Assembly (NCBI RefSeq): GCF_003550175.1
Contig: NZ_QXDF01000004.1
Location: 1-64,000, forward strand
From: Dichotomicrobium thermohalophilum
Lineage (GTDB): Bacteria > Pseudomonadota > Alphaproteobacteria > Rhizobiales > Rhodomicrobiaceae
Length of the DNA stretch: 64,000 nucleotides
Direction of reading: 5' to 3'
Every line of letters begins with the position of its first letter. Position 1 is the first letter of the stretch. Of this stretch, positions 1 to 64,000 are shown in pieces. The notes beneath the pieces were generated by a model, which saw only the letters and a program-made list of their open reading frames with translations, was not told where the DNA came from and did no database searches. The position numbers and the translations under genes were made by a program.

Positions 1-90
1 CCGCTCATCGCCCTGACCGCCGTCATGCGCAAACTCATCACCATTGCCAACGCCAAACTGCGCGATCACGCCATGCTCAAAACATGGTAG
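1..90 (+). CDS. IS110-family transposase, C-terminal end (partial)
   Basis: An open frame enters from the left edge and stops at a TAG ending at base 90. It gives 29 residues, including the stretch ALTAVMRKLITIANAKLRD. This resembles the conserved C-terminal end of IS110/IS1111 transposases (the transposase_20 region), in which a KLxxIANAxLR-like helix precedes the stop. The rest of the gene lies outside the window, so intactness cannot be judged. A palindromic repeat fragment begins about 20 bases after the stop. IS110 elements use a DEDD-type transposase and often lack terminal inverted repeats, and none is visible here. The family call rests on a short segment. Confidence 0.7.
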   Translation, partial: PLIALTAVMRKLITIANAKLRDHAMLKTW

Positions 91-110
91 ATCCAACTAA
101 GAGGCACGTC

Positions 111-167
111 GCTGGATTGCGTCGTCGCGTTCGCGCCGGCCTGCGGCTCCGCTTCGCTCGCAATGAC
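111..167. repeat. Half copy of a dispersed palindromic repeat
   Basis: This segment starts with GCTGGATTGC and ends with CTCGCAATGAC. Both words occur in the same order and orientation on the reverse strand of the complete element at 14683-14750. The complete element begins with the inverted partner GTCATTGCGAG, which is absent here. The copy therefore seems to lack one arm, on the side facing the IS110 transposase tail. The middle of the copy has diverged or expanded. Confidence 0.6.
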
Positions 168-184
168 CTTATTCGGGCGACTCG

Positions 185-1195
185 CTAATTCTTCGAGATA
201 AGCGGCAGGTTGAACAGCAGGTTCTGCGGCTTCATCTTCAGGCGCTTGTCCGGCGTCATAGCCATGGCCAGGTGGATCGGCTGGCCGCGCGCCTGCTCCA
301 GAACAACGGTCTCATCCGGGATCCTCATATCGAAGAGGGCGATGATCCGCGCTTCAGCGTCCGGCTCCAGCGTTTCGCCGCGATAAAGCGCGTTCAAAAG
401 CGCCGTGGCCTGCGTGTCCAGCCCGATATGCCAGCGCCAGTCCTCGTTCTGGATTGCCGTGCGCGGCTGAACGCGGACCTCGACCTTCAGGAAGTGGCGG
501 ATCCAAGCCTCGACCACGCGGGCGAAAGCGTCGATGGCCGGCTGGCCGAAACGGAAATCGACCACGAAGTCGAATTGCTCCGAGCGCTCCCAGTATTGAT
601 CCTGGTTCTGCTCGCCGAGCACGTCCATCTCGACCTGCCCGCCCCGCGACAACTCCGCCAGCACGAGTTGACCCGGCGCGCCGGACTGCGCGCGCATCTC
701 GACGATCTCCTGATCCGCGAGCATAACCCGGCCCTCGTCGACATTGACGTTCTGGTCCCGGAAGAAAATCTCGGCTGCGCGCAGCCGGAAAGGATCGTCA
801 CAGTCACGCAGGATGTGCCGCAGGGTCAGATGCGCCATCTGATCGAGAAACAGCGGCGGCACATTCACCTGCCCGCTCGTGAACAGCGAGAGATAAGCGC
901 CCTCCACCGTGCCCGACTCGGTCAGATGCTCGCGAAAGCGCAGGACCGCACGGTAGTTCTCGCGCGCGTCCGGGTCGGCCATCGCCTCCAGCTCAGCCTC
1001 GCTGACATTCCGGAACGGGTCCTCCATCAGCGCCTCGAAGAGACGGCGCTCGGCATCACACGATTCCTCGATTGGGTGGATCTCCGGGCGCAGATAGTAC
1101 GCGCGCAGGTAGTCCGGCGTAACGCGCAGCCAGCCCTGCGCGTCCGGCTCGGTCAGATGCAGGCCGGCAGAGCGCCAGAAATCCCTACCCGTCAT
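185..1195 (-). CDS. DUF6352 family protein, last gene of the formate dehydrogenase operon
   Basis: This is a 336-residue soluble protein with no signal peptide or membrane segment. I start it at MTGRDFW (ATG at 1195), because residues upstream in this frame are arginine/serine-rich out-of-frame translation of the neighbouring gene. It overlaps the previous gene by 11 bases, which suggests translational coupling. The sequence (MTGRDFWRSAGLHL start, then a PDYLRAYYLRPE stretch) matches the family NCBI calls DUF6352, which I know from formate dehydrogenase clusters of Alphaproteobacteria. No catalytic motif is evident. The function is unknown, and a role in enzyme maturation or electron transfer is inferred only from operon membership. 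Confidence 0.75.
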   Translation of the reverse strand: MTGRDFWRSAGLHLTEPDAQGWLRVTPDYLRAYYLRPEIHPIEESCDAERRLFEALMEDPFRNVSEAELEAMADPDARENYRAVLRFREHLTESGTVEGAYLSLFTSGQVNVPPLFLDQMAHLTLRHILRDCDDPFRLRAAEIFFRDQNVNVDEGRVMLADQEIVEMRAQSGAPGQLVLAELSRGGQVEMDVLGEQNQDQYWERSEQFDFVVDFRFGQPAIDAFARVVEAWIRHFLKVEVRVQPRTAIQNEDWRWHIGLDTQATALLNALYRGETLEPDAEARIIALFDMRIPDETVVLEQARGQPIHLAMAMTPDKRLKMKPQNLLFNLPLISKN

Positions 1196-1676
1196 CGCTC
1201 TCGATACCCCAGATCTGCGTGGGGACCAGCGGCGCACTCTGCGGCTGGTCGATCTTGCGGAACGACTCCTCGATCTCGCCCGCCTCGTTGACGCTTCGCG
1301 ACACCGCGAAGATGACGCCCGGGCGTACCTCGGCGCAGAGGTCGCTGATGAAGGCCGTTTCCTCGCGCGCGGCTTCGAGGGCAGCGGCGAGGTTCGGCGC
1401 GCCGTATTCGCTGAGCAGATGGCGCGCAAGCACGCTCTCGGCCGCTTCGAGCTGCTCCGGCGTGATCGTTGCGGCAACGACGAAGGTCGAGCGGCCGAAC
1501 GAGCTAAGACCCAGAAACCCGTTCGCAAAAGCCTGCCGTTCCTTGCCGATCAGTGCATCCGGGGGCAGGTCCGCGAAGGCGAAAGCGCCGGAAATCGCCC
1601 ACTCGCCCGGTTGCGCGGCCTGAGGAAAGACGTTGTCGTCGGAATTGTCGAAGCGAATCGTGCGCGCGAACTTCAT
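1185..1676 (-). CDS. DUF6505 family protein
   Basis: This 163-residue soluble protein begins MKFARTIRFDNSDDNVF and has the PGEWAISGAFAFADL stretch typical of the DUF6505 family. There is no signal peptide, metal-binding cysteine cluster or nucleotide motif. Its start overlaps the stop of the upstream ligase-like gene by 4 bases (ATGA), and its end overlaps the downstream DUF6352 gene by 11 bases. The three genes are therefore almost certainly one transcript with coupled translation. The biochemical role is not known; the context ties it to formate dehydrogenase. Confidence 0.75.
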   Translation of the reverse strand: MKFARTIRFDNSDDNVFPQAAQPGEWAISGAFAFADLPPDALIGKERQAFANGFLGLSSFGRSTFVVAATITPEQLEAAESVLARHLLSEYGAPNLAAALEAAREETAFISDLCAEVRPGVIFAVSRSVNEAGEIEESFRKIDQPQSAPLVPTQIWGIESDDG

Positions 1677-2431
1677 TGCAGCGCCGTCTCCTCCGGCCAG
1701 CGCGCGGCGGCGTCCAGCAGACGCAACGAGACATGCTTGCCGTCATCCCGCTTGAGAATGAGGTTGCCGTGCTCGTCCAGTCCAACGAAAGCGCCCGTCA
1801 CCCCAGCGCCGCCACCGGCATCGGCAAACGTCCGCTCTCGGTGGTCGGCGCGCTGTTCCCAGGCGTTGTGGATAGGCGCGAAGCCCTCGGTGTTCCAGGT
1901 GTCGAGCCAGGTCAGGAAGTGGCGGGAATAGGATTCGATGAGCTGTTCGGCTGTAAGCTCCGGGCAGCCCTCCTCGGCCATCGTGGTCACGCTCGGATCG
2001 TTGCCCGGTTCCGGCTCGCCCGGACGCTGCGTCAGACGCACCTCAAGCCCTAGGGCGAGCCACTGCGGGACGCTGTCCTCGGTGGCAGCCCGGTCCACCG
2101 CGACACTGACCTGCGCGACTGCCCCGTCATTGGCATAAATCAGGCCCGGCCAGCCGAAGGTGATGGCGACCTTGGGCGGGGCAAGCGCGGCGAGACAGTC
2201 TCCGCAAGCCACCACGCCGAGCGGGACCATCTCCAGCGCCCGCGTCAGCGGGACATCCGGCTCCAGCACGATAGCCAGGCCCGCATGCGCCTCTTCCAGG
2301 CTCCAAATCACGTCGCCGGCACCGAAGCGCCCGGCCGCAGCGCCCTCGCACGCCACGCGCATCGGCGGCTCGGTGGCGGGGAAAGGATGGCCGGTCAGAA
2401 GCGGCGGAAACTCGATCTCCGTGTGCACCAT
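1673..2431 (-). CDS. Biotin/lipoate ligase-like protein (DUF4444 type), probably non-catalytic
   Basis: This 252-residue protein has a biotin/lipoate protein ligase fold in the N-terminal two thirds and a C-terminal domain of DUF4444 type (about residues 190-252, with GLDEHGNLILKRDDGKH). Aligned by eye to E. coli BirA, the phosphate loop GRGRRGR is replaced by GRFGAGD (about residues 34-40). In the KWPNDLYLQDRKLAG motif, GWPGLIYANDGAVAQ replaces both the first lysine and the catalytic lysine (K183 in BirA becomes alanine). Adenylate-forming activity is therefore doubtful. It sits 21 bases after the DUF6494 gene in the formate dehydrogenase operon. It might bind a cofactor or act as a scaffold, but that is inference. 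Confidence 0.7.
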   Translation of the reverse strand: MVHTEIEFPPLLTGHPFPATEPPMRVACEGAAAGRFGAGDVIWSLEEAHAGLAIVLEPDVPLTRALEMVPLGVVACGDCLAALAPPKVAITFGWPGLIYANDGAVAQVSVAVDRAATEDSVPQWLALGLEVRLTQRPGEPEPGNDPSVTTMAEEGCPELTAEQLIESYSRHFLTWLDTWNTEGFAPIHNAWEQRADHRERTFADAGGGAGVTGAFVGLDEHGNLILKRDDGKHVSLRLLDAAARWPEETALQ

Positions 2432-2452
2432 GCTGGTAAGGGCCCTGAGTCG

Positions 2453-2641
2453 CTATTTCACGTCGATCTCGGTTTCGACCACGTGCTCCAGATCGGTCCC
2501 CTCGGCGGTCAGCGTCATGCGGAGCTTGAGCTTGTCGCCGGTCTTACCCGCGCGCACAAGCTCTTCGATCTCGCGCTGTGAGGTCACGCCGACCTCCTTG
2601 AGGAACTTGCGGATCGCCATGTTCAGACGGTCTTCATCCAT
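2453..2641 (-). CDS. DUF6494 family small protein
   Basis: This 62-residue acidic protein runs from MDEDRLNMAIRKFLKEVGV to a C-terminal VETEIDVK. The pattern, a helix with VTSQREIEELVR followed by a beta-rich tail, matches the DUF6494 family. I set the start at ATG 2641 because upstream codons are the neighbouring cytochrome gene read in another frame. A weak AGGTGT lies just before the start, and only 7 bases separate it from the cytochrome stop. The function is unknown. Its invariable company appears to be formate dehydrogenase genes. Confidence 0.75.
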   Translation of the reverse strand: MDEDRLNMAIRKFLKEVGVTSQREIEELVRAGKTGDKLKLRMTLTAEGTDLEHVVETEIDVK

Positions 2642-2648
2642 ATCACAC

Positions 2649-4043
2649 CTATTGTCGTTCGGCCGGGCGCTCGGCGTCCTCGGTCTTGCGTGTCGCTTTC
2701 TTGAGGAAGGCCACCAGCGCCTCAAGCTTCTTCTCGTCGGTTATCACCTGAAGCGGCATCTTCGAACCGGGGGTGACGTGGTCGGGCCCCTTGTCGAACA
2801 GTTCGCCGATCGTCTCCTCATTCCAGACGATATCGGCGTCTTTCAAGCCCTCGGAGTAGGGATAATCCGGCAGGGCCCCGGCCTTGCGCCCGAAAATGCC
2901 ATATAACGTCGGGCCGGCCCGGTTGCCGTCCGCTGGCGTCAGGGTATGGCACACGCTGCACTTGCGTGCAAATTGGCGCTCGCCCAGGGACATCTCGCCA
3001 CTCACCTGGAAGCGCCGCGGATACTTGCTCGGCACCGGCTCGAACGGTTCGCGCGGGTTGGCGCGCCAGTAGATGGCGAAGTCGTCCAGCCCGCCATAGT
3101 AGAGTTCGCCGGCGCTCTTGAACGCCAGCGCCCAAACCGGGCCAGTCGGGTTGCTGTAGGTCTCCCCCACCGCCCAGTCGTCTGTCTGCCACAGACGGAT
3201 CATGCCGTCCGCGCCCCCCGTCGCGAGCACGTCACGCTCCGGCGACACCGCGAGTGACAGCACCGGCCCTTCGTGAGGCGCGAGCACCTTGATCTCGTTG
3301 CCGTCCCTGTCGATCACCCGGACATCGCCGTTCTGCGCGCCAAAGGCGATGCGCGCGCCCGGCAAAAGCCGCATGGCATTGATGCCCCAGCCGTATTCGA
3401 CGACCGGACGGATCGCGGTGGCTTCGCTTCCGTCAGCGTGCCAGAGGCGGATACTGCCGTCATAGCTGCCGGAATACAGGTGTTCGCCATTTTCGGAGAA
3501 GCCGACCGCGTTGACCGGTCCGGTATGGCCCTTGAGTTCCGCGATCAGTTTGCCATCGGCAATACGCCACAGGCGGACCGTGCGATCCCAGCTTGCGCTT
3601 GCCGCGCGCTCGCCATCGGGCGAGACCGCGACGTCGACGACCTTCGCGTCATGGCCCTCGAAGCGGTGCACGATCTCGCCGGTGTCCAGATCCCAAAGGG
3701 CAAGTGTACCGTCGTCACTGCCCGTGAGCGCCTGACCGCCCGGCACGAAGACAGCCTCGTTGACCGGACCGTCATGGCCGATCAGCCGCTGGACCGCCTT
3801 GGGCGGTTTCGCGCCAAGGTCCCAGTACATCGCGGCGTAATCAAAGCTGGCGGTGAGCGCGTGACGACCATCGTCCGCAATCGCCAGGCCACGCACCGGC
3901 CCGCCATGGCCAACGAGATTGCGTGTGCCGCTGGCGTCGGGTTTGTCCTGCGCGGCCGCCGTCGCAAGCCCCAGGGGGACAACGGCGGCGACCAATATTC
4001 CCGACAGCCAGCGCGACGCTTTGAACGCCAGAGCGCGCATCAC
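2649..4043 (-). CDS. Periplasmic WD40-repeat / cytochrome c fusion protein
   Basis: This 464-residue protein has a signal peptide (about residues 1-31, ending near ATAAAQ). A WD40 beta-propeller follows, with recurring GH...V..V..SPDG...SGS.D..IRLW units from about 40 to 330 that make up roughly six or seven blades. A class I cytochrome c domain ends the protein. The haem site is C362-S-V-C365-H366, and the sixth ligand is probably Met429 in GSKMPL. The gene begins 8 bases after fdhC stops, so it is part of the formate dehydrogenase operon. The likely role is to carry electrons from, or dock onto, the membrane formate dehydrogenase in the periplasm. The propeller may be a protein-binding platform. 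That function is inferred. Confidence 0.85.
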   Translation of the reverse strand: MMRALAFKASRWLSGILVAAVVPLGLATAAAQDKPDASGTRNLVGHGGPVRGLAIADDGRHALTASFDYAAMYWDLGAKPPKAVQRLIGHDGPVNEAVFVPGGQALTGSDDGTLALWDLDTGEIVHRFEGHDAKVVDVAVSPDGERAASASWDRTVRLWRIADGKLIAELKGHTGPVNAVGFSENGEHLYSGSYDGSIRLWHADGSEATAIRPVVEYGWGINAMRLLPGARIAFGAQNGDVRVIDRDGNEIKVLAPHEGPVLSLAVSPERDVLATGGADGMIRLWQTDDWAVGETYSNPTGPVWALAFKSAGELYYGGLDDFAIYWRANPREPFEPVPSKYPRRFQVSGEMSLGERQFARKCSVCHTLTPADGNRAGPTLYGIFGRKAGALPDYPYSEGLKDADIVWNEETIGELFDKGPDHVTPGSKMPLQVITDEKKLEALVAFLKKATRKTEDAERPAERQ

Positions 4044-4051
4044 CCGGGACG

Positions 4052-5275
4052 CTACTCAGCCGGTTGCTGCTGGGCACCACTGGGGGTGCCTTTGGGCTGT
4101 TCGATGTCTCCCTGCGCGATCTCCTTGACCCAAAGACTGTGGTGTTCCTTGGCCCAGTTGAGATCGACCTTGCCGGAGCCCATTGCCTCAAAGCCGCCTT
4201 CCATACCGATCGAGCCGATATAGATGTGCGCGATGATGACGGCTGTCAGGAAGAGCGCCACAATCGTGTGCCACAGTTGGCTGAGCTGCATTTCTTCCAT
4301 CGCCGAGAGCTGCGTCGGAAGTTCGGTGCCGAACACGCTGTTGATCGCGGCGAAGGTCTTGGCGAACATCGCGAACTCGAACGGCAGCAGCAGCGCAATT
4401 CCGGAAAGGGTCACGGACACGCCACCGAGAACAACGAGCCAGAAAATGATCTTCTGGCCGGCGTTGAACTTCTTGGCCGGCGGGTGCACGCCTTTCGAGA
4501 AAAAGCCGCCGCCCATCGCCAGCCATTTGACGTCCGTCCAGTCAGGAATGTTGTAGCGGATCCATTGAAGCGTGATCCACACCAGGCCGACAGCAAAGAA
4601 CGCTGCGGAGATGTGATGCGCCCACTTCCCCCCCAGCGTCAGCGCCGCGAATGCGTCCTTGCCGATCAAGGGCATGAGCGTGGCACGGCCATAGAGCATG
4701 TTGAGCCCGGTGAGCGCCAGGACAATGAAGGAGATGGCCAGCACCCAGTGACCGGTGCGCTCGGCAAAGGCGAAACGTTCGATGACCTTGCCGCTACGCC
4801 CGGCCTCGATGCGGATCGGCCCGGCAATCAGGTAGTAGAGCAGGCACAACGCGGTTATCGCCGCCAGCCCCCACCAGCCGTAGGTTGCAAGCTCGGTGTT
4901 GCGGAACTGGCGCCAGCTCTCGCCAGTACTCTGGATGGCCAGCCCGGCCTGCCCGCCGGGGCCAGTAACGGCGGTGTAGCCCTCGCTGCCGTGGCGCAGC
5001 TTGCTCCAGAAATCCGCATCGGAAACTTCGCCCTGCGTGTTTCCAAATACCTCGCGGGCTTCTGGCCCCTTCTCGAACCGTTGCGGCGGACGCGAGCTTT
5101 CCGGATCACCCGGCTGGCCGGGGACCACATTCGTCGTTGCGTCAGACGGCGGCCGCACGCTTTGTGCGCTGGCCGAGTCCGCGGCGACAGTACCGAGCAG
5201 CAGCGCCGCGAGCACGAGAAAACTCAGGAGGCGGACAGCGCCAAACCTGGTCAAACCAATTCGTTGCATGGACAC
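4052..5275 (-). CDS. fdhC: Formate dehydrogenase gamma subunit (cytochrome b)
   Basis: This 407-residue protein has an N-terminal signal peptide (to about residue 38) and a periplasmic stretch of about 100 residues. The cytochrome b561-type membrane domain of FdoI/FdnI follows. Hydrophobic helices are visible near residues 132-150, 175-195, 220-240, 275-300 and 340-360. Candidate haem-ligating histidines lie in GHWVLAI, WAHHISAA, LWHTIVAL and AHIYIG. It should anchor the alpha-beta dimer and pass electrons to the quinone pool or to the adjacent cytochrome c. The long periplasmic leader is typical of alphaproteobacterial versions and absent from the shorter E. coli protein. A 202-base gap containing a hairpin separates it from fdhB. 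Confidence 0.9.
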   Translation of the reverse strand: MSMQRIGLTRFGAVRLLSFLVLAALLLGTVAADSASAQSVRPPSDATTNVVPGQPGDPESSRPPQRFEKGPEAREVFGNTQGEVSDADFWSKLRHGSEGYTAVTGPGGQAGLAIQSTGESWRQFRNTELATYGWWGLAAITALCLLYYLIAGPIRIEAGRSGKVIERFAFAERTGHWVLAISFIVLALTGLNMLYGRATLMPLIGKDAFAALTLGGKWAHHISAAFFAVGLVWITLQWIRYNIPDWTDVKWLAMGGGFFSKGVHPPAKKFNAGQKIIFWLVVLGGVSVTLSGIALLLPFEFAMFAKTFAAINSVFGTELPTQLSAMEEMQLSQLWHTIVALFLTAVIIAHIYIGSIGMEGGFEAMGSGKVDLNWAKEHHSLWVKEIAQGDIEQPKGTPSGAQQQPAE

Positions 5276-5421
5276 ACCTTGTGGGGTTCACAAACCTTGT
5301 TCCAAGGACGGGAAACTGACCGCCCGGTCAACCCGCGCTCGCCTCTCGCAAGCCGAGCGTCGCCTGCGGGCGCATTCCTCTGGCCTCTTGCCGGCTTCGG
5401 GTGGCGATAGGCCAGATGATG

Positions 5422-5447
5422 GGGGCGGCCCCGCTTGGGACCGCCCC
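5422..5447. other. Stem-loop between fdhB and fdhC
   Basis: GGGGCGG (5422-5428) pairs with CCGCCCC (5441-5447), and after one C/A mismatch CCC (5430-5432) pairs with GGG (5437-5439) around a GCTT loop. On the plus strand it is followed by CGCTTTTT, as in an intrinsic terminator. The genes run the other way, and on the minus strand no T-run follows. It is therefore more likely an intercistronic RNA-processing or stability element than a stop for the operon. Confidence 0.5.
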
Positions 5448-5477
5448 GCTTTTTCGGTCGATAAGGCGAGACGTCCT

Positions 5478-6071
5478 TTAGCCGGACTGACCCGGATAGG
5501 CACGTCCCCAGCCCCAGGCGCCGGAGCCGAAGCCGCGGGCCACGACGCGCTTGCGGTAGATGTCGGCGACCTGGTCGCCGTCACCCGCCAGCAGCGCCTT
5601 GGTCGAGCACATCTCGGCGCACAGCGGCAGCTTGCCTTCCGCGATGCGGTTGCGGCCGTATTTCTGGAATTCGACCGCAGACATGTCCTCCTCCGGACCG
5701 CCGGCGCAGAAGGTGCATTTGTCCATCTTGCCGCGGGAACCGAAATTGCTCGCCTGCGGGAACTGCGGCGCGCCGAACGGGCACGCGTAGAAGCAGTAAC
5801 CGCAACCGATGCACAGGTCCTTGGAGTGCAGGACGATACCGTCATCGGTCTGGTAGAAGCAGTCGACCGGGCAGACCGCCATGCACGGCGCATCGGAGCA
5901 GTGCATGCAGGCGACCGAGATCGACCGTTCACCAGGCTCACCATCATTGATGGTCACCACCCGGCGGCGGTTGATGCCCCACGGCACCTCGTTTTCGTTC
6001 TTACAAGCCGTGACGCAGGCGTTGCACTCAATGCAGCGTTCAGCGTCACAAAGGAACTTCATTCGAGCCAT
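5478..6071 (-). CDS. fdhB: Formate dehydrogenase beta subunit (four-cluster ferredoxin)
   Basis: This 197-residue iron-sulfur protein belongs to the FdhB/FDH3-beta group. Four cysteine sets for [4Fe-4S] clusters are visible: CDAERCIECNACVTAC near the N-terminus, CMHCSDAPCMAVCPVDC, CIGCGYCFYACPFG, and a last set made by CTFC plus CAEMC. It wires electrons from the alpha-subunit active site to the cytochrome b subunit. It lacks the C-terminal membrane helix of E. coli FdnH and is shorter (197 against about 290 residues). It starts 13 bases after fdhA stops, so the two are co-transcribed. Cys-rich motifs and position make the call firm. Confidence 0.93.
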   Translation of the reverse strand: MARMKFLCDAERCIECNACVTACKNENEVPWGINRRRVVTINDGEPGERSISVACMHCSDAPCMAVCPVDCFYQTDDGIVLHSKDLCIGCGYCFYACPFGAPQFPQASNFGSRGKMDKCTFCAGGPEEDMSAVEFQKYGRNRIAEGKLPLCAEMCSTKALLAGDGDQVADIYRKRVVARGFGSGAWGWGRAYPGQSG

Positions 6072-6084
6072 TTACGAATCCTCC

Positions 6085-8979
6085 CTAAGCCAGCCAGATC
6101 TTGCACAGCGTGGCCTTGGTCTCCTGCATGTTGGTGACCGAGTCGTAGCCGTAGGTCTGGGCCGTATTACACGCCTCACCGAGCACGTACGGATCGGCGC
6201 CCTCGGGATATTTCGCGCGCCGGTCCTCGCCCTGGAACCAGCCGCCGAAGTGGAACGGCATGAATGCCACACCACGTCCGACGCGTTCGGTGACCATGGC
6301 TTGGACCTTGACCTTGCCCTTCTCCGGTCCTTCAACCCAGACCATCTGGCCGTCCTGGATGCCCAGATTGTTCGCGTCGATCGGGTTGATCTCGACGAAC
6401 ATGTTCTGCTGCAGCTCGGCCAGCCAGGGGTTCGAGCGGGTTTCGTCGCCGCCGCCTTCGTATTCCACCAGACGACCCGACGTCAGGATGATCGGATAAT
6501 CCTTGGAGAAGTCCGTTTCCTGAATCGAGGCGTAGCGGGTGGGCAGACGATACATCTGCCGGTCCGAATAGGTGGCATACTTCGGCAGAAGATCGCGACG
6601 CGGCGTGTAAAGCGGCTCGCGATGCAGCGGGATCGGATCCGGGAAGTTCCAGACCACCGTGCGGGCTTTGGCGTTGCCGAACGGCGCGCAGCCATGCTTG
6701 ATCGCGACGCGCTGGATACCGCCCGACAGGTCGGTCTTCCAGTTCGTCTTGTCACCGGCGATCGCTTCGATGGTCTGACGTTCCTCGTCGGTCAGGTCCT
6801 TGTCCCAGCCAAGCTTCTTGAGCATGGCCATGGTGAACTCCGGATAGCCGTCCTTGATCTCGGAGCCAACCGGGTAGGACGAGCCTTCCTGAGCGCCTTC
6901 GGCGAGCAGGTTGCCGCCGCCCCACTCTTCCGGCGCCTCGACGCCGAAGCGGGCACGGAAGCACAGACCGCCTTCGGAGACCGGCAGCTGCGGGTTGTAG
7001 AGGATCGCAGTGCCCGGATGCTTCATCTCCGGCGTGCCCCAGCACGGCCAAGGCATGCCGTAGTACTCGCCATCCAGAGGACCACCCTTCGCACGGAGCG
7101 TCGTCTTGTCGAAGTGGTGCTGGTACTTCATGTGAGCCTTCAGGCGCTCGGGCGACTGGCCCGTGTAGCCAATGGTCCACATGCCGCGGTTGAACTCGCG
7201 GGTGATGTCCTCGACGAGCGGCTCTTCCCCGTTCACCTTGATGTGCTTGAACATCTCCTTGTCGAAGCCGAACTTCTTCGCGAACTTGTACATGATCGTG
7301 TGGTCCGGCAGCGACTCGAACAGGGGCTCGACAACCTTTTCACGCCACTGGAGCGAGCGGTTGGAGGCCGTCACGGAGCCGTAGGTCTCGAACTGCGTAC
7401 ACGCCGGGAGCAGGTAGACGCCGTCTTTCCGGTCGTGCATGACCGCAGACACTGTCGGGAACGGATCCACCACGACCAGCAGGTCGAGCTTCTCCATCGC
7501 CTTCTTCATGTCCGGGCCGCGAGTCTGCGAGTTCGGCGCGTGACCCCAGAACACCATGGCGCGCAGGTTGTCCTGCTGGTCCATGTTGGCCTTGTCCTCG
7601 AGCACGCCGTCCACCCAGCGGCTGACAGGGATGCCCTTGGACTCCATGAGCTTCTGCGAGGCGAAGCGGCCTTTCAGGTACTCGTAGTCGACATCCCAGA
7701 CGCGCGCCCAGTGCTGCCACGAGCCCTTCTTCAGGCCGTAGTAGCCCGGCAGCGTATGGGACAGCACGCCAAGGTCCGTCGCGCCCTGAACGTTGTCATG
7801 GCCGCGGAAGATGTTGGCGCCGCCGCCCGGCTTGCCGATGTTGCCGAGAGCCAGCTGGAGCACGCAGTAGGCACGGGTGTTGTTGTTGCCGTTGGTGTGC
7901 TGCGTGCCGCCCATGCACCAGACCAGCGTGCCCGGGCGGTTGTTCACCAGCGTGCGGGCCACCCGGCGCAGCTGCGAGCCGGGAACACCAGTGACGCGCT
8001 CGACTTCGTCGGGGTTCCACTTCGCGACTTCCTTGCGGATTTCATCCATGCCCCAGACGCGCTGGCGGATATAGTCGCGGTCCTCCCAGCCATTCTCGAA
8101 GATGTGCCAGAGGATACCCCAGACTAGCGCAACGTCCGTGCCCGGACGGAACCGCACATACTCGGTCGCGTGCGCGGCCGTGCGGGTGAAACGCGGGTCG
8201 CAAACGATGAAGGGCGCGTTGTTCTCCTCCTTCGCCTTCAGCAAGTGAAGCAGCGACACCGGATGCGCTTCGGCCGGGTTCGAGCCGAACAGGATGATCG
8301 AGCGCGAATTATGGATGTCGTTGTAGGAGTTCGTCATCGCGCCATAGCCCCAGGTGTTCGCCACACCCGCGACCGTGGTCGAGTGACAGATACGCGCCTG
8401 ATGGTCACCGTTGTTGGTGCCCCAGAAGGCGTAGAATTTCCGGAACAGATAGGCCTGCTCGTTGTTGAACTTCGCCGAGCCCAGCCAATACACCGAGTCC
8501 GGGCCGGACTTCTCGCGGATCTCGAGCATCTTGTCGCCGATCTCGTTGATCGCCTGCTCCCAGCTGACCCGCTTCCACTTGCCGTCAACCAGCTTGACCG
8601 GGTACTTGAGCCGGCGCTCGCCATGCGCGTGCTCGCGCACCGAAGCGCCCTTGGCGCAGTGGGTACCCATGTTGAACGGGCTGTCGAAGCCGGGCTCCTG
8701 CCCAACCCAGACGCCGTTCTGCACCTCGGCGAGGACCGTGCAGCCAACCGAGCAGTGCGTGCAAACGGACTTCTTGATCTCGATCGGCGCGTCGCTCGAA
8801 CCGACGCCCTCCGCCGCCTTGACGCGGCCCGTAGACAGCGTGGTCGCTGCGGCCAGGCCGCCGATGGCCAGGCCCGAGCGGCGCAGAAATGTACGCCGGT
8901 CCACGGCGCCATCTGCCATCGCAGCAAGCGCTGATGACAAACGGGAGCCAGTCGCAACCCCGTTTTTCTTCTTCAGCAT
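6085..8979 (-). CDS. fdhA: Formate dehydrogenase alpha (catalytic) subunit, Mo/W-bis-MGD
   Basis: This 964-residue catalytic subunit oxidises formate to CO2. A Tat signal is present (DRRTFLRRSG, about residues 27-36, then a hydrophobic run), so the enzyme is exported folded to the periplasm. The [4Fe-4S] ligands are C73, C76, C80 and C108. The metal ligand and catalytic pair is C198-H199 in ARICHSTTVAGV. It is encoded TGC, so this is a cysteine enzyme and not a selenocysteine enzyme. A molydopterin-dinucleotide binding domain forms the C-terminal part. A good ribosome site (GAGGAAGGAAA) precedes the ATG. A tungstate transporter nearby suggests W may be the metal. It is preceded by fdhX. Confidence 0.95.
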   Translation of the reverse strand: MLKKKNGVATGSRLSSALAAMADGAVDRRTFLRRSGLAIGGLAAATTLSTGRVKAAEGVGSSDAPIEIKKSVCTHCSVGCTVLAEVQNGVWVGQEPGFDSPFNMGTHCAKGASVREHAHGERRLKYPVKLVDGKWKRVSWEQAINEIGDKMLEIREKSGPDSVYWLGSAKFNNEQAYLFRKFYAFWGTNNGDHQARICHSTTVAGVANTWGYGAMTNSYNDIHNSRSIILFGSNPAEAHPVSLLHLLKAKEENNAPFIVCDPRFTRTAAHATEYVRFRPGTDVALVWGILWHIFENGWEDRDYIRQRVWGMDEIRKEVAKWNPDEVERVTGVPGSQLRRVARTLVNNRPGTLVWCMGGTQHTNGNNNTRAYCVLQLALGNIGKPGGGANIFRGHDNVQGATDLGVLSHTLPGYYGLKKGSWQHWARVWDVDYEYLKGRFASQKLMESKGIPVSRWVDGVLEDKANMDQQDNLRAMVFWGHAPNSQTRGPDMKKAMEKLDLLVVVDPFPTVSAVMHDRKDGVYLLPACTQFETYGSVTASNRSLQWREKVVEPLFESLPDHTIMYKFAKKFGFDKEMFKHIKVNGEEPLVEDITREFNRGMWTIGYTGQSPERLKAHMKYQHHFDKTTLRAKGGPLDGEYYGMPWPCWGTPEMKHPGTAILYNPQLPVSEGGLCFRARFGVEAPEEWGGGNLLAEGAQEGSSYPVGSEIKDGYPEFTMAMLKKLGWDKDLTDEERQTIEAIAGDKTNWKTDLSGGIQRVAIKHGCAPFGNAKARTVVWNFPDPIPLHREPLYTPRRDLLPKYATYSDRQMYRLPTRYASIQETDFSKDYPIILTSGRLVEYEGGGDETRSNPWLAELQQNMFVEINPIDANNLGIQDGQMVWVEGPEKGKVKVQAMVTERVGRGVAFMPFHFGGWFQGEDRRAKYPEGADPYVLGEACNTAQTYGYDSVTNMQETKATLCKIWLA

Positions 8980-9007
8980 GACGTTTCCTTCCTCACGTTT
9001 CGATCAT

Positions 9008-9027
9008 GCCGGACGAACCCGTCCGGC
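9008..9027. other. Perfect stem-loop between fdhX and fdhA
   Basis: GCCGGACG (9008-9015) and CGTCCGGC (9020-9027) form a perfect 8-bp stem with a 4-base loop. In the transcript it lies just after the fdhX stop and about 28 bases before the fdhA start, leaving the fdhA ribosome site free. No T-run follows. It could protect or cut the message so that fdhX and fdhA are made at different levels. Confidence 0.55.
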
Positions 9028-9051
9028 CCAGGACAACAGACTCAAACCGAC

Positions 9052-9249
9052 CTAGAACGAAGCCAGCTTGTAGTACTGCCGGATGTGCGCGGTTTCCCGG
9101 TAACCGGCGCCTTTCGAGGGCTCGGCCGCTTCGGCCTCCTCGGTGCTTGCGCCGGTCGCCACAGCAACCGCGCCCGCCGTCGCCCCAAGGCCCGCGAGCC
9201 TCAGGAAGTCGCGGCGGTCAGAGCGGAGTTCGCTCTTCTTCTCACCCAT
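9052..9249 (-). CDS. fdhX: Formate dehydrogenase region Tat-signal small protein
   Basis: This 65-residue protein is little more than a Tat signal. It has DRRDFLRLAG at residues 11-20, a hydrophobic run to about residue 33, an acidic EEAEAAEPS, and a short tail ending HIRQYYKLASF. I choose the ATG at 9249 because AAGGAGGA lies directly upstream; a longer reading from 9285 is possible but lacks such a site. It matches the small Tat-target family found next to fdhA in many proteobacteria (TIGR02811 type). It may be a structural or assembly partner of the catalytic subunit in the periplasm. No enzymatic role is known. Confidence 0.85.
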   Translation of the reverse strand: MGEKKSELRSDRRDFLRLAGLGATAGAVAVATGASTEEAEAAEPSKGAGYRETAHIRQYYKLASF

Positions 9250-9315
9250 CGGTCTTCCTCCTTGCAGTTTGCGCGAACGGCCCAACGCAACGAACGCGCC
9301 TTCACGCCACGACCG

Positions 9316-9954
9316 TCAGTCCATCGAAAAAGCCGCCTCTTCCAACTCTAGGAAGACGCGGCCGACGGTACCGATCGCGGCGTAAAGCTTGGAATCCTCG
9401 ACCTTTTCCAGGTCGCGGAAGAAATACGGTGCCCAGGACTGCACGTGTTCCTGAAAGAAAATCCGCTGCTGCGCTACCGGCACGGGCTGGCCGAAATCCC
9501 CGCGGATCAACCCGCCCATCATGTCGAGCACGGAGGCGATGTGATCCTCCGGGTCCTTCTCGTCGGGGTTCGCCTCGATGCCGAGCTGCGCCATCGTATT
9601 GCGCAGGCGCGCAAGCGGTTTTTCGTGCAGAAATCCGGTGAGGTAATAGGAGCCGTACGGCAAGAGCTTGCCGCGCGTCAGGCCGATGAACAGGTCGTGG
9701 TAGGCGTCGTCTTCCTGTTCGACGGTCGTGTCCCGCGCGGCCTGGGAGAGTTTGGCGATAGCCTGGCCGAAATCAGTGTCGCTGCCCTGGAGCTTAGCGA
9801 GATCGGCCAGTTGCTCCGAGCTGGGCGGCGCCGAGAGCAGCTTGGCCAGCATCGCATAGATCGCGGCGCGGGACTCGTCTTCCGGCGCAATCTGCTGCAC
9901 CGCGCTCCCGGTGTTGTCCGATGGACTCATATTCCTCGATACGGCCTGATTCAT
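9316..9954 (-). CDS. TorD/DmsD-family chaperone for formate dehydrogenase
   Basis: This protein of about 212 residues belongs to the TorD family of all-helical redox-enzyme maturation chaperones. The family hallmark segment is seen as AYHDLFIGLTRGKLLPYGSYY and an EPxDH-like DPEDHIASVLDMM motif. It should bind the Tat signal or apo-form of FdhA and guard against export before cofactor insertion. I favour the ATG at 9954, with AGAGGGTGGG upstream, over the GTG at 9966. It is the first gene of the minus-strand formate dehydrogenase operon, 66 bases ahead of fdhX. Some annotations call it FdhE-like, but the motifs fit TorD better. Confidence 0.85.
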   Translation of the reverse strand: MNQAVSRNMSPSDNTGSAVQQIAPEDESRAAIYAMLAKLLSAPPSSEQLADLAKLQGSDTDFGQAIAKLSQAARDTTVEQEDDAYHDLFIGLTRGKLLPYGSYYLTGFLHEKPLARLRNTMAQLGIEANPDEKDPEDHIASVLDMMGGLIRGDFGQPVPVAQQRIFFQEHVQSWAPYFFRDLEKVEDSKLYAAIGTVGRVFLELEEAAFSMD

Positions 9955-10290
9955 TGTCGCACCCACCCTCTTGCCACTCGAAAGGGCGGAATTGTTCTAA
10001 CTCTAATTCAAGAAGCTTACACAGTATCGTCATCTTGGCAAGCGGATGGTTTGGCTGACACATGGGTCAAACCCTTGATTTTCAACGCCCCGGAGTGAAA
10101 CTTATGGTGTGGTGGCAGATTGACATGAAGCAAATCAATGGTTTGGCGGTAGGCAGAGCGCCCAACAGATAGGCATTCACCTGGATCACCCCAGCCCATC
10201 AGACTTTCGTATAATAAGGGCACGCCGGCACCATCCTGCTATGATGCCGCCAGATGAAAGCCCCGGCCGCAGAGGCGTCCCGGGGGCCAC
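9955..10290. promoter_or_regulatory. Divergent control region between the fdh operon and fdhD
   Basis: These 336 bases hold no convincing gene and must contain the promoters of both arms. It is AT-richer than its surroundings. A perfect TATAAT is at 10210-10215 on the plus strand, about 75-80 bases before fdhD, but no good -35 hexamer lies 16-18 bases upstream of it. A 14-base imperfect palindrome, TGACACATGGGTCA, is at 10056-10069 and is a candidate activator or repressor site. Confidence 0.5.
10056..10069. promoter_or_regulatory. Imperfect palindrome TGACACATGGGTCA, candidate operator
   Basis: The sequence equals its reverse complement at 12 of 14 positions, with TGAC and GTCA arms around CATG. 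It is placed about 100 bases before the chaperone gene and 220 before fdhD. The site is short, so chance cannot be excluded. Confidence 0.35.
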
Positions 10291-11241
10291 ATGGACCACA
10301 AAAACAGAGAGTTTTCCGGCATGTCCCACGCAGACGTTCAGGCGATCGCGCCGCGCAATTCCGAGCCGGATGAGTTCACGGTCCGGCCAGACCCGGAGGA
10401 TGAGCGGCTGTCAGTGCCGGTGACGGGAATCGATCATACCGGCGCGAAGGTCGAGACCACCGTCGTCACGGAGCGGCCGCTGACCCTGTTCCTGAACGGG
10501 CAGGAGATTGTGACCATGATGACCATCGGGGATTACCCCGAGCTGCTCGCGGTCGGTTATCTGCTTAATCAGAACATGCTGCGCCAGGACGACGAGATCA
10601 TCGGCATCGACTACGACGACGACATCGAGACGGTCGTGGTCCGAACCGCGCGCGAGACGGATTACGAGGACAAGCTGCGCAAGAAGACACAGACCTCCGG
10701 CTGTGCGCAGGGCACCGTCTTCGGTGACCTGATGGAGCAGATCGACGAGATCGAGCTGAGCAAGAACGCGCGCGTGCGCACTTCCGAGCTTTACGCCCTG
10801 CAGAAGAAGATCAACACGGCCCCCTCGCTCTATCTGAAGGCTGGCGCCATCCACGGCTGCGTGCTGTGCCAGAGCGACAAACCGCTTCTGTACGTCGAGG
10901 ACGTCGGCCGTCACAACGCGGTGGACAAGATCGCCGGCTACATGTTCCTGAATGGCATCAAGCCGGACGACAAGCTGTTCTACACCACCGGGCGGCTGAC
11001 CAGCGAGATGGTCATCAAGACGGTGAAGATGGGCATTCCGGTACTGGCCTCGCGCTCGGGCTTCACCGCCTGGGGCGTGGAACTGGCGCGTGAAGCCGGC
11101 CTGACGCTCATCGGGCGGATGCGCGGCCAGCGCTTCGTCGTGCTGTCGGGTCAGGAGCGTGTGGTTTTCGACGCCCCGCCCGAAAACGCCCCGGCCGAAC
11201 CGGAACATCTGCGGCGCAAGGGCAGCCGCCCCGATCATTAG
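10291..11241 (+). CDS. fdhD: Formate dehydrogenase accessory sulfurtransferase FdhD
   Basis: FdhD moves sulfur from a cysteine desulfurase to the Mo/W-bis-MGD cofactor of formate dehydrogenase. The 316-residue reading shows the family core: GYLLNQ, the catalytic loop TSGCAQGT, EDVGRHNAVDK and TTGRLTSEMVIKT. E. coli FdhD has a CxxC pair in the catalytic loop. Here the loop has one cysteine, and a CVLC pair (bases 10858-10869) occurs about 50 residues later. The start is uncertain between ATG 10291 and ATG 10321. It is the first of four plus-strand genes for cofactor assembly and is divergent from the enzyme operon. Confidence 0.92.
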   Translation: MDHKNREFSGMSHADVQAIAPRNSEPDEFTVRPDPEDERLSVPVTGIDHTGAKVETTVVTERPLTLFLNGQEIVTMMTIGDYPELLAVGYLLNQNMLRQDDEIIGIDYDDDIETVVVRTARETDYEDKLRKKTQTSGCAQGTVFGDLMEQIDEIELSKNARVRTSELYALQKKINTAPSLYLKAGAIHGCVLCQSDKPLLYVEDVGRHNAVDKIAGYMFLNGIKPDDKLFYTTGRLTSEMVIKTVKMGIPVLASRSGFTAWGVELAREAGLTLIGRMRGQRFVVLSGQERVVFDAPPENAPAEPEHLRRKGSRPDH

Positions 11242-11256
11242 ACAGGAGAAAGACGC

Positions 11257-11895
11257 GTGTCCGAGAGGGACGACCCCGTCATCGGCGTGCTGCTGGCCGG
11301 TGGGCTGGCGCGGCGCATGGGTGGGGGCGACAAATGCCTGCTGGAACTGGCGGGCAAGCCGCTGCTGACCCACGCCATCGAGCGGCTCGCGCCGCAGACC
11401 GACGCGCTTGTGCTGAACGCCAATGGTGACCCGGCGCGCTTTGCCGCGTTCGGACTGGATGTCGTGCCGGATCCTATAGCGGGCTATGCCGGACCGCTGG
11501 CCGGTGTGCTCGCGGGCATGGAATGGGCGCGGCGCAACCGGCCAAGCGCGCGCTGGATCGCCACAGCGGCCTCCGACACGCCCTTTTTCCCGCGCGATTA
11601 TGTCGCCCGCCTGCTCGAAGCAGCGCAGCCCCACCACCCGGCGATCGCCATGGCAGCATCGGGCGGGCGCGAGCATCCGGTTTTCTCGCTCTGGCCGGTG
11701 GCCCTGATCGGCGATCTGCGCAGCGCACTCGAAGCCGGCACGCGCAAGATTCTCGACTGGACCGACCGGCACACGACGGTCACCGTATCCTTCGACATGA
11801 TCGACGGGCCGGACGGGGACGTTGACCCGTTCTTCAACGCCAACACACCGGAAGACCTGGAGCGCGCGCAGCGCATCGTGGAGATGCCATCGTGA
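11257..11895 (+). CDS. mobA: Molybdenum cofactor guanylyltransferase MobA
   Basis: MobA adds GMP to molybdopterin to make the MGD cofactor that FdhA requires. The 212-residue length is normal for the family. The nucleotide-binding signature appears as LLAGGLARRMGGGDK at residues 12-26, and the DTPF motif near residue 110 (ASDTPFF) is the metal/GTP site. The start is GTG at 11257 with AGGAGAA 6 bases upstream. It begins 15 bases after fdhD stops and its last bases overlap mobB, so it belongs to the fdhD-mobA-mobB-moeA unit. Confidence 0.93.
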   Translation: MSERDDPVIGVLLAGGLARRMGGGDKCLLELAGKPLLTHAIERLAPQTDALVLNANGDPARFAAFGLDVVPDPIAGYAGPLAGVLAGMEWARRNRPSARWIATAASDTPFFPRDYVARLLEAAQPHHPAIAMAASGGREHPVFSLWPVALIGDLRSALEAGTRKILDWTDRHTTVTVSFDMIDGPDGDVDPFFNANTPEDLERAQRIVEMPS

Positions 11896-12425
11896 CCCCC
11901 GCAGTGTTCGGCATCACGGGCTGGAAGAACTCCGGCAAGACAACGCTGGTCGCCCGGCTTGTGACGGAACTGCGCGGGCGCGGCCTGAAGGTCGGCGTCA
12001 TCAAGCACGCGCATCATGCCTTCGACATTGACCATCCGGGCCGCGACTCGCACACCATCCGCGAAGCCGGCGCGAACGAGGTGGCCATCGTCTCGGCCCG
12101 CCGCTGGGCGCTGATCCACGAATTGCGCGATGGCGAGCCCGAACCGAGCCTGGAAGACATGCTGCCACGGCTGGCCAGCAATGACCTTGTGGTGGTGGAG
12201 GGTTTCAAGCGCGCGCCACATCCCAAGCTGGAGGTGCGCAGTGCCGAGGCGGTTGACACCCGCCCCATGGACGAGATCGCGCCGAACATCGTGGCCCTCG
12301 CCGCCGACGACCCGCAGGACGATCCACGCCCGCATTTCCGGCGCGACGATATCTCCGGCATCGCCGATTTCATCATCGCGCATTTGCGTTTGGCCCCGGA
12401 CGCTGCCAATCTCTCGCAGATATGA
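11892..12425 (+). CDS. mobB: Molybdopterin-guanine dinucleotide biosynthesis adaptor MobB
   Basis: This 177-residue GTP-binding protein has the Walker A loop GWKNSGKT near residues 10-17. Further family motifs are KVGVIKHAHH and VVVEGFKRAPHPKLEV. MobB is not essential but assists MobA in delivering or loading MGD. It starts at GTG 11892 inside the end of mobA (a GTGA overlap of 4 bases), which indicates translational coupling. The C-terminus runs on to 12425, and a 36-base gap precedes moeA. Confidence 0.92.
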   Translation: MTPAVFGITGWKNSGKTTLVARLVTELRGRGLKVGVIKHAHHAFDIDHPGRDSHTIREAGANEVAIVSARRWALIHELRDGEPEPSLEDMLPRLASNDLVVVEGFKRAPHPKLEVRSAEAVDTRPMDEIAPNIVALAADDPQDDPRPHFRRDDISGIADFIIAHLRLAPDAANLSQI

Positions 12426-12461
12426 AATGCGCGCGATGCGCGAAATCCTGCCGAACCGCCC

Positions 12462-13733
12462 ATGACGAAAATGTCCCGTGACGACTGTTTCGAGGCGAAC
12501 CCGACGCGCATGCCCTTCGAGGAATCGCTTGAGCGCGCGCGGATGCTGGCTGATGCGCTCGGCGTCGTGGCCCCGACTGAGACACTGCCGCTGGTTGAGG
12601 CCTGCGGACGCGTGTTGGCTGCGCCGATCAGCGCGCCGCGCGACATTCCCGCGCATGACAACGCGGCGGTCGATGGGTACGCGTTTGCATTCAGCGATTA
12701 CGACCCGGAAAACGGCACCGACCTGCCAGTGAGCGCACGCATCGCCGCCGGTCACCCACTCGACGGCGCCCTGGACCGGGGGACCGCCGCACGCATCTTT
12801 ACAGGTGCTGTCATGCCCGACGGCGCCGATACGGTCGCCATGCAGGAGGACACCTACGACGACGGCGATGGCGTCAACATCCCGCCGGGACTGAAACAGG
12901 GCGCGAACCGGCGCAAGGCGGGCGAGGACGTCCGGGCCGGCCAGACCCTGCTGCGCCCCGGCTGCCTGCTGCGCCCCCAGGACATTGCCGCGATCGCGTC
13001 GCTGGGCTTTGCGGAGGCGCGCTGCTATCGGCGCGTGCGGGTTGGGCTGTTCTCCAGCGGCGATGAACTCCTGCGTCCCGGCGATCCGTTCCGTCCAGGT
13101 GCGGTCTACGATTCCAACGCGGCAATGCTGGAGGCGCTGGCTGATCTCGCCGGCGCGGAGATCACGGACCTCGGCGTTCTGCCCGACAGCCGCGAGGCCG
13201 TGCAAGGCCGGCTAAAGGAGGCGGCGGCGGACTATCCGCTGATCCTGAGCTCGGGCGGCGCCAGCCTGGGTGAGGAGGACCACCTGACCGCCACGCTTCA
13301 CGCCGCCGGCGAAGTCAGCCTGTGGCAGGTGGCGATCAAGCCCGGCCGGCCGATCTGCGCCGGTCGGATCGGCGGGAGTGCGATCGTCGGGCTGCCGGGC
13401 AACCCGGTCGCGGCGTTCGTCTGCTTCCTGCTTTATGTCTATCCGCTCATTCAGAGTCTCGGCGGCGCGGGCTGGCGCCGGGCGCGGCGGTACACCATGC
13501 CCGCCGCTTTCGCGATGACGAAGAAGCCGGGGCGGCGCGAATTCATCCGCGGTATGCTGGACGAGACCGAGGGCGAGCTGCGCGCGCGCAACTATGAGCG
13601 CACCGGCTCCGGGCTCATCACCTCGCTCCGGGAAGCGGACGGGCTGATCGAACTGCCCGAAAAGACCACCGAGATCGCGCCGGGCGATCCCATCGCCTTC
13701 ATCCCCTTCACCGAGTTCGGTGTCCGGCCTTGA
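12462..13733 (+). CDS. moeA: Molybdopterin molybdenumtransferase MoeA
   Basis: MoeA inserts molybdate (or tungstate) into adenylylated molybdopterin. The 423-residue protein shows the standard motifs: PAHDNAAVDGYAF in the N-terminal domain, FTGAVMPDGADTV, FSSGDELL, SSGGASLGEEDH (the MPT-binding MoCF-like domain) and GLPGNPVAAFV. The domain order and length are normal for MoeA. Its place between mobB and the regulator, and the tungstate transporter beyond, suggests that this copy may serve the formate dehydrogenase and could handle tungsten. Whether another moeA exists elsewhere cannot be seen. Confidence 0.95.
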   Translation: MTKMSRDDCFEANPTRMPFEESLERARMLADALGVVAPTETLPLVEACGRVLAAPISAPRDIPAHDNAAVDGYAFAFSDYDPENGTDLPVSARIAAGHPLDGALDRGTAARIFTGAVMPDGADTVAMQEDTYDDGDGVNIPPGLKQGANRRKAGEDVRAGQTLLRPGCLLRPQDIAAIASLGFAEARCYRRVRVGLFSSGDELLRPGDPFRPGAVYDSNAAMLEALADLAGAEITDLGVLPDSREAVQGRLKEAAADYPLILSSGGASLGEEDHLTATLHAAGEVSLWQVAIKPGRPICAGRIGGSAIVGLPGNPVAAFVCFLLYVYPLIQSLGGAGWRRARRYTMPAAFAMTKKPGRREFIRGMLDETEGELRARNYERTGSGLITSLREADGLIELPEKTTEIAPGDPIAFIPFTEFGVRP

Positions 13734-13792
13734 TGGGTGCATAATTTTCGGCTGAGAAAGACATTCTGCAGGACAGTGCACACGATACGTCA

Positions 13793-14671
13793 ATGGCCGA
13801 GCAGCAGGAATACCTGACCACCAAGGAGGTCGCCGCGCTTCTGCGCATCAAGGAGCGCAAGGTCTATGACCTGGCCGCGAGCGGCGCGATCCCCTGTTCA
13901 CGCGCGCTCGGCAAGCTTTTGTTCCCCCGTCGGGAGGTGGAGGCCTGGCTGCAGGGCGAGGGGGGCCAGTTTTCCGCCGCCCCGCGCGTTGCGCGGCCGA
14001 ACGTGGTGCTGGGCAGCCATGACCCGTTGCTGGAATGGGCACTGCTCGAATCCCGCGCTCAGTTGGCGAGCTTTCTTGGCGGCAGCCACGACGGGCTCGA
14101 GCGGTTTGCGCGTGGTGAAGGCATAGCAGCCGGGTTGCATATTCATGAGGCGGGTGGCTGGAACACCGAGACGGCGTCGGCGCGCTTTGCCGAGGGGGAT
14201 TGCGTGCTGGTGGAGTGGGCCTGGCGCCAGCGCGGGCTTATCCTGCCCGAAACGCTGGCGGCTGAGGTGCGCGAACTGGCCGATCTGAAGGGGCGTGTCT
14301 TTGCCCCGCGCGCGGCGGAGACCGGCAGCCAGACGCTCTTCGAGACGCTGCGCGCTGAAGCCGGCCTGAAGCACGACGACATCGAACTCATCGCGCCGGC
14401 CCGCAGCGAGGCCGACGCGGTTTTGGCTGTCGTCGACGGCAAGGCCGACGCCGCCTTTGGCCTCAAATGTCTGGCGCGCCGCTTCCGGCTGGCCTTCGTC
14501 CCGCTGATTTCGGAACGCTTCGACCTGCTGGTGTCGCGGCGCGCCTGGTTCGACCCGCCGTTCCAGACCCTGCTGAGCTTCTGCCGCCGGCCCGAATTCG
14601 CCGAAAAGGCCGCTGATCTGGGCGGCTATGACGTTTCCGGCTTCGGGACGGTCCACTTCAACAGCGCCTGA
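13793..14671 (+). CDS. HTH regulator with periplasmic-binding-protein-like domain, probably a tungstate/molybdate sensor
   Basis: This 292-residue cytoplasmic protein starts with an excisionase/MerR-superfamily winged helix (residues 7-55: YLTTKEVAALLRIKERKVYD, then GKLLFPRREVEAWL). It continues into a type-2 substrate-binding-protein-like domain (about 70-285) of the PBP_like family. In such one-component regulators the second domain senses a small ligand. Here it lies between moeA (59 bases upstream) and the convergent tungstate transporter, so it is a plausible oxyanion- or cofactor-responsive controller of tup and fdh. It has no ModE-type molbindin domain. The ligand is inferred from context only. 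Confidence 0.8.
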   Translation: MAEQQEYLTTKEVAALLRIKERKVYDLAASGAIPCSRALGKLLFPRREVEAWLQGEGGQFSAAPRVARPNVVLGSHDPLLEWALLESRAQLASFLGGSHDGLERFARGEGIAAGLHIHEAGGWNTETASARFAEGDCVLVEWAWRQRGLILPETLAAEVRELADLKGRVFAPRAAETGSQTLFETLRAEAGLKHDDIELIAPARSEADAVLAVVDGKADAAFGLKCLARRFRLAFVPLISERFDLLVSRRAWFDPPFQTLLSFCRRPEFAEKAADLGGYDVSGFGTVHFNSA

Positions 14672-14682
14672 ACGGCAACTTT

Positions 14683-14750
14683 GTCATTGCGAGGCCCGGC
14701 AATCCAGCCAAGTGCACGACGCTGCATTGCTTCGCTACGCTCGCAATGAC
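14683..14750. repeat. Complete dispersed palindromic repeat between regulator and tupA
   Basis: GTCATTGCGAG at 14683-14693 and its exact reverse complement CTCGCAATGAC at 14740-14750 bound a 46-base middle that contains GGCAATCCAGCC. This is the common GTCATTGCGAG..GCAATCCAG..CTCGCAATGAC type of bacterial intergenic element. It sits between two convergent genes, where it may also help to end transcripts. A one-armed relative lies at 111-167. Confidence 0.75.
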
Positions 14751-14777
14751 GTTGGTTTAGCGAGCGTCAGAGCGTCG

Positions 14778-15611
14778 TTAGCCCTCGCCCCTGTCGGCAT
14801 TCGGAGTGAAGAGCTGCTGGCCCTGCACCTCGAAGGACGCGATGGCGCTCTGGCCTTCCTCCGACAGGATCCAGTCGATGAAGCTCTGCGCGGCCTCCAC
14901 GTTCACGTTCGGATGCTTCTCCGGGTTCACCATGATGATGCCGTACTGGTTGAACAGCGACGGATCGCCCTCGACCAGAATTTCATGGTCGCCCTTGTTG
15001 CCGAAGCTGATCCAGGTCGCCCGGTCGGTCATCACATAGGCGTCCATGCCAACACCGGTGTTGAGCGTCGCGCCCATGCCCGAGCCGGTTTCGCGGTACC
15101 AGGTGCCGCTGGCCCTGGTGGGATCGACGCCGGCAACGTCCCACAGGCTCATCTCCTTCTTGTGCGTGCCGGAGTCATCGCCGCGCGAGGCAAATGCGGC
15201 CTGCTCCTCGGCGATCTTGGCAAGCGCAGCGGGGGCGTCGTCCATGCCCTTCACGCCGGCCGGATCGTCCGCCGGGCCGACAATGACAAAGTCGTTGTAC
15301 ATCACGTCATAACGCTCGACGCCGTAGCCTTCCGCGACGAACTTTTCTTCCGCCGGCTTGGCATGCACGAGCAGGACATCGCCGTCACCCCGGCGGCCGT
15401 TCTCCAGCGCCTGGCCCGTGCCGACCGCGACGACATTGACCTTGATGCCGGTCTCTTCCTCGAACATCGGCAAAATGTGGTCGTAGAGGCCGGAGTTCTG
15501 GGTCGAGGTCGTCGACTGGACGATGATGGAGTCCTCGGCCGCCAGCGGATTGACGGCTGTCGCCAGCGCGAGCGCAACGCCCGCCAGCACGCTCATGAAC
15601 ATCTTCTTCAT
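14778..15611 (-). CDS. tupA: Tungstate ABC transporter, periplasmic binding protein TupA
   Basis: This 277-residue solute-binding protein has a signal peptide (residues 1-25, cleaved near NPLAAEDS). The TTTS-type oxyanion motif of TupA is present as QSTTSTQNSG at residues 32-41, and RETGSGMGATLN carries the second anion-contact loop. This signature separates TupA from the molybdate protein ModA. It binds tungstate in the periplasm and hands it to TupB. It is last in the minus-strand tupB-tupC-tupA set, 29 bases after tupC, with an AGGAGGAACG ribosome site. The nearby formate dehydrogenase is the likely consumer. Confidence 0.92.
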   Translation of the reverse strand: MKKMFMSVLAGVALALATAVNPLAAEDSIIVQSTTSTQNSGLYDHILPMFEEETGIKVNVVAVGTGQALENGRRGDGDVLLVHAKPAEEKFVAEGYGVERYDVMYNDFVIVGPADDPAGVKGMDDAPAALAKIAEEQAAFASRGDDSGTHKKEMSLWDVAGVDPTRASGTWYRETGSGMGATLNTGVGMDAYVMTDRATWISFGNKGDHEILVEGDPSLFNQYGIIMVNPEKHPNVNVEAAQSFIDWILSEEGQSAIASFEVQGQQLFTPNADRGEG

Positions 15612-15640
15612 CGTTTCACGTTCCTCCTTCTTTCTTGGGC

Positions 15641-16405
15641 TTACAAAACAATCCGCCCGGCGACGTAGTCACGCGCCGCACGGGACACCGGCTCATTGAA
15701 GAACCGCTCCGCCGGGGTGTGCTCGACCAGCTTGCCGCGATGCATGAAGATGACATCTTCGGCCAGCCGTCTGGCCTGGCCCATGTCGTGGGTGATGAAG
15801 ATGATCTTCACACCCCGCTCTTCCCGCGCCTTGGTGACGATCTGTTCGATCATCAGCACGGAAGCCGGGTCGAGACTGGCAGTCGGTTCATCAAGAAAAA
15901 GGACCTCAGGGTCGGTGGCGAGCCCGCGGCCCAGCGCAAGGCGCTGCTGCTCACCGCCGGAAAGCAAGCGCGCCTGTTGGCGCTCACGGTCGGCCAGCCC
16001 GACCATTTCAAGGATTTCACGCCGCCGCGCCTTGTCCGCACGCCCCCTCAGGCGCAGCACAAAGTCGATATTCGCGGCGACCGAGCGGCGCAGCAAAACG
16101 GGCCGCTGGAACACCATCGACTGACGCTTGCGGATGTCCGGCGTCATGGGCTCGCCGGCCCACAGGATTTGCCCTTCCGTCGGCGGGATCAGCCCGTGAA
16201 GGAGCCGCACCAGCAGGCTCTTGCCCGCCCCGTTGGGGCCCATGATGACGGTGAAGGTGTCGTCAGCCAGCGTGAGATTGACGTGATCGACGAGGGTCTT
16301 GCCGTCGATCGTGAAAGTCAGGTCGCTGGCGTGGCACAGCGCCTGCCCCGGCGCGGCATCAGCGAGCCGCGCGACATCGGCCTCAAAGCGTTGCGCCTCA
16401 AGCAT
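15641..16405 (-). CDS. tupC: Tungstate ABC transporter, ATPase TupC
   Basis: This 254-residue ABC ATPase has Walker A GPNGAGKS at residues 56-63, Q-loop VFQRPVLL, signature LSGGEQQRLALGRG, Walker B VLFLDEPTASLD and the switch histidine in FITHDMGQ. It energises tungstate import together with TupB. Its start overlaps the end of tupB by 8 bases. It has an N-terminal extension of about 25 residues before the ABC fold. Without the neighbouring tupA it could be read as a generic phosphate/molybdate ATPase; the operon fixes the substrate. Confidence 0.9.
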   Translation of the reverse strand: MLEAQRFEADVARLADAAPGQALCHASDLTFTIDGKTLVDHVNLTLADDTFTVIMGPNGAGKSLLVRLLHGLIPPTEGQILWAGEPMTPDIRKRQSMVFQRPVLLRRSVAANIDFVLRLRGRADKARRREILEMVGLADRERQQARLLSGGEQQRLALGRGLATDPEVLFLDEPTASLDPASVLMIEQIVTKAREERGVKIIFITHDMGQARRLAEDVIFMHRGKLVEHTPAERFFNEPVSRAARDYVAGRIVL

Positions 16406-17105
16406 AGGCGGGCCTCGACGCGGTTGCGCGCAGCGACATGACGAGCGCGTTGACGGTGATGGCGATGAGCATCAGCACAGCCCCCAGCGCGAGCGCGAGC
16501 GCCAGCTCGCCCTTTTGGGTTTCGAGCGCGATCGTGGTGGTCATGACGCGCGTCAGATGCTTGATGTTGCCGCCGACGACGATGACGGCGCCCACCTCCG
16601 CCGTGGCGCGGCCGAAGCCTGCGAGCGCGACCGTCAGCAGTGAAATCCGGGCATCCCAGATCAGCGCGCCCATCGCCGTGAACCGGGGCACGACGAGCGA
16701 ACGGAACTGCTCGGCATATTCGTTGTGCAGGTCCTCCATCACCTGGCGCGACAACGCCGCGATGATGGGCGTAATGAGGATGGTCTGCGCGATGATCATC
16801 GCGGTGGGCGTATAGAGAAGCTGAAGCCAGCCGAACGGCCCCGCGTTCGACAGCGCCAGATAGACCACCAGACCCACCACGACCGGCGGCAGCCCCATCA
16901 GCGTGTTCATAAGCACCAGCACGGCGCCCCGCCCGGGAAAGCGGCTGATCGCAACGATCGCGCCGAGCGGGAAGCCGATGATGCACGCGATCACCATGGC
17001 GCTGAGGCTGACGCGGAGGGAAAGCGCGATGATCTCCAGCAGCTCAGGGTCGCCCGAGACCAGCAGCCCGAGCGCCAGCCAGAGCGCATCTCCGTAATCC
17101 TGCAT
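16398..17105 (-). CDS. tupB: Tungstate ABC transporter, permease TupB
   Basis: This 235-residue inner-membrane permease has five or six hydrophobic segments and the EAA-like cytoplasmic loop near AALIWDARISLLTVALAGFGRATAEVGAV of binding-protein-dependent transporters; TupB and WtpB share this layout. I start it at ATG 17105, where AAGGAA lies 9 bases upstream; a GTG at 17126 would add seven residues. It is the first gene of the tup operon, and a perfect inverted repeat lies 25 bases upstream at 17130-17152. Confidence 0.88.
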   Translation of the reverse strand: MQDYGDALWLALGLLVSGDPELLEIIALSLRVSLSAMVIACIIGFPLGAIVAISRFPGRGAVLVLMNTLMGLPPVVVGLVVYLALSNAGPFGWLQLLYTPTAMIIAQTILITPIIAALSRQVMEDLHNEYAEQFRSLVVPRFTAMGALIWDARISLLTVALAGFGRATAEVGAVIVVGGNIKHLTRVMTTTIALETQKGELALALALGAVLMLIAITVNALVMSLRATASRPAYA

Positions 17106-17129
17106 AATTATGCATTCCTTACGCACAAA

Positions 17130-17152
17130 GTGCAGACTTGCGCATTCTGCAC
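17130..17152. promoter_or_regulatory. Perfect inverted repeat upstream of tupB, candidate operator
   Basis: GTGCAGA (17130-17136) and TCTGCAC (17146-17152) are exact reverse complements separated by 9 bases that contain the palindrome TGCGCA. The site is 25 bases before the tupB start, where a repressor would overlap the promoter or early leader. The region before the HTH regulator (13738-13776) shares the words TGCATAATT and CATTCTGCA with this one, which hints that the same protein reads both. Confidence 0.55.
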
Positions 17153-17278
17153 CATCGTGCGCGCAGGCGCAACGCCGATCCAGGCCGCCATGCGCGGGAA
17201 GTCGCGCGCTATCGCCAGCGTGCGCGCGACGCGCCGCCCGGATGACGAACTTCGATTTTCCGAAAGGAAACTGTGGTC

Positions 17279-18292
17279 TTAGGCCGTCTTGTCGGCTGCC
17301 TGCGCCTGGACCACCGTCACCGCGATGAGGCGGTAGACATCTTCGGCGGAGCAGCCGCGCGAGAGGTCGTTGGCAGGGCGGGCAAGGCCCTGCAGGATGG
17401 GGCCGATCGCCTTGGCGCCGCCAAGCCGCTCGGAGAGCTTGTAGCCGATATTGCCGGCTTCCAGCCCGGGAAAGACAAACACGTTGGCCCGGCCTTCAAG
17501 CGGCGAGCCGGGCGCCTTGCTGGCATTGATCTCAGGCACAAGCGCCGCGTCGAGCTGGATGTCGCCGTCCACGACCAGGTCCGGCCTCGCGGCACGGACC
17601 ATCTCTGTTGCCTGGCTGACCTTGTCGACCAGTTCATGCGCCGCGCTGCCCCGTGTGGAGAAGGACAGCATCGCCACGCGCGGATCCATGCCCAGAAGTT
17701 CCGCCGCGCTGTCGGCCGAGGCCTGGGCGATCTGGGCGAGCTGGGCGGCGTCCGGCGCCACCACCAGGGCGCAGTCGGCAAAGATCACCGCGCCGCGCGG
17801 CGACTCGTGGTGCGGCTCGCACAGCATCATGATGAAGAAGCTTGAGACCATGTCATAGCGCTTGCCCACGCCGATGACCTGAATGGCCGCGCGCACGGTA
17901 TCGGCGGTCGTGTTAGCCGCGCCCGCGATGGTGCCATCGGCCTGACCACCGCGCACCATCATGTTGGCGAAGTAAAGCGGCTGACGCATCGTCGCGCGGG
18001 CCGACTCCGGGTCCATCCCCTTGTGCCGGCGCATCTCGCAGAACAGTTCGGCGAAATTGTCGAAATCCGGTGACTTGGCCGGATCGACCACCTGGATGCC
18101 CAGACCATCGCCGCCTTCGGCAGCGATCGCCTCGCGTACGGTCGATTCATCGCCGAGAAGCGTGACTCGCGCGAGCCCCTCGCGCACCGCACGAACAGCC
18201 CCTTGCACAATGCGTGGGTCTTCGCCCTCTGCCAGGACGATATGCTTCGGGTTGGCGCGCGCGCGTTCAAGAAGATCGTCGAAAGGCTTCAT
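17279..18292 (-). CDS. pta: Phosphate acetyltransferase
   Basis: Pta converts acetyl phosphate plus CoA to acetyl-CoA plus phosphate. The 337-residue protein is the short form, with only the PTA/PTB catalytic domain and no N-terminal regulatory domain as in E. coli. Motifs include VLAEGEDPR at the start, [15 protein letters not shown]-like [11 protein letters not shown] and [15 protein letters not shown] near the C-terminus. It lies just downstream of xsc on the same strand, the usual pairing in taurine and isethionate degradation, in which Xsc makes acetyl phosphate. A 90-base gap with a hairpin separates the two genes. Confidence 0.93.
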
Positions 18293-18327
18293 GCGAGTGG
18301 CTCCAGCCTGCTGGCGGACGTATGGAA

Positions 18328-18358
18328 GCGCCCGCCATCCGCGGGGGACGGCGGGCGC
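18328..18358. other. Stem-loop between xsc and pta
   Basis: GCGCCCGCC (18328-18336) and GGCGGGCGC (18350-18358) form a perfect 9-bp stem with a 13-base loop. No T-run follows on the minus strand, so it is probably an intercistronic element that tunes xsc against pta and not a terminator. Confidence 0.5.
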
Positions 18359-18382
18359 GCATCTTGAATGGTTAAGGCTTTT

Positions 18383-20131
18383 TTACGCGTAAGCCTTGTA
18401 CTTGTCGAGGTAGCGCACAGGCTTCTTGAGGGCGTCGCGACGGAACGGATCGCCCAGCTCGCGGCTGACCATGACTTCCAGGACGGTGGTCTTGCCATCC
18501 TTCTGGGCCTCGCAGGCCGCGCGCAGCGCCGGGCCGACATCGCCAAGCTTCTCGATACGGTGGCCGTCGGCGCCCATGGTCTTGGCGATTTCGGCGAAGC
18601 TCGGGTTCTCCAGATTGGTGCCCTGGAAGCGGCGGTTATAGAAGTCGACCTGGTTCTTCTTCTCCGCACCCCACTGGCGGTTGTTGAACACCACCGCGGT
18701 GACCGGGATGTTCTCACGCACGCAGGTGAGGATCTCGCCGAAGCTCATGCCCCAGGCGCCCTCGCCGACATAGGCGACCGCCGGACGCTCCGGCTGCGCG
18801 ACCTTCGCGCCGATGGCCACCGGGAAGGCGTAACCACAGTTGCCGAAGCTCATCGCCGCCAGCATCGAGCGCGGGCGGTCAAAGCGGAGATAACTGTTCG
18901 CCACCGAGCAGATGTTGCCGATGTCGGTGGAAACGACCGCATCCGCCGGCATGGCTTTTTCCAACTCGCGCAGCATCTCGCGCGGATGCATCATGTCCGG
19001 CTCGGCCTTGATCATATCGAGGCTGTAGGGGTCGGTTTCATGCTTCCAGTTGGAAAGCTCTTCTTCCCAGGCCTCTTTCTCAGCCTTGATCGTGGCCAGG
19101 CGCTCCGCCTCATTCGTGCGGCAGGCAAGCTCGCGGTTCTGCAGGCCCTCGTAGAGCGCCTCGGCCGCGGCCTTCGCGTCGCCGTTGATCCCCACGGAAA
19201 TCTTCTTGACCAGCCCCAGCATTTCGGGGTCCGCGTCGACCTGGATGATCTCCGCGTCTTTCGGCCAGTAGTCGAGGCCGTGCTGCGGCAGCGTGCCGAA
19301 CGGGCCAAGGCGGCTGCCCAACGCAAGCACAACGTCGGCCTGCGCGATCAGCTTCATGCCGGCCTTGGACCCCTGATAGCCGAGCGGGCCGGCCCATAGC
19401 GGGTGGCTTGCCGGGAAGGCGTCGTTGTGCAGATAGCTGGTCACGACCGGCGCGTTCAGATGCTCGGCCAGATGGATGCAGGCTTCGACGCCTTCGGCGT
19501 TGATGACGCCGCCGCCCGACAGGATGACCGGGAACTTCGCCTTGGCCAGAAGCTGTGCGGCTTTTTCCAGGCTCTCCCTGCCGCCGGGACCGCGCTCGAC
19601 ACGGATCGGTTCGGGGATCTCGTAATCCGCTTCGCCGTAGAAGAAGTCCCGCGGAATATTGAGCTGCGCCGGACCCATCTTGAGCATTGAGCGGTCAAAG
19701 CAGCGGCCGGTGATCTCCGCCATGCGCGCGGGGTGATTCACATGGCCCTGGTACTTGGTGATCTCGGAAAAGATCGGAAGCTGGTTCGTCTCCTGGAAGC
19801 CGCCAAGCCCCATGCCCATGGAGCCCGCTTCTGGCGTGATGCAGACGACCGGCGTGTGTGCCCAGTAGGCCGCCGCGATGGCGGTGACGAAGTTGGTGAT
19901 GCCCGGACCGTTCTGGGCCATGCACACGCCGTGACGGCCGCTGACGCGGGCATAGCCATCGGCCATGTGGCCCGCGCCCTGCTCATGCACGGTCGGGATG
20001 TAGCGGATGCCCGCGGCCGGGAAAAGGTCCAGCGCGTCCATGCAGGCGGAGCCGACGATGCCGAACACTTCGGTCACGCCATTGGCCGCCAGAGTTTCGA
20101 CAAATGCTTCGCTCGGGGTCATACGTGTCAT
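18383..20131 (-). CDS. xsc: Sulfoacetaldehyde acetyltransferase
   Basis: Xsc is a thiamine-diphosphate enzyme that splits sulfoacetaldehyde with phosphate into sulfite and acetyl phosphate. The 582-residue length and the sequence are typical of Xsc: EVFGIVGSACMDALDLFPAAG, the glutamate in HEQGAGHMADGYAR, and the ThDP loop YVGEGAWGMSFGEI..FNNRQWG, in which GEG replaces the usual GDG. This desulfonating step is the core of taurine, isethionate and sulfoacetate breakdown. It is transcribed alone or with pta from the region 20132-20343, which carries nested palindromes. Sulfite oxidation or export genes are not in the window. Confidence 0.95.
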   Translation of the reverse strand: MTRMTPSEAFVETLAANGVTEVFGIVGSACMDALDLFPAAGIRYIPTVHEQGAGHMADGYARVSGRHGVCMAQNGPGITNFVTAIAAAYWAHTPVVCITPEAGSMGMGLGGFQETNQLPIFSEITKYQGHVNHPARMAEITGRCFDRSMLKMGPAQLNIPRDFFYGEADYEIPEPIRVERGPGGRESLEKAAQLLAKAKFPVILSGGGVINAEGVEACIHLAEHLNAPVVTSYLHNDAFPASHPLWAGPLGYQGSKAGMKLIAQADVVLALGSRLGPFGTLPQHGLDYWPKDAEIIQVDADPEMLGLVKKISVGINGDAKAAAEALYEGLQNRELACRTNEAERLATIKAEKEAWEEELSNWKHETDPYSLDMIKAEPDMMHPREMLRELEKAMPADAVVSTDIGNICSVANSYLRFDRPRSMLAAMSFGNCGYAFPVAIGAKVAQPERPAVAYVGEGAWGMSFGEILTCVRENIPVTAVVFNNRQWGAEKKNQVDFYNRRFQGTNLENPSFAEIAKTMGADGHRIEKLGDVGPALRAACEAQKDGKTTVLEVMVSRELGDPFRRDALKKPVRYLDKYKAYA

Positions 20132-20278
20132 GAAAAAAGTCCTTTATCCTGCCTTTACACGTTCCTCGATCGTTTCGGGACTGATGGCCCGGTGCCGCAC
20201 ATCCGAACGGCCCATCCCCATGTGCCACGCTCGGACATTTCGGCTGGTTATAGCACGGCGTTTACGCCCGTGCAGCCA

Positions 20279-20301
20279 AAAATGAAAATGTGTTCATTTT
20301 C
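20279..20301. promoter_or_regulatory. Nested palindromes upstream of xsc, candidate IclR operator
   Basis: Two inverted repeats overlap here. AAAATGAA (20279-20286) pairs with TTCATTTT (20293-20300) across 6 bases, and GAAAATG (20284-20290) pairs with CATTTTC (20295-20301) across 4 bases. The AT-rich block stands out from GC-rich surroundings. It lies about 150 bases upstream of the xsc start and just downstream of the iclR gene. It is the obvious site for the neighbouring IclR regulator. Confidence 0.6.
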
Positions 20302-20343
20302 TCGTGTCGCGTCCTTCTCCGTACCGCTGAACACTGCCTTTGC

Positions 20344-21195
20344 TTATGCCGCTGAGCCGTGACCGCGATCAGCATCATCCGCCGGCATCAACCCGCACAG
20401 TTCGCTGGCGGCTTCGCGCAGCGGGTCGATCAAGGCCAGGGCGTCATCCAGGCTCATCCGCTGCGTCGGCCCGTGCATGGCGAGCGTGGCCACAAGCCGC
20501 TCGCTGTCATCAAGGATCGGTACGGCGACCGCCACCATGCCCTCGACGAATTCCTCCTTGTCGGTACCTATCTCCGTCTGCGCGACGGCCTCGAGCGCGG
20601 TCAGCAGCTCCTCGGGATCGGTGATCGTGTTGGGCGCATGTGCTGTCAGGTCGAGCGTGCGCACGAGGTTTTCGCGCCGTGCCGGCGGCAGGCTGGACAA
20701 ATACAGCTTGCCGCTCGCCGTGCAGTGAAACGGGACCAGCGAGCCGACGGGAAGCTGAACGCGCAGCGGCCAGCGCGTCTCGATGCGCTCCAGATAGACC
20801 ATGCCGCCTTCTTCCGGCAGGGTGATATTGCAGGTCTCCCCGACCCGCTCGGACAGTCGCCTCAGCACGGCCTGCCGCGCCTGCAGAAAGCGGTTGAAGC
20901 CGAGCACGTCCCGCGCCACTGTGCGCAGGCGCTTGCCGGGCAGGTAGCGGCGACCGTCGAGGTCCTTCTCCAGAAAGCCCTCATGCTCCAACCGCTTGCA
21001 CAGGCGGTGAATGGTCGGCTTCGGCAGGCCAAGCGTCTCGTTGATGTCGGTGGGCGTCAAAGGCGTCCCGGCCCTGGCGAGCGCCTCCAGAATGTAGAGC
21101 GAACGCACGCCGGTCGGCACGTGCTCCCCGTCCTTTTCGGGCGTTCGGTCCATATCCGCTCCGGTTGCGCTGACCAGTGTCTTGGCCGGTCCCAT
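20344..21195 (-). CDS. IclR-family transcriptional regulator of the sulfonate cluster (IseR-like)
   Basis: This 283-residue protein has an N-terminal IclR winged helix (about residues 25-80: SLYILEALARAGTPLTPTDIN, LGLPKPTIHRLCKRLEHEGF). The C-terminal GAF-like effector domain follows, with VYLERIETRWPLR and FHCTASGKLYLSSL. I start it at ATG 21195, which has AGGTGAG 6 bases upstream; a GTG at 21204 is also in frame. It begins directly after dctM and so is translationally coupled to the transporter. IclR-type IseR controls isethionate use in known clusters, and by analogy this one probably senses isethionate or sulfoacetaldehyde. Confidence 0.85.
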   Translation of the reverse strand: MGPAKTLVSATGADMDRTPEKDGEHVPTGVRSLYILEALARAGTPLTPTDINETLGLPKPTIHRLCKRLEHEGFLEKDLDGRRYLPGKRLRTVARDVLGFNRFLQARQAVLRRLSERVGETCNITLPEEGGMVYLERIETRWPLRVQLPVGSLVPFHCTASGKLYLSSLPPARRENLVRTLDLTAHAPNTITDPEELLTALEAVAQTEIGTDKEEFVEGMVAVAVPILDDSERLVATLAMHGPTQRMSLDDALALIDPLREAASELCGLMPADDADRGHGSAA

Positions 21196-21204
21196 CGGTC
21201 TCAC

Positions 21205-22620
21205 CTATTGAAACACGCCCGCACCTTCATGCGCCAGCAACCCCAGCGATAGCTGTGGAACCAGCGCGATGATCAGCCATGCAATTATCAGGGCCAACAG
21301 GAACGGCAGGATGTGCCGCACGATCTGGAAATACGGGATGCCCGTGATGCCGCTGGCAACATAGAGGTTGAGCCCGTAAGGCGGCGTGACGAAGCCGATC
21401 GCTGCACCCACGAGGAAGATCACCGAGAAGTGCACTGGATCGACGCCGATGCCCGCCGCGATCGGTGCCAGGATCGGCGCAAGAATGATCGTCACCGGCA
21501 GGCTTTCGAGCAGCGTGCCGACGACCATGACGATAATCATGCACGCGAACAGGACCGGATAGAACCCGCCGAGCTGGTTGATCAGCCCGGTGACGAACGC
21601 TTCGGCGCCCAGCAGCGTAAGGATCTGCTGCATGACGACCGAAACGGCGATCAGCGGCGCGAGCAGGCCGGTGATCTGCCCCGAGCGAAGGATCAGCCGG
21701 GGCAGCCGGGCCGGGCTGAAGCCCTCGACGATCAGACTGCCGGCGAAGCTGCGGTTATCAATCGCCTCAAGGTCGGCTTCGAGATCGTTCAGGCCCGCCG
21801 TGCGCGCCTTCTGCCGCGGCGAGATCAGGTAGCGGTGGATCGGGAAGCTCAGCAGCCCGGCGATCATGCAGAAGCCTGCCGTGACGCCCGCTGCCTCCGT
21901 CGGCGAGAACGCACCTGTGTAGATGCCCCACAGCACGAGGCCGATCGCGAAGAAGCCGAGCCAGGCGCTCAGCGCGGTCTTGATGATGCGCTTGGGATAG
22001 ATCGGCACGAGCTGGCCCCACCCGTTGCGGTGGCAGACGTACCAGGTGGCAAGCTGCATCGCGATCACCATCAGCGCGCCGGGTAACAGGCCGGCGATGA
22101 ACAGGTCGCTGATCGACAGGTTCATCAGGAAGCCGTAGACGATGAAGATGATGCTCGGCGGAATGATGATGCCGACCGTGCCGCCAGCGGCCACCGTCGC
22201 CGCTGCAAAATTCTTGTCATAGCCGGCCTTGGTCATCTCCGGGTGCATGATCGAACCGATCGCGGCAGTCGTCGCCGAGTTCGAACCGGAGATCGCCGCG
22301 AACATGCCGCACGCGCCCAGCGCGGCCATCGCCAGCCCGCCGCGGAGCCAGCCTAGCACCGAATAGGCGAAATCCGATAATCGCTTGGCGATCCCGGCGC
22401 CGTTGATGAGGTCGCCGGTCAGAATGAACAGCGGCAGGGCCAGCAGCCCGAAAAAGTTGAGCCCCTCGTAAAGCGTCACGCCGAGATTGGCGAGCGTGAA
22501 GTCGATCACCAGGCTGACGCCGATCACCCAGAAGCCGATGACGAGAAAGATCGGCACGCCCAGGAGAAACAGGCCCATCACGCCCAGCGAAACCAGCAGG
22601 ATCAGCGTTCCTTCGTCCAT
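21205..22620 (-). CDS. TRAP transporter large permease (DctM type)
   Basis: This 471-residue integral membrane protein has about 12 hydrophobic segments. It shows the TRAP large-subunit features LFILTGDLINGAGIAKRLSDF, AISGSNSATTAAIGSIMHPEM and PPSIIFIVYG. A hydrophilic insert (about residues 262-290) splits the two halves. It uses a sodium gradient to take up the ligand delivered by the DctP protein. I start it at ATG 22620 with GAGGGGG upstream. The context with xsc suggests a C2-sulfonate substrate, as in the TRAP systems of isethionate users. Confidence 0.92.
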   Translation of the reverse strand: MDEGTLILLVSLGVMGLFLLGVPIFLVIGFWVIGVSLVIDFTLANLGVTLYEGLNFFGLLALPLFILTGDLINGAGIAKRLSDFAYSVLGWLRGGLAMAALGACGMFAAISGSNSATTAAIGSIMHPEMTKAGYDKNFAAATVAAGGTVGIIIPPSIIFIVYGFLMNLSISDLFIAGLLPGALMVIAMQLATWYVCHRNGWGQLVPIYPKRIIKTALSAWLGFFAIGLVLWGIYTGAFSPTEAAGVTAGFCMIAGLLSFPIHRYLISPRQKARTAGLNDLEADLEAIDNRSFAGSLIVEGFSPARLPRLILRSGQITGLLAPLIAVSVVMQQILTLLGAEAFVTGLINQLGGFYPVLFACMIIVMVVGTLLESLPVTIILAPILAPIAAGIGVDPVHFSVIFLVGAAIGFVTPPYGLNLYVASGITGIPYFQIVRHILPFLLALIIAWLIIALVPQLSLGLLAHEGAGVFQ

Positions 22621-22630
22621 CTTCGCCCCC

Positions 22631-23149
22631 TCAATCGGCCATGATGTTGCTGGGCAGGTTGAAGGGCTGCCGCTGGCGATAACAGGCAATGTCGCGCCAG
22701 ACATTCTGGAGGACGCGGATGATGAGAAGCGAGAAGCACACCGGCGTCGCCAGGTAGAACCACCACTGCATGGTGTCGTTGGTGCCGGGCACGATCGCGA
22801 AGTTCTGCCGGCTGAGCTGAACCTGTTCGGCCGTGTAGTAGATGACGATCAGCGAGAAGACGATCCACAGGACCGCATCCAGCATCAGGCAGGCGAACTG
22901 GCCGGTATAGCCGAACCGGGAGCGGAACTCCTCGAAGCGCAGATGCGTGCGCAGCTTGACGTTCTGCGCGCAGCCGGCCCACACCACCCACAGGAACAGA
23001 TAGACCGGGATCGTGCTGCTCCAGGGCGCCTGCTCGTTGAAGACGAACCGGCGGATGACCTCAACGAAGATGATCCCCGCCATCACCACGTAGCTGATGA
23101 GGATGATGGTCTTTTCGGCGTTGTTATCGAGCCATCTGAGAACGAACAT
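22631..23149 (-). CDS. TRAP transporter small permease (DctQ type)
   Basis: This 172-residue membrane protein has four predicted helices, near residues 12-32, 45-62, 85-105 and 128-148. The DctQ signature region VEVIRRFVFNEQAPWSS..LFLWVVWAG is clear. It is the small partner needed for the large TRAP permease and is 10 bases upstream of it. A 135-base gap separates it from the dctP gene. Confidence 0.9.
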   Translation of the reverse strand: MFVLRWLDNNAEKTIILISYVVMAGIIFVEVIRRFVFNEQAPWSSTIPVYLFLWVVWAGCAQNVKLRTHLRFEEFRSRFGYTGQFACLMLDAVLWIVFSLIVIYYTAEQVQLSRQNFAIVPGTNDTMQWWFYLATPVCFSLLIIRVLQNVWRDIACYRQRQPFNLPSNIMAD

Positions 23150-23284
23150 GAGCGATGCCCCTCGTCGCGCGGATCACTCCTGGCGCGGCGCCGCAAGTCG
23201 CAGCGGCTATCTTGAGACAAGTTGGGTCATGGAAGGGGGAGGCGCCCGCGACGGAGCCCCTCCCACCGGCTCCGCTTTGGGACT

Positions 23285-24523
23285 TTAAGCCGAGAGCCAC
23301 CAACGACGTGGCTCGACATTCTCCGCCAGCGTATCCTTGGGGATTTCGCGTGCGATGTCGTAGATGAACTTGTAGGTGTCCATGCCGCCGGCCCAGTTGT
23401 CGAGCCGCTCGCGCCATTGTGCCCACGGCTCCGGATTGAACTCGGGCGAGCACATCTCTTCGGCTTCGCGGCGGGCTTCATCGGTGAGCATCGCCACCCG
23501 CGTGTTGTTCTTGGCGAACAGCGTGTCGGGCAGCTGCGGATCGGAGAAGCCGACCGTGTTGACAAGCGACGCCTCGTTGGCGTGCTGGACGTAGACCTGC
23601 GCAAGATAGGCCGATTCCATGACCGCGTCCTGGAGGTTGCCCGGCAGCTCGTCGAACTTCGAGGCGCTCATCGCGGTATGCTCCGTGCCGCAGAAGAAGC
23701 CCAGGTTCACGCACTGGGACACCACCGGCGACATGTTGGCGTAGGCCACGGCCGCAGCCCAGGTTTCCGCGCCGTCGATCAGGCCCTGCTTGAGGCCGTC
23801 CAGCGTCTCTTCCCAGGCAATCGGCGTCGGGTTGAGGTCCATCAGCTCCATGGCGATGCGGCCGAGCTGAGTGCCGGTCACACGGTTCTTCGTGCCCGCG
23901 AGGTCCTTCACGCTCGTGACCAGCGGCTTATCCTTCCACTTCAGGCCGAGCTGGATGCCGCGCAGTTCCGCGTGGCTGAACAGGAAGTGGATGCCGTGAC
24001 GCTCGCGCAACGGATCGCGAAGCACCTTCTGGCTGCCCGGGTGATAGAGGAAGTAGTACTGCGACGCCCGGCTCGGGAACATGTAGGCATAGTCAAGCAC
24101 GTTGTAATACGGCGCGCCGCCCGCCGAGTTCTGGGTGGAGGCGGAGAACACGTCAGTGATGCCCTGCTGGGTCTTCTTCACACAGTCGAGCTGGCCGCAG
24201 ATCTGATTGGAACCAATGAACTCGATGCGGATGGCACCATCCGTGCGCTCTTCCAGGTCGCGGACGAACTGCAGGCAGCCCGCGCGCTCGATCAGCAGGT
24301 TCTGCTCGTTGAAGCCAGCCGCGCCGAACTTCCACTCATATTTGGCCGGCGTCTTGAAGCGCTTTTCGTAGGTCGAGTTGGCCGCCTCGGCAAGGCGCGA
24401 GAACGTGACGGCCCCGGTCAGGCTGCCGGCCGCGAGCATCGTCGAGGTGATGCCGAACTGCTTTGTCAGGCGGAGCAGGTCGCGGCGCGAGATGCCCTGG
24501 AGCTTTTCAGAGATTGTCTTCAC
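23285..24523 (-). CDS. TRAP transporter substrate-binding protein with Tat signal
   Basis: This 412-residue periplasmic protein of the DctP family is unusual in carrying a Tat-type leader (ISRRDLLRLTKQFG at residues 11-24, then a hydrophobic run to about residue 48). TRAP binding-protein features include the helix ELRGIQLGLKWKDKPLVT and the ligand-clamping arginine region KNRVTGTQLGRIAMELMDLN. It lies first in the transporter operon, with GGGAGGAAACC upstream, and is divergent from the flavin dehydrogenase gene. The context suggests isethionate or a related sulfonate as ligand. Family members of this size also bind keto acids bound to calcium, so the ligand is not proven. Confidence 0.87.
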   Translation of the reverse strand: MKTISEKLQGISRRDLLRLTKQFGITSTMLAAGSLTGAVTFSRLAEAANSTYEKRFKTPAKYEWKFGAAGFNEQNLLIERAGCLQFVRDLEERTDGAIRIEFIGSNQICGQLDCVKKTQQGITDVFSASTQNSAGGAPYYNVLDYAYMFPSRASQYYFLYHPGSQKVLRDPLRERHGIHFLFSHAELRGIQLGLKWKDKPLVTSVKDLAGTKNRVTGTQLGRIAMELMDLNPTPIAWEETLDGLKQGLIDGAETWAAAVAYANMSPVVSQCVNLGFFCGTEHTAMSASKFDELPGNLQDAVMESAYLAQVYVQHANEASLVNTVGFSDPQLPDTLFAKNNTRVAMLTDEARREAEEMCSPEFNPEPWAQWRERLDNWAGGMDTYKFIYDIAREIPKDTLAENVEPRRWWLSA

Positions 24524-24576
24524 GGGTTTCCTCCCAAGTTTCTGATTGCCCGTCCGGGCGGGGGTGTTATAATTTT

Positions 24577-24591
24577 GATACTGACAGTCTC
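24577..24591. promoter_or_regulatory. 15-bp near-palindrome in the divergent dctP/dehydrogenase promoter
   Basis: GATACTGACAGTCTC matches its own reverse complement at 12 of 15 positions, counting the unpaired centre as a mismatch, with ACTG and CAGT as core arms. It is flanked by TTATAATTTT and TCATTTTT, an AT-rich setting unlike the rest of the window. Fifteen-base pseudopalindromes are common for IclR regulators. It could govern both divergent genes. Confidence 0.5.
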
Positions 24592-24672
24592 ATTTTTATG
24601 CCAAGCCAAAAAGCGATTCAAGCGGAATTAACGCCGCCGACCGAACCCCGGTCCAACAAAGATAAAGCAGGG

Positions 24673-26286
24673 ATGGAATACGATTACATTATCGTCGGCG
24701 CCGGCTCCGCGGGGTGCGTGCTGGCCAATCGACTGACAGAGAATGGCAAGTGCCGGGTTCTGCTGCTCGAAGCGGGCGGGAAGGACAGCAATCCGTGGAT
24801 TCATGTGCCGGTCGGCTACTTCAAGACCATGCACAATCCCCAAACGGATTGGTGCTATAAGACCGAGCCGGATCCCGGCCTGAACGGGAGATCGCTGGAA
24901 TGGCCGCGCGGGAAGACGCTGGGCGGCTCCAGTTCGATCAACGGCCTGCTCTATATCCGCGGCCAGGCGCAGGACTATGACCACTGGCGCCAGCTCGGCA
25001 ACGCGGGGTGGTCCTATGCCGATGTCTTGCCCTATTTCAAACGCGCCGAGGACCAGGAGAACGGCGAGGACGACTATCACGGCGTCGGCGGGCCGATCTC
25101 CGTGTCCAACATGCGCGTTCACCGTCCGGTTTGCCACGCCCTGATCGACGCGGCCGAAGAGATCGGCATCCCCCGCAACAACGACGTTAACGGCGCAACA
25201 CAGGAAGGGGCCGGCTATTTCCAGCTGACGGCGCGCAATGGCTGGCGCTGCTCCACGGCCGTCGGCTATCTGCGCCCGGCCCGCAAGCGCAAGAACCTCA
25301 CTGTGATCACGCACGCCCATGCGCGGCATTTGCTGTTCGATCCGGATGAGCCCCGCCGCGTCTCCGGTCTCGCCTTTTTCCAGCGAGGGCAGCCGCGCGA
25401 GGCGCGCCTGCGCCCCGGCGGCGAAGTGATCCTGAGCGCCGGTGCGATCGGTTCGCCGCAAATCCTGCAGCTTTCGGGCGTCGGGCCGGGCGAGACCCTG
25501 CGCGCCGCCGGAATTGACGTTGCGCACGAGATGCCCGGCGTCGGGCAGAACCTCCAGGACCACCTGCAAATCCGCATGGTCTACGAGGTCAGCGAGCCGA
25601 CGCTGAACGACGAGATCAACAACTTCTTCCTGCGCATGCGCATCGGGCTGCAATACGTGTTGCTCCGGCGCGGCGCGATGGCGATGGGTGCGAGCCAGGT
25701 CTGCATCTTCGCGCGTACGCGGCCCGAGCTGGAAACGCCGGACATCCAGTTCCACTTCCAGCCCTTGAGCGCCGACAAGCCGGGGATCGAGATGCACCCC
25801 TATTCCGGCGTGACGCTTTCGGTCTGCCAGCTTCGGCCGGAAAGCCGCGGGCATATCGCGGTGCGATCACCCGACCCGACGGCCTACCCGGCCATCCACC
25901 CGAACTACCTGGCCACGCAGCATGACCGGGAGACGGCGGTGGCGGGGATGCGCGTGGGCCGCGATCTGGCGGGCGCCGAAGCCATGCAGCCCTTCGTTGT
26001 CCGCGAGACCTTGCCGGGCGAAGCGGCGCAGAGCGACCAGGAACTGCTGGACGCCGCGCGCCAGATCTCTCAAACGATCTATCACCCCGTCGGGACCTGC
26101 AAGATGGGGCCGGACCCGATGGCCGTGGTGGATGAGCGCCTGCGCGTGCGCGGGCTGGACCGGCTGCGCGTGGTGGACGCATCGATCATGCCGGTCATCA
26201 CCTCCGGCAACACCAACGCGCCCACGATCATGATCGCTGAGAAGGCTTCCGACATGATTCGCGAGGACCGCAAGCAGACGGCATAG
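24673..26286 (+). CDS. iseJ: GMC-family flavin dehydrogenase, probable isethionate dehydrogenase
   Basis: This 537-residue FAD enzyme of the glucose-methanol-choline family opens with the dinucleotide fold DYIIVGAGSAGCVLANRL. Further motifs are RGKTLGGSSSINGLLYIRG, GAIGSPQILQLSGVG and the C-terminal HPVGTCKMGPDP plus GNTNAPTIMIAEKASDM. I start at ATG 24673 just before the FAD motif; an ATG at 24598 would add 25 residues without family match. It resembles choline dehydrogenase, but the neighbours xsc, pta, IclR and a TRAP transporter match isethionate clusters, in which IseJ oxidises isethionate to sulfoacetaldehyde, the Xsc substrate. The substrate is inferred from context. Confidence 0.8.
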   Translation: MEYDYIIVGAGSAGCVLANRLTENGKCRVLLLEAGGKDSNPWIHVPVGYFKTMHNPQTDWCYKTEPDPGLNGRSLEWPRGKTLGGSSSINGLLYIRGQAQDYDHWRQLGNAGWSYADVLPYFKRAEDQENGEDDYHGVGGPISVSNMRVHRPVCHALIDAAEEIGIPRNNDVNGATQEGAGYFQLTARNGWRCSTAVGYLRPARKRKNLTVITHAHARHLLFDPDEPRRVSGLAFFQRGQPREARLRPGGEVILSAGAIGSPQILQLSGVGPGETLRAAGIDVAHEMPGVGQNLQDHLQIRMVYEVSEPTLNDEINNFFLRMRIGLQYVLLRRGAMAMGASQVCIFARTRPELETPDIQFHFQPLSADKPGIEMHPYSGVTLSVCQLRPESRGHIAVRSPDPTAYPAIHPNYLATQHDRETAVAGMRVGRDLAGAEAMQPFVVRETLPGEAAQSDQELLDAARQISQTIYHPVGTCKMGPDPMAVVDERLRVRGLDRLRVVDASIMPVITSGNTNAPTIMIAEKASDMIREDRKQTA

Positions 26287-26292
26287 AGGGGG

Positions 26293-27612
26293 CTACATCC
26301 CCTCGATGCGGATCATCTTGGGCGGGCGGTCGATGTGGCGATCACCCTCGATGGCGTCGAAGGCCCGGCGGATCGCCGCCTCGGTCGTGCGGTGCGTGAT
26401 CATCACCACCGGCACCGGCGCGCCGCTGCCCTCTTCCCCTTGCGCGACGTCACCCTCCTCAGGGCTCTGGACGATGCTCTTCAGCGAGATCTCCTGCTCG
26501 GCCATCCGCCTCGCGATTGCGGCGAACGCGCCCGGCCTGTCATAGACTGACAGCCGGATATAGTAGCCGCCCTCATGCGCGCGCATCTGCGCCCGCTCGT
26601 AAAGCGCCAGCTTTGAAGCGGGCACGATGAACGGCGCGCCGTCAACACCGCGCGCGATGTCGGTGATGTCGCTGACCACTGCCGAAGCCGTCGGGCCTGC
26701 GCCCGCGCCTGGCCCCACCAGCATGATATCGCCGACGAAATCGCCCTCGATGGTGATGGCGTTGGTCACGCCGTCGACTTCGGCGATCGCCGTGTGCTTG
26801 GGCACCATGGTCGGGTGAACGCGCTGCTCGATGCCGCTTTCGGTTTTCATCGCCACGCCGAGCAGCTTGATCCGGTACCCAAGCCGGTCCGCCGAGCGGA
26901 TATCGACATCGTCGATCTGCTCGATGCCCTCGAGATAGATGCTGTCGTAGGAAATCTGCGTCCCGAAGGCCAGGCTGGTGAGGATCGCCAGCTTGTGCGC
27001 GGCGTCCTGCCCGCCGATGTCGAAGGTTGGATCGGCCTCTGCATAGCCCGCCGCCTGGGCCTCCGAAAGCACCTCGTCGAATGCGCGCCCCTCGTGCTGC
27101 ATCCGCGTGAGGATATAGTTGCTGGTGCCGTTCAGGATGCCGTAGACGCGGGCGACCTCGTTGCCCAAAAGGCTCTCGCGCAGCACCTTGACCACCGGGA
27201 TGCCGCCGGCGACCGCCGCCTCGAATTTCAGGGCGACGTCCCGCGCCTCGGCCAGCTCCGCCAGCGCGACCCCGTGATGCGCCAACAGCGCTTTATTGGC
27301 CGTGACGACATGCTTGCCGGCATCAAGCGCCGCCTCGACTGCGCTATAGGCCGGATCGCCCGCCCCGCCGATCAACTCGATGAACACGTCGATGTCGCGG
27401 CTGCGCGCCAGATCGCGCGGGTCGTCGAACCACTCGAAGGGGGAGAGGTCGACACCGCGGCGCTTCTCCCGGTCGCGCGCGGACACGGCAGTGACCTGAA
27501 CGTCCCGGCCGCAGCGCGTGGCAAGGCGCTCGGCATGGGCGCGCAGCATGGTGAGCACGCCGACGCCGACGGTGCCGACGCCCGCGACGCCGAGTCTCAA
27601 GGGTTTCGGCAT
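26293..27612 (-). CDS. hom: Homoserine dehydrogenase
   Basis: This 439-residue enzyme reduces aspartate semialdehyde to homoserine for threonine and methionine synthesis. It opens with the NAD(P) fold GVAGVGTVGVGV. The catalytic domain shows NKALLAHHG, GILNGTSNYILTRM and AEADPTFDIGGQDAAHKLAIL. A C-terminal ACT domain (about 350-435, with YYIRLSVYDRPGAFAAIA) probably binds threonine as inhibitor. It lies 88 bases downstream of the aminotransferase gene. Only 6 bases separate its stop from the convergent GMC dehydrogenase, with no visible terminator. Confidence 0.95.
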   Translation of the reverse strand: MPKPLRLGVAGVGTVGVGVLTMLRAHAERLATRCGRDVQVTAVSARDREKRRGVDLSPFEWFDDPRDLARSRDIDVFIELIGGAGDPAYSAVEAALDAGKHVVTANKALLAHHGVALAELAEARDVALKFEAAVAGGIPVVKVLRESLLGNEVARVYGILNGTSNYILTRMQHEGRAFDEVLSEAQAAGYAEADPTFDIGGQDAAHKLAILTSLAFGTQISYDSIYLEGIEQIDDVDIRSADRLGYRIKLLGVAMKTESGIEQRVHPTMVPKHTAIAEVDGVTNAITIEGDFVGDIMLVGPGAGAGPTASAVVSDITDIARGVDGAPFIVPASKLALYERAQMRAHEGGYYIRLSVYDRPGAFAAIARRMAEQEISLKSIVQSPEEGDVAQGEEGSGAPVPVVMITHRTTEAAIRRAFDAIEGDRHIDRPPKMIRIEGM

Positions 27613-27700
27613 GACAGCTCCAGACAGGTTCGGGCTTGTGGATCAACCCCGTCTTAGCCGCCGGAGTGCACTCGTGACAAGCCCGTCAGCGCGCAGCAGC

Positions 27701-28927
27701 CTAGCGGCCCTGCGAGGAGGCCAGCGGGATGACGTTGTGCAGCGTCTCGTCCGACTCCGCGAGAAAGCGCTTGATATTCCGCGCGGCCTGACGGATGCGC
27801 TGCTCGTTCTCCACGAGCGCGATGCGCACATAGCCCTCGCCGTACTCGCCGAAGCCAACGCCTGGCGAGACCGCGACGCCAGCCTTTTCCAGCAGCAGCT
27901 TCGCGAAGTCCAGAGAGGCCATGCCGCGCATCTGTTCCGGCACCTTGGCCCAGGCGAACATCGTCGCCGGCGGCGCAGGCACCTGCCAGCCGGCGCGGCC
28001 AAAAGCCTCGACGAGGCAATCGCGCCGCGCCTTGTAGACCTGACGAATTTCCTCGACGCAGTCCTGCGGGCCGTTCAGTGCGGCCGTCGCAGCGACCTGA
28101 ATCGGCGTGAACGCGCCATAGTCGAGATACGACTTCACACGCCCGAGGGCCTTGATGAGCCGCTCATTGCCGACGGCAAACCCCATGCGCCAGCCGGGCA
28201 TGGCATAGGTCTTGGACAGCGAGGTGAACTCCACCGCCACATCCATCGCTCCCTCGATTTCAAGGATCGAGGGCGGTGGGTCGATGTCGAAGAAGATCTC
28301 CGAATAGGCCAGATCGGACAGCAGGATCAGGTCATTCTTGCGCGCGTAGTTGACCACCTCGCGGTAGAAGTCGCGGTCGGCGACGACGGCGGTCGGATTT
28401 GCCGGGAAATTGAGCACCAGAGCCGTCGGTTTGGGCACGCTGTGGCGCAGTGCGCGGTCGACATGCACGAGGAATTCATCATCTGCCGAGGCCGGGACAT
28501 GGCGGATTGCCGCCCCGGAGATGATGAAGCCGAACTCGTGGATCGGATAGGTCGGGTTGGGCACGAGGATCACATCGCCCGGCGCGGTGATGGCCTGCGC
28601 CATGTTGGCGAAGCCTTCCTTGGAGCCGAGCGTGGCGATCACCTGTGTGTCCGGGTCGAGCTTCACGCCGAAGCGCCGTTCGTAATACGCGGCCTGGGCG
28701 CGCCGCAGCCCCGGAATGCCGCGCGAGGCCGAATAACGAGTCGTGCGCGGCTTCTGCACCGTCTCGACGAGCTTGTCGACAATATGCTGCGGCGTGGGCA
28801 TGTCGGGGTTGCCCATGCCGAAGTCGATAATGTCCTCGCCCCGGGCGCGGGCTTCTGCCTTGAGCGTATTGACCTGCTCGAAAACATAGGGGGGAAGCCG
28901 CTTGATTCGGTGAAAATCCATATCCAT
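27701..28927 (-). CDS. Class I/II aminotransferase of the AlaC/LL-DAP aminotransferase type
   Basis: This 408-residue PLP enzyme starts FHRIKRLPPYVFEQVNTLKA. It shows GNPDMPTPQHIV, the PLP-binding NFPANPTAV and the lysine in SLSKTYAMPGWRMGF. The group includes AlaC (glutamate-pyruvate transaminase) and LL-diaminopimelate aminotransferases, which cannot be told apart here. It is usually placed next to hom in Alphaproteobacteria, as here. The group also includes enzymes of amino-acid interconversion, so I leave the symbol open. Confidence 0.88.
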   Translation of the reverse strand: MDMDFHRIKRLPPYVFEQVNTLKAEARARGEDIIDFGMGNPDMPTPQHIVDKLVETVQKPRTTRYSASRGIPGLRRAQAAYYERRFGVKLDPDTQVIATLGSKEGFANMAQAITAPGDVILVPNPTYPIHEFGFIISGAAIRHVPASADDEFLVHVDRALRHSVPKPTALVLNFPANPTAVVADRDFYREVVNYARKNDLILLSDLAYSEIFFDIDPPPSILEIEGAMDVAVEFTSLSKTYAMPGWRMGFAVGNERLIKALGRVKSYLDYGAFTPIQVAATAALNGPQDCVEEIRQVYKARRDCLVEAFGRAGWQVPAPPATMFAWAKVPEQMRGMASLDFAKLLLEKAGVAVSPGVGFGEYGEGYVRIALVENEQRIRQAARNIKRFLAESDETLHNVIPLASSQGR

Positions 28928-29020
28928 CGGGGTCTCGCTCCCTGGAAAAACGCATTTGCTCCGCGCCGGCGGCGGCGCATTGGTTCGGATTATCTTGAGG
29001 CGGTCTGGCCCGCCGCGCCG

Positions 29021-29248
29021 TCAGCGTTTTTCGATTGCCGCCGTAGCGGCGGCCTTGTGCGTCTGCTGATCCTGCTTCAGATCCTCGATCATGGCCGCCC
29101 GCTCTTCAGGCGACAGGCTCGGGTCCTCCGCGGGCGTAATCTCTGCCAGTTCTGGATAGGGAATTTCGCTGACGCTGGAACAGCCTGCCAGCATCAAGAC
29201 CGCGATTGCCGCCGTGGCGGCTCCCTTCAGTGCTGATTTATCCCTCAT
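29021..29248 (-). CDS. Small lipoprotein of unknown function
   Basis: This is a 75-residue protein with a lipoprotein signal peptide: MRDKSALKGAATAAIAVLML then the lipobox LAGC-SS (Cys23). The mature part is acidic and probably helical, with ITPAEDPSLSPEERAAMIEDL, and should be anchored in a membrane facing the periplasm. I start at ATG 29248; longer readings have no ribosome site. It faces away from phaC across a 238-base gap. I do not recognise a family. Such small SPEERAAMIEDL lipoproteins are common in Hyphomicrobiales. Confidence 0.65.
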   Translation of the reverse strand: MRDKSALKGAATAAIAVLMLAGCSSVSEIPYPELAEITPAEDPSLSPEERAAMIEDLKQDQQTHKAAATAAIEKR

Positions 29249-29486
29249 CGCCGGTTCCGTTTTGGCCGTTGTTATGCGATCAACGCACACCACCGGAGGC
29301 TTTGCGTGCAAAATTCCACAGCCGCGCTGCAACCGCAATACTTATGTCGGAATGCCGAGCCGGGTTGTGGTCAATCCCTGGACGGCACTTGCGGTTGCCG
29401 ACATGGCATGCTTTTCGCTGCACTGCGGAAAGCCTATATGCAACGCGTTATCCAATTCATTCGGACACGATTCATTGGGGAAAATT

Positions 29487-31328
29487 ATGGCGGACGGCAC
29501 CAAGGGCGAGACCGGAAGCGAAACCGATGACAAACAGCTCCCGGCAACGGTCCCGGATCAGTTCTCGCGCAATCTCGTCACGGCCATTGACCGGGGAATG
29601 GAAGCACTCGCGCGCATGCTTGATGAGCGCAAGTTGGTCTACGGACCTTACAGCGCCCCGAGCGAGGCCAGCGAAGCGAGCCATGCGCTGTCGGAGATCA
29701 TGAAATACTGGCTGAGCGAGCCGGAAAAGTTCACCCAGGAGCAAGCCAGGCTGGCCGGCGATTTTGTCGAGTTATGGGGCAGGACCTATCAGCGGTTTCT
29801 CGGGCATGAGGTCGAGCCGGTGGCCAAGCCGGACAAGAGCGACCGGCGCTTCGCCGATCCCGAGTGGGAAGAAAATCCGCTGTTCGATTTCCTCAAGCAG
29901 GCGTATCTGCTGACCTCGCACTGGGCTGAGGAACTCGTCGAGAAGGCCGATGGCGTGGAGGAGCGCAAGAAGAAACGCGCCCAGTTCTACCTGGAGCAGA
30001 TTACCACCGCGCTGTCGCCGTCGAACTTCCCCTTCACAAACCCGGAGGTAATTCGCACCACGCTCACCTCCAACGCTGAAAACCTGGTCGAGGGGATGAA
30101 TAACCTGCTGGCGGACCTCGAGAGTTCCGGCGACCTGCTCAAGATCCGCCAGACCGACATGAGCGCGTTCAAGGTCGGCGAAAACCTGGCGGTCACGCCG
30201 GGCAAGGTCGTCTTCCAAAACGAGCTGATCCAGCTCATCCAGTATTCCCCGAGTACGGAGACGGTCCACGAAACGCCGGTGATGATTATCCCGCCGTGGA
30301 TCAACAAGTTCTACATCCTCGACCTCGTGGCGAAGAAGTCCTTCGTCAAATACCTCGTGGACCAGGGCTATACGGTCTTCATGGTGTCCTGGGTCAACCC
30401 TGGTCCGGAACTCGCTGACAAGACCTTCGAGGACTACATGCGCGAAGGCGTGCTCACCGCAAGCGACGTCGTACGGCAGATCTGCGCGAGCGAGCACGTC
30501 ATCCCCATCGGCTATTGCGTCGGCGGCACGCTGCTTGCCACGACGCTGGCCTATAACGCCGCGCGCGGCGACGACCGGTTCCCGGCCGCGGGCTTCCTGG
30601 CGGCGCAGGCCGATTTCTCGAAGGCAGGCGATCTGCTGGTCTTCATCGACGAGCCGCAACTCGACGCAATCGAGAAGATGATGGAGCAGACCGGCTATCT
30701 GGACGGCTCGCGCATGGCAACCGTGTTCAACATGCTGCGCCCGCGCGACCTGATCTGGCCGTATGTTGTGAACAACTATCTGCTGGGCAAGGAGCCGTTC
30801 CCCTTCGACCTGCTCTACTGGAACTCCGACTCAACCCGCATGACGCGCGCCAACCACAGCTTCTATCTGCGCGAATTCTACCATCGCAACAAGCTGGCGC
30901 GCGGCGAGATGGAATTGGGCGGACAGCGTCTCGACCTGTCGAAGGTGAAGATCCCGATCTTCGAGATCGCCACGCGCGAGGACCACATCGCCCCGCCTGA
31001 CTCGGTTTTCATCGGGTCCAAGCTGTTCGGGGGACCGGTGCGCTTCGTGCTAGCCGGATCCGGTCATATCGCCGGCGTCGTTAACCCGCCCTACAAGGAG
31101 AAATACATGCACTGGGCGGGTGGCGACGACAGCCCGGGGCCGAGCATCCGGGATTATGAAACGCTGGAAGACTGGATCGCCGCGGCGGAAGAGGTGCCCG
31201 GTTCGTGGTGGCCGGATTTTGACCGGTGGCTATCAGCGAAGGCCGGCGAACAGGTTTCTGCGCGCGAACCGGGCGCGCCGGACTTTCCACCGATCGAAGA
31301 CGCACCCGGCCATTACGTCCGGGCCTAG
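29487..31328 (+). CDS. phaC: Class I polyhydroxyalkanoate synthase
   Basis: This 613-residue synthase polymerises hydroxyacyl-CoA into storage polyester on cytoplasmic granules. Hallmarks are RRFADPEWEENPLFDFLKQ, PPWINKFYILDL and the lipase-like box GYCVGGT with the catalytic Cys344. The catalytic aspartate lies in ATREDHIAP and the histidine in GSGHIAGVVNPP. The length and motifs fit class I enzymes, which act without PhaE or PhaR. I start at ATG 29487 with GGGGAA upstream. No phaA, phaB or phasin gene is nearby, so carbon supply must be encoded elsewhere. Confidence 0.95.
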   Translation: MADGTKGETGSETDDKQLPATVPDQFSRNLVTAIDRGMEALARMLDERKLVYGPYSAPSEASEASHALSEIMKYWLSEPEKFTQEQARLAGDFVELWGRTYQRFLGHEVEPVAKPDKSDRRFADPEWEENPLFDFLKQAYLLTSHWAEELVEKADGVEERKKKRAQFYLEQITTALSPSNFPFTNPEVIRTTLTSNAENLVEGMNNLLADLESSGDLLKIRQTDMSAFKVGENLAVTPGKVVFQNELIQLIQYSPSTETVHETPVMIIPPWINKFYILDLVAKKSFVKYLVDQGYTVFMVSWVNPGPELADKTFEDYMREGVLTASDVVRQICASEHVIPIGYCVGGTLLATTLAYNAARGDDRFPAAGFLAAQADFSKAGDLLVFIDEPQLDAIEKMMEQTGYLDGSRMATVFNMLRPRDLIWPYVVNNYLLGKEPFPFDLLYWNSDSTRMTRANHSFYLREFYHRNKLARGEMELGGQRLDLSKVKIPIFEIATREDHIAPPDSVFIGSKLFGGPVRFVLAGSGHIAGVVNPPYKEKYMHWAGGDDSPGPSIRDYETLEDWIAAAEEVPGSWWPDFDRWLSAKAGEQVSAREPGAPDFPPIEDAPGHYVRA

Positions 31329-31343
31329 CGCGGGGCTATTCAG

Positions 31344-31392
31344 GCGCGCGTTCTTGGTCGAAAACCGGCTCTCACTCTTCGGAAACGCGCGC
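31344..31392. repeat. Hyphomicrobiales-type palindromic repeat, copy 1
   Basis: GCGCGCGTT (31344-31352) and AACGCGCGC (31384-31392) are exact inverted arms. The inside contains TCGAAAACCGGCTCTCACT and CTTCGGA. It aligns base for base with few changes to the reverse complement of the element at 49515-49561. It lies between the convergent ends of phaC and manC and touches the manC stop codon. It may serve as a bidirectional transcript end. Confidence 0.75.
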
Positions 31393-32831
31393 TATTTCGT
31401 TTCGTGCGGGGCGCGGCGATAGACGTCGTCGCTGCGGATGATGTCGTCCTCGCCGAGGTAGCTGCCGATCTGCACTTCGATGATTTCCAGCGGCACCTTG
31501 CCGGGGTTCTCAAGCCGGTGCCAGTGCGTGGCGGAGATGTAGACCGACTCGTTCTCGCAGACGAGGCGCGTCTCGTCGCCACAGGTCACGCGGGCCGTTC
31601 CCGTCACGACGACCCAGTGCTCCGAGCGGTGGTGATGCATCTGCAGCGATAGCTGCCCGCCCGGCTTGACGTGCAGCAGCTTGACCTGAAAACGCGGGCC
31701 CAGACTGAGCGTCTCGAAGTGCCCCCAAGGGCGGTGGCAGCGCGTGTGCTGCTCCGGCTCGCGGCGGTTCGCGGCGCGGAGCTGCTTGACCAGTTCGCCG
31801 ACATCCTGTGCCCGGTCGCGCTTGGCGACGAGCGCGGCGTCGGGCGTGTGGACCACGATCATGTCCTCAACGCCGATGGTCGAGACGAGCGCGCCGTTTG
31901 AATGCACATAGCTGCCGCGCGTGTCCATCAGCATGGCGTCGCCGTGCACCGCGTTGCCATTGGCGTCATGCGCGCTTTCGGCCCAGACCGAGGACCATGA
32001 GCCGACATCGCTCCAGCCGGTCTCCAGCGGCATGACCGCCGCCCGCGCGGTCTTCTCCATAACCGCATAGTCAACCGAGATATTCGGGCACTGCGCATAA
32101 GCCTCGCCCGCCAGCCGGCGGAAGCCCAGATCGCGTTCCGAGTTCCCGAGAGCCGCCCGCGCATTCTCGATGATCTCCGGCGCCAGCCGCTCGACCTCTT
32201 CCAGAAACGCTGCTGCGGGCAGCACGAAGATACCGCTGTTCCAGAGATAGCCGCCCTCGCTGAGATACCGGGCAGCGGTTTCGGCATCCGGCTTCTCGGC
32301 GAAGGCGGCAACTTCCGACGCGCCGCCGGTCAGCGCCGCCCCGGTTCGGATATAGCCGTAGCCGGTGTTCGGTTCGGTCGGCGTCACGCCCAGCAGCATC
32401 AGCCGGGCCCCGGCCGCGATCGCCGCTGCCTGTCTCACCGTTCCAGCGAAGGCGTTCGCGTCATCCAGCAAATGATCCGAGGGCATGACTGCCAGCACAG
32501 CCTCCGGGTCGTCCGCGGTGATGGACAGCGCCGCGGCCGTGATCGCTGGCGCGGTGTTGCGTGCAACGGGCTCAAGCAGGATTTCGCGCGGCGGGATACC
32601 GGCGCTTTGCACCTCATCACGCAGGAGGAAGCGATGGTCGTTATGCGTCAGCAACGTCGGCGGCTGAAAGCCGTTGTCCGGATGCAGCCGGCGCAGCGTC
32701 GCGACCAACAAGCTGTCATCCGAGCCGTCGATGAGCGGAATGAATTGCTTGGGATACTGCGCGCGGGACAGGGGCCATAGCCGGGTGCCCGATCCGCCGC
32801 ACAGTATTACCGGATAGACTGAACTCGACAT
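31392..32831 (-). CDS. manC: Mannose-1-phosphate guanylyltransferase / mannose-6-phosphate isomerase
   Basis: This 479-residue bifunctional enzyme makes GDP-mannose for surface polysaccharide. The N-terminal nucleotidyltransferase domain has CGGSGTRLWPLSRAQYPKQF. The C-terminal cupin domain (about 350-475: WGHFETLSLGPRFQVKLLHV, then QMHHHRSEHWVVVTGTARV) carries the isomerase metal site. The domain order is that of AlgA/ManC proteins. It stands alone here, with no other capsule genes nearby, and starts 14 bases after yacG ends on the same strand. Confidence 0.93.
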   Translation of the reverse strand: MSSSVYPVILCGGSGTRLWPLSRAQYPKQFIPLIDGSDDSLLVATLRRLHPDNGFQPPTLLTHNDHRFLLRDEVQSAGIPPREILLEPVARNTAPAITAAALSITADDPEAVLAVMPSDHLLDDANAFAGTVRQAAAIAAGARLMLLGVTPTEPNTGYGYIRTGAALTGGASEVAAFAEKPDAETAARYLSEGGYLWNSGIFVLPAAAFLEEVERLAPEIIENARAALGNSERDLGFRRLAGEAYAQCPNISVDYAVMEKTARAAVMPLETGWSDVGSWSSVWAESAHDANGNAVHGDAMLMDTRGSYVHSNGALVSTIGVEDMIVVHTPDAALVAKRDRAQDVGELVKQLRAANRREPEQHTRCHRPWGHFETLSLGPRFQVKLLHVKPGGQLSLQMHHHRSEHWVVVTGTARVTCGDETRLVCENESVYISATHWHRLENPGKVPLEIIEVQIGSYLGEDDIIRSDDVYRRAPHETK

Positions 32832-32845
32832 GGCCTTCCCATCGC

Positions 32846-33049
32846 TCAGCGCTCCGGCTCGTCCGGATCGCCGATCGCCTCACTGTCCGGCATCGGCATC
32901 GCGTAGGCTTCCGACAGCCAACGCCCGAGGTCAATGTCCGCGCAGCGCCGCGAGCAGAACGGGCGATACTCCGGATCGCGCGGCTTGCCACAGACCGGGC
33001 ATTTCGCCTTGCTCGCTTTCTGCGTGCGATGTTTTTCGTCCCTCATCAT
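32846..33049 (-). CDS. yacG: DNA gyrase inhibitor YacG (zinc-finger protein)
   Basis: This 67-residue zinc protein has a Cys4 site made of CPVCGKP and [19 protein letters not shown], the diagnostic YacG pattern. In E. coli YacG binds the GyrB C-terminal part and inhibits gyrase. Its start overlaps the end of maf by 4 bases. This maf-yacG pair is the standard Alphaproteobacterial arrangement. Confidence 0.92.
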
Positions 33050-33801
33050 GCAGGGTCAATCTCGGCGCGGTTGAGCCAGCCGAAATATACCGGCATACCC
33101 TCGCCGACCAGCAGGCTCACAACTTCATTGAGCGGCAGTCCGACCACTGCCGAATAGGACCCGACGATCTTCTGCACGAAGGCCCCGGCGATGCCCTGGA
33201 TCGCGTAGCCCCCCGCCTTGCCGCGCCACTCGCCGCTCGCAAGGTACGATTCCATCTCCTCCGAACTCAGCCGCTTGAAGCGCAGGCGTGTCTCCACCGT
33301 GCGCATCCGTATGGCGCCGTCCGACGTGATGAAGCACACGGCGGTATAGACCCGGTGCGAACGTCCGGACAGAAGCTGCAACGCTGCCGCCGCCTCGTCC
33401 AGGTATTCCGGCTTCATCAGCACGCGGTTGCCGACCGCGACGACCGTGTCAGCCGCGAGAACGCAGGCATCTGCCAGCTCCGGTTCGCGGTGCAGGCGCG
33501 ATCGCGCCGCCCGTGCTTTCTCGCGCGCCAGCCGACGGGCCAGCGTGCGCGGGCGCTCGCCCTTGCGCGGCGTCTCGTCGATGGAAGCCGGGCGCAGCGC
33601 GTCGGGCTCGATGCCGATCTGCTCCAGCAGCGCAAGCCGTCGCGGCGAAGCACTGGCAAGCACCAAGGGCTTGCGCTCCACGCCCGGACGCCGCGCCGCC
33701 GTAAGGTCCGCGGCACGGTGCGTCACTGCATCCTCCGCGGGCTTGGCGACGCCCGTGCGCGACTTGGCACCGGCCAACGAGATGTCCTTCGGCATGATCA
33801 T
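33046..33801 (-). CDS. maf: Maf-family nucleoside triphosphate pyrophosphatase, with N-terminal extension
   Basis: This 251-residue protein hydrolyses non-canonical or modified nucleoside triphosphates to monophosphates. The Maf core starts at about residue 45 with [26 protein letters not shown] and [20 protein letters not shown] follow. The first 44 residues have no counterpart in the typical protein of about 200 residues and are of low complexity. A start near residue 45 would need a non-ATG codon, so the extension may be genuine or a result of start choice. The stop overlaps yacG. Confidence 0.9.
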
Positions 33802-34058
33802 GATTGGACACAGGCTCCGTAAAAGCGTCGTTGCGTACCGGCATTCGAGGCCGCGAGAATGAGCGCGCCACGCCCCAAAATCAAGCGGTCAAAGCAGTTC
33901 TCGGGAACGCAGGTTAGCGCAAGGACGTTAGAAAAGAACCAGCGATGCCGCCAGGACTGAAATACGACCTTGAGCCGGCGGGTAAAGCACGGCTGTCCGG
34001 ATGCGCAACGCGCGCCGTCGCAGGCGTGGCATTCTGTGCAAGCTCACAAAGGAGAAAC

Positions 34059-34787
34059 ATGGCCGTAACCTACGTGGTCTTTCTGCTCGATCGCACGGGA
34101 TCGATGGCGCGCCTCAAACCGACCCATCTGGAGGGGTTCAACAGCTATCTTTCCGCCCTCCAGCAACGATCCGATGCTGCGGACATCCGGTTCACGATGG
34201 TCCAGTTCCATGGGCGCGGCGCAGATACCATTTATCAGCGCGCCCCGATACACGAGGTCGAGCCACTGAGCCAGAAAGAGTTTCTCCCGAAAGGACGCAC
34301 GCCACTTGTCGATGCGGCCTGCAAGACCATAATGGCCGTGGCGACCCTGCTGGACAGCCTGCCTGCCGGGCAAGCACTCGACACCATGCCCAGCCCGGCG
34401 GAGGCCATCAATGTGGTCTGCTGCATTCAGTCCGATGGAGCGGACAACGCCTCGGTTGAATATAGCTGGGCCGATCTCCGGACGCTGGTCTCGGAGAAGC
34501 AGGCCCTCGGTTGGCAGATGATCTTCCTTGGCGCCGACATCGCCCCCGACGAGCAGGCCGAATGGATGGGGCTTACTCCAGACAGCATGATGCCCTATTC
34601 ACCCGATCTGGAAGCCACCCGCGAGATCTTCGCACGCGCCGCCGAGAAAACGGCCAACGCGGCGCCGGTAAGCCACGCTGGCAGCGCGCCGGGAACCGGC
34701 GAAGGGCAGCAAACCGAAACGGGGTCCGGCTTGAGCAAGGGCACCCGCAGAAGCCCTGCGAAGATTCCCGATGATATTGCCGTCTGA
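34059..34787 (+). CDS. Cytoplasmic von Willebrand factor A-domain protein
   Basis: This 242-residue protein begins directly with a vWA fold: VTYVVFLLDRTGSMARLK, where D11-x-T13-x-S15 gives the MIDAS metal site (usually DxSxS). The fold continues through about residue 190 with CIQSDGADNASVEYSWADLR and the GWQMIFLGADI strand. The tail is low-complexity and Gly/Thr/Ser-rich. No signal peptide is present if the start is ATG 34059, which has a strong AAAGGAGAA. It resembles tellurium- or phage-associated vWA proteins of the YegL type. No partner ATPase is nearby. The function is unknown. Confidence 0.75.
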   Translation: MAVTYVVFLLDRTGSMARLKPTHLEGFNSYLSALQQRSDAADIRFTMVQFHGRGADTIYQRAPIHEVEPLSQKEFLPKGRTPLVDAACKTIMAVATLLDSLPAGQALDTMPSPAEAINVVCCIQSDGADNASVEYSWADLRTLVSEKQALGWQMIFLGADIAPDEQAEWMGLTPDSMMPYSPDLEATREIFARAAEKTANAAPVSHAGSAPGTGEGQQTETGSGLSKGTRRSPAKIPDDIAV

Positions 34788-34947
34788 CGCCGGCCTTCGC
34801 GTCCTCCCATGGCTCTGACAGACAGCCGAGAAAGGGGGCGTAGTGTGTTGCGCCGAACGCGCTTGCTTATCGGCGAAAAAACCTTAGCTTGGCGGTCGGC
34901 AATCAATGTTGCGGCCATATGGGCCAGCGCATCAAAGAGGGAACGCG

Positions 34948-35271
34948 ATGAGAAGAGGAGCAACAATTTTCGCATTCTGCCTCGGGACGCTTATGGCGTC
35001 TCCCGCAACGGCACAGAAACTGCCGGACTGGAGCATGTCGGAAGTCTGCCCGTCAGCAGCCGACTATGCGGCCTGCGCGGAGTTTGAAAGCCGCGCGCGC
35101 CGGATTGTCTCAGCCCCCTGGGTGACCATCCCGCCCAGAGCCCGCTGGACTTGTCTGCGCGAGCTGCGGCGCGAAGGCGTCAAGAGCTATCGTGCGCTGC
35201 AGGATTGTCTCAAGGAGGAAGCCTTTCAGCCGCACGGCGTGGCGGCCCGGGCGGCGCGAGAAGCGGGCTAG
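34948..35271 (+). CDS. Small secreted protein of unknown function
   Basis: This 107-residue protein has a cleavable signal peptide (residues 1-22, ending ATAQ). The mature part has four cysteines spaced as VCPSAADYAAC, TCLRELRREG and QDCLKEE, which could form two disulfides in the periplasm. I start at ATG 34948 with GAGGGAACGCG upstream. It lies 160 bases after the vWA gene on the same strand, perhaps with its own promoter. I do not recognise a family. Confidence 0.6.
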   Translation: MRRGATIFAFCLGTLMASPATAQKLPDWSMSEVCPSAADYAACAEFESRARRIVSAPWVTIPPRARWTCLRELRREGVKSYRALQDCLKEEAFQPHGVAARAAREAG

Positions 35272-35311
35272 CAGTCGGCGTCCGGACATCGTCTCGGCAG
35301 GCCGTTTGGCA

Positions 35312-35794
35312 TCACACATGCGGTGCGCCGGGGAACGGGAACCGCGCCTTAATGCGCTCCAACAGCGAGTCCCGGCAGCTGCGATAAGCCTCCATGATCT
35401 GCTCGCGGCTGCCGCCTGTCAGCGTCGGGTCGAGCGTCGGCCAATATTCCACCTCCACCGCCATCGTGCGGGTCATTTCCAGCGCCTGATGGTGCGCCTC
35501 CGGCGTGAGCGTGATGACCACATCGAAGGAGGTGTCGAACAGATCGGCGATGGTATGCGGCCGGTGGCCAGCGATGTCCAGCCCGATCTCCTCCATCGCG
35601 GCGATGGCGAAGGGGTCCGTCTCGCCCGCGCGCACGCCTGCGGACTCGACGTAGACCCGGCTGCGCGCCAAGTGCTTGAACAGCGCCGCGGCCATGGGCG
35701 AGCGCACGGCGTTCATGTTGCAGGCGAACAGCACAGCGCCGGGCAGGTCCGGCATGGGGTTGGGCGTCTTGTCGCTGGGCGGCGGGGCGTCCAA
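35312..35794 (-). CDS. Low-molecular-weight protein tyrosine phosphatase family protein
   Basis: This 160-residue protein has the phosphatase P-loop CNMNAVRSPMA (Cys-x5-Arg-Ser). The closing acidic region contains VEYWPTLDPTLTGG, where the general-acid aspartate normally lies. It resembles the arsenate reductase-like phosphatase that follows UPF0262 in Alphaproteobacteria. The substrate is not known. It begins 4 bases after UPF0262 ends, so they are co-translated. An internal ATG (35755) is an alternative start, since residues 1-13 are Pro-rich. Confidence 0.85.
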   Translation of the reverse strand: MDAPPPSDKTPNPMPDLPGAVLFACNMNAVRSPMAAALFKHLARSRVYVESAGVRAGETDPFAIAAMEEIGLDIAGHRPHTIADLFDTSFDVVITLTPEAHHQALEMTRTMAVEVEYWPTLDPTLTGGSREQIMEAYRSCRDSLLERIKARFPFPGAPHV

Positions 35795-35798
35795 CGGC

Positions 35799-36293
35799 TC
35801 ATCCCTTCCAGTGCAGCGCGCAAATCAGCGTGAACAGCCGCCGGGCGGTGTCGAAATCCACGCTGATCTTTCCCTGAAGCCGCTGCTGCAAGAGCTGGGT
35901 GCCTTCGTTGTGCAAGCCGCGCCGGCCCATGTCCAGCGCCTCGATGCGGCTGGGCGGCTCGCTCTTGATCGCGGCGTAATAGCTCTCGCAGACGAGGAAA
36001 TAGTCCTTGATGATCTTGCGGAACGGCGACAGCGAAAGCAGGAAGGTCATGGCGTGCGCGCCGTCGTCCTGCGCAACGTGAAAGGCCAGCCGGTTCTCGA
36101 CGATCTCCAGATGCAGGCGAAACGGCCCCGGCGTGCCATTCGCCAGCATGAAGGTGTTTTCCTCCAAGAGGTCGAAGATCGCCACCTTGCGCTCGTGCTG
36201 GACCTCCGGGGAATTATGGCTGATGGACTTTTCGTCCAGCATGATGTCGATGAGCCGATCGCGGCGTTCGGGCGTCTCGGGGTCGTCGGTCAT
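35799..36293 (-). CDS. UPF0262 family protein
   Basis: This 164-residue soluble protein has the family stretches [44 protein letters not shown] and [16 protein letters not shown]0262 occurs almost only in Alphaproteobacteria and nearly always between hisD and the phosphatase gene, as here. Its function is unknown. It starts 26 bases after hisD ends. Confidence 0.9.
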
Positions 36294-36319
36294 CGGCTCC
36301 GGCTCACGGGTTCCCGCGT

Positions 36320-37612
36320 TCAGCGGTTCAGGCGCATCTCGATCGAGCGCGCATGCGCATCCAGCCCCTCGGCGTCCGCAAGCGTCATCGCCGCAGGCCC
36401 CAATGCGCGCAAGGCATCTGCGCTCAGCCGCAGGATAGATGAACGCTTCATGAAGTCCAGAACGCTTAAGCCCGAAGAGAAGCGCGCCGTCCGCGAGGTC
36501 GGCAGGACGTGGTTCGGCCCGGCGACATAATCGCCCACGGCCTCGGGCGTGTAGTGGCCCAGAAAGATCGCGCCGGCATTGCGGATGTCTTTCATCAGCG
36601 CCTCGGGATCAGCGGTGGCGAGTTCGAGGTGCTCCGGCGCGAGGCGGTTGACCAGGTCCGGCGCCTCGTCCAGCCCGGCAACGGTGATGAGCGCGCCGAA
36701 GCGTTCCCAGCTTGCCCCGGCGATGTTGCCGCGCGGCAGGGTTGCAAGCTGCTTCTCGACTTCACGCGAGACCGCCTCGGCCAGTTCGCCGTCATCGGTG
36801 ATGAGGATCGATTGCGCGGCGGCGTCGTGCTCGGCCTGCGCCAGCAGGTCGGCGGCGATCCAGTCCGGCCGGTTGTCCTTGTCCGCAACGATCAGCACCT
36901 CGCTTGGCCCGGCGATGGAGTCGATACCGACGACCCCGAACACCTGCCGCTTGGCCTCGGCGACATAGGCGTTGCCCGGCCCGACGATCTTGGCAACCGG
37001 CTGAACCGTCTCCGTGCCGAAAGCAAGCGCCGCGACGGCCTGCGCGCCGCCGATGCGGTAAACCTCGTCGACGCCGGCAAGCTGCGCGGCGGCGAACACC
37101 AGCGGGTTCATTACGCCAGCCGGCGTCGGCACCACCATCGCCACCCGCGGCACGCCCGCCACTTTGGCCGGTACCGCGTTCATCAGGACCGAACTTGGAT
37201 AGCTCGCCTGCCCGCCCGGCACGTAAAGCCCCGCCGAGTCGACCGCCGTCCATTTGCAGCCGAGCTCCGCGCCCTGCTCGTCGGTGTAGCGATCGTCGCT
37301 GGGAAGCTGACGGCGGTGAAATGCCTCGATCCGGTCACGCGCCAGCTTCAGAGCGTCCATCGTCTCCGGCGCGACCTCGGCCACGGCCGTCGCCATCTCC
37401 GCATCGCTCACGCGGATACCGGCGGCGGCCAGATCGATTTCGTCGAAACGCTTCGTCAGCTCGGCCAATGCGCCATCCCCGCGTTCGCGCACATCCGCGA
37501 TGATCCGGGCGACGGTCTGGGAGACGTCGGCCTCTTCCTCACGGCGCGCGGCGAGAAAGGCGTCAAACTGGCGTGCGAAATCCGCGTCGGCGGTGTTGAG
37601 GGAAACGGGCAT
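36320..37612 (-). CDS. hisD: Histidinol dehydrogenase
   Basis: This 430-residue enzyme performs the last two oxidations of histidine synthesis, histidinol to histidine, with NAD. Typical stretches are [39 protein letters not shown] and IDSIAGPSE, with catalytic and zinc-binding residues in the later [11 protein letters not shown] and [11 protein letters not shown]. The length is normal. It lies in the conserved murA-DUF2948-hisD-UPF0262 order and not with the other his genes. Confidence 0.96.
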
Positions 37613-37634
37613 TTCAGCTCTTTCGGCGTTGCGG

Positions 37635-38108
37635 TCAATCGGTACGGTCCGATTGGGCGGGCGTATCGTCGATCTCGTGCTCAGGCTTTCTGCGCGCGCG
37701 CCAGGCCGCGCTCATGTCGCGCAGCTCGGCTTCGATGCATTCGACCGTCAGCCGGATCGCGGCATCGCCGGCAAAGATCAGGAGCACCTCGCCACCGGGC
37801 GGGTCGGTGGGTTGAAACTGGATGGCCAGCAGTTCGAAGACACCGTCATTCCGCCGCCGGTCGATGTTCTGGATCTTGGCATCCAGCACGCGATCGAAGC
37901 GCAGCGCGGACTGGCGCCGCTGATATCGTCCCTGCTTGCCAGTGCCGCGCTCGGCGTCCAGCCAGTCGAAACGATTGAGCACCGCGGCAAACCGTTGCTG
38001 GCGCGGGAGATAGGTCATTTCCTGCACGCGCATGATGGCGTCCTGCAGATGCGCGGAGATCACCTGCAGGTCCTCCTCATCCAGCGCATGCAGCTTCAGT
38101 GCCGTCAT
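37635..38108 (-). CDS. DUF2948 family protein
   Basis: This 157-residue soluble protein of unknown function starts MTALKLHALDEEDLQVISAH. The hallmark DAIMRVQEMTYLPRQQRFAAVLNRFDW is typical of DUF2948, a family limited to Alphaproteobacteria. I use ATG 38108, with AGGATTCATCC upstream, over ATG 38141. It lies between murA and hisD on the same strand, 23 bases before hisD. The tail is acidic and probably disordered. Confidence 0.88.
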   Translation of the reverse strand: MTALKLHALDEEDLQVISAHLQDAIMRVQEMTYLPRQQRFAAVLNRFDWLDAERGTGKQGRYQRRQSALRFDRVLDAKIQNIDRRRNDGVFELLAIQFQPTDPPGGEVLLIFAGDAAIRLTVECIEAELRDMSAAWRARRKPEHEIDDTPAQSDRTD

Positions 38109-38216
38109 GGATGAATCCTGTCGCGCAATAAACGGGGCCAACGCCCTTGGCGCGCCAGTGTATGAGGGGCGCGCTGCGTCACGTGCAGGATAATCTGCCG
38201 GAAATGCAGCCCGCGC

Positions 38217-39506
38217 TCAAGCGGCGAGACGTTCGACCTGCGCGCCGCAATCGCCCAGCTTGCGCTCCAACTCCTCGAAGCCGCGGTCGAGATGGTAGAC
38301 GCGGTTGATCTCCGTGTCGCCCTCGGCGACCAGTCCGGCGATTACCAGCGACACCGAGGCACGCAAGTCAGTCGCCATCACCTCCGCGCCACGCAGCGAC
38401 TTGACGCCATGAACCGTGGCGGTGTCGCCTTCCAGGTCGATCTGCGCACCCAGCCGCGCCAGCTCCTGCACGTGCATGAACCGGTTCTCGAAGATCGTCT
38501 CGCGGATATGCGAGCTGCCGTCCGCCTTGCACATCAGCGCCATGAACTGTGCCTGAAGATCGGTGGGGAAGCCGGGGAACGGTTCGGTTTCCACATCAAC
38601 GGGCGCCAGCCCGGCGCCGTTGCGCGCGACCCGGATACCGGAGTTGGTCACGTCCACCTCGACGCCAGCCTCGCGCAGCACGCCGATCGGCGCTTCCAGC
38701 AGGTCGGCGCGGGCGCCTTCCAGCATCACCTCGCCGCCCGTGGCCGCGACGGCCATCGCGTAGGTGCCTGTTTCGATCCGGTCGGGCAGGACGGTATGCA
38801 CCGCGCCCTCGAGATAATCGACGCCCTGGATGTGCAGCGTGGAGCTGCCGATGCCCTCGATCCGCGCGCCCATCTTGGTCAGGCACGTGGCAACATCGCT
38901 CACTTCCGGCTCCATCGCCGCGTTTTCAATGACGACTTCCCCTTTAGCCAGCGCCGCGGCCATCAGCACGTTCTGCGTTGCGCCAACAGAGACCTTTGGG
39001 AAGGTGACGCGCCCGCCCTGCAAGCCGCCCGGCGCCTTGGCAACGACATACCCCCCGTCGAGCTCGATCTGCGCCCCGAGTGCCTTCAACCCTTCCAGAT
39101 GCAGATCGACGGGGCGCGTACCGATCGCACAGCCACCCGGGAGCGATACACGCGCCTCTCGACACCGCGCCAGAAGTGGGCCGAGCACCCAGAAGCTCGC
39201 GCGCATCCGGCGCACCATGTCATAGGGCGCCGTCGTATCCACGATATCGCGGGCGGTCAGGTGCAGCGTGTCGCCCTGCTGCGGCGCGCCGTTGGCGCGC
39301 TTGCCATCAAGCGCGGAGTCGACCCCGTGATTGCGCAGGATACGCGCGAGATTCGCGACATCCGCAAGGTTCGGCACATTCTTGAGCGTGAGGGTGTCCG
39401 AGGTGAGCAGGCTGGCGATCATGAGCGGGAGCGTCGCATTCTTTGCGCCGCTGATGTGAATAGCGCCATTGAGCGGGACGCCACCGGTCACGCGAATCTT
39501 GTCCAT
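38217..39506 (-). CDS. murA: UDP-N-acetylglucosamine 1-carboxyvinyltransferase
   Basis: This 429-residue enzyme commits UDP-GlcNAc to peptidoglycan by adding enolpyruvate. The fosfomycin-target cysteine sits in [16 protein letters not shown]. Other motifs are [15 protein letters not shown] at the N-terminus and [12 protein letters not shown]. The length equals the E. coli enzyme (about 419) within ten residues. It precedes DUF2948 and hisD in the usual order, 108 bases upstream. Confidence 0.96.
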
Positions 39507-39623
39507 TGTGTCTCGCCGGGTTGGATCATGCCCCCATCGGCGGTTCGGCCCGCCGATTTCGCCGTTAACCCTCAGGTTTAGCGGAGCCGGGGGGCTCGCG
39601 CAAGCAGAGGGCCGCTGAGGCGG

Positions 39624-40454
39624 TCAGCCGAGGCGTTCGGCGTGCCAGGCGATATGATCGGCCATAAAGGTTGAGATGAAGTAATAGGAGTGGTCAAAAC
39701 CGTCGTGACGGCGCAGTGTGAGCGGGATTGACGCCGCCGCACAGGCCTCTTCCAGCAGTTCCGGGCGGAGCTGCTCGGCCAGAAACACGTCCGCCTCGCC
39801 CTGGTCCACCAGGATTTCGCTGGTCTTAGCGCCATCCTCGATCAGCGCCACGGCGTCGTATTTGCGCCAGGCATCCTGATCCATGCCGAGATAAGTGGAA
39901 AACGCCTTTTCGCCCCAGGGCACGCGCGACGGGGCGACGATCGGCGCGAAGGCGGAGACGGTGCGAAACGTCTCGGGCAGACGCAGACCGGCGACGAGCG
40001 CCCCATGCCCGCCCATGGAATGGCCGAAAATGCCCGCACGACTCATGTCCGCGGGGAACGAGTCGCCGACCAGCGCGGGCAGTTCCTCGCTGATATAGCG
40101 CCACATGCGGAAATGCTGTGACCAGGGCGCTTCAGTCGCATCGACGTAAAAGCCCGCGCCCTGGCCGAGATCGTAGGCGTCGTCATCCGGCACGTCGTCA
40201 CCGCGCGGGCTGGTGTCCGGACAGATCACGATCACGCCATGCTCGCTCGCGGCGCGGCGGTACTCGCCCTTTTCCATCACATTGGCATGCGTGCAGGTCA
40301 GCCCGGAGAGATAAAACAGCACCGGCGCGGGCGCGTCTTGCGCGCTGTCAGGCACATAAGCTGCAAAGGTCATCGGCGTTCCGGTGCTCTGCGATTGGTG
40401 CTGGCAGACGAACTGCGTGCCGGCAAAGCTGCGGTGTTCGCCGATGGTCTCCAT
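39624..40454 (-). CDS. fghA: S-formylglutathione hydrolase
   Basis: This 276-residue esterase of the EstD/FghA type splits S-formylglutathione into formate and glutathione. The catalytic serine is in GHSMGGHGAL, the aspartate and histidine lie in DQGEADVF and GFDHSYYFISTF, and LSGLTCTHANVMEKGEY is characteristic. It starts 26 bases after adhC ends, so both form a formaldehyde detoxification pair. Formate produced here can be oxidised by the formate dehydrogenase encoded 30 kb away. Confidence 0.95.
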   Translation of the reverse strand: METIGEHRSFAGTQFVCQHQSQSTGTPMTFAAYVPDSAQDAPAPVLFYLSGLTCTHANVMEKGEYRRAASEHGVIVICPDTSPRGDDVPDDDAYDLGQGAGFYVDATEAPWSQHFRMWRYISEELPALVGDSFPADMSRAGIFGHSMGGHGALVAGLRLPETFRTVSAFAPIVAPSRVPWGEKAFSTYLGMDQDAWRKYDAVALIEDGAKTSEILVDQGEADVFLAEQLRPELLEEACAAASIPLTLRRHDGFDHSYYFISTFMADHIAWHAERLG

Positions 40455-40480
40455 GATGCTCCCCCTTGGAGGCTTTCGGG

Positions 40481-41590
<1,110 letters not shown>

Positions 41591-41694
41591 GGCGGTTTCT
41601 CCTCCCGTTTGATGGCTTTGCCCCATTTAACGAGCGCGGCCGCGCACCGGCCGTCTCGTCAGCGACGTTTCCCGCCGCAAATGAAGCCGCCGCG

Positions 41695-44529
<2,835 letters not shown>

Positions 44530-44959
44530 ATCCTAAAGCCTTCCTCGTTATCGGCTTGCCGCAACCGTGCCAGAGCGGCCTTTGACCGCGTCCGGCTTTC
44601 TCAAGACCGCATCTTCGTTCGGATGGAGGCCATGATATCTGCCTGTTCGACGCGCGCACATCGCCACCGCGCGTTTCTTTTTCCGTTGCCTTCAGACGCA
44701 TGCGCGACCACGCCGCAGGATACTTTGGAAATAAGGGGGGCGTCTGCCCCTGTCAACGCGCAGCCGCGCTGCTCGCCGGCCTTGTTCGTCGGCTTTGCAT
44801 CGCGCCGCCGAAACGGCTACAAGGGCGCGGCAAAGTCGAAAGCATCCCGGGACATGATCAAATGATGTGGGCGCGCCAGCGCAGGTTGAAATGCCGCGCC
44901 GCTCCGCCCAGTTCCTCCCGAAACATCCCGTGAAACCCCGGTCAATCGAGGTGAATTCC
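44530..44959. promoter_or_regulatory. Divergent control region between secA and the parvulin gene
   Basis: No convincing gene lies in these 430 bases. On the plus strand TTGCAT (44795-44800), a 17-base spacer and TACAAG (44818-44823) form a reasonable sigma-70-type promoter for the parvulin-argJ-mutT unit. A perfect GGGGC/GCCCC stem with loop GTCT lies at 44737-44750. I did not find a clear promoter on the minus strand for secA. I see no secM-like open frame. Confidence 0.45.
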
Positions 44960-45832
44960 GTGACTTTCCGTTCCCTTTCTATCGCAGCCTGCGCCACACT
45001 TGCCGTAACGCTTGCCGGCGCGGCCTTTGCCCCATTCAGCAGCGCCCAGGATCAGGAGGCCAACCCGGATGAGGTCATCGCGCGGGTTGACGGTACTCCG
45101 ATAACCCGTGGCCAGCTCGATCTGGCTGAGGATGAACTCGGGCCCGACCTCGAGCAGTTGCCGTCGGAGACGCGCGACGAGGTCGTGCTCCAGTATGTCG
45201 TCGAACTGACGCTGCTGGCCGACGCTGCGCGCGAAGCCGGACTGGACCAGACCAAGGAATACAAGCGACTGTCGCGATATTACGAGCTGCGCGCGCTGCG
45301 CGACGTGTTTTTCCAGGAGGAGATCCGCGCCAACGTCACTGATGAAGCGGCCCAGAAGCTCTATGACGAGCGCATCGGCGGCGCCGAGCCCGAGAAAGAG
45401 GTCCGCGCGCGGCACATTCTCGTGGAGACCGAGGACAAGGCCAAGGAAATCATCGAAAAGCTCGAGGGCGGCGCCGACTTCGCCGAACTGGCCAAGGAAG
45501 AATCGACCGGCCCGAGCGCGGCCAACGGCGGGGATCTCGGTTTCTTCAGCAAGGAGCAGATGGTGACTCCCTTCGCCGAGGCCGCCTTTGCAATGGAAAA
45601 GGGCGAGATTTCCGAGCCGGTCAAGACCCGCTTCGGCTGGCACGTCATCAAGGTCGAGGAGATGCGCGACCGCAAGCCGCCGAAATTCGCCGATGTCAAG
45701 GAGCGGCTGAAGTCCTCGCTGATCCGCCAGCAGCTCCAGCAGCGGATGTCAGACCTGCGTGGCGCGGCCAATGTCGAGATCCTCGACGAAAGCCTGAAGC
45801 AGAACGAACAGGACGGCGGCAACGCCCAATGA
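44960..45832 (+). CDS. Periplasmic peptidyl-prolyl isomerase, parvulin (PpiC/SurA type)
   Basis: This 290-residue secreted foldase has a signal peptide at residues 1-29 (SLSIAACATLAVTLAGAAFA, ending SSAQ). A SurA-like helical N-terminal domain follows, then a rotamase domain (about 155-245) with VRARHILVETEDKAKEIIEKL, STGPSAANGGDLGFF and MVTPFAEAAF, and a coiled-coil-like tail. I choose the GTG at 44960, preceded by GAGGTGAA, since longer readings lack a leader. The stop overlaps argJ (ATGA). It helps fold exported proteins, matching its place next to secA. Confidence 0.9.
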   Translation: MTFRSLSIAACATLAVTLAGAAFAPFSSAQDQEANPDEVIARVDGTPITRGQLDLAEDELGPDLEQLPSETRDEVVLQYVVELTLLADAAREAGLDQTKEYKRLSRYYELRALRDVFFQEEIRANVTDEAAQKLYDERIGGAEPEKEVRARHILVETEDKAKEIIEKLEGGADFAELAKEESTGPSAANGGDLGFFSKEQMVTPFAEAAFAMEKGEISEPVKTRFGWHVIKVEEMRDRKPPKFADVKERLKSSLIRQQLQQRMSDLRGAANVEILDESLKQNEQDGGNAQ

Positions 45833-47073
45833 CAAAAACGTCGCCGTTCGCGCCAGCGTCTCTGCCCACGCTGCCGTCGGTCGGTGGCGTGGCGCTGGCC
45901 GCCGCCGAAGCCGGCATCCGCTATCAGGGTCGAAAGGACCTGCTGCTGGTGCGGTTTGCCGAGGGCGCGGAGGTCGGCGGCGCGCTGACCACATCGCGGA
46001 CACCCTCGCCGGCGGTTAACTGGTGCCGGAGCCTACTGAATAGTGGCCGGCACGCGCGCGCGTTGGTCGTCAACTCGGGCAATGCCAACGCCTTCACCGG
46101 CCAGCGCGGGGTCGATGCCGTGCACCTGACCGCACAGATCGCTGCGGAAACCGAAGGCTGCGCGCCGGAGGACGTGTTCCTGGCCTCGACCGGCGTGATC
46201 GGCGAACCGCTGGAGGTCTCCGCCTTTGCCGATACGCTGCGCGGCCTTCATGAAGCCGTCCGCCCTGACGCCTGGGAAGATGCGGCGCGGGCGATCATGA
46301 CGACGGACACCTTCCCGAAGCTGGCGTCACGAACGACCCAGATTGACGGCGTCGAGGTGACGATCAACGGCATCGCCAAGGGCTCGGGCATGATCGCGCC
46401 GAACATGGCGACCATGCTCGCCTTTCTTTTCACTGACGCCCCGCTGCCCGGCGGCCTGTTGCAAACGCTGTGCACGGACACCGTTGCCCAAAGCTTCAAT
46501 CGCATCACGGTCGACAGCGACACCTCCACGAGCGACACCGTGCTACTGTTCGCCACCGGCGCGGCCCGCGACAGGGGCGTGCCGGAGATCACCGACCCCC
46601 ATGACTCGCGGCTGGAGGAATTCCGGCTGGCGCTCGATGAGCTCACACTCGACCTTGCGCATCAGGTGGTCCAGGACGGCGAGGGGCTGACCAAGTTCGT
46701 CACCGTCCGCGTCGATGGGGCGCATACTGACGAAGACGCCCAGGCCATCGCCTTTTCCATCGCCAACTCGCCTCTGGTGAAAACCGCGCTGGCCGGCGAG
46801 GACCCGAACTGGGGCCGCATCATCATGGCGGTCGGCAAGGCTGGTGTTGAAATTGACCCGGACGAGCTGGCCATCTGGTTCGGCGAAATTCCTGTTGCTG
46901 CGGGTGGCGAGGTCCATCCCGACTACGAGGAAGCCGAAGCGGCGGCGTACATGAAGCGCGATGAACTGCTGATCCGCGTTTATGCCGGGCTTGGCGGCGC
47001 GGGCGCCGCTACTGTCTGGACGACCGATCTCACGCACGGCTATATCGACATCAATGCCGATTACCGGAGTTGA
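45829..47073 (+). CDS. argJ: Bifunctional glutamate N-acetyltransferase / amino-acid N-acetyltransferase
   Basis: This 414-residue enzyme recycles the acetyl group between N-acetylornithine and glutamate in arginine synthesis. The chain cleaves itself in front of the threonine in KGSGMIAPNMATMLAF to give alpha and beta subunits. Other stretches are NSGNANAFTG, RDAWEDAARAIMTTDTFPK-like segments and GEDPNWGRIIMAVGKAG. The start overlaps the parvulin stop by 4 bases. Confidence 0.96.
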   Translation: MTKTSPFAPASLPTLPSVGGVALAAAEAGIRYQGRKDLLLVRFAEGAEVGGALTTSRTPSPAVNWCRSLLNSGRHARALVVNSGNANAFTGQRGVDAVHLTAQIAAETEGCAPEDVFLASTGVIGEPLEVSAFADTLRGLHEAVRPDAWEDAARAIMTTDTFPKLASRTTQIDGVEVTINGIAKGSGMIAPNMATMLAFLFTDAPLPGGLLQTLCTDTVAQSFNRITVDSDTSTSDTVLLFATGAARDRGVPEITDPHDSRLEEFRLALDELTLDLAHQVVQDGEGLTKFVTVRVDGAHTDEDAQAIAFSIANSPLVKTALAGEDPNWGRIIMAVGKAGVEIDPDELAIWFGEIPVAAGGEVHPDYEEAEAAAYMKRDELLIRVYAGLGGAGAATVWTTDLTHGYIDINADYRS

Positions 47074-47085
47074 GCGGGCGTAGCC

Positions 47086-47502
47086 ATGACCACCGCCCCG
47101 GCAAAGCCGATCAAGCTTGTCGTCGCCTGCGCACTGATCGACGCGGACAACCGCGTCCTGCTGGCCCAGCGGCCGGAGGGCCGCAAGATGGCGGGCCTCT
47201 GGGAATTCCCTGGCGGCAAGGTCGAACAAGGCGAGACACCGGAATCCGCGCTGATCCGCGAACTGGAGGAGGAACTGGGCATCACTTTGCCGGCCCGCTG
47301 CCTCGCGCCGCTGACTTTTGCAAGCCACGCGTACGAGGACTTTCACCTCCTGATGCCGCTCTATATCTCCCGCACCTGGGAAGGCGATCCGGAACCGCTG
47401 GAATTCCAGGCGCTGAAATGGGTGCGCGCGGCGCGGCTGCGGGACTACGAGATGCCCCCGGCGGATTTGCCCCTGATCCCGATCCTTCAGGACTGGCTAT
47501 AA
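47086..47502 (+). CDS. mutT: 8-oxo-dGTP diphosphatase MutT
   Basis: This 138-residue Nudix hydrolase has the Nudix box GGKVEQGETPESALIREL followed by EEELG, which places the catalytic glutamates at GETxxxxxxRELxEELG. It clears oxidised guanine nucleotides from the pool. The length (129 in E. coli) and the argJ neighbour fit MutT. The gap to argJ is 12 bases, so they are probably one transcript. Confidence 0.93.
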   Translation: MTTAPAKPIKLVVACALIDADNRVLLAQRPEGRKMAGLWEFPGGKVEQGETPESALIRELEEELGITLPARCLAPLTFASHAYEDFHLLMPLYISRTWEGDPEPLEFQALKWVRAARLRDYEMPPADLPLIPILQDWL

Positions 47503-47531
47503 CTTGGGGCAACCAACGAACGGGACGCGCG

Positions 47532-48125
47532 ATGGGCGAACCGGACCTGCCAGATTTCTACAACGACCTCGACCGGAGCCTGCGCGCGGCGTGGTCGCTG
47601 CTTGCGTGCGGCGTGAAGGACCGCAAGGCGCCGGCGCATACGCCCGTGCTGGCGACGAATGGCGACAGCGGGCCGCGTGTGCGCACGGTGGTGCTGCGCG
47701 CCTGCGATCCGGAGACGCGGCGGCTGCGCTTTCACACGGACCGGCGCTCCCATAAGGTTGCGGAGATCGCGGCCGATCCGGCCGGCGCGGTCCATGTGTA
47801 CGACCCGAAGCAGAAGGTCCAGTTGCGGCTCGACTGCCAGCTTAGCGTTCATATCGGCGATGAGCTGGCGCAGGAGGCGTGGGCCGCCACCCGCGATTTC
47901 AGCCGCGTCTGTTATCAGGTTATGCAAGGGCCGGGCGAAGCGGTGAGCGATCCGCGCGAGGTCCCCTTTTCAGCGGACGACAGCAAAGACGGTTGGGACC
48001 ATTTCGCCGTCATCTCGGCGCTCGTCACGCGCATCGAATGGCTCTACCTTGCCGCCCATGGCCACCGGCGCGCGGAGTTCCTCTGGCAGGAGGGCGATTG
48101 GCACGGCCGCTGGCTCGTGCCTTAG
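47532..48125 (+). CDS. Pyridoxamine 5'-phosphate oxidase-like flavin-binding protein
   Basis: This 197-residue protein has a split-barrel flavin fold. Family stretches are VRTVVLRACDPETRRLRFHTD, RSHKVAEIAADPAGAVHVYDPKQKVQLRL, and the C-terminal FAVISALVTRIEWLYLAAHGHRRA. It resembles the cyanobacterial Alr4036-like pyridoxamine oxidase group, whose substrate is not established. It lacks the C-terminal signature of true PdxH. It is 29 bases after mutT. Confidence 0.8.
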   Translation: MGEPDLPDFYNDLDRSLRAAWSLLACGVKDRKAPAHTPVLATNGDSGPRVRTVVLRACDPETRRLRFHTDRRSHKVAEIAADPAGAVHVYDPKQKVQLRLDCQLSVHIGDELAQEAWAATRDFSRVCYQVMQGPGEAVSDPREVPFSADDSKDGWDHFAVISALVTRIEWLYLAAHGHRRAEFLWQEGDWHGRWLVP

Positions 48126-48541
48126 TACAGATACCGCTTGCGGATGCCCTTCCCGGTAATGAGCTGCGACAGGAGCACCGAAGACGACGTCACCAGAAAG
48201 CTCATGATCAGCAGGCCGAAGACGTTGGCGCTCCCGCCGGCCATGCCATCGAACACGAAATCCCGCGTGCCGATGAACGAGGTGTAGAGGTCAATCGCGA
48301 AGCACACGACCCACGCGACCTTCAACAGGATCGAGATCGTGTTGTTCGCCTCCGCCCCGCTCCAGATCAGGCGCGTGGCAACCATGAAGCCCACGATGGT
48401 GATCGCGGCGACGCCGGCGAAAACGAAGCGCATTGGCGCGCTCTGGCCCATCACGAGGTCGTAGAACTCGGCGATACCGTAAAAGCTGGTATAGCCGTCC
48501 CAGAGAGCGCCGAGGGCAACGACGAAGATGAGCACGCGCAT
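48122..48541 (-). CDS. Integral membrane protein of unknown function
   Basis: This 139-residue protein has four hydrophobic segments, about residues 2-22, 38-58, 70-88 and 106-126, and no signal for cleavage. A YTSFYG motif near residue 17 and YTSFIGT near residue 86 form a repeated word, suggesting an internal duplication of a two-helix unit. The gene ends with TAA overlapping the stop of the converging upstream gene. I do not recognise a family. It lies 18 bases after the neighbouring membrane protein gene. Confidence 0.6.
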   Translation of the reverse strand: MRVLIFVVALGALWDGYTSFYGIAEFYDLVMGQSAPMRFVFAGVAAITIVGFMVATRLIWSGAEANNTISILLKVAWVVCFAIDLYTSFIGTRDFVFDGMAGGSANVFGLLIMSFLVTSSSVLLSQLITGKGIRKRYLY

Positions 48542-48559
48542 GATCTGACTACTCCGTCC

Positions 48560-48892
48560 TCACCTCAGCAGCATCTGGATCGCCGCCAGCGCCGCGCCCA
48601 ACAGAAACATGCCCGCCACCAGAATCTGGGCGGCATTTTCGCTCAGGAAGCGCCGCCCGCGTCGCTCCGGTTCACTCCCGCGGACTCTCGATGGCCGCCC
48701 GCGGAGATGCGCCAGGAAGGCCCGGCGATCCCGCCCCGCGAACACGACCGCCTCGGCGATCACCCGCTCGCGCGGCAAGCCGGTGTCCGCTTCGATCTCA
48801 TTGAGCGCCGCCTGCACGGCATCGGCACGCAGCGCCCGGAACAGGTCCGCGCCCCGCAGATCTTCCTCGTCCTCCGGCGTCCATGCCATCAA
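48560..48892 (-). CDS. Small protein with one C-terminal membrane helix
   Basis: This 110-residue protein has a soluble, Arg-rich N-terminal domain (EDEEDLRGADLFRALRADAV, then TGLPRERVIAEAVVFAGRD) and one C-terminal hydrophobic helix (about residues 90-108, NAAQILVAGMFLLGAALAAI). A second ATG is 3 bases after the first. I do not recognise a family. It is co-directional with the next gene, and the divergent copper promoter starts 90 bases upstream. Confidence 0.55.
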   Translation of the reverse strand: MMAWTPEDEEDLRGADLFRALRADAVQAALNEIEADTGLPRERVIAEAVVFAGRDRRAFLAHLRGRPSRVRGSEPERRGRRFLSENAAQILVAGMFLLGAALAAIQMLLR

Positions 48893-48981
48893 TAGCCCTT
48901 TCCGATCTTCGCCGGCAGATTAACCATATTTTAATCAAATGCCTCGGACGCGCAGCCCGGATGGTTAACACGCACCGCTGC

Positions 48982-49012
48982 TTGACATTCCAGTTGCTGG
49001 AAGCACCACGTT
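48982..49012 (+). promoter_or_regulatory. CueR/MerR-type copper promoter
   Basis: A -35 box TTGACA (48982-48987) is followed by a 19-base spacer that contains the perfect dyad TTCCAG-TTG-CTGGAA (48988-49002), then a weak -10 region CACGTT (49007-49012). The long 19-base spacer plus TTCCxxTTGCTGGAA is the mark of CueR-controlled copA promoters. It stands 33 bases before the DUF411 gene. No MerR-family gene is in the window. Confidence 0.8.
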
Positions 49013-49044
49013 GCACCAAAGTGATAAACGTTCAGGAGCGAGCG

Positions 49045-49515
49045 ATGACATTTCTCACTGCGGTGATGGTCCTTCTGGCAACCACGCTGATGCCCCTGAC
49101 GCCCGTGCAGGCGTCGGATCAAAGCACGCGCGCGCAGAGCCTGCCGATCGTGGAAATGACGAAGCATCCGCAGTGCGGCTGCTGCACCGAATGGGCGGAC
49201 CATCTCCGCGCAGCCGGTTTCGAGGTCAAGGTCACCGAGACGCGCAAGATGTGGGGGGTCAAGCGCTTGGCCGGCATTCCGAAGGACCTGGACTCCTGTC
49301 ACACGGCAACGGTCGGCGGCTACGTCATCGAAGGGCATGTGCCCGCAGACGACATCAAGCGCCTGCTGGCGGAACACCCGGACGTTAAGGGTCTGGCGGT
49401 GCCGGGGATGCCGATCGGCTCGCCGGGCATGGAGTTCGGCAACCGGACCGAGCCGTACGACGTGCTCTCTTTCGACGCGGACGGCCAGACCGACGTTTTC
49501 CAGTCGTATCGCTAA
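49045..49515 (+). CDS. DUF411 family periplasmic metal-binding protein
   Basis: This 156-residue protein has a signal peptide (about residues 1-23, ending VQAS). The core begins VEMTKHPQCGCCTEWADHLRA, with the CGCC site probably binding copper. It continues with VKRLAGIPKDLDSCHTATVGGYVIEGHVP. DUF411 proteins accompany copper and silver resistance genes. I start at ATG 49045 with CAGGAGCGAGCG upstream. It lies directly behind the CueR-like promoter and ahead of the copper ATPase, so the two are likely co-induced by copper. Confidence 0.88.
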   Translation: MTFLTAVMVLLATTLMPLTPVQASDQSTRAQSLPIVEMTKHPQCGCCTEWADHLRAAGFEVKVTETRKMWGVKRLAGIPKDLDSCHTATVGGYVIEGHVPADDIKRLLAEHPDVKGLAVPGMPIGSPGMEFGNRTEPYDVLSFDADGQTDVFQSYR

Positions 49516-49561
49516 CGCGCGATCCGAAAAGTGGGAACCGGTTTTCGGACAAGTCGCGCGT
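49515..49561. repeat. Hyphomicrobiales-type palindromic repeat, copy 2
   Basis: Outer arms ACGCGCGA (49515-49522) and TCGCGCGT (49554-49561) and inner arms TCCGAAAA (49523-49530) and TTTTCGGA (49542-49549) are all exact inverted pairs. The centre contains GTGGGAACCGG. The motif CCGAAAAGTGGGAACCGG is a common short repeat of Hyphomicrobiales genomes. Copy 1 is at 31344-31392. It separates the DUF411 gene from the ATPase gene and may reduce read-through. Confidence 0.8.
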
Positions 49562-49594
49562 CAGAAAAAATGACGCGACGCCAAGGGACCCGAA

Positions 49595-51958
49595 ATGCAG
49601 GAAACACAGCGCACTGACGCGCACGGCGCGTGCTGCCATCACCATCACAATGACAGCGAAACGGCCGGGCAAGTCACCGACCCGGTCTGCGGGATGCTGG
49701 TCACGCCCGGCCCGGACGCCATCAGTTACGATTACGAGGGCGCGACCTATTACTTCTGCCGCGAGGGCTGCCGCGACAAGTTCGCCGCCGATCCCGAAAA
49801 GTATCTGAGCGATCGGGGCGAACCCGAGCCAGCGCCGCCCGGCACGCTCTACACCTGCCCAATGGACCCGGAGATCGTGCAGGAAGGCCCGGGCACCTGC
49901 CCGATTTGCGGCATGGCGCTGGAGCCGATGAGCCCGGCCGCCGCGCCCTCCGGGCCGGACCCGGAACTCGTGGACTTCACCCGCCGCTTGATCGTTGGCG
50001 CGGTCCTCGGCGTGCCCGTTCTGATCCTGGCGATGGGACCTATGCTCGGCTTGCCGGTCAAGCAGTGGATCGGCGAGGACATCGCGCGCTGGGCCGAACT
50101 GATACTGGCGACCCCGGTGGTCCTCTGGTCGGGTTGGCCGTTCTTCGTGCGCTGCGTCGCCTCCTTCCGCAACATGCGCCCGAACATGTGGACGCTCATC
50201 GGGCTGGGCGTCGGCGCGGCCTATGCCTACAGCGTCGTCGCGACCATTGCGCCGGGCATCTTCCCCGACGCCTTCCGCGGGCCTGATGGCTCTGTCGGCG
50301 TCTATTTCGAGGCCGCGGCGATGATCGTCGTGCTCGTGCTCGTCGGGCAGGTGATGGAGCTGCGCGCGCGGGAAAAGACCGGCTCGGCGATCCGCCAACT
50401 GCTCGATCTGGCGCCCAAGACCGCGCGGCGGGTGGCCGAGGATGGCACGGAAGAGGACGTGCCCCTGGAACAGGTGCATGTCGGCGACCGGCTGCGGGTG
50501 CGCCCGGGCGAGTCGATCCCGGTGGACGGCGTGGTCGAGGACGGCCGCTCTAGCGTGGACGAGTCGATGCTGACCGGCGAGCCGGTCGCAGTCGAAAAGA
50601 CCGAGGGCGATGAGGTCACCGGCGGCACGCTGAACACCTCGGGCAGCTTCATCATGCGCGCCGAGCGCGTCGGCAGCGACACGATGCTCTCCAACATCGT
50701 CGAGATGGTCGCGCAGGCCCAGCGCAGCCGCGCGCCGATCCAGCGGCTGGTGGACAAAGTCGCGGCGTATTTCGTGCCGGCCGTGGTGGGCGTGGCGATC
50801 ATCGCGTTCATCGCCTGGTCGATCTTCGGCCCGCCGCCGGCGATGGCCTATGCGCTCGTGGCCGCCGTGTCAGTGCTCATTATCGCGTGCCCGTGCGCGC
50901 TGGGGCTGGCCACGCCAATGTCGATCATGGTGGCGACCGGGCGCGGCGCGCAGTCCGGCGTGCTGGTGCGCGAGGCGCAGGCGCTCGAGCGGCTGGCGGC
51001 GGTCGATACGCTCATTGTCGACAAGACCGGCACCCTGACCGAAGGCGCGCCGAAGCTCAGCGACGCCGTGACGCTGGGCGATGTCAGCGAGGACGAAATG
51101 CTGCGCCTTGCCGCCAGCCTTGAGCGCGCGAGCGAGCATCCGCTGGCCGAAGCCTTCGTGGAGGCCGCGAAAGAGCGCGATCTGAAGCTCGCGGAGACGG
51201 AGGACTTCGAGGCGCGGACGGGTCAGGGCATCATCGGGAAGGTCGAGGGCCGCGCGATTGCCGTCGGCACGCCGGCCCTGATGGAAGCCGAAGGCGTGGA
51301 CGCCGCCAAGGGCCAGAAGCCGGCGAACGATATGCGCGCTCAGGGCAAGACGGTCGTCTTCGTCGCGATCGGCGGCGAACTGGCCGGCCTGCTCGCCGTG
51401 GCCGACCCGATCAAGGAGCGTGCCGCCGAGGCCGTACGCGCGCTGCATGATGCTGGCCTGCGCATCGTCATGGCGACCGGCGACAACAGGGAGACGGCAC
51501 AAGCGGTGGCCAAGGCGCTGGGGATCGACGAAGTTCACGCCGATCTCATGCCGCAGGACAAGACCCAACTGGTGCGCAAGATGGCCGAAGGTGAAGCGGT
51601 CGTGGCGATGGCCGGCGACGGCATCAACGACGCGCCGGCGCTCGCGGCCTCGGATGTCGGCATCGCGATGGGCACCGGCGCGGATGTCAGCATCGAAAGC
51701 GCCGGCCTGACGCTCTTGCGCGGCGATCTCAACGCGATCGTCCGGGCGGTGCATCTCGCGCGCGCGACCATGCGCAACATCCGCCAGAACCTCGTCTTCG
51801 CCTTCGGCTACAACGCGCTGGGCGTGCCGATCGCTGCGGGCGTCCTCTATCCGTTCTTCGGCATCGTGCTCTCCCCGGTGATCGCCGCGGCGGCGATGAG
51901 CCTGTCATCGGTGTCGGTCATCACCAACTCGCTGCGGCTCAGGGGCATCAAGCTGTAG
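49595..51958 (+). CDS. Copper-translocating P-type ATPase with YHS and metal-binding N-terminal domains
   Basis: This 787-residue P1B ATPase pumps copper out of the cytoplasm. The N-terminus has a His-rich cluster (CCHHHH), a YHS domain (about 29-70: DPVCGMLV to [10 protein letters not shown]) and a CPMDPEI..CPICGM heavy-metal domain (about 87-110), but no classical CxxC HMA domain. The ATPase core has TGEP (dephosphorylation), [11 protein letters not shown] (membrane CPC copper site), DKTGTLTEG (phosphorylated Asp) and [10 protein letters not shown]. It follows the DUF411 gene across an 80-base palindromic spacer. CPC and the YHS domain point to Cu(I). Confidence 0.94.
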
Positions 51959-52096
51959 CGACAGCACAGCCTCCCCCGCGGCCGAGCGACGATTGCCCAC
52001 CAGCAATTCGCCCCGCTTGCGGCACGTGGAGTTGACCGCGGGGCGCGCGGAGGGCTAGAGCTTGCCGGGTCTGTTCGGGTGGCGCGGGAGGACGGC

Positions 52097-53203
52097 ATGG
52101 CACGCATCAGTCGCAGGCAATTCAACCTCGGCCTGGCCGCCACGGGCATCGCTACAGTGGGGCTGACGGGCTGCGGCATCAGTGACGCCTACGGTGCTGC
52201 GACACAGCAGACCTGGCGGCACACCGAAGCCGGCGATCTGTCGCCCGCGCAGAAGCGCCGCGAGATCGTTCGATACGGCACGCTCGCCGCGAACAGCCAC
52301 AACACCCAGCCCTGGACCTTTGCGATTGAAGAAGACCGGATCGAGATCCGCCCGGACTTCACGCGCGCCACGCCCGCGGTCGACCCGGACGATCACCATC
52401 TGTTCGTCAGCCTTGGCTGCGCGGCAGAAAACATGGTGGCAGCCGCGCCAGCCTTCGGGATGGAAGCCGTCCCGGAGGTGACACCCCGGGACGGCGAAAC
52501 GCGCGTGGCGGTGGCGCTGGGATCAGGACCGACCCGCCGCAGTCCTGAATTCGAGGCGATCCCTCGGCGTCAGTGTACCCGTAGCGAATATGACGGCACG
52601 CCGCTGACCGCCAGCGAATTGCGCCAGCTTCAGGCGGCTGCCGAAACGCCCGGCGTCGACGCGATCATCCTCAACGCCGCACAGCCGATCAGCGAGGTCG
52701 CGGAGTTCGTCGCCACGGGAAGCGATGCGCAAGTGCGCGATCCCGAATTCGTCGCCGAGCTGAAGGAGTGGATCCGTTTCAGCTCTGCCGAAGCCCTTGA
52801 AAAGCGCGACGGCCTGTTTTCGGGCTGCATGGGCAACCCGACCATTCCGCCCTGGCTCGGGCGCATCGTTTTCGACTTCGTCTTCACAGAAAACGCCGAG
52901 CGCGAGAAGAACATCAAGCATGTCAACTCGTCCTCTGCCGTCGTCGTCTTTACCGCCAAGCAAAATGACAGGGCGCACTGGGTCGAGGTCGGCCGCGCCT
53001 ATCAACGCTTTGCGCTCGTGGCCACGCATCTCGGGCTCAAGCATGCCTTCGTCAATCAGCCGGTGGAGGTGCCCGAGGTGCGCGAGCAGTTCGCGTCCTA
53101 TCTCGGCATCGGTGATCGTCGGCCGGACCTCGTCATCCGCGTGGGCCGCGCGCCGGAGATGCCACGTTCACTGCGCCGTTCGCTTGACGACGTGATCGTC
53201 TGA
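52097..53203 (+). CDS. Tat-exported nitroreductase-like flavoprotein, possible lipoprotein
   Basis: This 368-residue protein has a Tat leader (ISRRQFNLGLAATGIATVGL) that runs into a lipobox-like LTGC, so it may be a Tat lipoprotein. The rest is nitroreductase-like (Acg family): YGTLAANSHNTQPWTF, VDPDDHHLFVSLGCAAENM, FSSAEALEKRDGL and NQPVEVPEVREQ. The substrate is unknown. I choose ATG 52097, with GGGAGGACGGC upstream. It follows the copper ATPase by 138 bases, but copper involvement is not shown. Confidence 0.8.
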   Translation: MARISRRQFNLGLAATGIATVGLTGCGISDAYGAATQQTWRHTEAGDLSPAQKRREIVRYGTLAANSHNTQPWTFAIEEDRIEIRPDFTRATPAVDPDDHHLFVSLGCAAENMVAAAPAFGMEAVPEVTPRDGETRVAVALGSGPTRRSPEFEAIPRRQCTRSEYDGTPLTASELRQLQAAAETPGVDAIILNAAQPISEVAEFVATGSDAQVRDPEFVAELKEWIRFSSAEALEKRDGLFSGCMGNPTIPPWLGRIVFDFVFTENAEREKNIKHVNSSSAVVVFTAKQNDRAHWVEVGRAYQRFALVATHLGLKHAFVNQPVEVPEVREQFASYLGIGDRRPDLVIRVGRAPEMPRSLRRSLDDVIV

Positions 53204-53252
53204 TAGCGAGACAGCCGTAAGTGAGCGCGTCCCGCCATCGGTCTTCGGGCAC

Positions 53253-54179
53253 ATGATGAAAACCGTTCTGCTCCTTGCCTTCATCACCGTCTCGGAAGCC
53301 ACGATTGGCGTGTTCGTGAAGTTGACGGACGGCGCGATCCCGATCCAGACGCTGAACTTCTACGCGCTCGTTTTCGCCGCGGGGTTTCTCGGCCTCGCCC
53401 TGCCACTCGCTACGAAGGAGCGGCTGCGCTTTCCCTGGGACAATCTGACGGACACGGCGCTTATCGGGGTGCTCATCGCCACGCAGATCAGCGTGTTCAA
53501 CTATGCGATGACGCTCGCCCCGATCGCGAATGTCGTTATCTTCTGGAGCGTCGCACCGTTCTTCGTGTTCATCTTTTCCTGGGCGTTCCTCGGAGAGCCG
53601 GCCAAACGCAGCTATCTGTTGATCTTCATCCTGGCAATCATCGGGCTGATCATCGCCAACCCGCTGGCCGAGGGCTACATGCTGGGCAACCTCATCGCGC
53701 TGGGAGACGGCGCGATCTATGCCGCGATGGTCACCTACATGCGTCACGAGGGAAAGACCGAGACAGGCAACGATATCTTCTGGTCGATGCTGGCCGCGGC
53801 GCTGGTGCTGTCGCCAATGCTGTTCATCGCGGGGCCGGGCGAGATCGCACGCATGATCCCCTACCCGACGATCGGCATGGTCCTGCCCGTGATACTATGG
53901 GCGGTGTGCCTCGGCGTCATCTCGACCGGCTTTTCGTATTTCGGCATTTCGATCGTGCTGAAGCGCATCAGCGCCAACGGCTATGCGCTGGTCGACATTA
54001 TCGTCTCGCCGATCGTGGCGGCAATCCTTGGCTATCTCGTCTTCGGGGAGATCCCGGCGATGAGCATGGTCTATGGCGGCGCGCTGCTGCTCGCCTCGGG
54101 GTTCTGGCTCACCCGGGAGATGAGTAAGGGGCGCAAGGCGCAAGTTGCCCATCCAGCACAGCGCCGTGTCTCGGCCTGA
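53253..54179 (+). CDS. EamA/DMT-superfamily transporter
   Basis: This 308-residue membrane protein has about ten hydrophobic helices arranged as two EamA repeats, such as ISVFNYAMTLAPIANVVIFWS in the first half and VSTGFSYFGISIVLKRIS-like helices in the second. EamA proteins export metabolites or small drugs; the substrate is unknown. Start ATG 53253 has a second ATG directly behind it. The gene is 49 bases after the nitroreductase-like gene and converges on ychF with a 3-base gap. Confidence 0.85.
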   Translation: MMKTVLLLAFITVSEATIGVFVKLTDGAIPIQTLNFYALVFAAGFLGLALPLATKERLRFPWDNLTDTALIGVLIATQISVFNYAMTLAPIANVVIFWSVAPFFVFIFSWAFLGEPAKRSYLLIFILAIIGLIIANPLAEGYMLGNLIALGDGAIYAAMVTYMRHEGKTETGNDIFWSMLAAALVLSPMLFIAGPGEIARMIPYPTIGMVLPVILWAVCLGVISTGFSYFGISIVLKRISANGYALVDIIVSPIVAAILGYLVFGEIPAMSMVYGGALLLASGFWLTREMSKGRKAQVAHPAQRRVSA

Positions 54180-54182
54180 GGA

Positions 54183-55289
54183 TCAGGTCGCGAAGCGGAA
54201 ATGCATCACGTCCCCGTCATGGACGACGTACTCCTTGCCCTCAAGCCGCATCTTGCCGGCTTCCTTGGCGCGCGCCTCGCCGCCGTAGGCGACGAAATCC
54301 TCGTATGAAATCGTCTCCGCGCGGATAAAGCCCTTCTCGAAGTCGGTATGGATCACGCCGGCCGCTTTCGGCGCCGTGGTGCCCCGCGGGACGGTCCAGG
54401 CGCGGGCTTCCTTGGGGCCGACGGTGAAATAGGTGATGAGGCCGAGCAGATCGTAACCGGCGCGGATCAGCCGGTTCAGGCCCGGCTCCTCCAGCCCCAG
54501 TTCATCGAGATATTCCGCCTGTTCCTCTGCGTCGAGCTGCGCGAGTTCCGCCTCGATCTTCGCGGAGATGACGACGACGCCGGCGCCTTCCCTGGCCGCG
54601 TACGCCTCGACATCACGGGACAGCGCGTTGCCCGTCGCGGCAGACTCCTCTTCGACGTTGCAGACATACAGAACCGGCTTGGCCGTGAGGAGCTGTAGCA
54701 TCCGGAAGCCGGACATCTCCTCCTCACTGATCTCCGCCACGCGCGCCGGGCGTCCCTCGGCCAGAACAGCCGCCACTTTGTCGATAAGCGCCAGCGTGGC
54801 CTTCGCCTCCTTGCCCTCGGCGCCTTGCGCCTTTGCCTTCTTCTCCAGCGCTGGCTTGCGGCGCTCCAGACTTTCGAGGTCGGCGAGCATCAGCTCGGTC
54901 TCGACCGTCTCGGCGTCTGCAATCGGGTCGATGCGGCCCTCGACATGGCCGATGTCGTCATCCTCGAAGCAGCGCAGCACATAGGCAATCGCGTCCATCT
55001 CGCGGATGTTGGCCAGGAACTGGTTGCCCAACCCCTCGCCCTTCGACGCGCCGCGCACCAGCCCCGCAATGTCGACGAAACTCAGCCGCGTCGGGATCAC
55101 CTGCGCCGACTTGCCGAGATGCGCCAGCTTATCGAGGCGCGGGTCGGGAACCGGCACCTCGCCGACATTCGGTTCGATTGTGCAAAACGGATAGTTGGCC
55201 GCCTCGGCCGCTGCCGTGCGGGTCAACGCATTGAAAAGCGTCGACTTGCCCACATTCGGCAGCCCGACGATGCCGCATTTGAAACCCAT
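54183..55289 (-). CDS. ychF: Redox-regulated ATPase YchF
   Basis: This 368-residue Obg-type protein prefers ATP over GTP. The P-loop is [16 protein letters not shown], the G2/G3 regions hold [13 protein letters not shown] and [18 protein letters not shown], and the C-terminal TGS domain includes [20 protein letters not shown] and the [16 protein letters not shown] motif. YchF acts in translation and stress response. It lies 39 bases after pth on the same strand, the usual neighbour. Confidence 0.96.
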
Positions 55290-55328
55290 CTTCGTGCGTC
55301 CTGTCGCGTGTTCTGAAAATCCGGAAAA

Positions 55329-56027
55329 CTAGCCCGTCAGCCAGCGGCGCAGCTTTTCGCCGAGCGCGGTGGGCGCCGATGGCGCCTCTTGCTCGGGCGC
55401 GCGCGGGGCGGGCTGCGGCTTCTCGCGCTTGGGCGCCGGCTCCTTCGCCGGGGCGCGCACATCGTGCATGGCTTGCGCCACGTCGCTCACGAATTTCGCC
55501 TCGTTCCCGCTCACCAGCGCCGGCGCCGCGTCCGCCATCGCCGCAAGGAGCGGATCGAGCCACTCGGCATCTGCCTTTGCGAAGTCACCCAGCACGTGCG
55601 CCGTGACCTTCGCCTTGTCGCCGGGGTGACCGATGCCGATGCGCACCCGCCAGAACTCCGCGCCGCAATGCGCAGTCAGCGATTTCAAGCCATTGTGCCC
55701 CGCATGACCGCCGCCCTGCTTGACCTTGACCTTGCCTGGGGCAAGATCGAGTTCGTCGTGAAAGACGACCATGTCTGCGGGCGAAAGCTTGAAGAACCGC
55801 GCCGCTTCGCCGGCCGCGCGGCCCGACTCGTTCATGTAGGTCTGGGGCTTAAGAAGCAGCACCTTCTCGCCGCCGATGCGCCCTTCCGCGGCCTCGCCCT
55901 GAAATCGCCGGCGCCAGGGGCCGAGCCCATGGCGTTCCGCGATCGCGTCGACCGTCATGAATCCGACATTGTGGCGGTTGCGGGCGTAGCGTGCGCCCGG
56001 ATTGCCCAGCCCGATCAGCAGCTTCAT
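55329..56027 (-). CDS. pth: Peptidyl-tRNA hydrolase
   Basis: This 232-residue enzyme frees tRNA from stalled peptidyl-tRNA. The N-terminal signature is IGLGNPGARYARNRHNVGFM, with the catalytic histidine in RHNVGF, and MNESGRAAGE and DELDLAPGKVKVKQGGG are characteristic. An extension of about 40 residues at the C-terminus is Pro/Lys/Glu-rich and low-complexity. It is between rplY and ychF on the same strand, as in many Alphaproteobacteria. Confidence 0.95.
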   Translation of the reverse strand: MKLLIGLGNPGARYARNRHNVGFMTVDAIAERHGLGPWRRRFQGEAAEGRIGGEKVLLLKPQTYMNESGRAAGEAARFFKLSPADMVVFHDELDLAPGKVKVKQGGGHAGHNGLKSLTAHCGAEFWRVRIGIGHPGDKAKVTAHVLGDFAKADAEWLDPLLAAMADAAPALVSGNEAKFVSDVAQAMHDVRAPAKEPAPKREKPQPAPRAPEQEAPSAPTALGEKLRRWLTG

Positions 56028-56074
56028 GCTGTCTCCCCAGCCGCCCTGCCGGGACGCGTTCGCCTGCGGCGCGA

Positions 56075-56704
56075 TTACTCTTCCGCCGCCTCGGCCTCTT
56101 CTTCGGCTTCGCCTTCAGCCTCTTCCTCTGGCTCCGCCGCTGCCGTGCCGGCGATACTGAGAACGGTGAAGTCGCGGTCCGTGATGGTCGGCGTCACCTT
56201 TTCCGGCAGCGCTACCTGCGAGATGTGCAGCGAATCGCCGATATCCAACCCGGTCACGTCCACTTCGATATATTCGGGGATTGCATCTGCCGGGCAGGTC
56301 AGCCCGATCTCGTGGCGCGTCATGTTCAGCGCGCCGCCGCGCTTCAGGCCGGGCGACTCCTCTTCGTTGATGACATGCACTGGCACATCCACTTCCACCA
56401 CGGCGTCCTTCGCCAGGCGCAGGAAGTCGACATGCTCGAGGAAGTCCCGCACCGGGTCAAACTGCACATCGCGCGGAATGACGCGGGTCTTCTTGCCGTT
56501 AACATTGAGCAGATACACGGTGCTCAGGAAGGTCCCGGTCTCGACCTGCTTCCAAACTTCCTTGTAGTTGAGCGTCACCTTTTCGGGCCCGCCGCGTCCG
56601 CCATAAACGACCGCCGGCACGCCGCCGTTCTTGCGAATGGCGCGCGCCGCCGTGCTTCCGGTCTTGTCGCGCGGCTCCGCCGTGAGTTCCAACAATTCGG
56701 CCAT
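56075..56704 (-). CDS. rplY: 50S ribosomal protein L25/general stress protein Ctc
   Basis: This 209-residue protein of the long CTC/TL5 form binds 5S rRNA. Typical stretches are ELTAEPRDKTGSTAARAIRK, VYGGRGGPEKVTLNYKEV and the C-terminal domain with LTCPADAIPEYIEVDVTGLD. The tail is acidic and disordered (EEEAEGEAEEEAEAAEE). I take ATG 56704 because upstream codons have no homology. It precedes pth by 47 bases. Confidence 0.94.
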   Translation of the reverse strand: MAELLELTAEPRDKTGSTAARAIRKNGGVPAVVYGGRGGPEKVTLNYKEVWKQVETGTFLSTVYLLNVNGKKTRVIPRDVQFDPVRDFLEHVDFLRLAKDAVVEVDVPVHVINEEESPGLKRGGALNMTRHEIGLTCPADAIPEYIEVDVTGLDIGDSLHISQVALPEKVTPTITDRDFTVLSIAGTAAAEPEEEAEGEAEEEAEAAEE

Positions 56705-56930
56705 CCTCGTCTCCAAAATCTCTCGCTGGCGCCGCGAGCGTTCGCTGTGCCCTCCGCCGTGGGAGCGCCAGCCGCTCAGCCCTTCCTTACATGAAAGCGT
56801 CAACACGGGCGCGGCCGCGCAGCCGCGTCTTTCGGAAAACCGCCCGTCGTTGCGAATTGGCTAGGGTTATATCGCCCGTGTCGGGGCAAGACAACGGACA
56901 ATTTCGGCCACCGGTCCCGTCCCGATCGGC

Positions 56931-58562
56931 TTAACGCGAGGACGAGGGACGCCGGATTGGGCGCATCAGGAAAGCCGGCACCTGATCGCTCATGCCGAAT
57001 GCGGTGCTTTCGCTGGCGTCGGCCTCGACCAGCTCGCGCTTGCGCGACGCCTTGCGACGCGATGGCTCGGCCTTCTCTTCACCGTTGGACGGAGCGGGCG
57101 CGCCGTATTCGGGTGTCGCCAGGGCCGGCTCGGCCTGTTCCTGCTGCTGCCGGCGACGTCCGCCGCGACGGCCTCGACGGCGGCCAGAACCGGCCTGATC
57201 CGCTTCGCCCTCGGTTTTGGCTTTCCCTCTGCTTTCGCCTCTGTCCTCCGCCTTGGCATTTTCCGCGGCCTTGGGCTTCTCTTCGGCCGTTGGCTTGTCC
57301 TCGGCCTGTGGCTTGTCTTCAGCGCCGGCGGATTTGCGACCGCCGCGCTTCCGCCCGCCGCGCTTGCGGCGCTTGCCTTCTTCGGCCTCGGAGTCGGCCT
57401 CCGGCTTCTCGCCCATCCATTCGATCTCGCCGCCAAGCAGCTTCTCGATGTCCTTGACTGCCGGGATTTCCTTCTGGGTCACCAGCATGGCGGCGAACCC
57501 CTCGCGCCCGGCGCGGCCCGTGCGGCCGATGCGGTGAATGTAATCTTCCGCGTGGGTCGGAACATCGTAGTTGAAGACGTGGCTCACTTCCGGGATGTCC
57601 AGCCCGCGCGCGGCCACATCACTGGCGACGAGCAGTTTGATGTCGCCGTTGCGGAACGACTCCAGGGTCTGCATCCGCGTCCGCTGATCCATGTCCCCGT
57701 GCAACTCGCCGGCATTGAACCCATGCTTCTTAAGAGAGCGGTAGACGATGCCGACATCGCGCTTGCGGTTGCAGAAGATGATCGCGTTCTTGACGTCCTG
57801 CTCCCGGATCAGGTCGCGCAGCGCCGCGCGCTTGGCCTTGGCTTCCGGGTCGGTTGCCTTGAGGCGCTGCTCGATGGTCGGCGCGGCGGTGGCCTGCCGG
57901 TCGACACTGACACGCTCCGGCGCATTCAGGAACTTGTGGGTGAGCTTCTCGATCTCCGGCGGCATGGTGGCGGAGAAGAACAGCGTCTGCCGCGCCGGCG
58001 ACAGGAGTCCGCAAATCCGCTCGATGTCCGGGATGAAGCCCATATCGAGCATACGGTCCGCCTCGTCGATGACGAAGACGTCAACGGCGGTCAACAGCAG
58101 CTTGCCGCGCTCGAAATGGTCGAGCAGCCGGCCCGGCGTCGCGATGAGCACGTCCGCGCCGCGGTCCAGTTTGCGGTATTGCTCCTCGAACGAAACGCCG
58201 CCGATCAGCAGCGCCACCGTCAGCTTGTGCTTGCCGCCAAGCTCCTCGAAGCTTTGGGCGACCTGTGCCGCCAGTTCGCGCGTGGGCTCAAGAATGAGCG
58301 AGCGCGGCATACGCGCCCGTGCCCGGCCGCGTTCCAGCCGGGTCAGCATCGGCAGCACGAAGGACGCCGTCTTGCCGGTGCCCGTCTGGGCGATGCCGAC
58401 GACGTCGCGGCCTTCCACTGCGATCGGGATAGCTTTGGCCTGAATCGGGGTCGGTTCCTGGTAGCCCGCCTGCTGGACGGCCGCCAGAACCTTGTCACTC
58501 AAGCCGAGATCGGTAAATTTCATATTCTGTACTGAGGGCGGCCCTTGAGTGGCCTGCTCCAT
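56931..58562 (-). CDS. DEAD-box RNA helicase with long basic C-terminal tail
   Basis: This 543-residue RhlE-type helicase has the Q motif (PTPIQAKAI), AQTGTGKT, PTRELAAQ, DEADRMLD, SATMP, and HRIGRTGRAGREG in the second RecA domain. The last 150 residues are low-complexity, with KRRKRGGRKRGGRK and SGRRRGRRGGRRRQ blocks, and probably bind RNA or ribosomes. I use ATG 58562, with AGGA upstream; the helicase core itself starts at the ATG 58523. It may help ribosome assembly or RNA decay, and is the likely cold-adaptation helicase. The substrate is not known. Confidence 0.9.
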   Translation of the reverse strand: MEQATQGPPSVQNMKFTDLGLSDKVLAAVQQAGYQEPTPIQAKAIPIAVEGRDVVGIAQTGTGKTASFVLPMLTRLERGRARARMPRSLILEPTRELAAQVAQSFEELGGKHKLTVALLIGGVSFEEQYRKLDRGADVLIATPGRLLDHFERGKLLLTAVDVFVIDEADRMLDMGFIPDIERICGLLSPARQTLFFSATMPPEIEKLTHKFLNAPERVSVDRQATAAPTIEQRLKATDPEAKAKRAALRDLIREQDVKNAIIFCNRKRDVGIVYRSLKKHGFNAGELHGDMDQRTRMQTLESFRNGDIKLLVASDVAARGLDIPEVSHVFNYDVPTHAEDYIHRIGRTGRAGREGFAAMLVTQKEIPAVKDIEKLLGGEIEWMGEKPEADSEAEEGKRRKRGGRKRGGRKSAGAEDKPQAEDKPTAEEKPKAAENAKAEDRGESRGKAKTEGEADQAGSGRRRGRRGGRRRQQQEQAEPALATPEYGAPAPSNGEEKAEPSRRKASRKRELVEADASESTAFGMSDQVPAFLMRPIRRPSSSR

Positions 58563-58800
58563 GGACTCTTCGTTCCTGCGATCGTCATGCATGCATTAAT
58601 GACAGCGGACGATAACGCGCTTGCATGCGAAGTCAAAGCGAACCGACTCGCGCCTGTGCCTATTTCTTGGGCGCTGGGGCTGTATCAACACGCTTTGTCA
58701 TTCGCGTTACCCGACACATGGCGCAATCACGCGGATATGCAAGGGTTTTCCGGCCTCCTCCAACGAAATTGTCCACGATGCAAGACCTGGAGGCTGCGGC

Positions 58801-59775
58801 TCAAGGACGCACCACGATCTTGCCCACGGCTTGTCGTGCGTCGATCATCTTGAGCGCGCGGATCGTCTCTTCCAGCGGGACCACCTCCTGGACGTGCGGT
58901 TTGAGCGTGCCGTTCGCGCACCACTGGAGAACCTGGCGCATGTTCTCCTGCTGCGTCTCCGGGAACAACTCGGCGAATCGCCCGAACATCACCCCGACGA
59001 TCGAACAGCCTTTGAGCAAAGGGAGGTTCAGCGGCATGTGGGGGATTTCGCCCGAGGCGAAGCCGACGACCAACAGCCGCCCGTCCCAGGCCAGCGCGCG
59101 CAGCGCTCGCTCCGTCTGAGAGCCGCCAACGCAGTCATAAACGATATCCACGCCGCGCCCGCCGGTCGCTGCCTTGAGTTGATCGCGCAGATCCCCGGAA
59201 CTGTAATTGATCAGATCGTCCGCGCCATGTGTCTGGCAGACCGCCAGTTTCTCGGCTAAGGACGCCACGGCGATGACCCGGGCGCGAAGCGCCTTGGCGA
59301 TTTCGACCGCCGCCAGCCCTGCCCCGCCCGAGGCGCCGAGCACGGCCACGGTCTCGCCAGGCGCGATGCGTCCGCGGTCCTTCAGCCCGTGCATCGCTGT
59401 GCCGTAAGTGATGGTGACGCCTGCGGCGATCTCGTCGATGACCTCCGGCGGCACCTGTACGACGGCGCTTGCCTTGGCCACCGTCTTCTCGCGACAGCCG
59501 TTCCAGCGCACATGTGCCATCACCCGCTGCCCGACCTCCAGCCCGGTCACACCCGGCCCCAGCCGCTCGATCTCGCCCGCCACCTCGCCGCCCGGCGAGA
59601 ACGGATGCTCCGGCTTGTGCTGATACTTGCCGCGGATCATGAGCGTATCGAAGAAATTAAGCGCGGCCGCGCGCACGCGAATCAGCACCTCGCCGTCGCC
59701 CGGCTCCGGTTCGGCGATGTCCTCCAACGCCAGATCATCCGGTTCTCCGAAAGCATGACAAACAATCGCTTTCAT
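58801..59775 (-). CDS. NADPH:quinone oxidoreductase-like MDR-family protein
   Basis: This 324-residue protein of the medium-chain dehydrogenase family has a GroES-like N-terminal half (LNFFDTLMIRGKYQHKPEHPF) and a Rossmann half with VLGASGGAGLAAVEIAKALRA and FVCVGG-like DIVYDCVGG. The catalytic zinc cysteine is absent, as in quinone oxidoreductases. I start at ATG 59775, with GGCGGAGAC upstream. The gene is divergent from the TrmH-like methyltransferase. The substrate is unknown. Confidence 0.85.
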   Translation of the reverse strand: MKAIVCHAFGEPDDLALEDIAEPEPGDGEVLIRVRAAALNFFDTLMIRGKYQHKPEHPFSPGGEVAGEIERLGPGVTGLEVGQRVMAHVRWNGCREKTVAKASAVVQVPPEVIDEIAAGVTITYGTAMHGLKDRGRIAPGETVAVLGASGGAGLAAVEIAKALRARVIAVASLAEKLAVCQTHGADDLINYSSGDLRDQLKAATGGRGVDIVYDCVGGSQTERALRALAWDGRLLVVGFASGEIPHMPLNLPLLKGCSIVGVMFGRFAELFPETQQENMRQVLQWCANGTLKPHVQEVVPLEETIRALKMIDARQAVGKIVVRP

Positions 59776-59875
59776 GGCAGTCTCCGCCACCTGCATCTTC
59801 ACGTTGCGCCGGTGCTGGCTTATCTGGCGTTTTTGAAAGCGCCCGGCGCGGAACAGAACCTCACCACAACAGGCC

Positions 59876-60409
59876 ATGACGACAAGAGGCTATTTCGCCA
59901 TCGGCGTGGAACGGATTTCCAAGTCGATGAACCTGGGCAATCTGATGCGCTCGGCCTACGGCTTCGGGGCGAGCTTCGTCTTCACCGTCAACGCGGACTC
60001 GCGCGCCTTTGAAGCGAAATCCGATACCTCAAAGGCCGCGGAGCACCTGCCGGCCTATCACTGGACCAGCGTGGAGGAGATGCAACTTCCGCGGCACTGC
60101 CGGCTGGTGGGCGTGGAACTGCTCGACGAGGCGGTCGATCTGCCCAGCTTCCGCCACCCGACGCGCGCGGCCTACGTCCTCGGTCCCGAGCGCGGTTCTT
60201 TGAGCGATGAGGTGCTGGCACGGTGCGATTACGTCGTCAAAATCCCGACCGCCTTTTGCATCAATGTCGCGATGGCCGGCGCGATCGTGATGTATGACCG
60301 CGTGCGCAGCCTCGGCCGATTCGCGCCCCGGCCGCTGACCGAAGGCGGCGCGCCACCCCTGCCGGACCATGAACACGGACGCCCGCGCAGCCGCACGGCC
60401 GGGCGCTAG
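59876..60409 (+). CDS. TrmH/SpoU-family RNA methyltransferase
   Basis: This 177-residue protein has the SPOUT motifs: NLGNLMRSAYGFGA (motif 1), YVLGPERGSLSDEVLARCDY (motif 2) and VKIPTAFCINVAMAGAIVMYDR (motif 3). It should methylate the 2'-O position of an RNA nucleotide with SAM. It lacks the L30e-like N-terminal domain of larger relatives. The RNA target cannot be read from the sequence. A disordered Arg/Pro tail ends the protein. Confidence 0.87.
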   Translation: MTTRGYFAIGVERISKSMNLGNLMRSAYGFGASFVFTVNADSRAFEAKSDTSKAAEHLPAYHWTSVEEMQLPRHCRLVGVELLDEAVDLPSFRHPTRAAYVLGPERGSLSDEVLARCDYVVKIPTAFCINVAMAGAIVMYDRVRSLGRFAPRPLTEGGAPPLPDHEHGRPRSRTAGR

Positions 60410-60500
60410 TTTTTTGCTCGGCGATGCTGGCCAAAACGCCGGCGAAGCTATATACGGAGCCTGATTCTTGACCAACGCAATGCAAGAGAGAGCAAGCCTT

Positions 60501-61004
60501 ATGAGGATCGTTCTTTTCTCATCGCTGCTGATCGCCCTGATGACCGCTTCGGCGGCGGCGCAAAACACGACGAAGGTCGCCGAAAACCGGGACTGGGCGG
60601 TCTACGTGCATGAAGGCGAGGACGGCAACAAGATCTGCTTTGCCGCGAGCGAGCCTACGGACAGCTCTCCCAATGACCCGGACCGCAGCGGCGTCTATTT
60701 TTACGTGACCAACTGGGTCAACGACGGCATCAAGAACGAGCTCAGCGTGAAAAACGGCTACGAGTTCAAGGAAGGCACGCAGCCCACGGTCAATGTTGGC
60801 GGAACGGAATTCGCCATGTTCACGCGCGGCGACAATGCTTTCCTGCGTGACCCGGAGGAAGAGAAGCGGCTTCTCCAGCTGATGAAGGCAGGCGCAAAGA
60901 TGACCGTTTCGGGCGAGACCGCGGACGGAAATCAGACCACCGACACCTATTCGCTCTTTGGTCTGACGGCCTCCGTGAATAGATTGAACGAGGAATGCCC
61001 GTAA
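60501..61004 (+). CDS. Invasion-associated locus B (IalB)-family secreted protein
   Basis: This 167-residue protein has a signal peptide (about residues 1-21, ending ASAAAQ). The IalB-like core includes RDWAVYVHEGEDGNKICFAASEP and KNGYEFKEGTQPTVNVGG. In Bartonella IalB affects red-cell entry, but free-living Hyphomicrobiales carry many family members of unknown function. I start at ATG 60501. It is 28 bases ahead of rlmN. Confidence 0.82.
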   Translation: MRIVLFSSLLIALMTASAAAQNTTKVAENRDWAVYVHEGEDGNKICFAASEPTDSSPNDPDRSGVYFYVTNWVNDGIKNELSVKNGYEFKEGTQPTVNVGGTEFAMFTRGDNAFLRDPEEEKRLLQLMKAGAKMTVSGETADGNQTTDTYSLFGLTASVNRLNEECP

Positions 61005-61031
61005 CGACCCCAACCTTGACTGGAGACTGAG

Positions 61032-62246
61032 GTGTCCCTCGATATCATCGCGCCGTCCGGCTCCGTTTCCGCAGACGCCGCGCGCCAGGCTGCCAAAGCC
61101 AGGGAAAAGCCGAGCCTGATCGGCATGAGCCGGCAGGAGATGGCGGCCTTCCTCGGCGAAATCGGCGTGCCCGAGCGGCAGCGGCGCATGCGCGTGAGCC
61201 AGCTCTGGCGCTGGATCTACACCCAGGGCGTGCGCGACTTCGACGCGATGACGAACATCTCCAAGGCGCTGCGCCGCGACCTTAGCGAGGCGGCGACGCT
61301 GGAGCGCCCGGAGATCGTCTCGGAGCAGATTTCCAGCGACGGCACCCGCAAATGGCTCTCGCGCCTTGCCGCGACCCAGCCCGGCCTGCCGGGTCCGGAG
61401 GTCGAAACCGTCTATATCCCCGATACCGACCGGGCGACGCTGTGCATCTCCAGCCAGGTCGGCTGCACGCTCAACTGCAGCTTCTGCCACACCGGCACGC
61501 AACCGCTCGTGCGTAACCTGACGCCGGGGGAGATCGTCGGCCAGATCATGCTCGCGCGCGATCGGCTGGGCGACTGGCCGGGCCTTGACGCGGACAACCC
61601 GACCGGCCTGCCGGAAGCCGAACGGATGATCAGCAACATCGTGCTGATGGGCATGGGCGAGCCGCTCTACAACTTCGACAATGTCAAGACGGCGATGGAT
61701 ATCGCCAATGATGGCGACGGGCTCGCGATCTCCAAGCGCCGCATCACGCTGTCGACCTCTGGCGTGGTGCCGATGATCCCGCGCACCGGCCACGAGATGG
61801 GGGTCATGCTGGCGATCTCGTTGCACGCGGTCAACGACGAGCTGCGCAACGAGCTGGTGCCGCTCAACAAGAAATACCCAATCGCCGAGCTGCTGGAAGC
61901 CTGCCGCAATTATCCGGGGCTGGCGAACAACCGCCGCATCACATTTGAATACGTGATGCTCAAGAACGTGAACGATTCGCTCGATGAGGCGAAGGAACTC
62001 GTTCGGCTGCTGGCCGGCATCCCGGCGAAGATCAACCTGATCCCGTTCAACCCCTGGCCGGGCGCCCCCTACGACTGCTCCGAGTGGGACCAGATCGAAC
62101 GCTTCGCGGCGGTCATCCAGCGCGCGGGCTACGCTTCTCCGGTGCGCACACCGCGCGGTCGCGATATCATGGCCGCCTGCGGTCAACTCAAATCCGAAAG
62201 CAAGAAAGTCCGCGCCAGCGAGCTGCGCAAGCGCCCGACGGCGTGA
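61032..62246 (+). CDS. rlmN: Dual-specificity RNA methyltransferase RlmN
   Basis: This 404-residue radical SAM enzyme methylates C2 of adenine 2503 in 23S rRNA and A37 in some tRNAs. The cluster cysteines are in [14 protein letters not shown] (CxxxCxxC). The family stretches [16 protein letters not shown] and [13 protein letters not shown] are present, and the second catalytic cysteine lies near AACGQL at the end. The start is GTG 61032 with GGAGACTGA upstream. It follows the IalB gene closely. Confidence 0.96.
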
Positions 62247-62344
62247 GGCCGCCAAGGGGCCTTGAAAACCGCACTCCGGCGCATGACGATGTGACGGTCG
62301 CGCTGTCGCTATGCGCAGGTCATAATCCATAACAGGAGGCGCTC

Positions 62345-63628
62345 ATGTCAGATCAGGAACAACGCGGTTTCGAGACCCGCGCGATTCATGCCGGAACCCA
62401 GCCCGACCCGGCCACCGGCGCGCGCGTCACGCCGATCTACCAGACCACCTCCTATGTCTTCGAGAACGCCGAGCACGCCGCCGCGCTATTCGGCCTCCAG
62501 CAGTTCGGCAATATCTACACCCGCATCATGAACCCGACGCAGGACGCGCTGGAGCAGCGGGTGGCCTCGCTGGAGGGCGGCACGGCGGCGCTGGCGGTCG
62601 CCTCCGGGCACGCGGCGCAGCTTATCACCATGCACACGCTGCTGGAGCCAGGCGACGAGTTTATCGCCGCGCGCCAGCTCTACGGCGGCTCGATCAACCA
62701 GTTCGGCCATGCCTTCAAGAAATTCGACTGGAACGTTGTCTGGGCCGACGCTGACGACCCGTCCAGCTTCGAGCGCGCGCTGAGCGACAAGACCCGCGCC
62801 ATCTTTATCGAATCAATCGCCAATCCGGGCGGCGTTGTGGTGGACATCCCGGCCATCGCCGCGATCGCGCGCCGCGCCGGCGTCCCGCTCATCGTCGATA
62901 ACACGATGGCAACGCCTTATCTCTGCCGGCCGAAGGAGCACGGCGCGGATATCGTCGTGCATTCGCTGACCAAGTTTCTCGGCGGCCATGGCAACTCGAT
63001 TGGCGGCGTGATCGTCGATTGCGGCACCTTCGACTGGAAAGGCTCGGGTCGCTATCCCTCGATCACCCAGCCCAACCCGAGCTACAATGGCATCGTGATG
63101 GCCGATGCTTTTGGCGACATGGCCTTCGCCATCGCCTGCCGGACACTCGGGCTGCGCGACCTCGGGCCGGCGATCTCACCGTTTAACGCGTTCCTGATCC
63201 TGACCGGCATCGAGACGCTGCACTTGCGCATGCAGCGACATTGCGACAACGCCCTGGAGGTCGCACGCTGGCTCGAGTCACGCCCCGAGGTCGCTTGGGT
63301 GTCTTATGCCGGTCTGGAGAACAGTCGCTACCACGGCCTGATGCAGCGGATCTGCCCCAACGGCGCGGGCGCGGTCTTCACCTTCGGCCTGAAAGGCGGA
63401 TACGATGCGGGCGTGGCGCTCGTCTCCGGGGTCAAGATATTCTCTCACCTGGCGAATATCGGCGACACGCGCAGTCTGATCATCCACCCGGCCTCAACCA
63501 CGCACAGTCAGCTCACGCCGGAACAGCGCACGCAGGCCGGGGCAGCGGATGACGTGGTGCGGCTGTCAATCGGGCTCGAGTCGGTGGATGACATCATTGC
63601 TGACCTGGAACAGGCGCTGACCGGCTAA
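62345..63628 (+). CDS. metY: O-acetylhomoserine aminocarboxypropyltransferase (sulfhydrylase)
   Basis: This 427-residue PLP enzyme of the Cys/Met-metabolism family joins O-acetylhomoserine with sulfide to make homocysteine. Typical stretches are [26 protein letters not shown]-like [38 protein letters not shown] and the PLP lysine in [16 protein letters not shown]. The length favours MetY over the shorter MetZ and MetB. The ribosome site is AGGAGGCGCTC. I see no SAM riboswitch in the 98-base leader. Confidence 0.93.
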
Positions 63629-63686
63629 GCCGCACGGGCGGCCGGCCTTGACGTATCGCCGCCCGGACCTCTCCGCAATCTCAAGG

Positions 63687-63708
63687 GCGCCTCGCCGCAG
63701 CGGGGCGC
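63687..63708. terminator. Stem-loop after metY, possible terminator
   Basis: GCGCCTCGC and GCGGGGCGC pair over 9 bp with one T-G pair around a CGCA loop, 58 bases after metY and 79 before efp. No T-run follows (AATCCTCTTG), so intrinsic termination would be weak. Confidence 0.4.
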
Positions 63709-63787
63709 AATCCTCTTGACTCGCCCGCAAATAACCGGCTCCTAACGGGGCAGCACAACGTCCAACACAGGTTCGAGCAGCAGGCTC

Positions 63788-64000
63788 ATGAAGATCAACG
63801 GAAACGAAATTCGCCCCGGCAATGTCATCGAGCACAAGGGCGGCCTCTGGGCGGCGGTGAAGATCCAGCACGTCAAGCCTGGCAAGGGCCCGGCCTATGC
63901 GCAGGTCGAGCTCAAGAATCTCCTCGACGGGACGAAGCTTAACGAGCGATTCCGCTCCTCCGAAACCGTCGAGCGCGTCCGTCTGGAGCAGAGGGATTTC
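63788..64000 (+). CDS. efp: Elongation factor P, N-terminal part (truncated by window end)
   Basis: The first 71 codons of EF-P are present: [20 protein letters not shown] followed by [25 protein letters not shown], with the loop lysine in KPGKGPAY, the site of post-translational modification. EF-P rescues ribosomes stalled at polyproline. The reading frame is open to the end of the window. The start is ATG 63788, with AGCAGGC upstream. Confidence 0.95.

Follow-up and report, generated by a model that had tools for sequence, protein, structure and literature searches.

Which role would a probably secreted protein, joining a WD40 propeller to a c-type haem domain, play when its gene stands directly after the cytochrome b subunit gene of a formate dehydrogenase operon? 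The question is raised by the beginning of the window, a term used here for the whole stretch of 64,000 nucleotides of Dichotomicrobium thermohalophilum DNA that was analysed. A previous sequence-only reading of this DNA had taken the protein for the probable electron partner of the dehydrogenase.

Organization of the operon

On the minus strand of the first 10 kb, the genes follow one another in the order torD, small Tat-signal gene, fdhA, fdhB, fdhC, fusion gene, and then the DUF6494, ligase-like, DUF6505 and DUF6352 genes. The features are the following:

9316..9966, minus strand: torD, TorD-family chaperone (PF02613)
9052..9246, minus strand: small protein with a Tat signal, encoded between torD and fdhA (61.8 bits against a cut-off of 48.45 for TIGR02811, 'formate dehydrogenase region TAT target')
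6085..8979, minus strand: fdhA, molybdopterin catalytic subunit (PF00384, PF01568, PF04879; N-terminal twin-arginine motif RRTFLRR)
5478..6071, minus strand: fdh3B, iron-sulphur subunit of 197 aa (NF038355 FDH3_beta, 350.4 bits against a cut-off of 240; Fer4 families)
4052..5275, minus strand: fdhC, gamma subunit of the cytochrome b type, its first haem helix preceded by a long stretch (TIGR01583, 148.8 bits against a cut-off of 115.85; alignment with FdnI)
2649..4043, minus strand: WD40 propeller-cytochrome c fusion gene, an ORF of 464 aa that follows fdhC in the FDH3 operon
2453..2644, minus strand: DUF6494 protein (PF20104; recurs in part of the FDH3 clusters)
1673..2431, minus strand: biotin/lipoate ligase-like protein (PF16917)
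1185..1676, minus strand: DUF6505 protein (PF20115)
185..1195, minus strand: DUF6352 protein (PF19879; matched with 204-1195, the stop of the frame being at 185)

Judged from these family matches, this is an FDH3-type formate dehydrogenase operon, since the product of fdh3B exceeds the NF038355 cut-off and is accompanied by a cytochrome b gamma subunit carrying a quinone-site motif. The fusion gene lies between fdhC and the DUF genes, with the DUF6494, ligase-like, DUF6505 and DUF6352 genes downstream, exactly where the sequence-only reading had put it. Only 8 bases separate the fdhC stop from its start, which is a GTG at 4043 or, equally possible, an ATG at 4040. A promoter and terminator scan, a kind of scan that is not evidence of function, returned no terminator-like site between the two genes. 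Beside the FDH operon and divergent from it (10291-14671, plus strand) are found fdhD, assigned by a family match, and ORFs labelled, from sequence alone, mobA, mobB, moeA and TupA-like binding protein. In the FDH3 clusters of loci L227 (10157-15912), L229 and L230, genes for a large 4Fe-4S protein and for DUF3305/DUF3306 proteins are found beside torD, the place that fdhD takes in the window.

Architecture of the fusion protein

The fusion protein is composed of the following parts, in precursor numbering:

3951..4043, minus strand: probable Sec-type signal peptide, about residues 1-31 (hydropathy peak)
3054..3929, minus strand: seven-bladed WD40 propeller, about residues 39-330 (AlphaFold2 model, Foldseek/VIA, PF00400)
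2688..2999, minus strand: class I cytochrome c domain, about residues 349-452 (PF00034, 34.1 bits against a cut-off of 21.3 for the cytochrome part alone)
2946..2960, minus strand: CSVCH motif for haem binding at residues 362-366, its two Cys and its His invariant in 74 rows
2757..2759, minus strand: Met429, probable distal haem ligand (PGSKMP), in a G-x-K-M motif after the haem motif

The N-terminal hydrophobic segment ends in ATAAAQ and shows a hydropathy peak of 2.66, and the protein is probably secreted. The WD40 family PF00400 matches it with an E value of 4e-50. The AlphaFold2 model, computed from the window protein and 73 relatives (74 rows), reaches a pLDDT of 93.1 and a pTM of 0.91, with the cytochrome helices placed after the propeller. 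The sequence-only reading had left the number of blades at six or seven. The second figure holds and the first is to be discarded, because the 27 strands of at least three residues in the model, plus one short one, fit seven blades of four and the top fold match is a seven-bladed WD40 protein. Specifically, in fold searches that cover the propeller part, the best match is 5yzv_B, a propeller of Thermomonospora curvata (Z 42.8, rmsd 1.6, 283 aligned residues), and the seven-bladed WD40 proteins RACK1 and WDR5 are also among the closest solved folds. On the propeller, F67, D110, D111, K134, W152 and D153 are more than 90% conserved, a pattern compatible with a functional face.

With regard to the C-terminal part, its matches identify it as a class I cytochrome c, and the CSVCH haem domain described in the sequence-only reading is confirmed. 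When searched alone, the cytochrome part matches only PF00034 and PF13442 (the latter with an E value of 0.001) among Pfam families, and its nearest match by sequence is the mitochondrial cytochrome c 1crc_A (E 2e-21). The fusion protein has a single CXXCH motif. This motif is present in all 79 titled loci with an extracted protein, the titled loci being the best 80 of 496, while 108 of 109 fused proteins carry a G-x-K-M motif after CXXCH, part of these proteins having been fetched by a pattern that contains G-x-K-M.

The two parts are not always joined. In seven genomes (L056, L059, L061, L064, L102, L252 and L258) propeller and cytochrome are encoded by separate, tail-to-tail genes. N-termini resembling signal peptides are found in the five split cytochromes of L056, L059, L061, L064 and L102 (5/5) and in four of the propellers (L056, L061, L064 and L102), a count that leaves aside the propeller of L059, because its ORF was called too far upstream. 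These five loci form one group in both domain trees, with support of 99/89 and 99/94; the trees are unrooted, take in neither L252 nor L258, and rest for the cytochrome on a short alignment. As the five split loci are grouped and drawn among fused relatives, the trees suggest that the split arose by one fission.

Conservation of gene order

Gene order was compared in 80 titled loci, the best 80 of 496; two peptide patterns served to fetch them, and one of these patterns includes the Met motif. Among these 80 loci, the gene is linked to FDH genes in 72, and in 71 it follows fdhC on the 3' side in the same orientation; both ORFs were extracted from 70 of the 71, and L141 is truncated where its contig stops. 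For 59 of these 70 loci the gap between fdhC and the fusion gene is estimated not to exceed 200 bases, and the widest is about 1.1 kb. In L166 the fusion gene lies about 9 kb before fdhA. The order is not uniform in public records either: in those of Sinorhizobium, Bradyrhizobium and Methylobacterium bullatum the gene is placed several kb before the operon, beside a gene for a 4Fe-4S protein or MoeA-like genes. Public plasmid records label it 'c-type cytochrome' or 'hypothetical protein'. No natural fusion ORF of FdhC and propeller was found among the compared loci.

In the remaining eight of the best 80 loci, no FDH gene is nearby. Seven of these (L130, L135, L138, L142, L143, L195 and L196) bear gammaproteobacterial or symbiont titles; the eighth is L176. 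FDH3_beta is nonetheless found above the cut-off elsewhere in seven of the eight genomes, the exception being G290 (L135), and co-occurrence even without linkage points to a functional tie to FDH3. A mere chance neighbourhood with the FDH operon was considered and rejected, on the grounds of conserved order and co-occurrence.

Co-occurrence with FDH3 across genomes

The distribution of the protein was followed in two samples, which overlap in genomes. The class sample comprises 289 genomes, whose class, Alphaproteobacteria, was assigned from titled relatives. FDH3_beta exceeds the cut-off in 39 of them, and propeller and cytochrome are both present in 31 of these 39, versus 3 of the 250 others. 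The count of 31 takes in G105, where the gene consists of two ORFs (L042), and G035, where it lies about 85 kb from FDH3. Underlying these figures, 43 genomes were matched at an E value of 1e-20, and 34 of these have the protein in fused or split form (29, plus G194, G203 and G287, plus G007 and G127); in the stretches read, G091, G112, G113, G124, G148, G197, G210, G220 and G229 hold propeller or cytochrome but not both. Divergent copies weaker than 1e-20 in the class sample, or than 1e-28 in the phylum sample described below, would be missed, as that of L247 was.

As for the other FDH3 genomes of the class sample, one of the 39 (G044, locus L099) has the propeller alone in the FDH3 operon. 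In seven of the 39 (G051, G064, G075, G148, G154, G229 and G286) neither part is adjacent to FDH3; the contig of G064 stops after fdhC, and in G229 a protein with the propeller alone is encoded on another contig. Conversely, the three carriers without FDH3_beta above the cut-off (G228, G007 and G127) are all fragmented assemblies, and therefore FDH3 may have been missed in them. Specifically, G228 is 80% complete and holds fdhC on the same contig as the fusion protein; G007 consists of 810 contigs and has a split pair, its propeller gene lying some 800 bases from one for a DUF6352 protein; G127 is 74% complete and also has a split pair.

Some of these loci deserve a separate description. In L099 (5177-6112, minus strand) the propeller gene of the FDH3 operon is without the cytochrome domain, and no CXXCH ORF was found nearby. 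In the FDH3 locus L042 (8202-9677) the fused gene appears as two in-frame ORFs separated by a stop, which may represent a broken gene, a sequencing error or readthrough. In L252 (118-3813), from a genome with no FDH3_beta above the cut-off, the split cytochrome and propeller genes neighbour one for a DUF6352 protein. Moreover, G159 and G184 have a second FDH3 operon (L109, L110), and the stretch read around it contains no propeller cytochrome.

In the phylum sample of 398 genomes, FDH3_beta is found in 61 and the fusion protein, at E values below 1e-40, in 21, all of them among those 61. The 40 FDH3 genomes with no match are the full set of 32 that lie outside the class together with 8 of its 29, and a divergent fused copy was later found in one of these 40, G612 (L247). 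The fusion protein thus had no match in any of the 32 sampled FDH3 genomes outside the class, and FDH3 would appear to do without it there. A stand-alone cytochrome c that might replace the fusion was also looked for. In 15 FDH3 stretches only one CXXCH ORF was found, in L103, about 8 kb from fdhC; a scan of 19 stretches returned, besides the divergent fused L247 copy, five other CXXCH ORFs (two in L231 and one each in L242, L244 and L249) resembling chance frames. Taken together, the conserved gene order and the co-occurrence strongly support, from comparison of genomes, the fusion protein as a partner of the FDH3 formate dehydrogenase, as the sequence-only reading had proposed.

FdhC and the quinone site

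FdhC aligns with E. coli FdnI (1kqf_C) with an E value of 3e-18. Its residues H176, H220, H336 and H350 fall on what we take to be the haem-b ligands of FdnI, and N271 and G273 fall on N110 and G112, presumably part of the N-x-G quinone-site motif. The haem-b ligands and N271, G273, Q274 and K275 are invariant in 112 aligned rows, which represent 111 of 112 loci plus the window (L110, without the selection motif, was dropped); R173 and H176 are invariant by selection, since the rows were picked by the motif R..H. In other words, no decay of the quinone site was seen among these 112 rows, and 96 of the 112 FdhC loci hold the fusion protein in the same stretch. Because of these invariant residues, FDH3 resembles an ordinary quinone-reducing enzyme to which the cytochrome is an addition: on this alignment, the fusion protein is an added partner of a putatively quinone-reducing enzyme. 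The quinone bypass suggested in the sequence-only reading consequently finds no support as the main route, as FdhC keeps its haem-b histidines and the N-x-G motif and all 32 sampled FDH3 genomes outside the class are without a match.

A carrier-specific extension of FdhC was considered as a possible dock and rejected. The long stretch before the first haem helix is found in loci with and without the fusion protein, and thus marks FDH3 generally. Mirror-tree analysis did not single out FdhC as partner of the propeller either: the partial correlation of the propeller is 0.31 with FdhC, 0.42 with its own cytochrome and 0.45, the highest of these values, with TorD, which is cytoplasmic. On the acceptor side, the same genome encodes a CtaD cytochrome c oxidase above the cut-off, a Rieske protein and a CcmF/NrfE-type maturation protein, which means that a c-type exit would have a sink.

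A possible second electron exit and its rivals

The reading that we favour, and to which we give about an even chance, is that the docked periplasmic cytochrome is an accessory partner giving FDH3 a second electron exit, similarly to NarC of the Thermus nitrate reductase. In this mechanism, FdhA would oxidise formate in the periplasm and the electrons would reach the b haems of FdhC by way of FdhB; from there most of them would go to quinone. The propeller would dock beside FdhB/FdhC and bring the c haem close either to the b haem on the periplasmic side or to the final FeS cluster, and the fused cytochrome would pass some of the electrons on to the cytochrome c pool of the periplasm and to an aa3-type oxidase. 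Both docking by the propeller and electron transfer to the fused cytochrome are proposed here by analogy. The reading is favoured by the operon position, the co-occurrence, also where the genes are unlinked, the split form, the intact haem motifs, the available sink and the NarC precedent; it is weakened by the many genomes with FDH3 and no such protein, by the three carriers without FDH3_beta, by the unspecific mirror-tree and by the energy cost. Since sending formate electrons to cytochrome c forfeits the coupling at quinone, a partial or conditional exit is likelier than a full bypass. A broader formulation, in which FDH3 of many Alphaproteobacteria would be a four-part enzyme with two exits, one to quinone through FdhC and one through a propeller-docked c-type cytochrome linking formate directly to cytochrome c oxidase, is conceivable but somewhat doubtful. 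If true, a quinone-reducing molybdoenzyme would also have formate:cytochrome c oxidoreductase activity, and the propeller would represent a new docking platform for a respiratory cytochrome.

The main rival, which we regard as unlikely, is that the protein is an assembly or docking factor: the propeller would attach exported FdhAB to FdhC or hold the complex together, the haem would be structural or a redox checkpoint, and electrons would leave by quinone only. WD40 propellers are typical scaffolds, and the presence of RACK1 and WDR5 among the top folds goes in the same direction, as do the quinone-site motif retained in FdhC and the one FDH3 operon (L099) that has the propeller without cytochrome. 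In addition, Thermus mutants without NarC make a soluble, immature NarG, according to the accessible text of PMC7694296. However, a purely structural haem is hard to reconcile with electron-carrier motifs kept in 108 of 109 fused proteins and with a cytochrome that persists as its own gene where the pair is split, and an assembly factor is at odds with the FDH3 that occurs outside the class without the fusion protein.

That FDH3 uses an exclusive formate:cytochrome c route, with its electrons going to the fused cytochrome instead of quinone, is improbable. The strong linkage of the fusion gene to FDH3 would agree with such a route, and Methylobacterium FDH3 is called cytochrome-linked in the available portions of PMC6520949 and PMC5784242; yet the FdhC residues described above are invariant in the 112 rows (the first His by selection), and most of those very loci hold the fusion protein. 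Finally, that the protein is a periplasmic redox sensor, or carries electrons in a different process, such as the maturation of a cofactor by the DUF proteins of the cluster, and merely shares the FDH3 regulon, is also improbable: some Hyphomicrobiales records do place the gene several kb before fdhA, beside a 4Fe-4S gene and DUF6505/DUF6352, and the gene is unlinked in the seven loci whose titles point to gammaproteobacteria or symbionts, but 71 of these best 80 of 496 loci have it after fdhC, many without DUF genes in the fetched stretch.

Comparison with known systems

The closest precedent is offered by nitrate reduction. Thermus NarC is described as a periplasmic c cytochrome bound to the b-type subunit of the nitrate reductase, whose maturation needs NarC and for which electron branching has been proposed, and the homologous route of Nitrobacter is described as leading from cytochrome b, via a NarC homologue, to complex III or IV (PMC7694296, available text). 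As in NarCGHI, a periplasmic c-type cytochrome is encoded here with a quinone-linked molybdoenzyme that has a di-haem b subunit, the attachment being that of NarC and, in our case, putative. NarC, however, is membrane-bound, has two c haems and is encoded by the first gene of its operon in that text, whereas the fusion protein has one haem motif, no evident anchor beyond the signal peptide, and a propeller, and its gene is downstream of that of the b subunit.

Among formate dehydrogenases, FDH3 (fdh3ABC) of Methylobacterium is close, as the FdhB encoded in the window exceeds the NF038355 FDH3_beta cut-off. The Methylobacterium enzyme is described as cytochrome-linked, and 'fdh3ABC and c07840' are listed as the cytochrome-linked complex in PMC5784242 (c07840 being known here by name alone); unlike the window operon, these accounts, in their accessible portions, mention no propeller cytochrome and characterise no cytochrome beyond the complex's own genes (PMC6520949, PMC5784242). 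FdhABC3 of Desulfovibrio/Nitratidesulfovibrio is likewise a periplasmic formate dehydrogenase with a cytochrome c subunit, a putative partner in the window, but in the available text its cytochrome is tetrahaem and there is no integral membrane subunit (PMC13397495), in contrast with the one haem and complete FdhC of the window.

With regard to the domain combination, the sequence-only reading had called fusions of WD40 and cytochrome c rare, which is wrong as put. The PSCyt/PSD genes of Planctomycetes and Verrucomicrobia, that is, genes for planctomycete-type cytochromes c, combine cytochrome c domains with WD40 among other domains, as stated in the accessible part of PMC5615132; unlike in these proteins, no PSCyt family is among the Pfam matches of the window cytochrome part. 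The best named matches of the haem domain are instead class I cytochromes, namely Bradyrhizobium cytochrome c-550 CycA (NF043008) and mitochondrial cytochrome c, but the fusion protein scores 62.8 bits against the NF043008 cut-off of 240 and, unlike CycA, is fused to a propeller.

Significance of the propeller cytochrome

Accessory cytochromes of molybdoenzymes (NarC, FdhABC3) and combinations of WD40 with cytochromes (PSCyt genes, PMC5615132) are already known, as the available texts of these sources indicate. No description of a conserved FDH3 partner that joins a seven-bladed propeller to a single class I haem was found in the literature searched, most subscription papers lying outside it. 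The conserved propeller-cytochrome gene is a concrete candidate for the cytochrome of the 'cytochrome-linked' FDH3 of methylotrophs.

Judged by record titles and the usual lifestyles of these groups, the carriers include roseobacters, rhizobia, methylotrophs and sulphur-oxidising symbionts. If the protein is an electron exit, formate oxidation in these bacteria would be partly independent of the quinone pool and C1 energy yields would change, which would be useful for formate-based biotechnology. Moreover, the fused and split forms provide natural material on whether the propeller is a dock. Lastly, an FDH3 operon of the alphaproteobacterial kind, with the propeller cytochrome, is found on a contig titled Oceanobacillus (L147), perhaps from a mislabelled or mixed genome.
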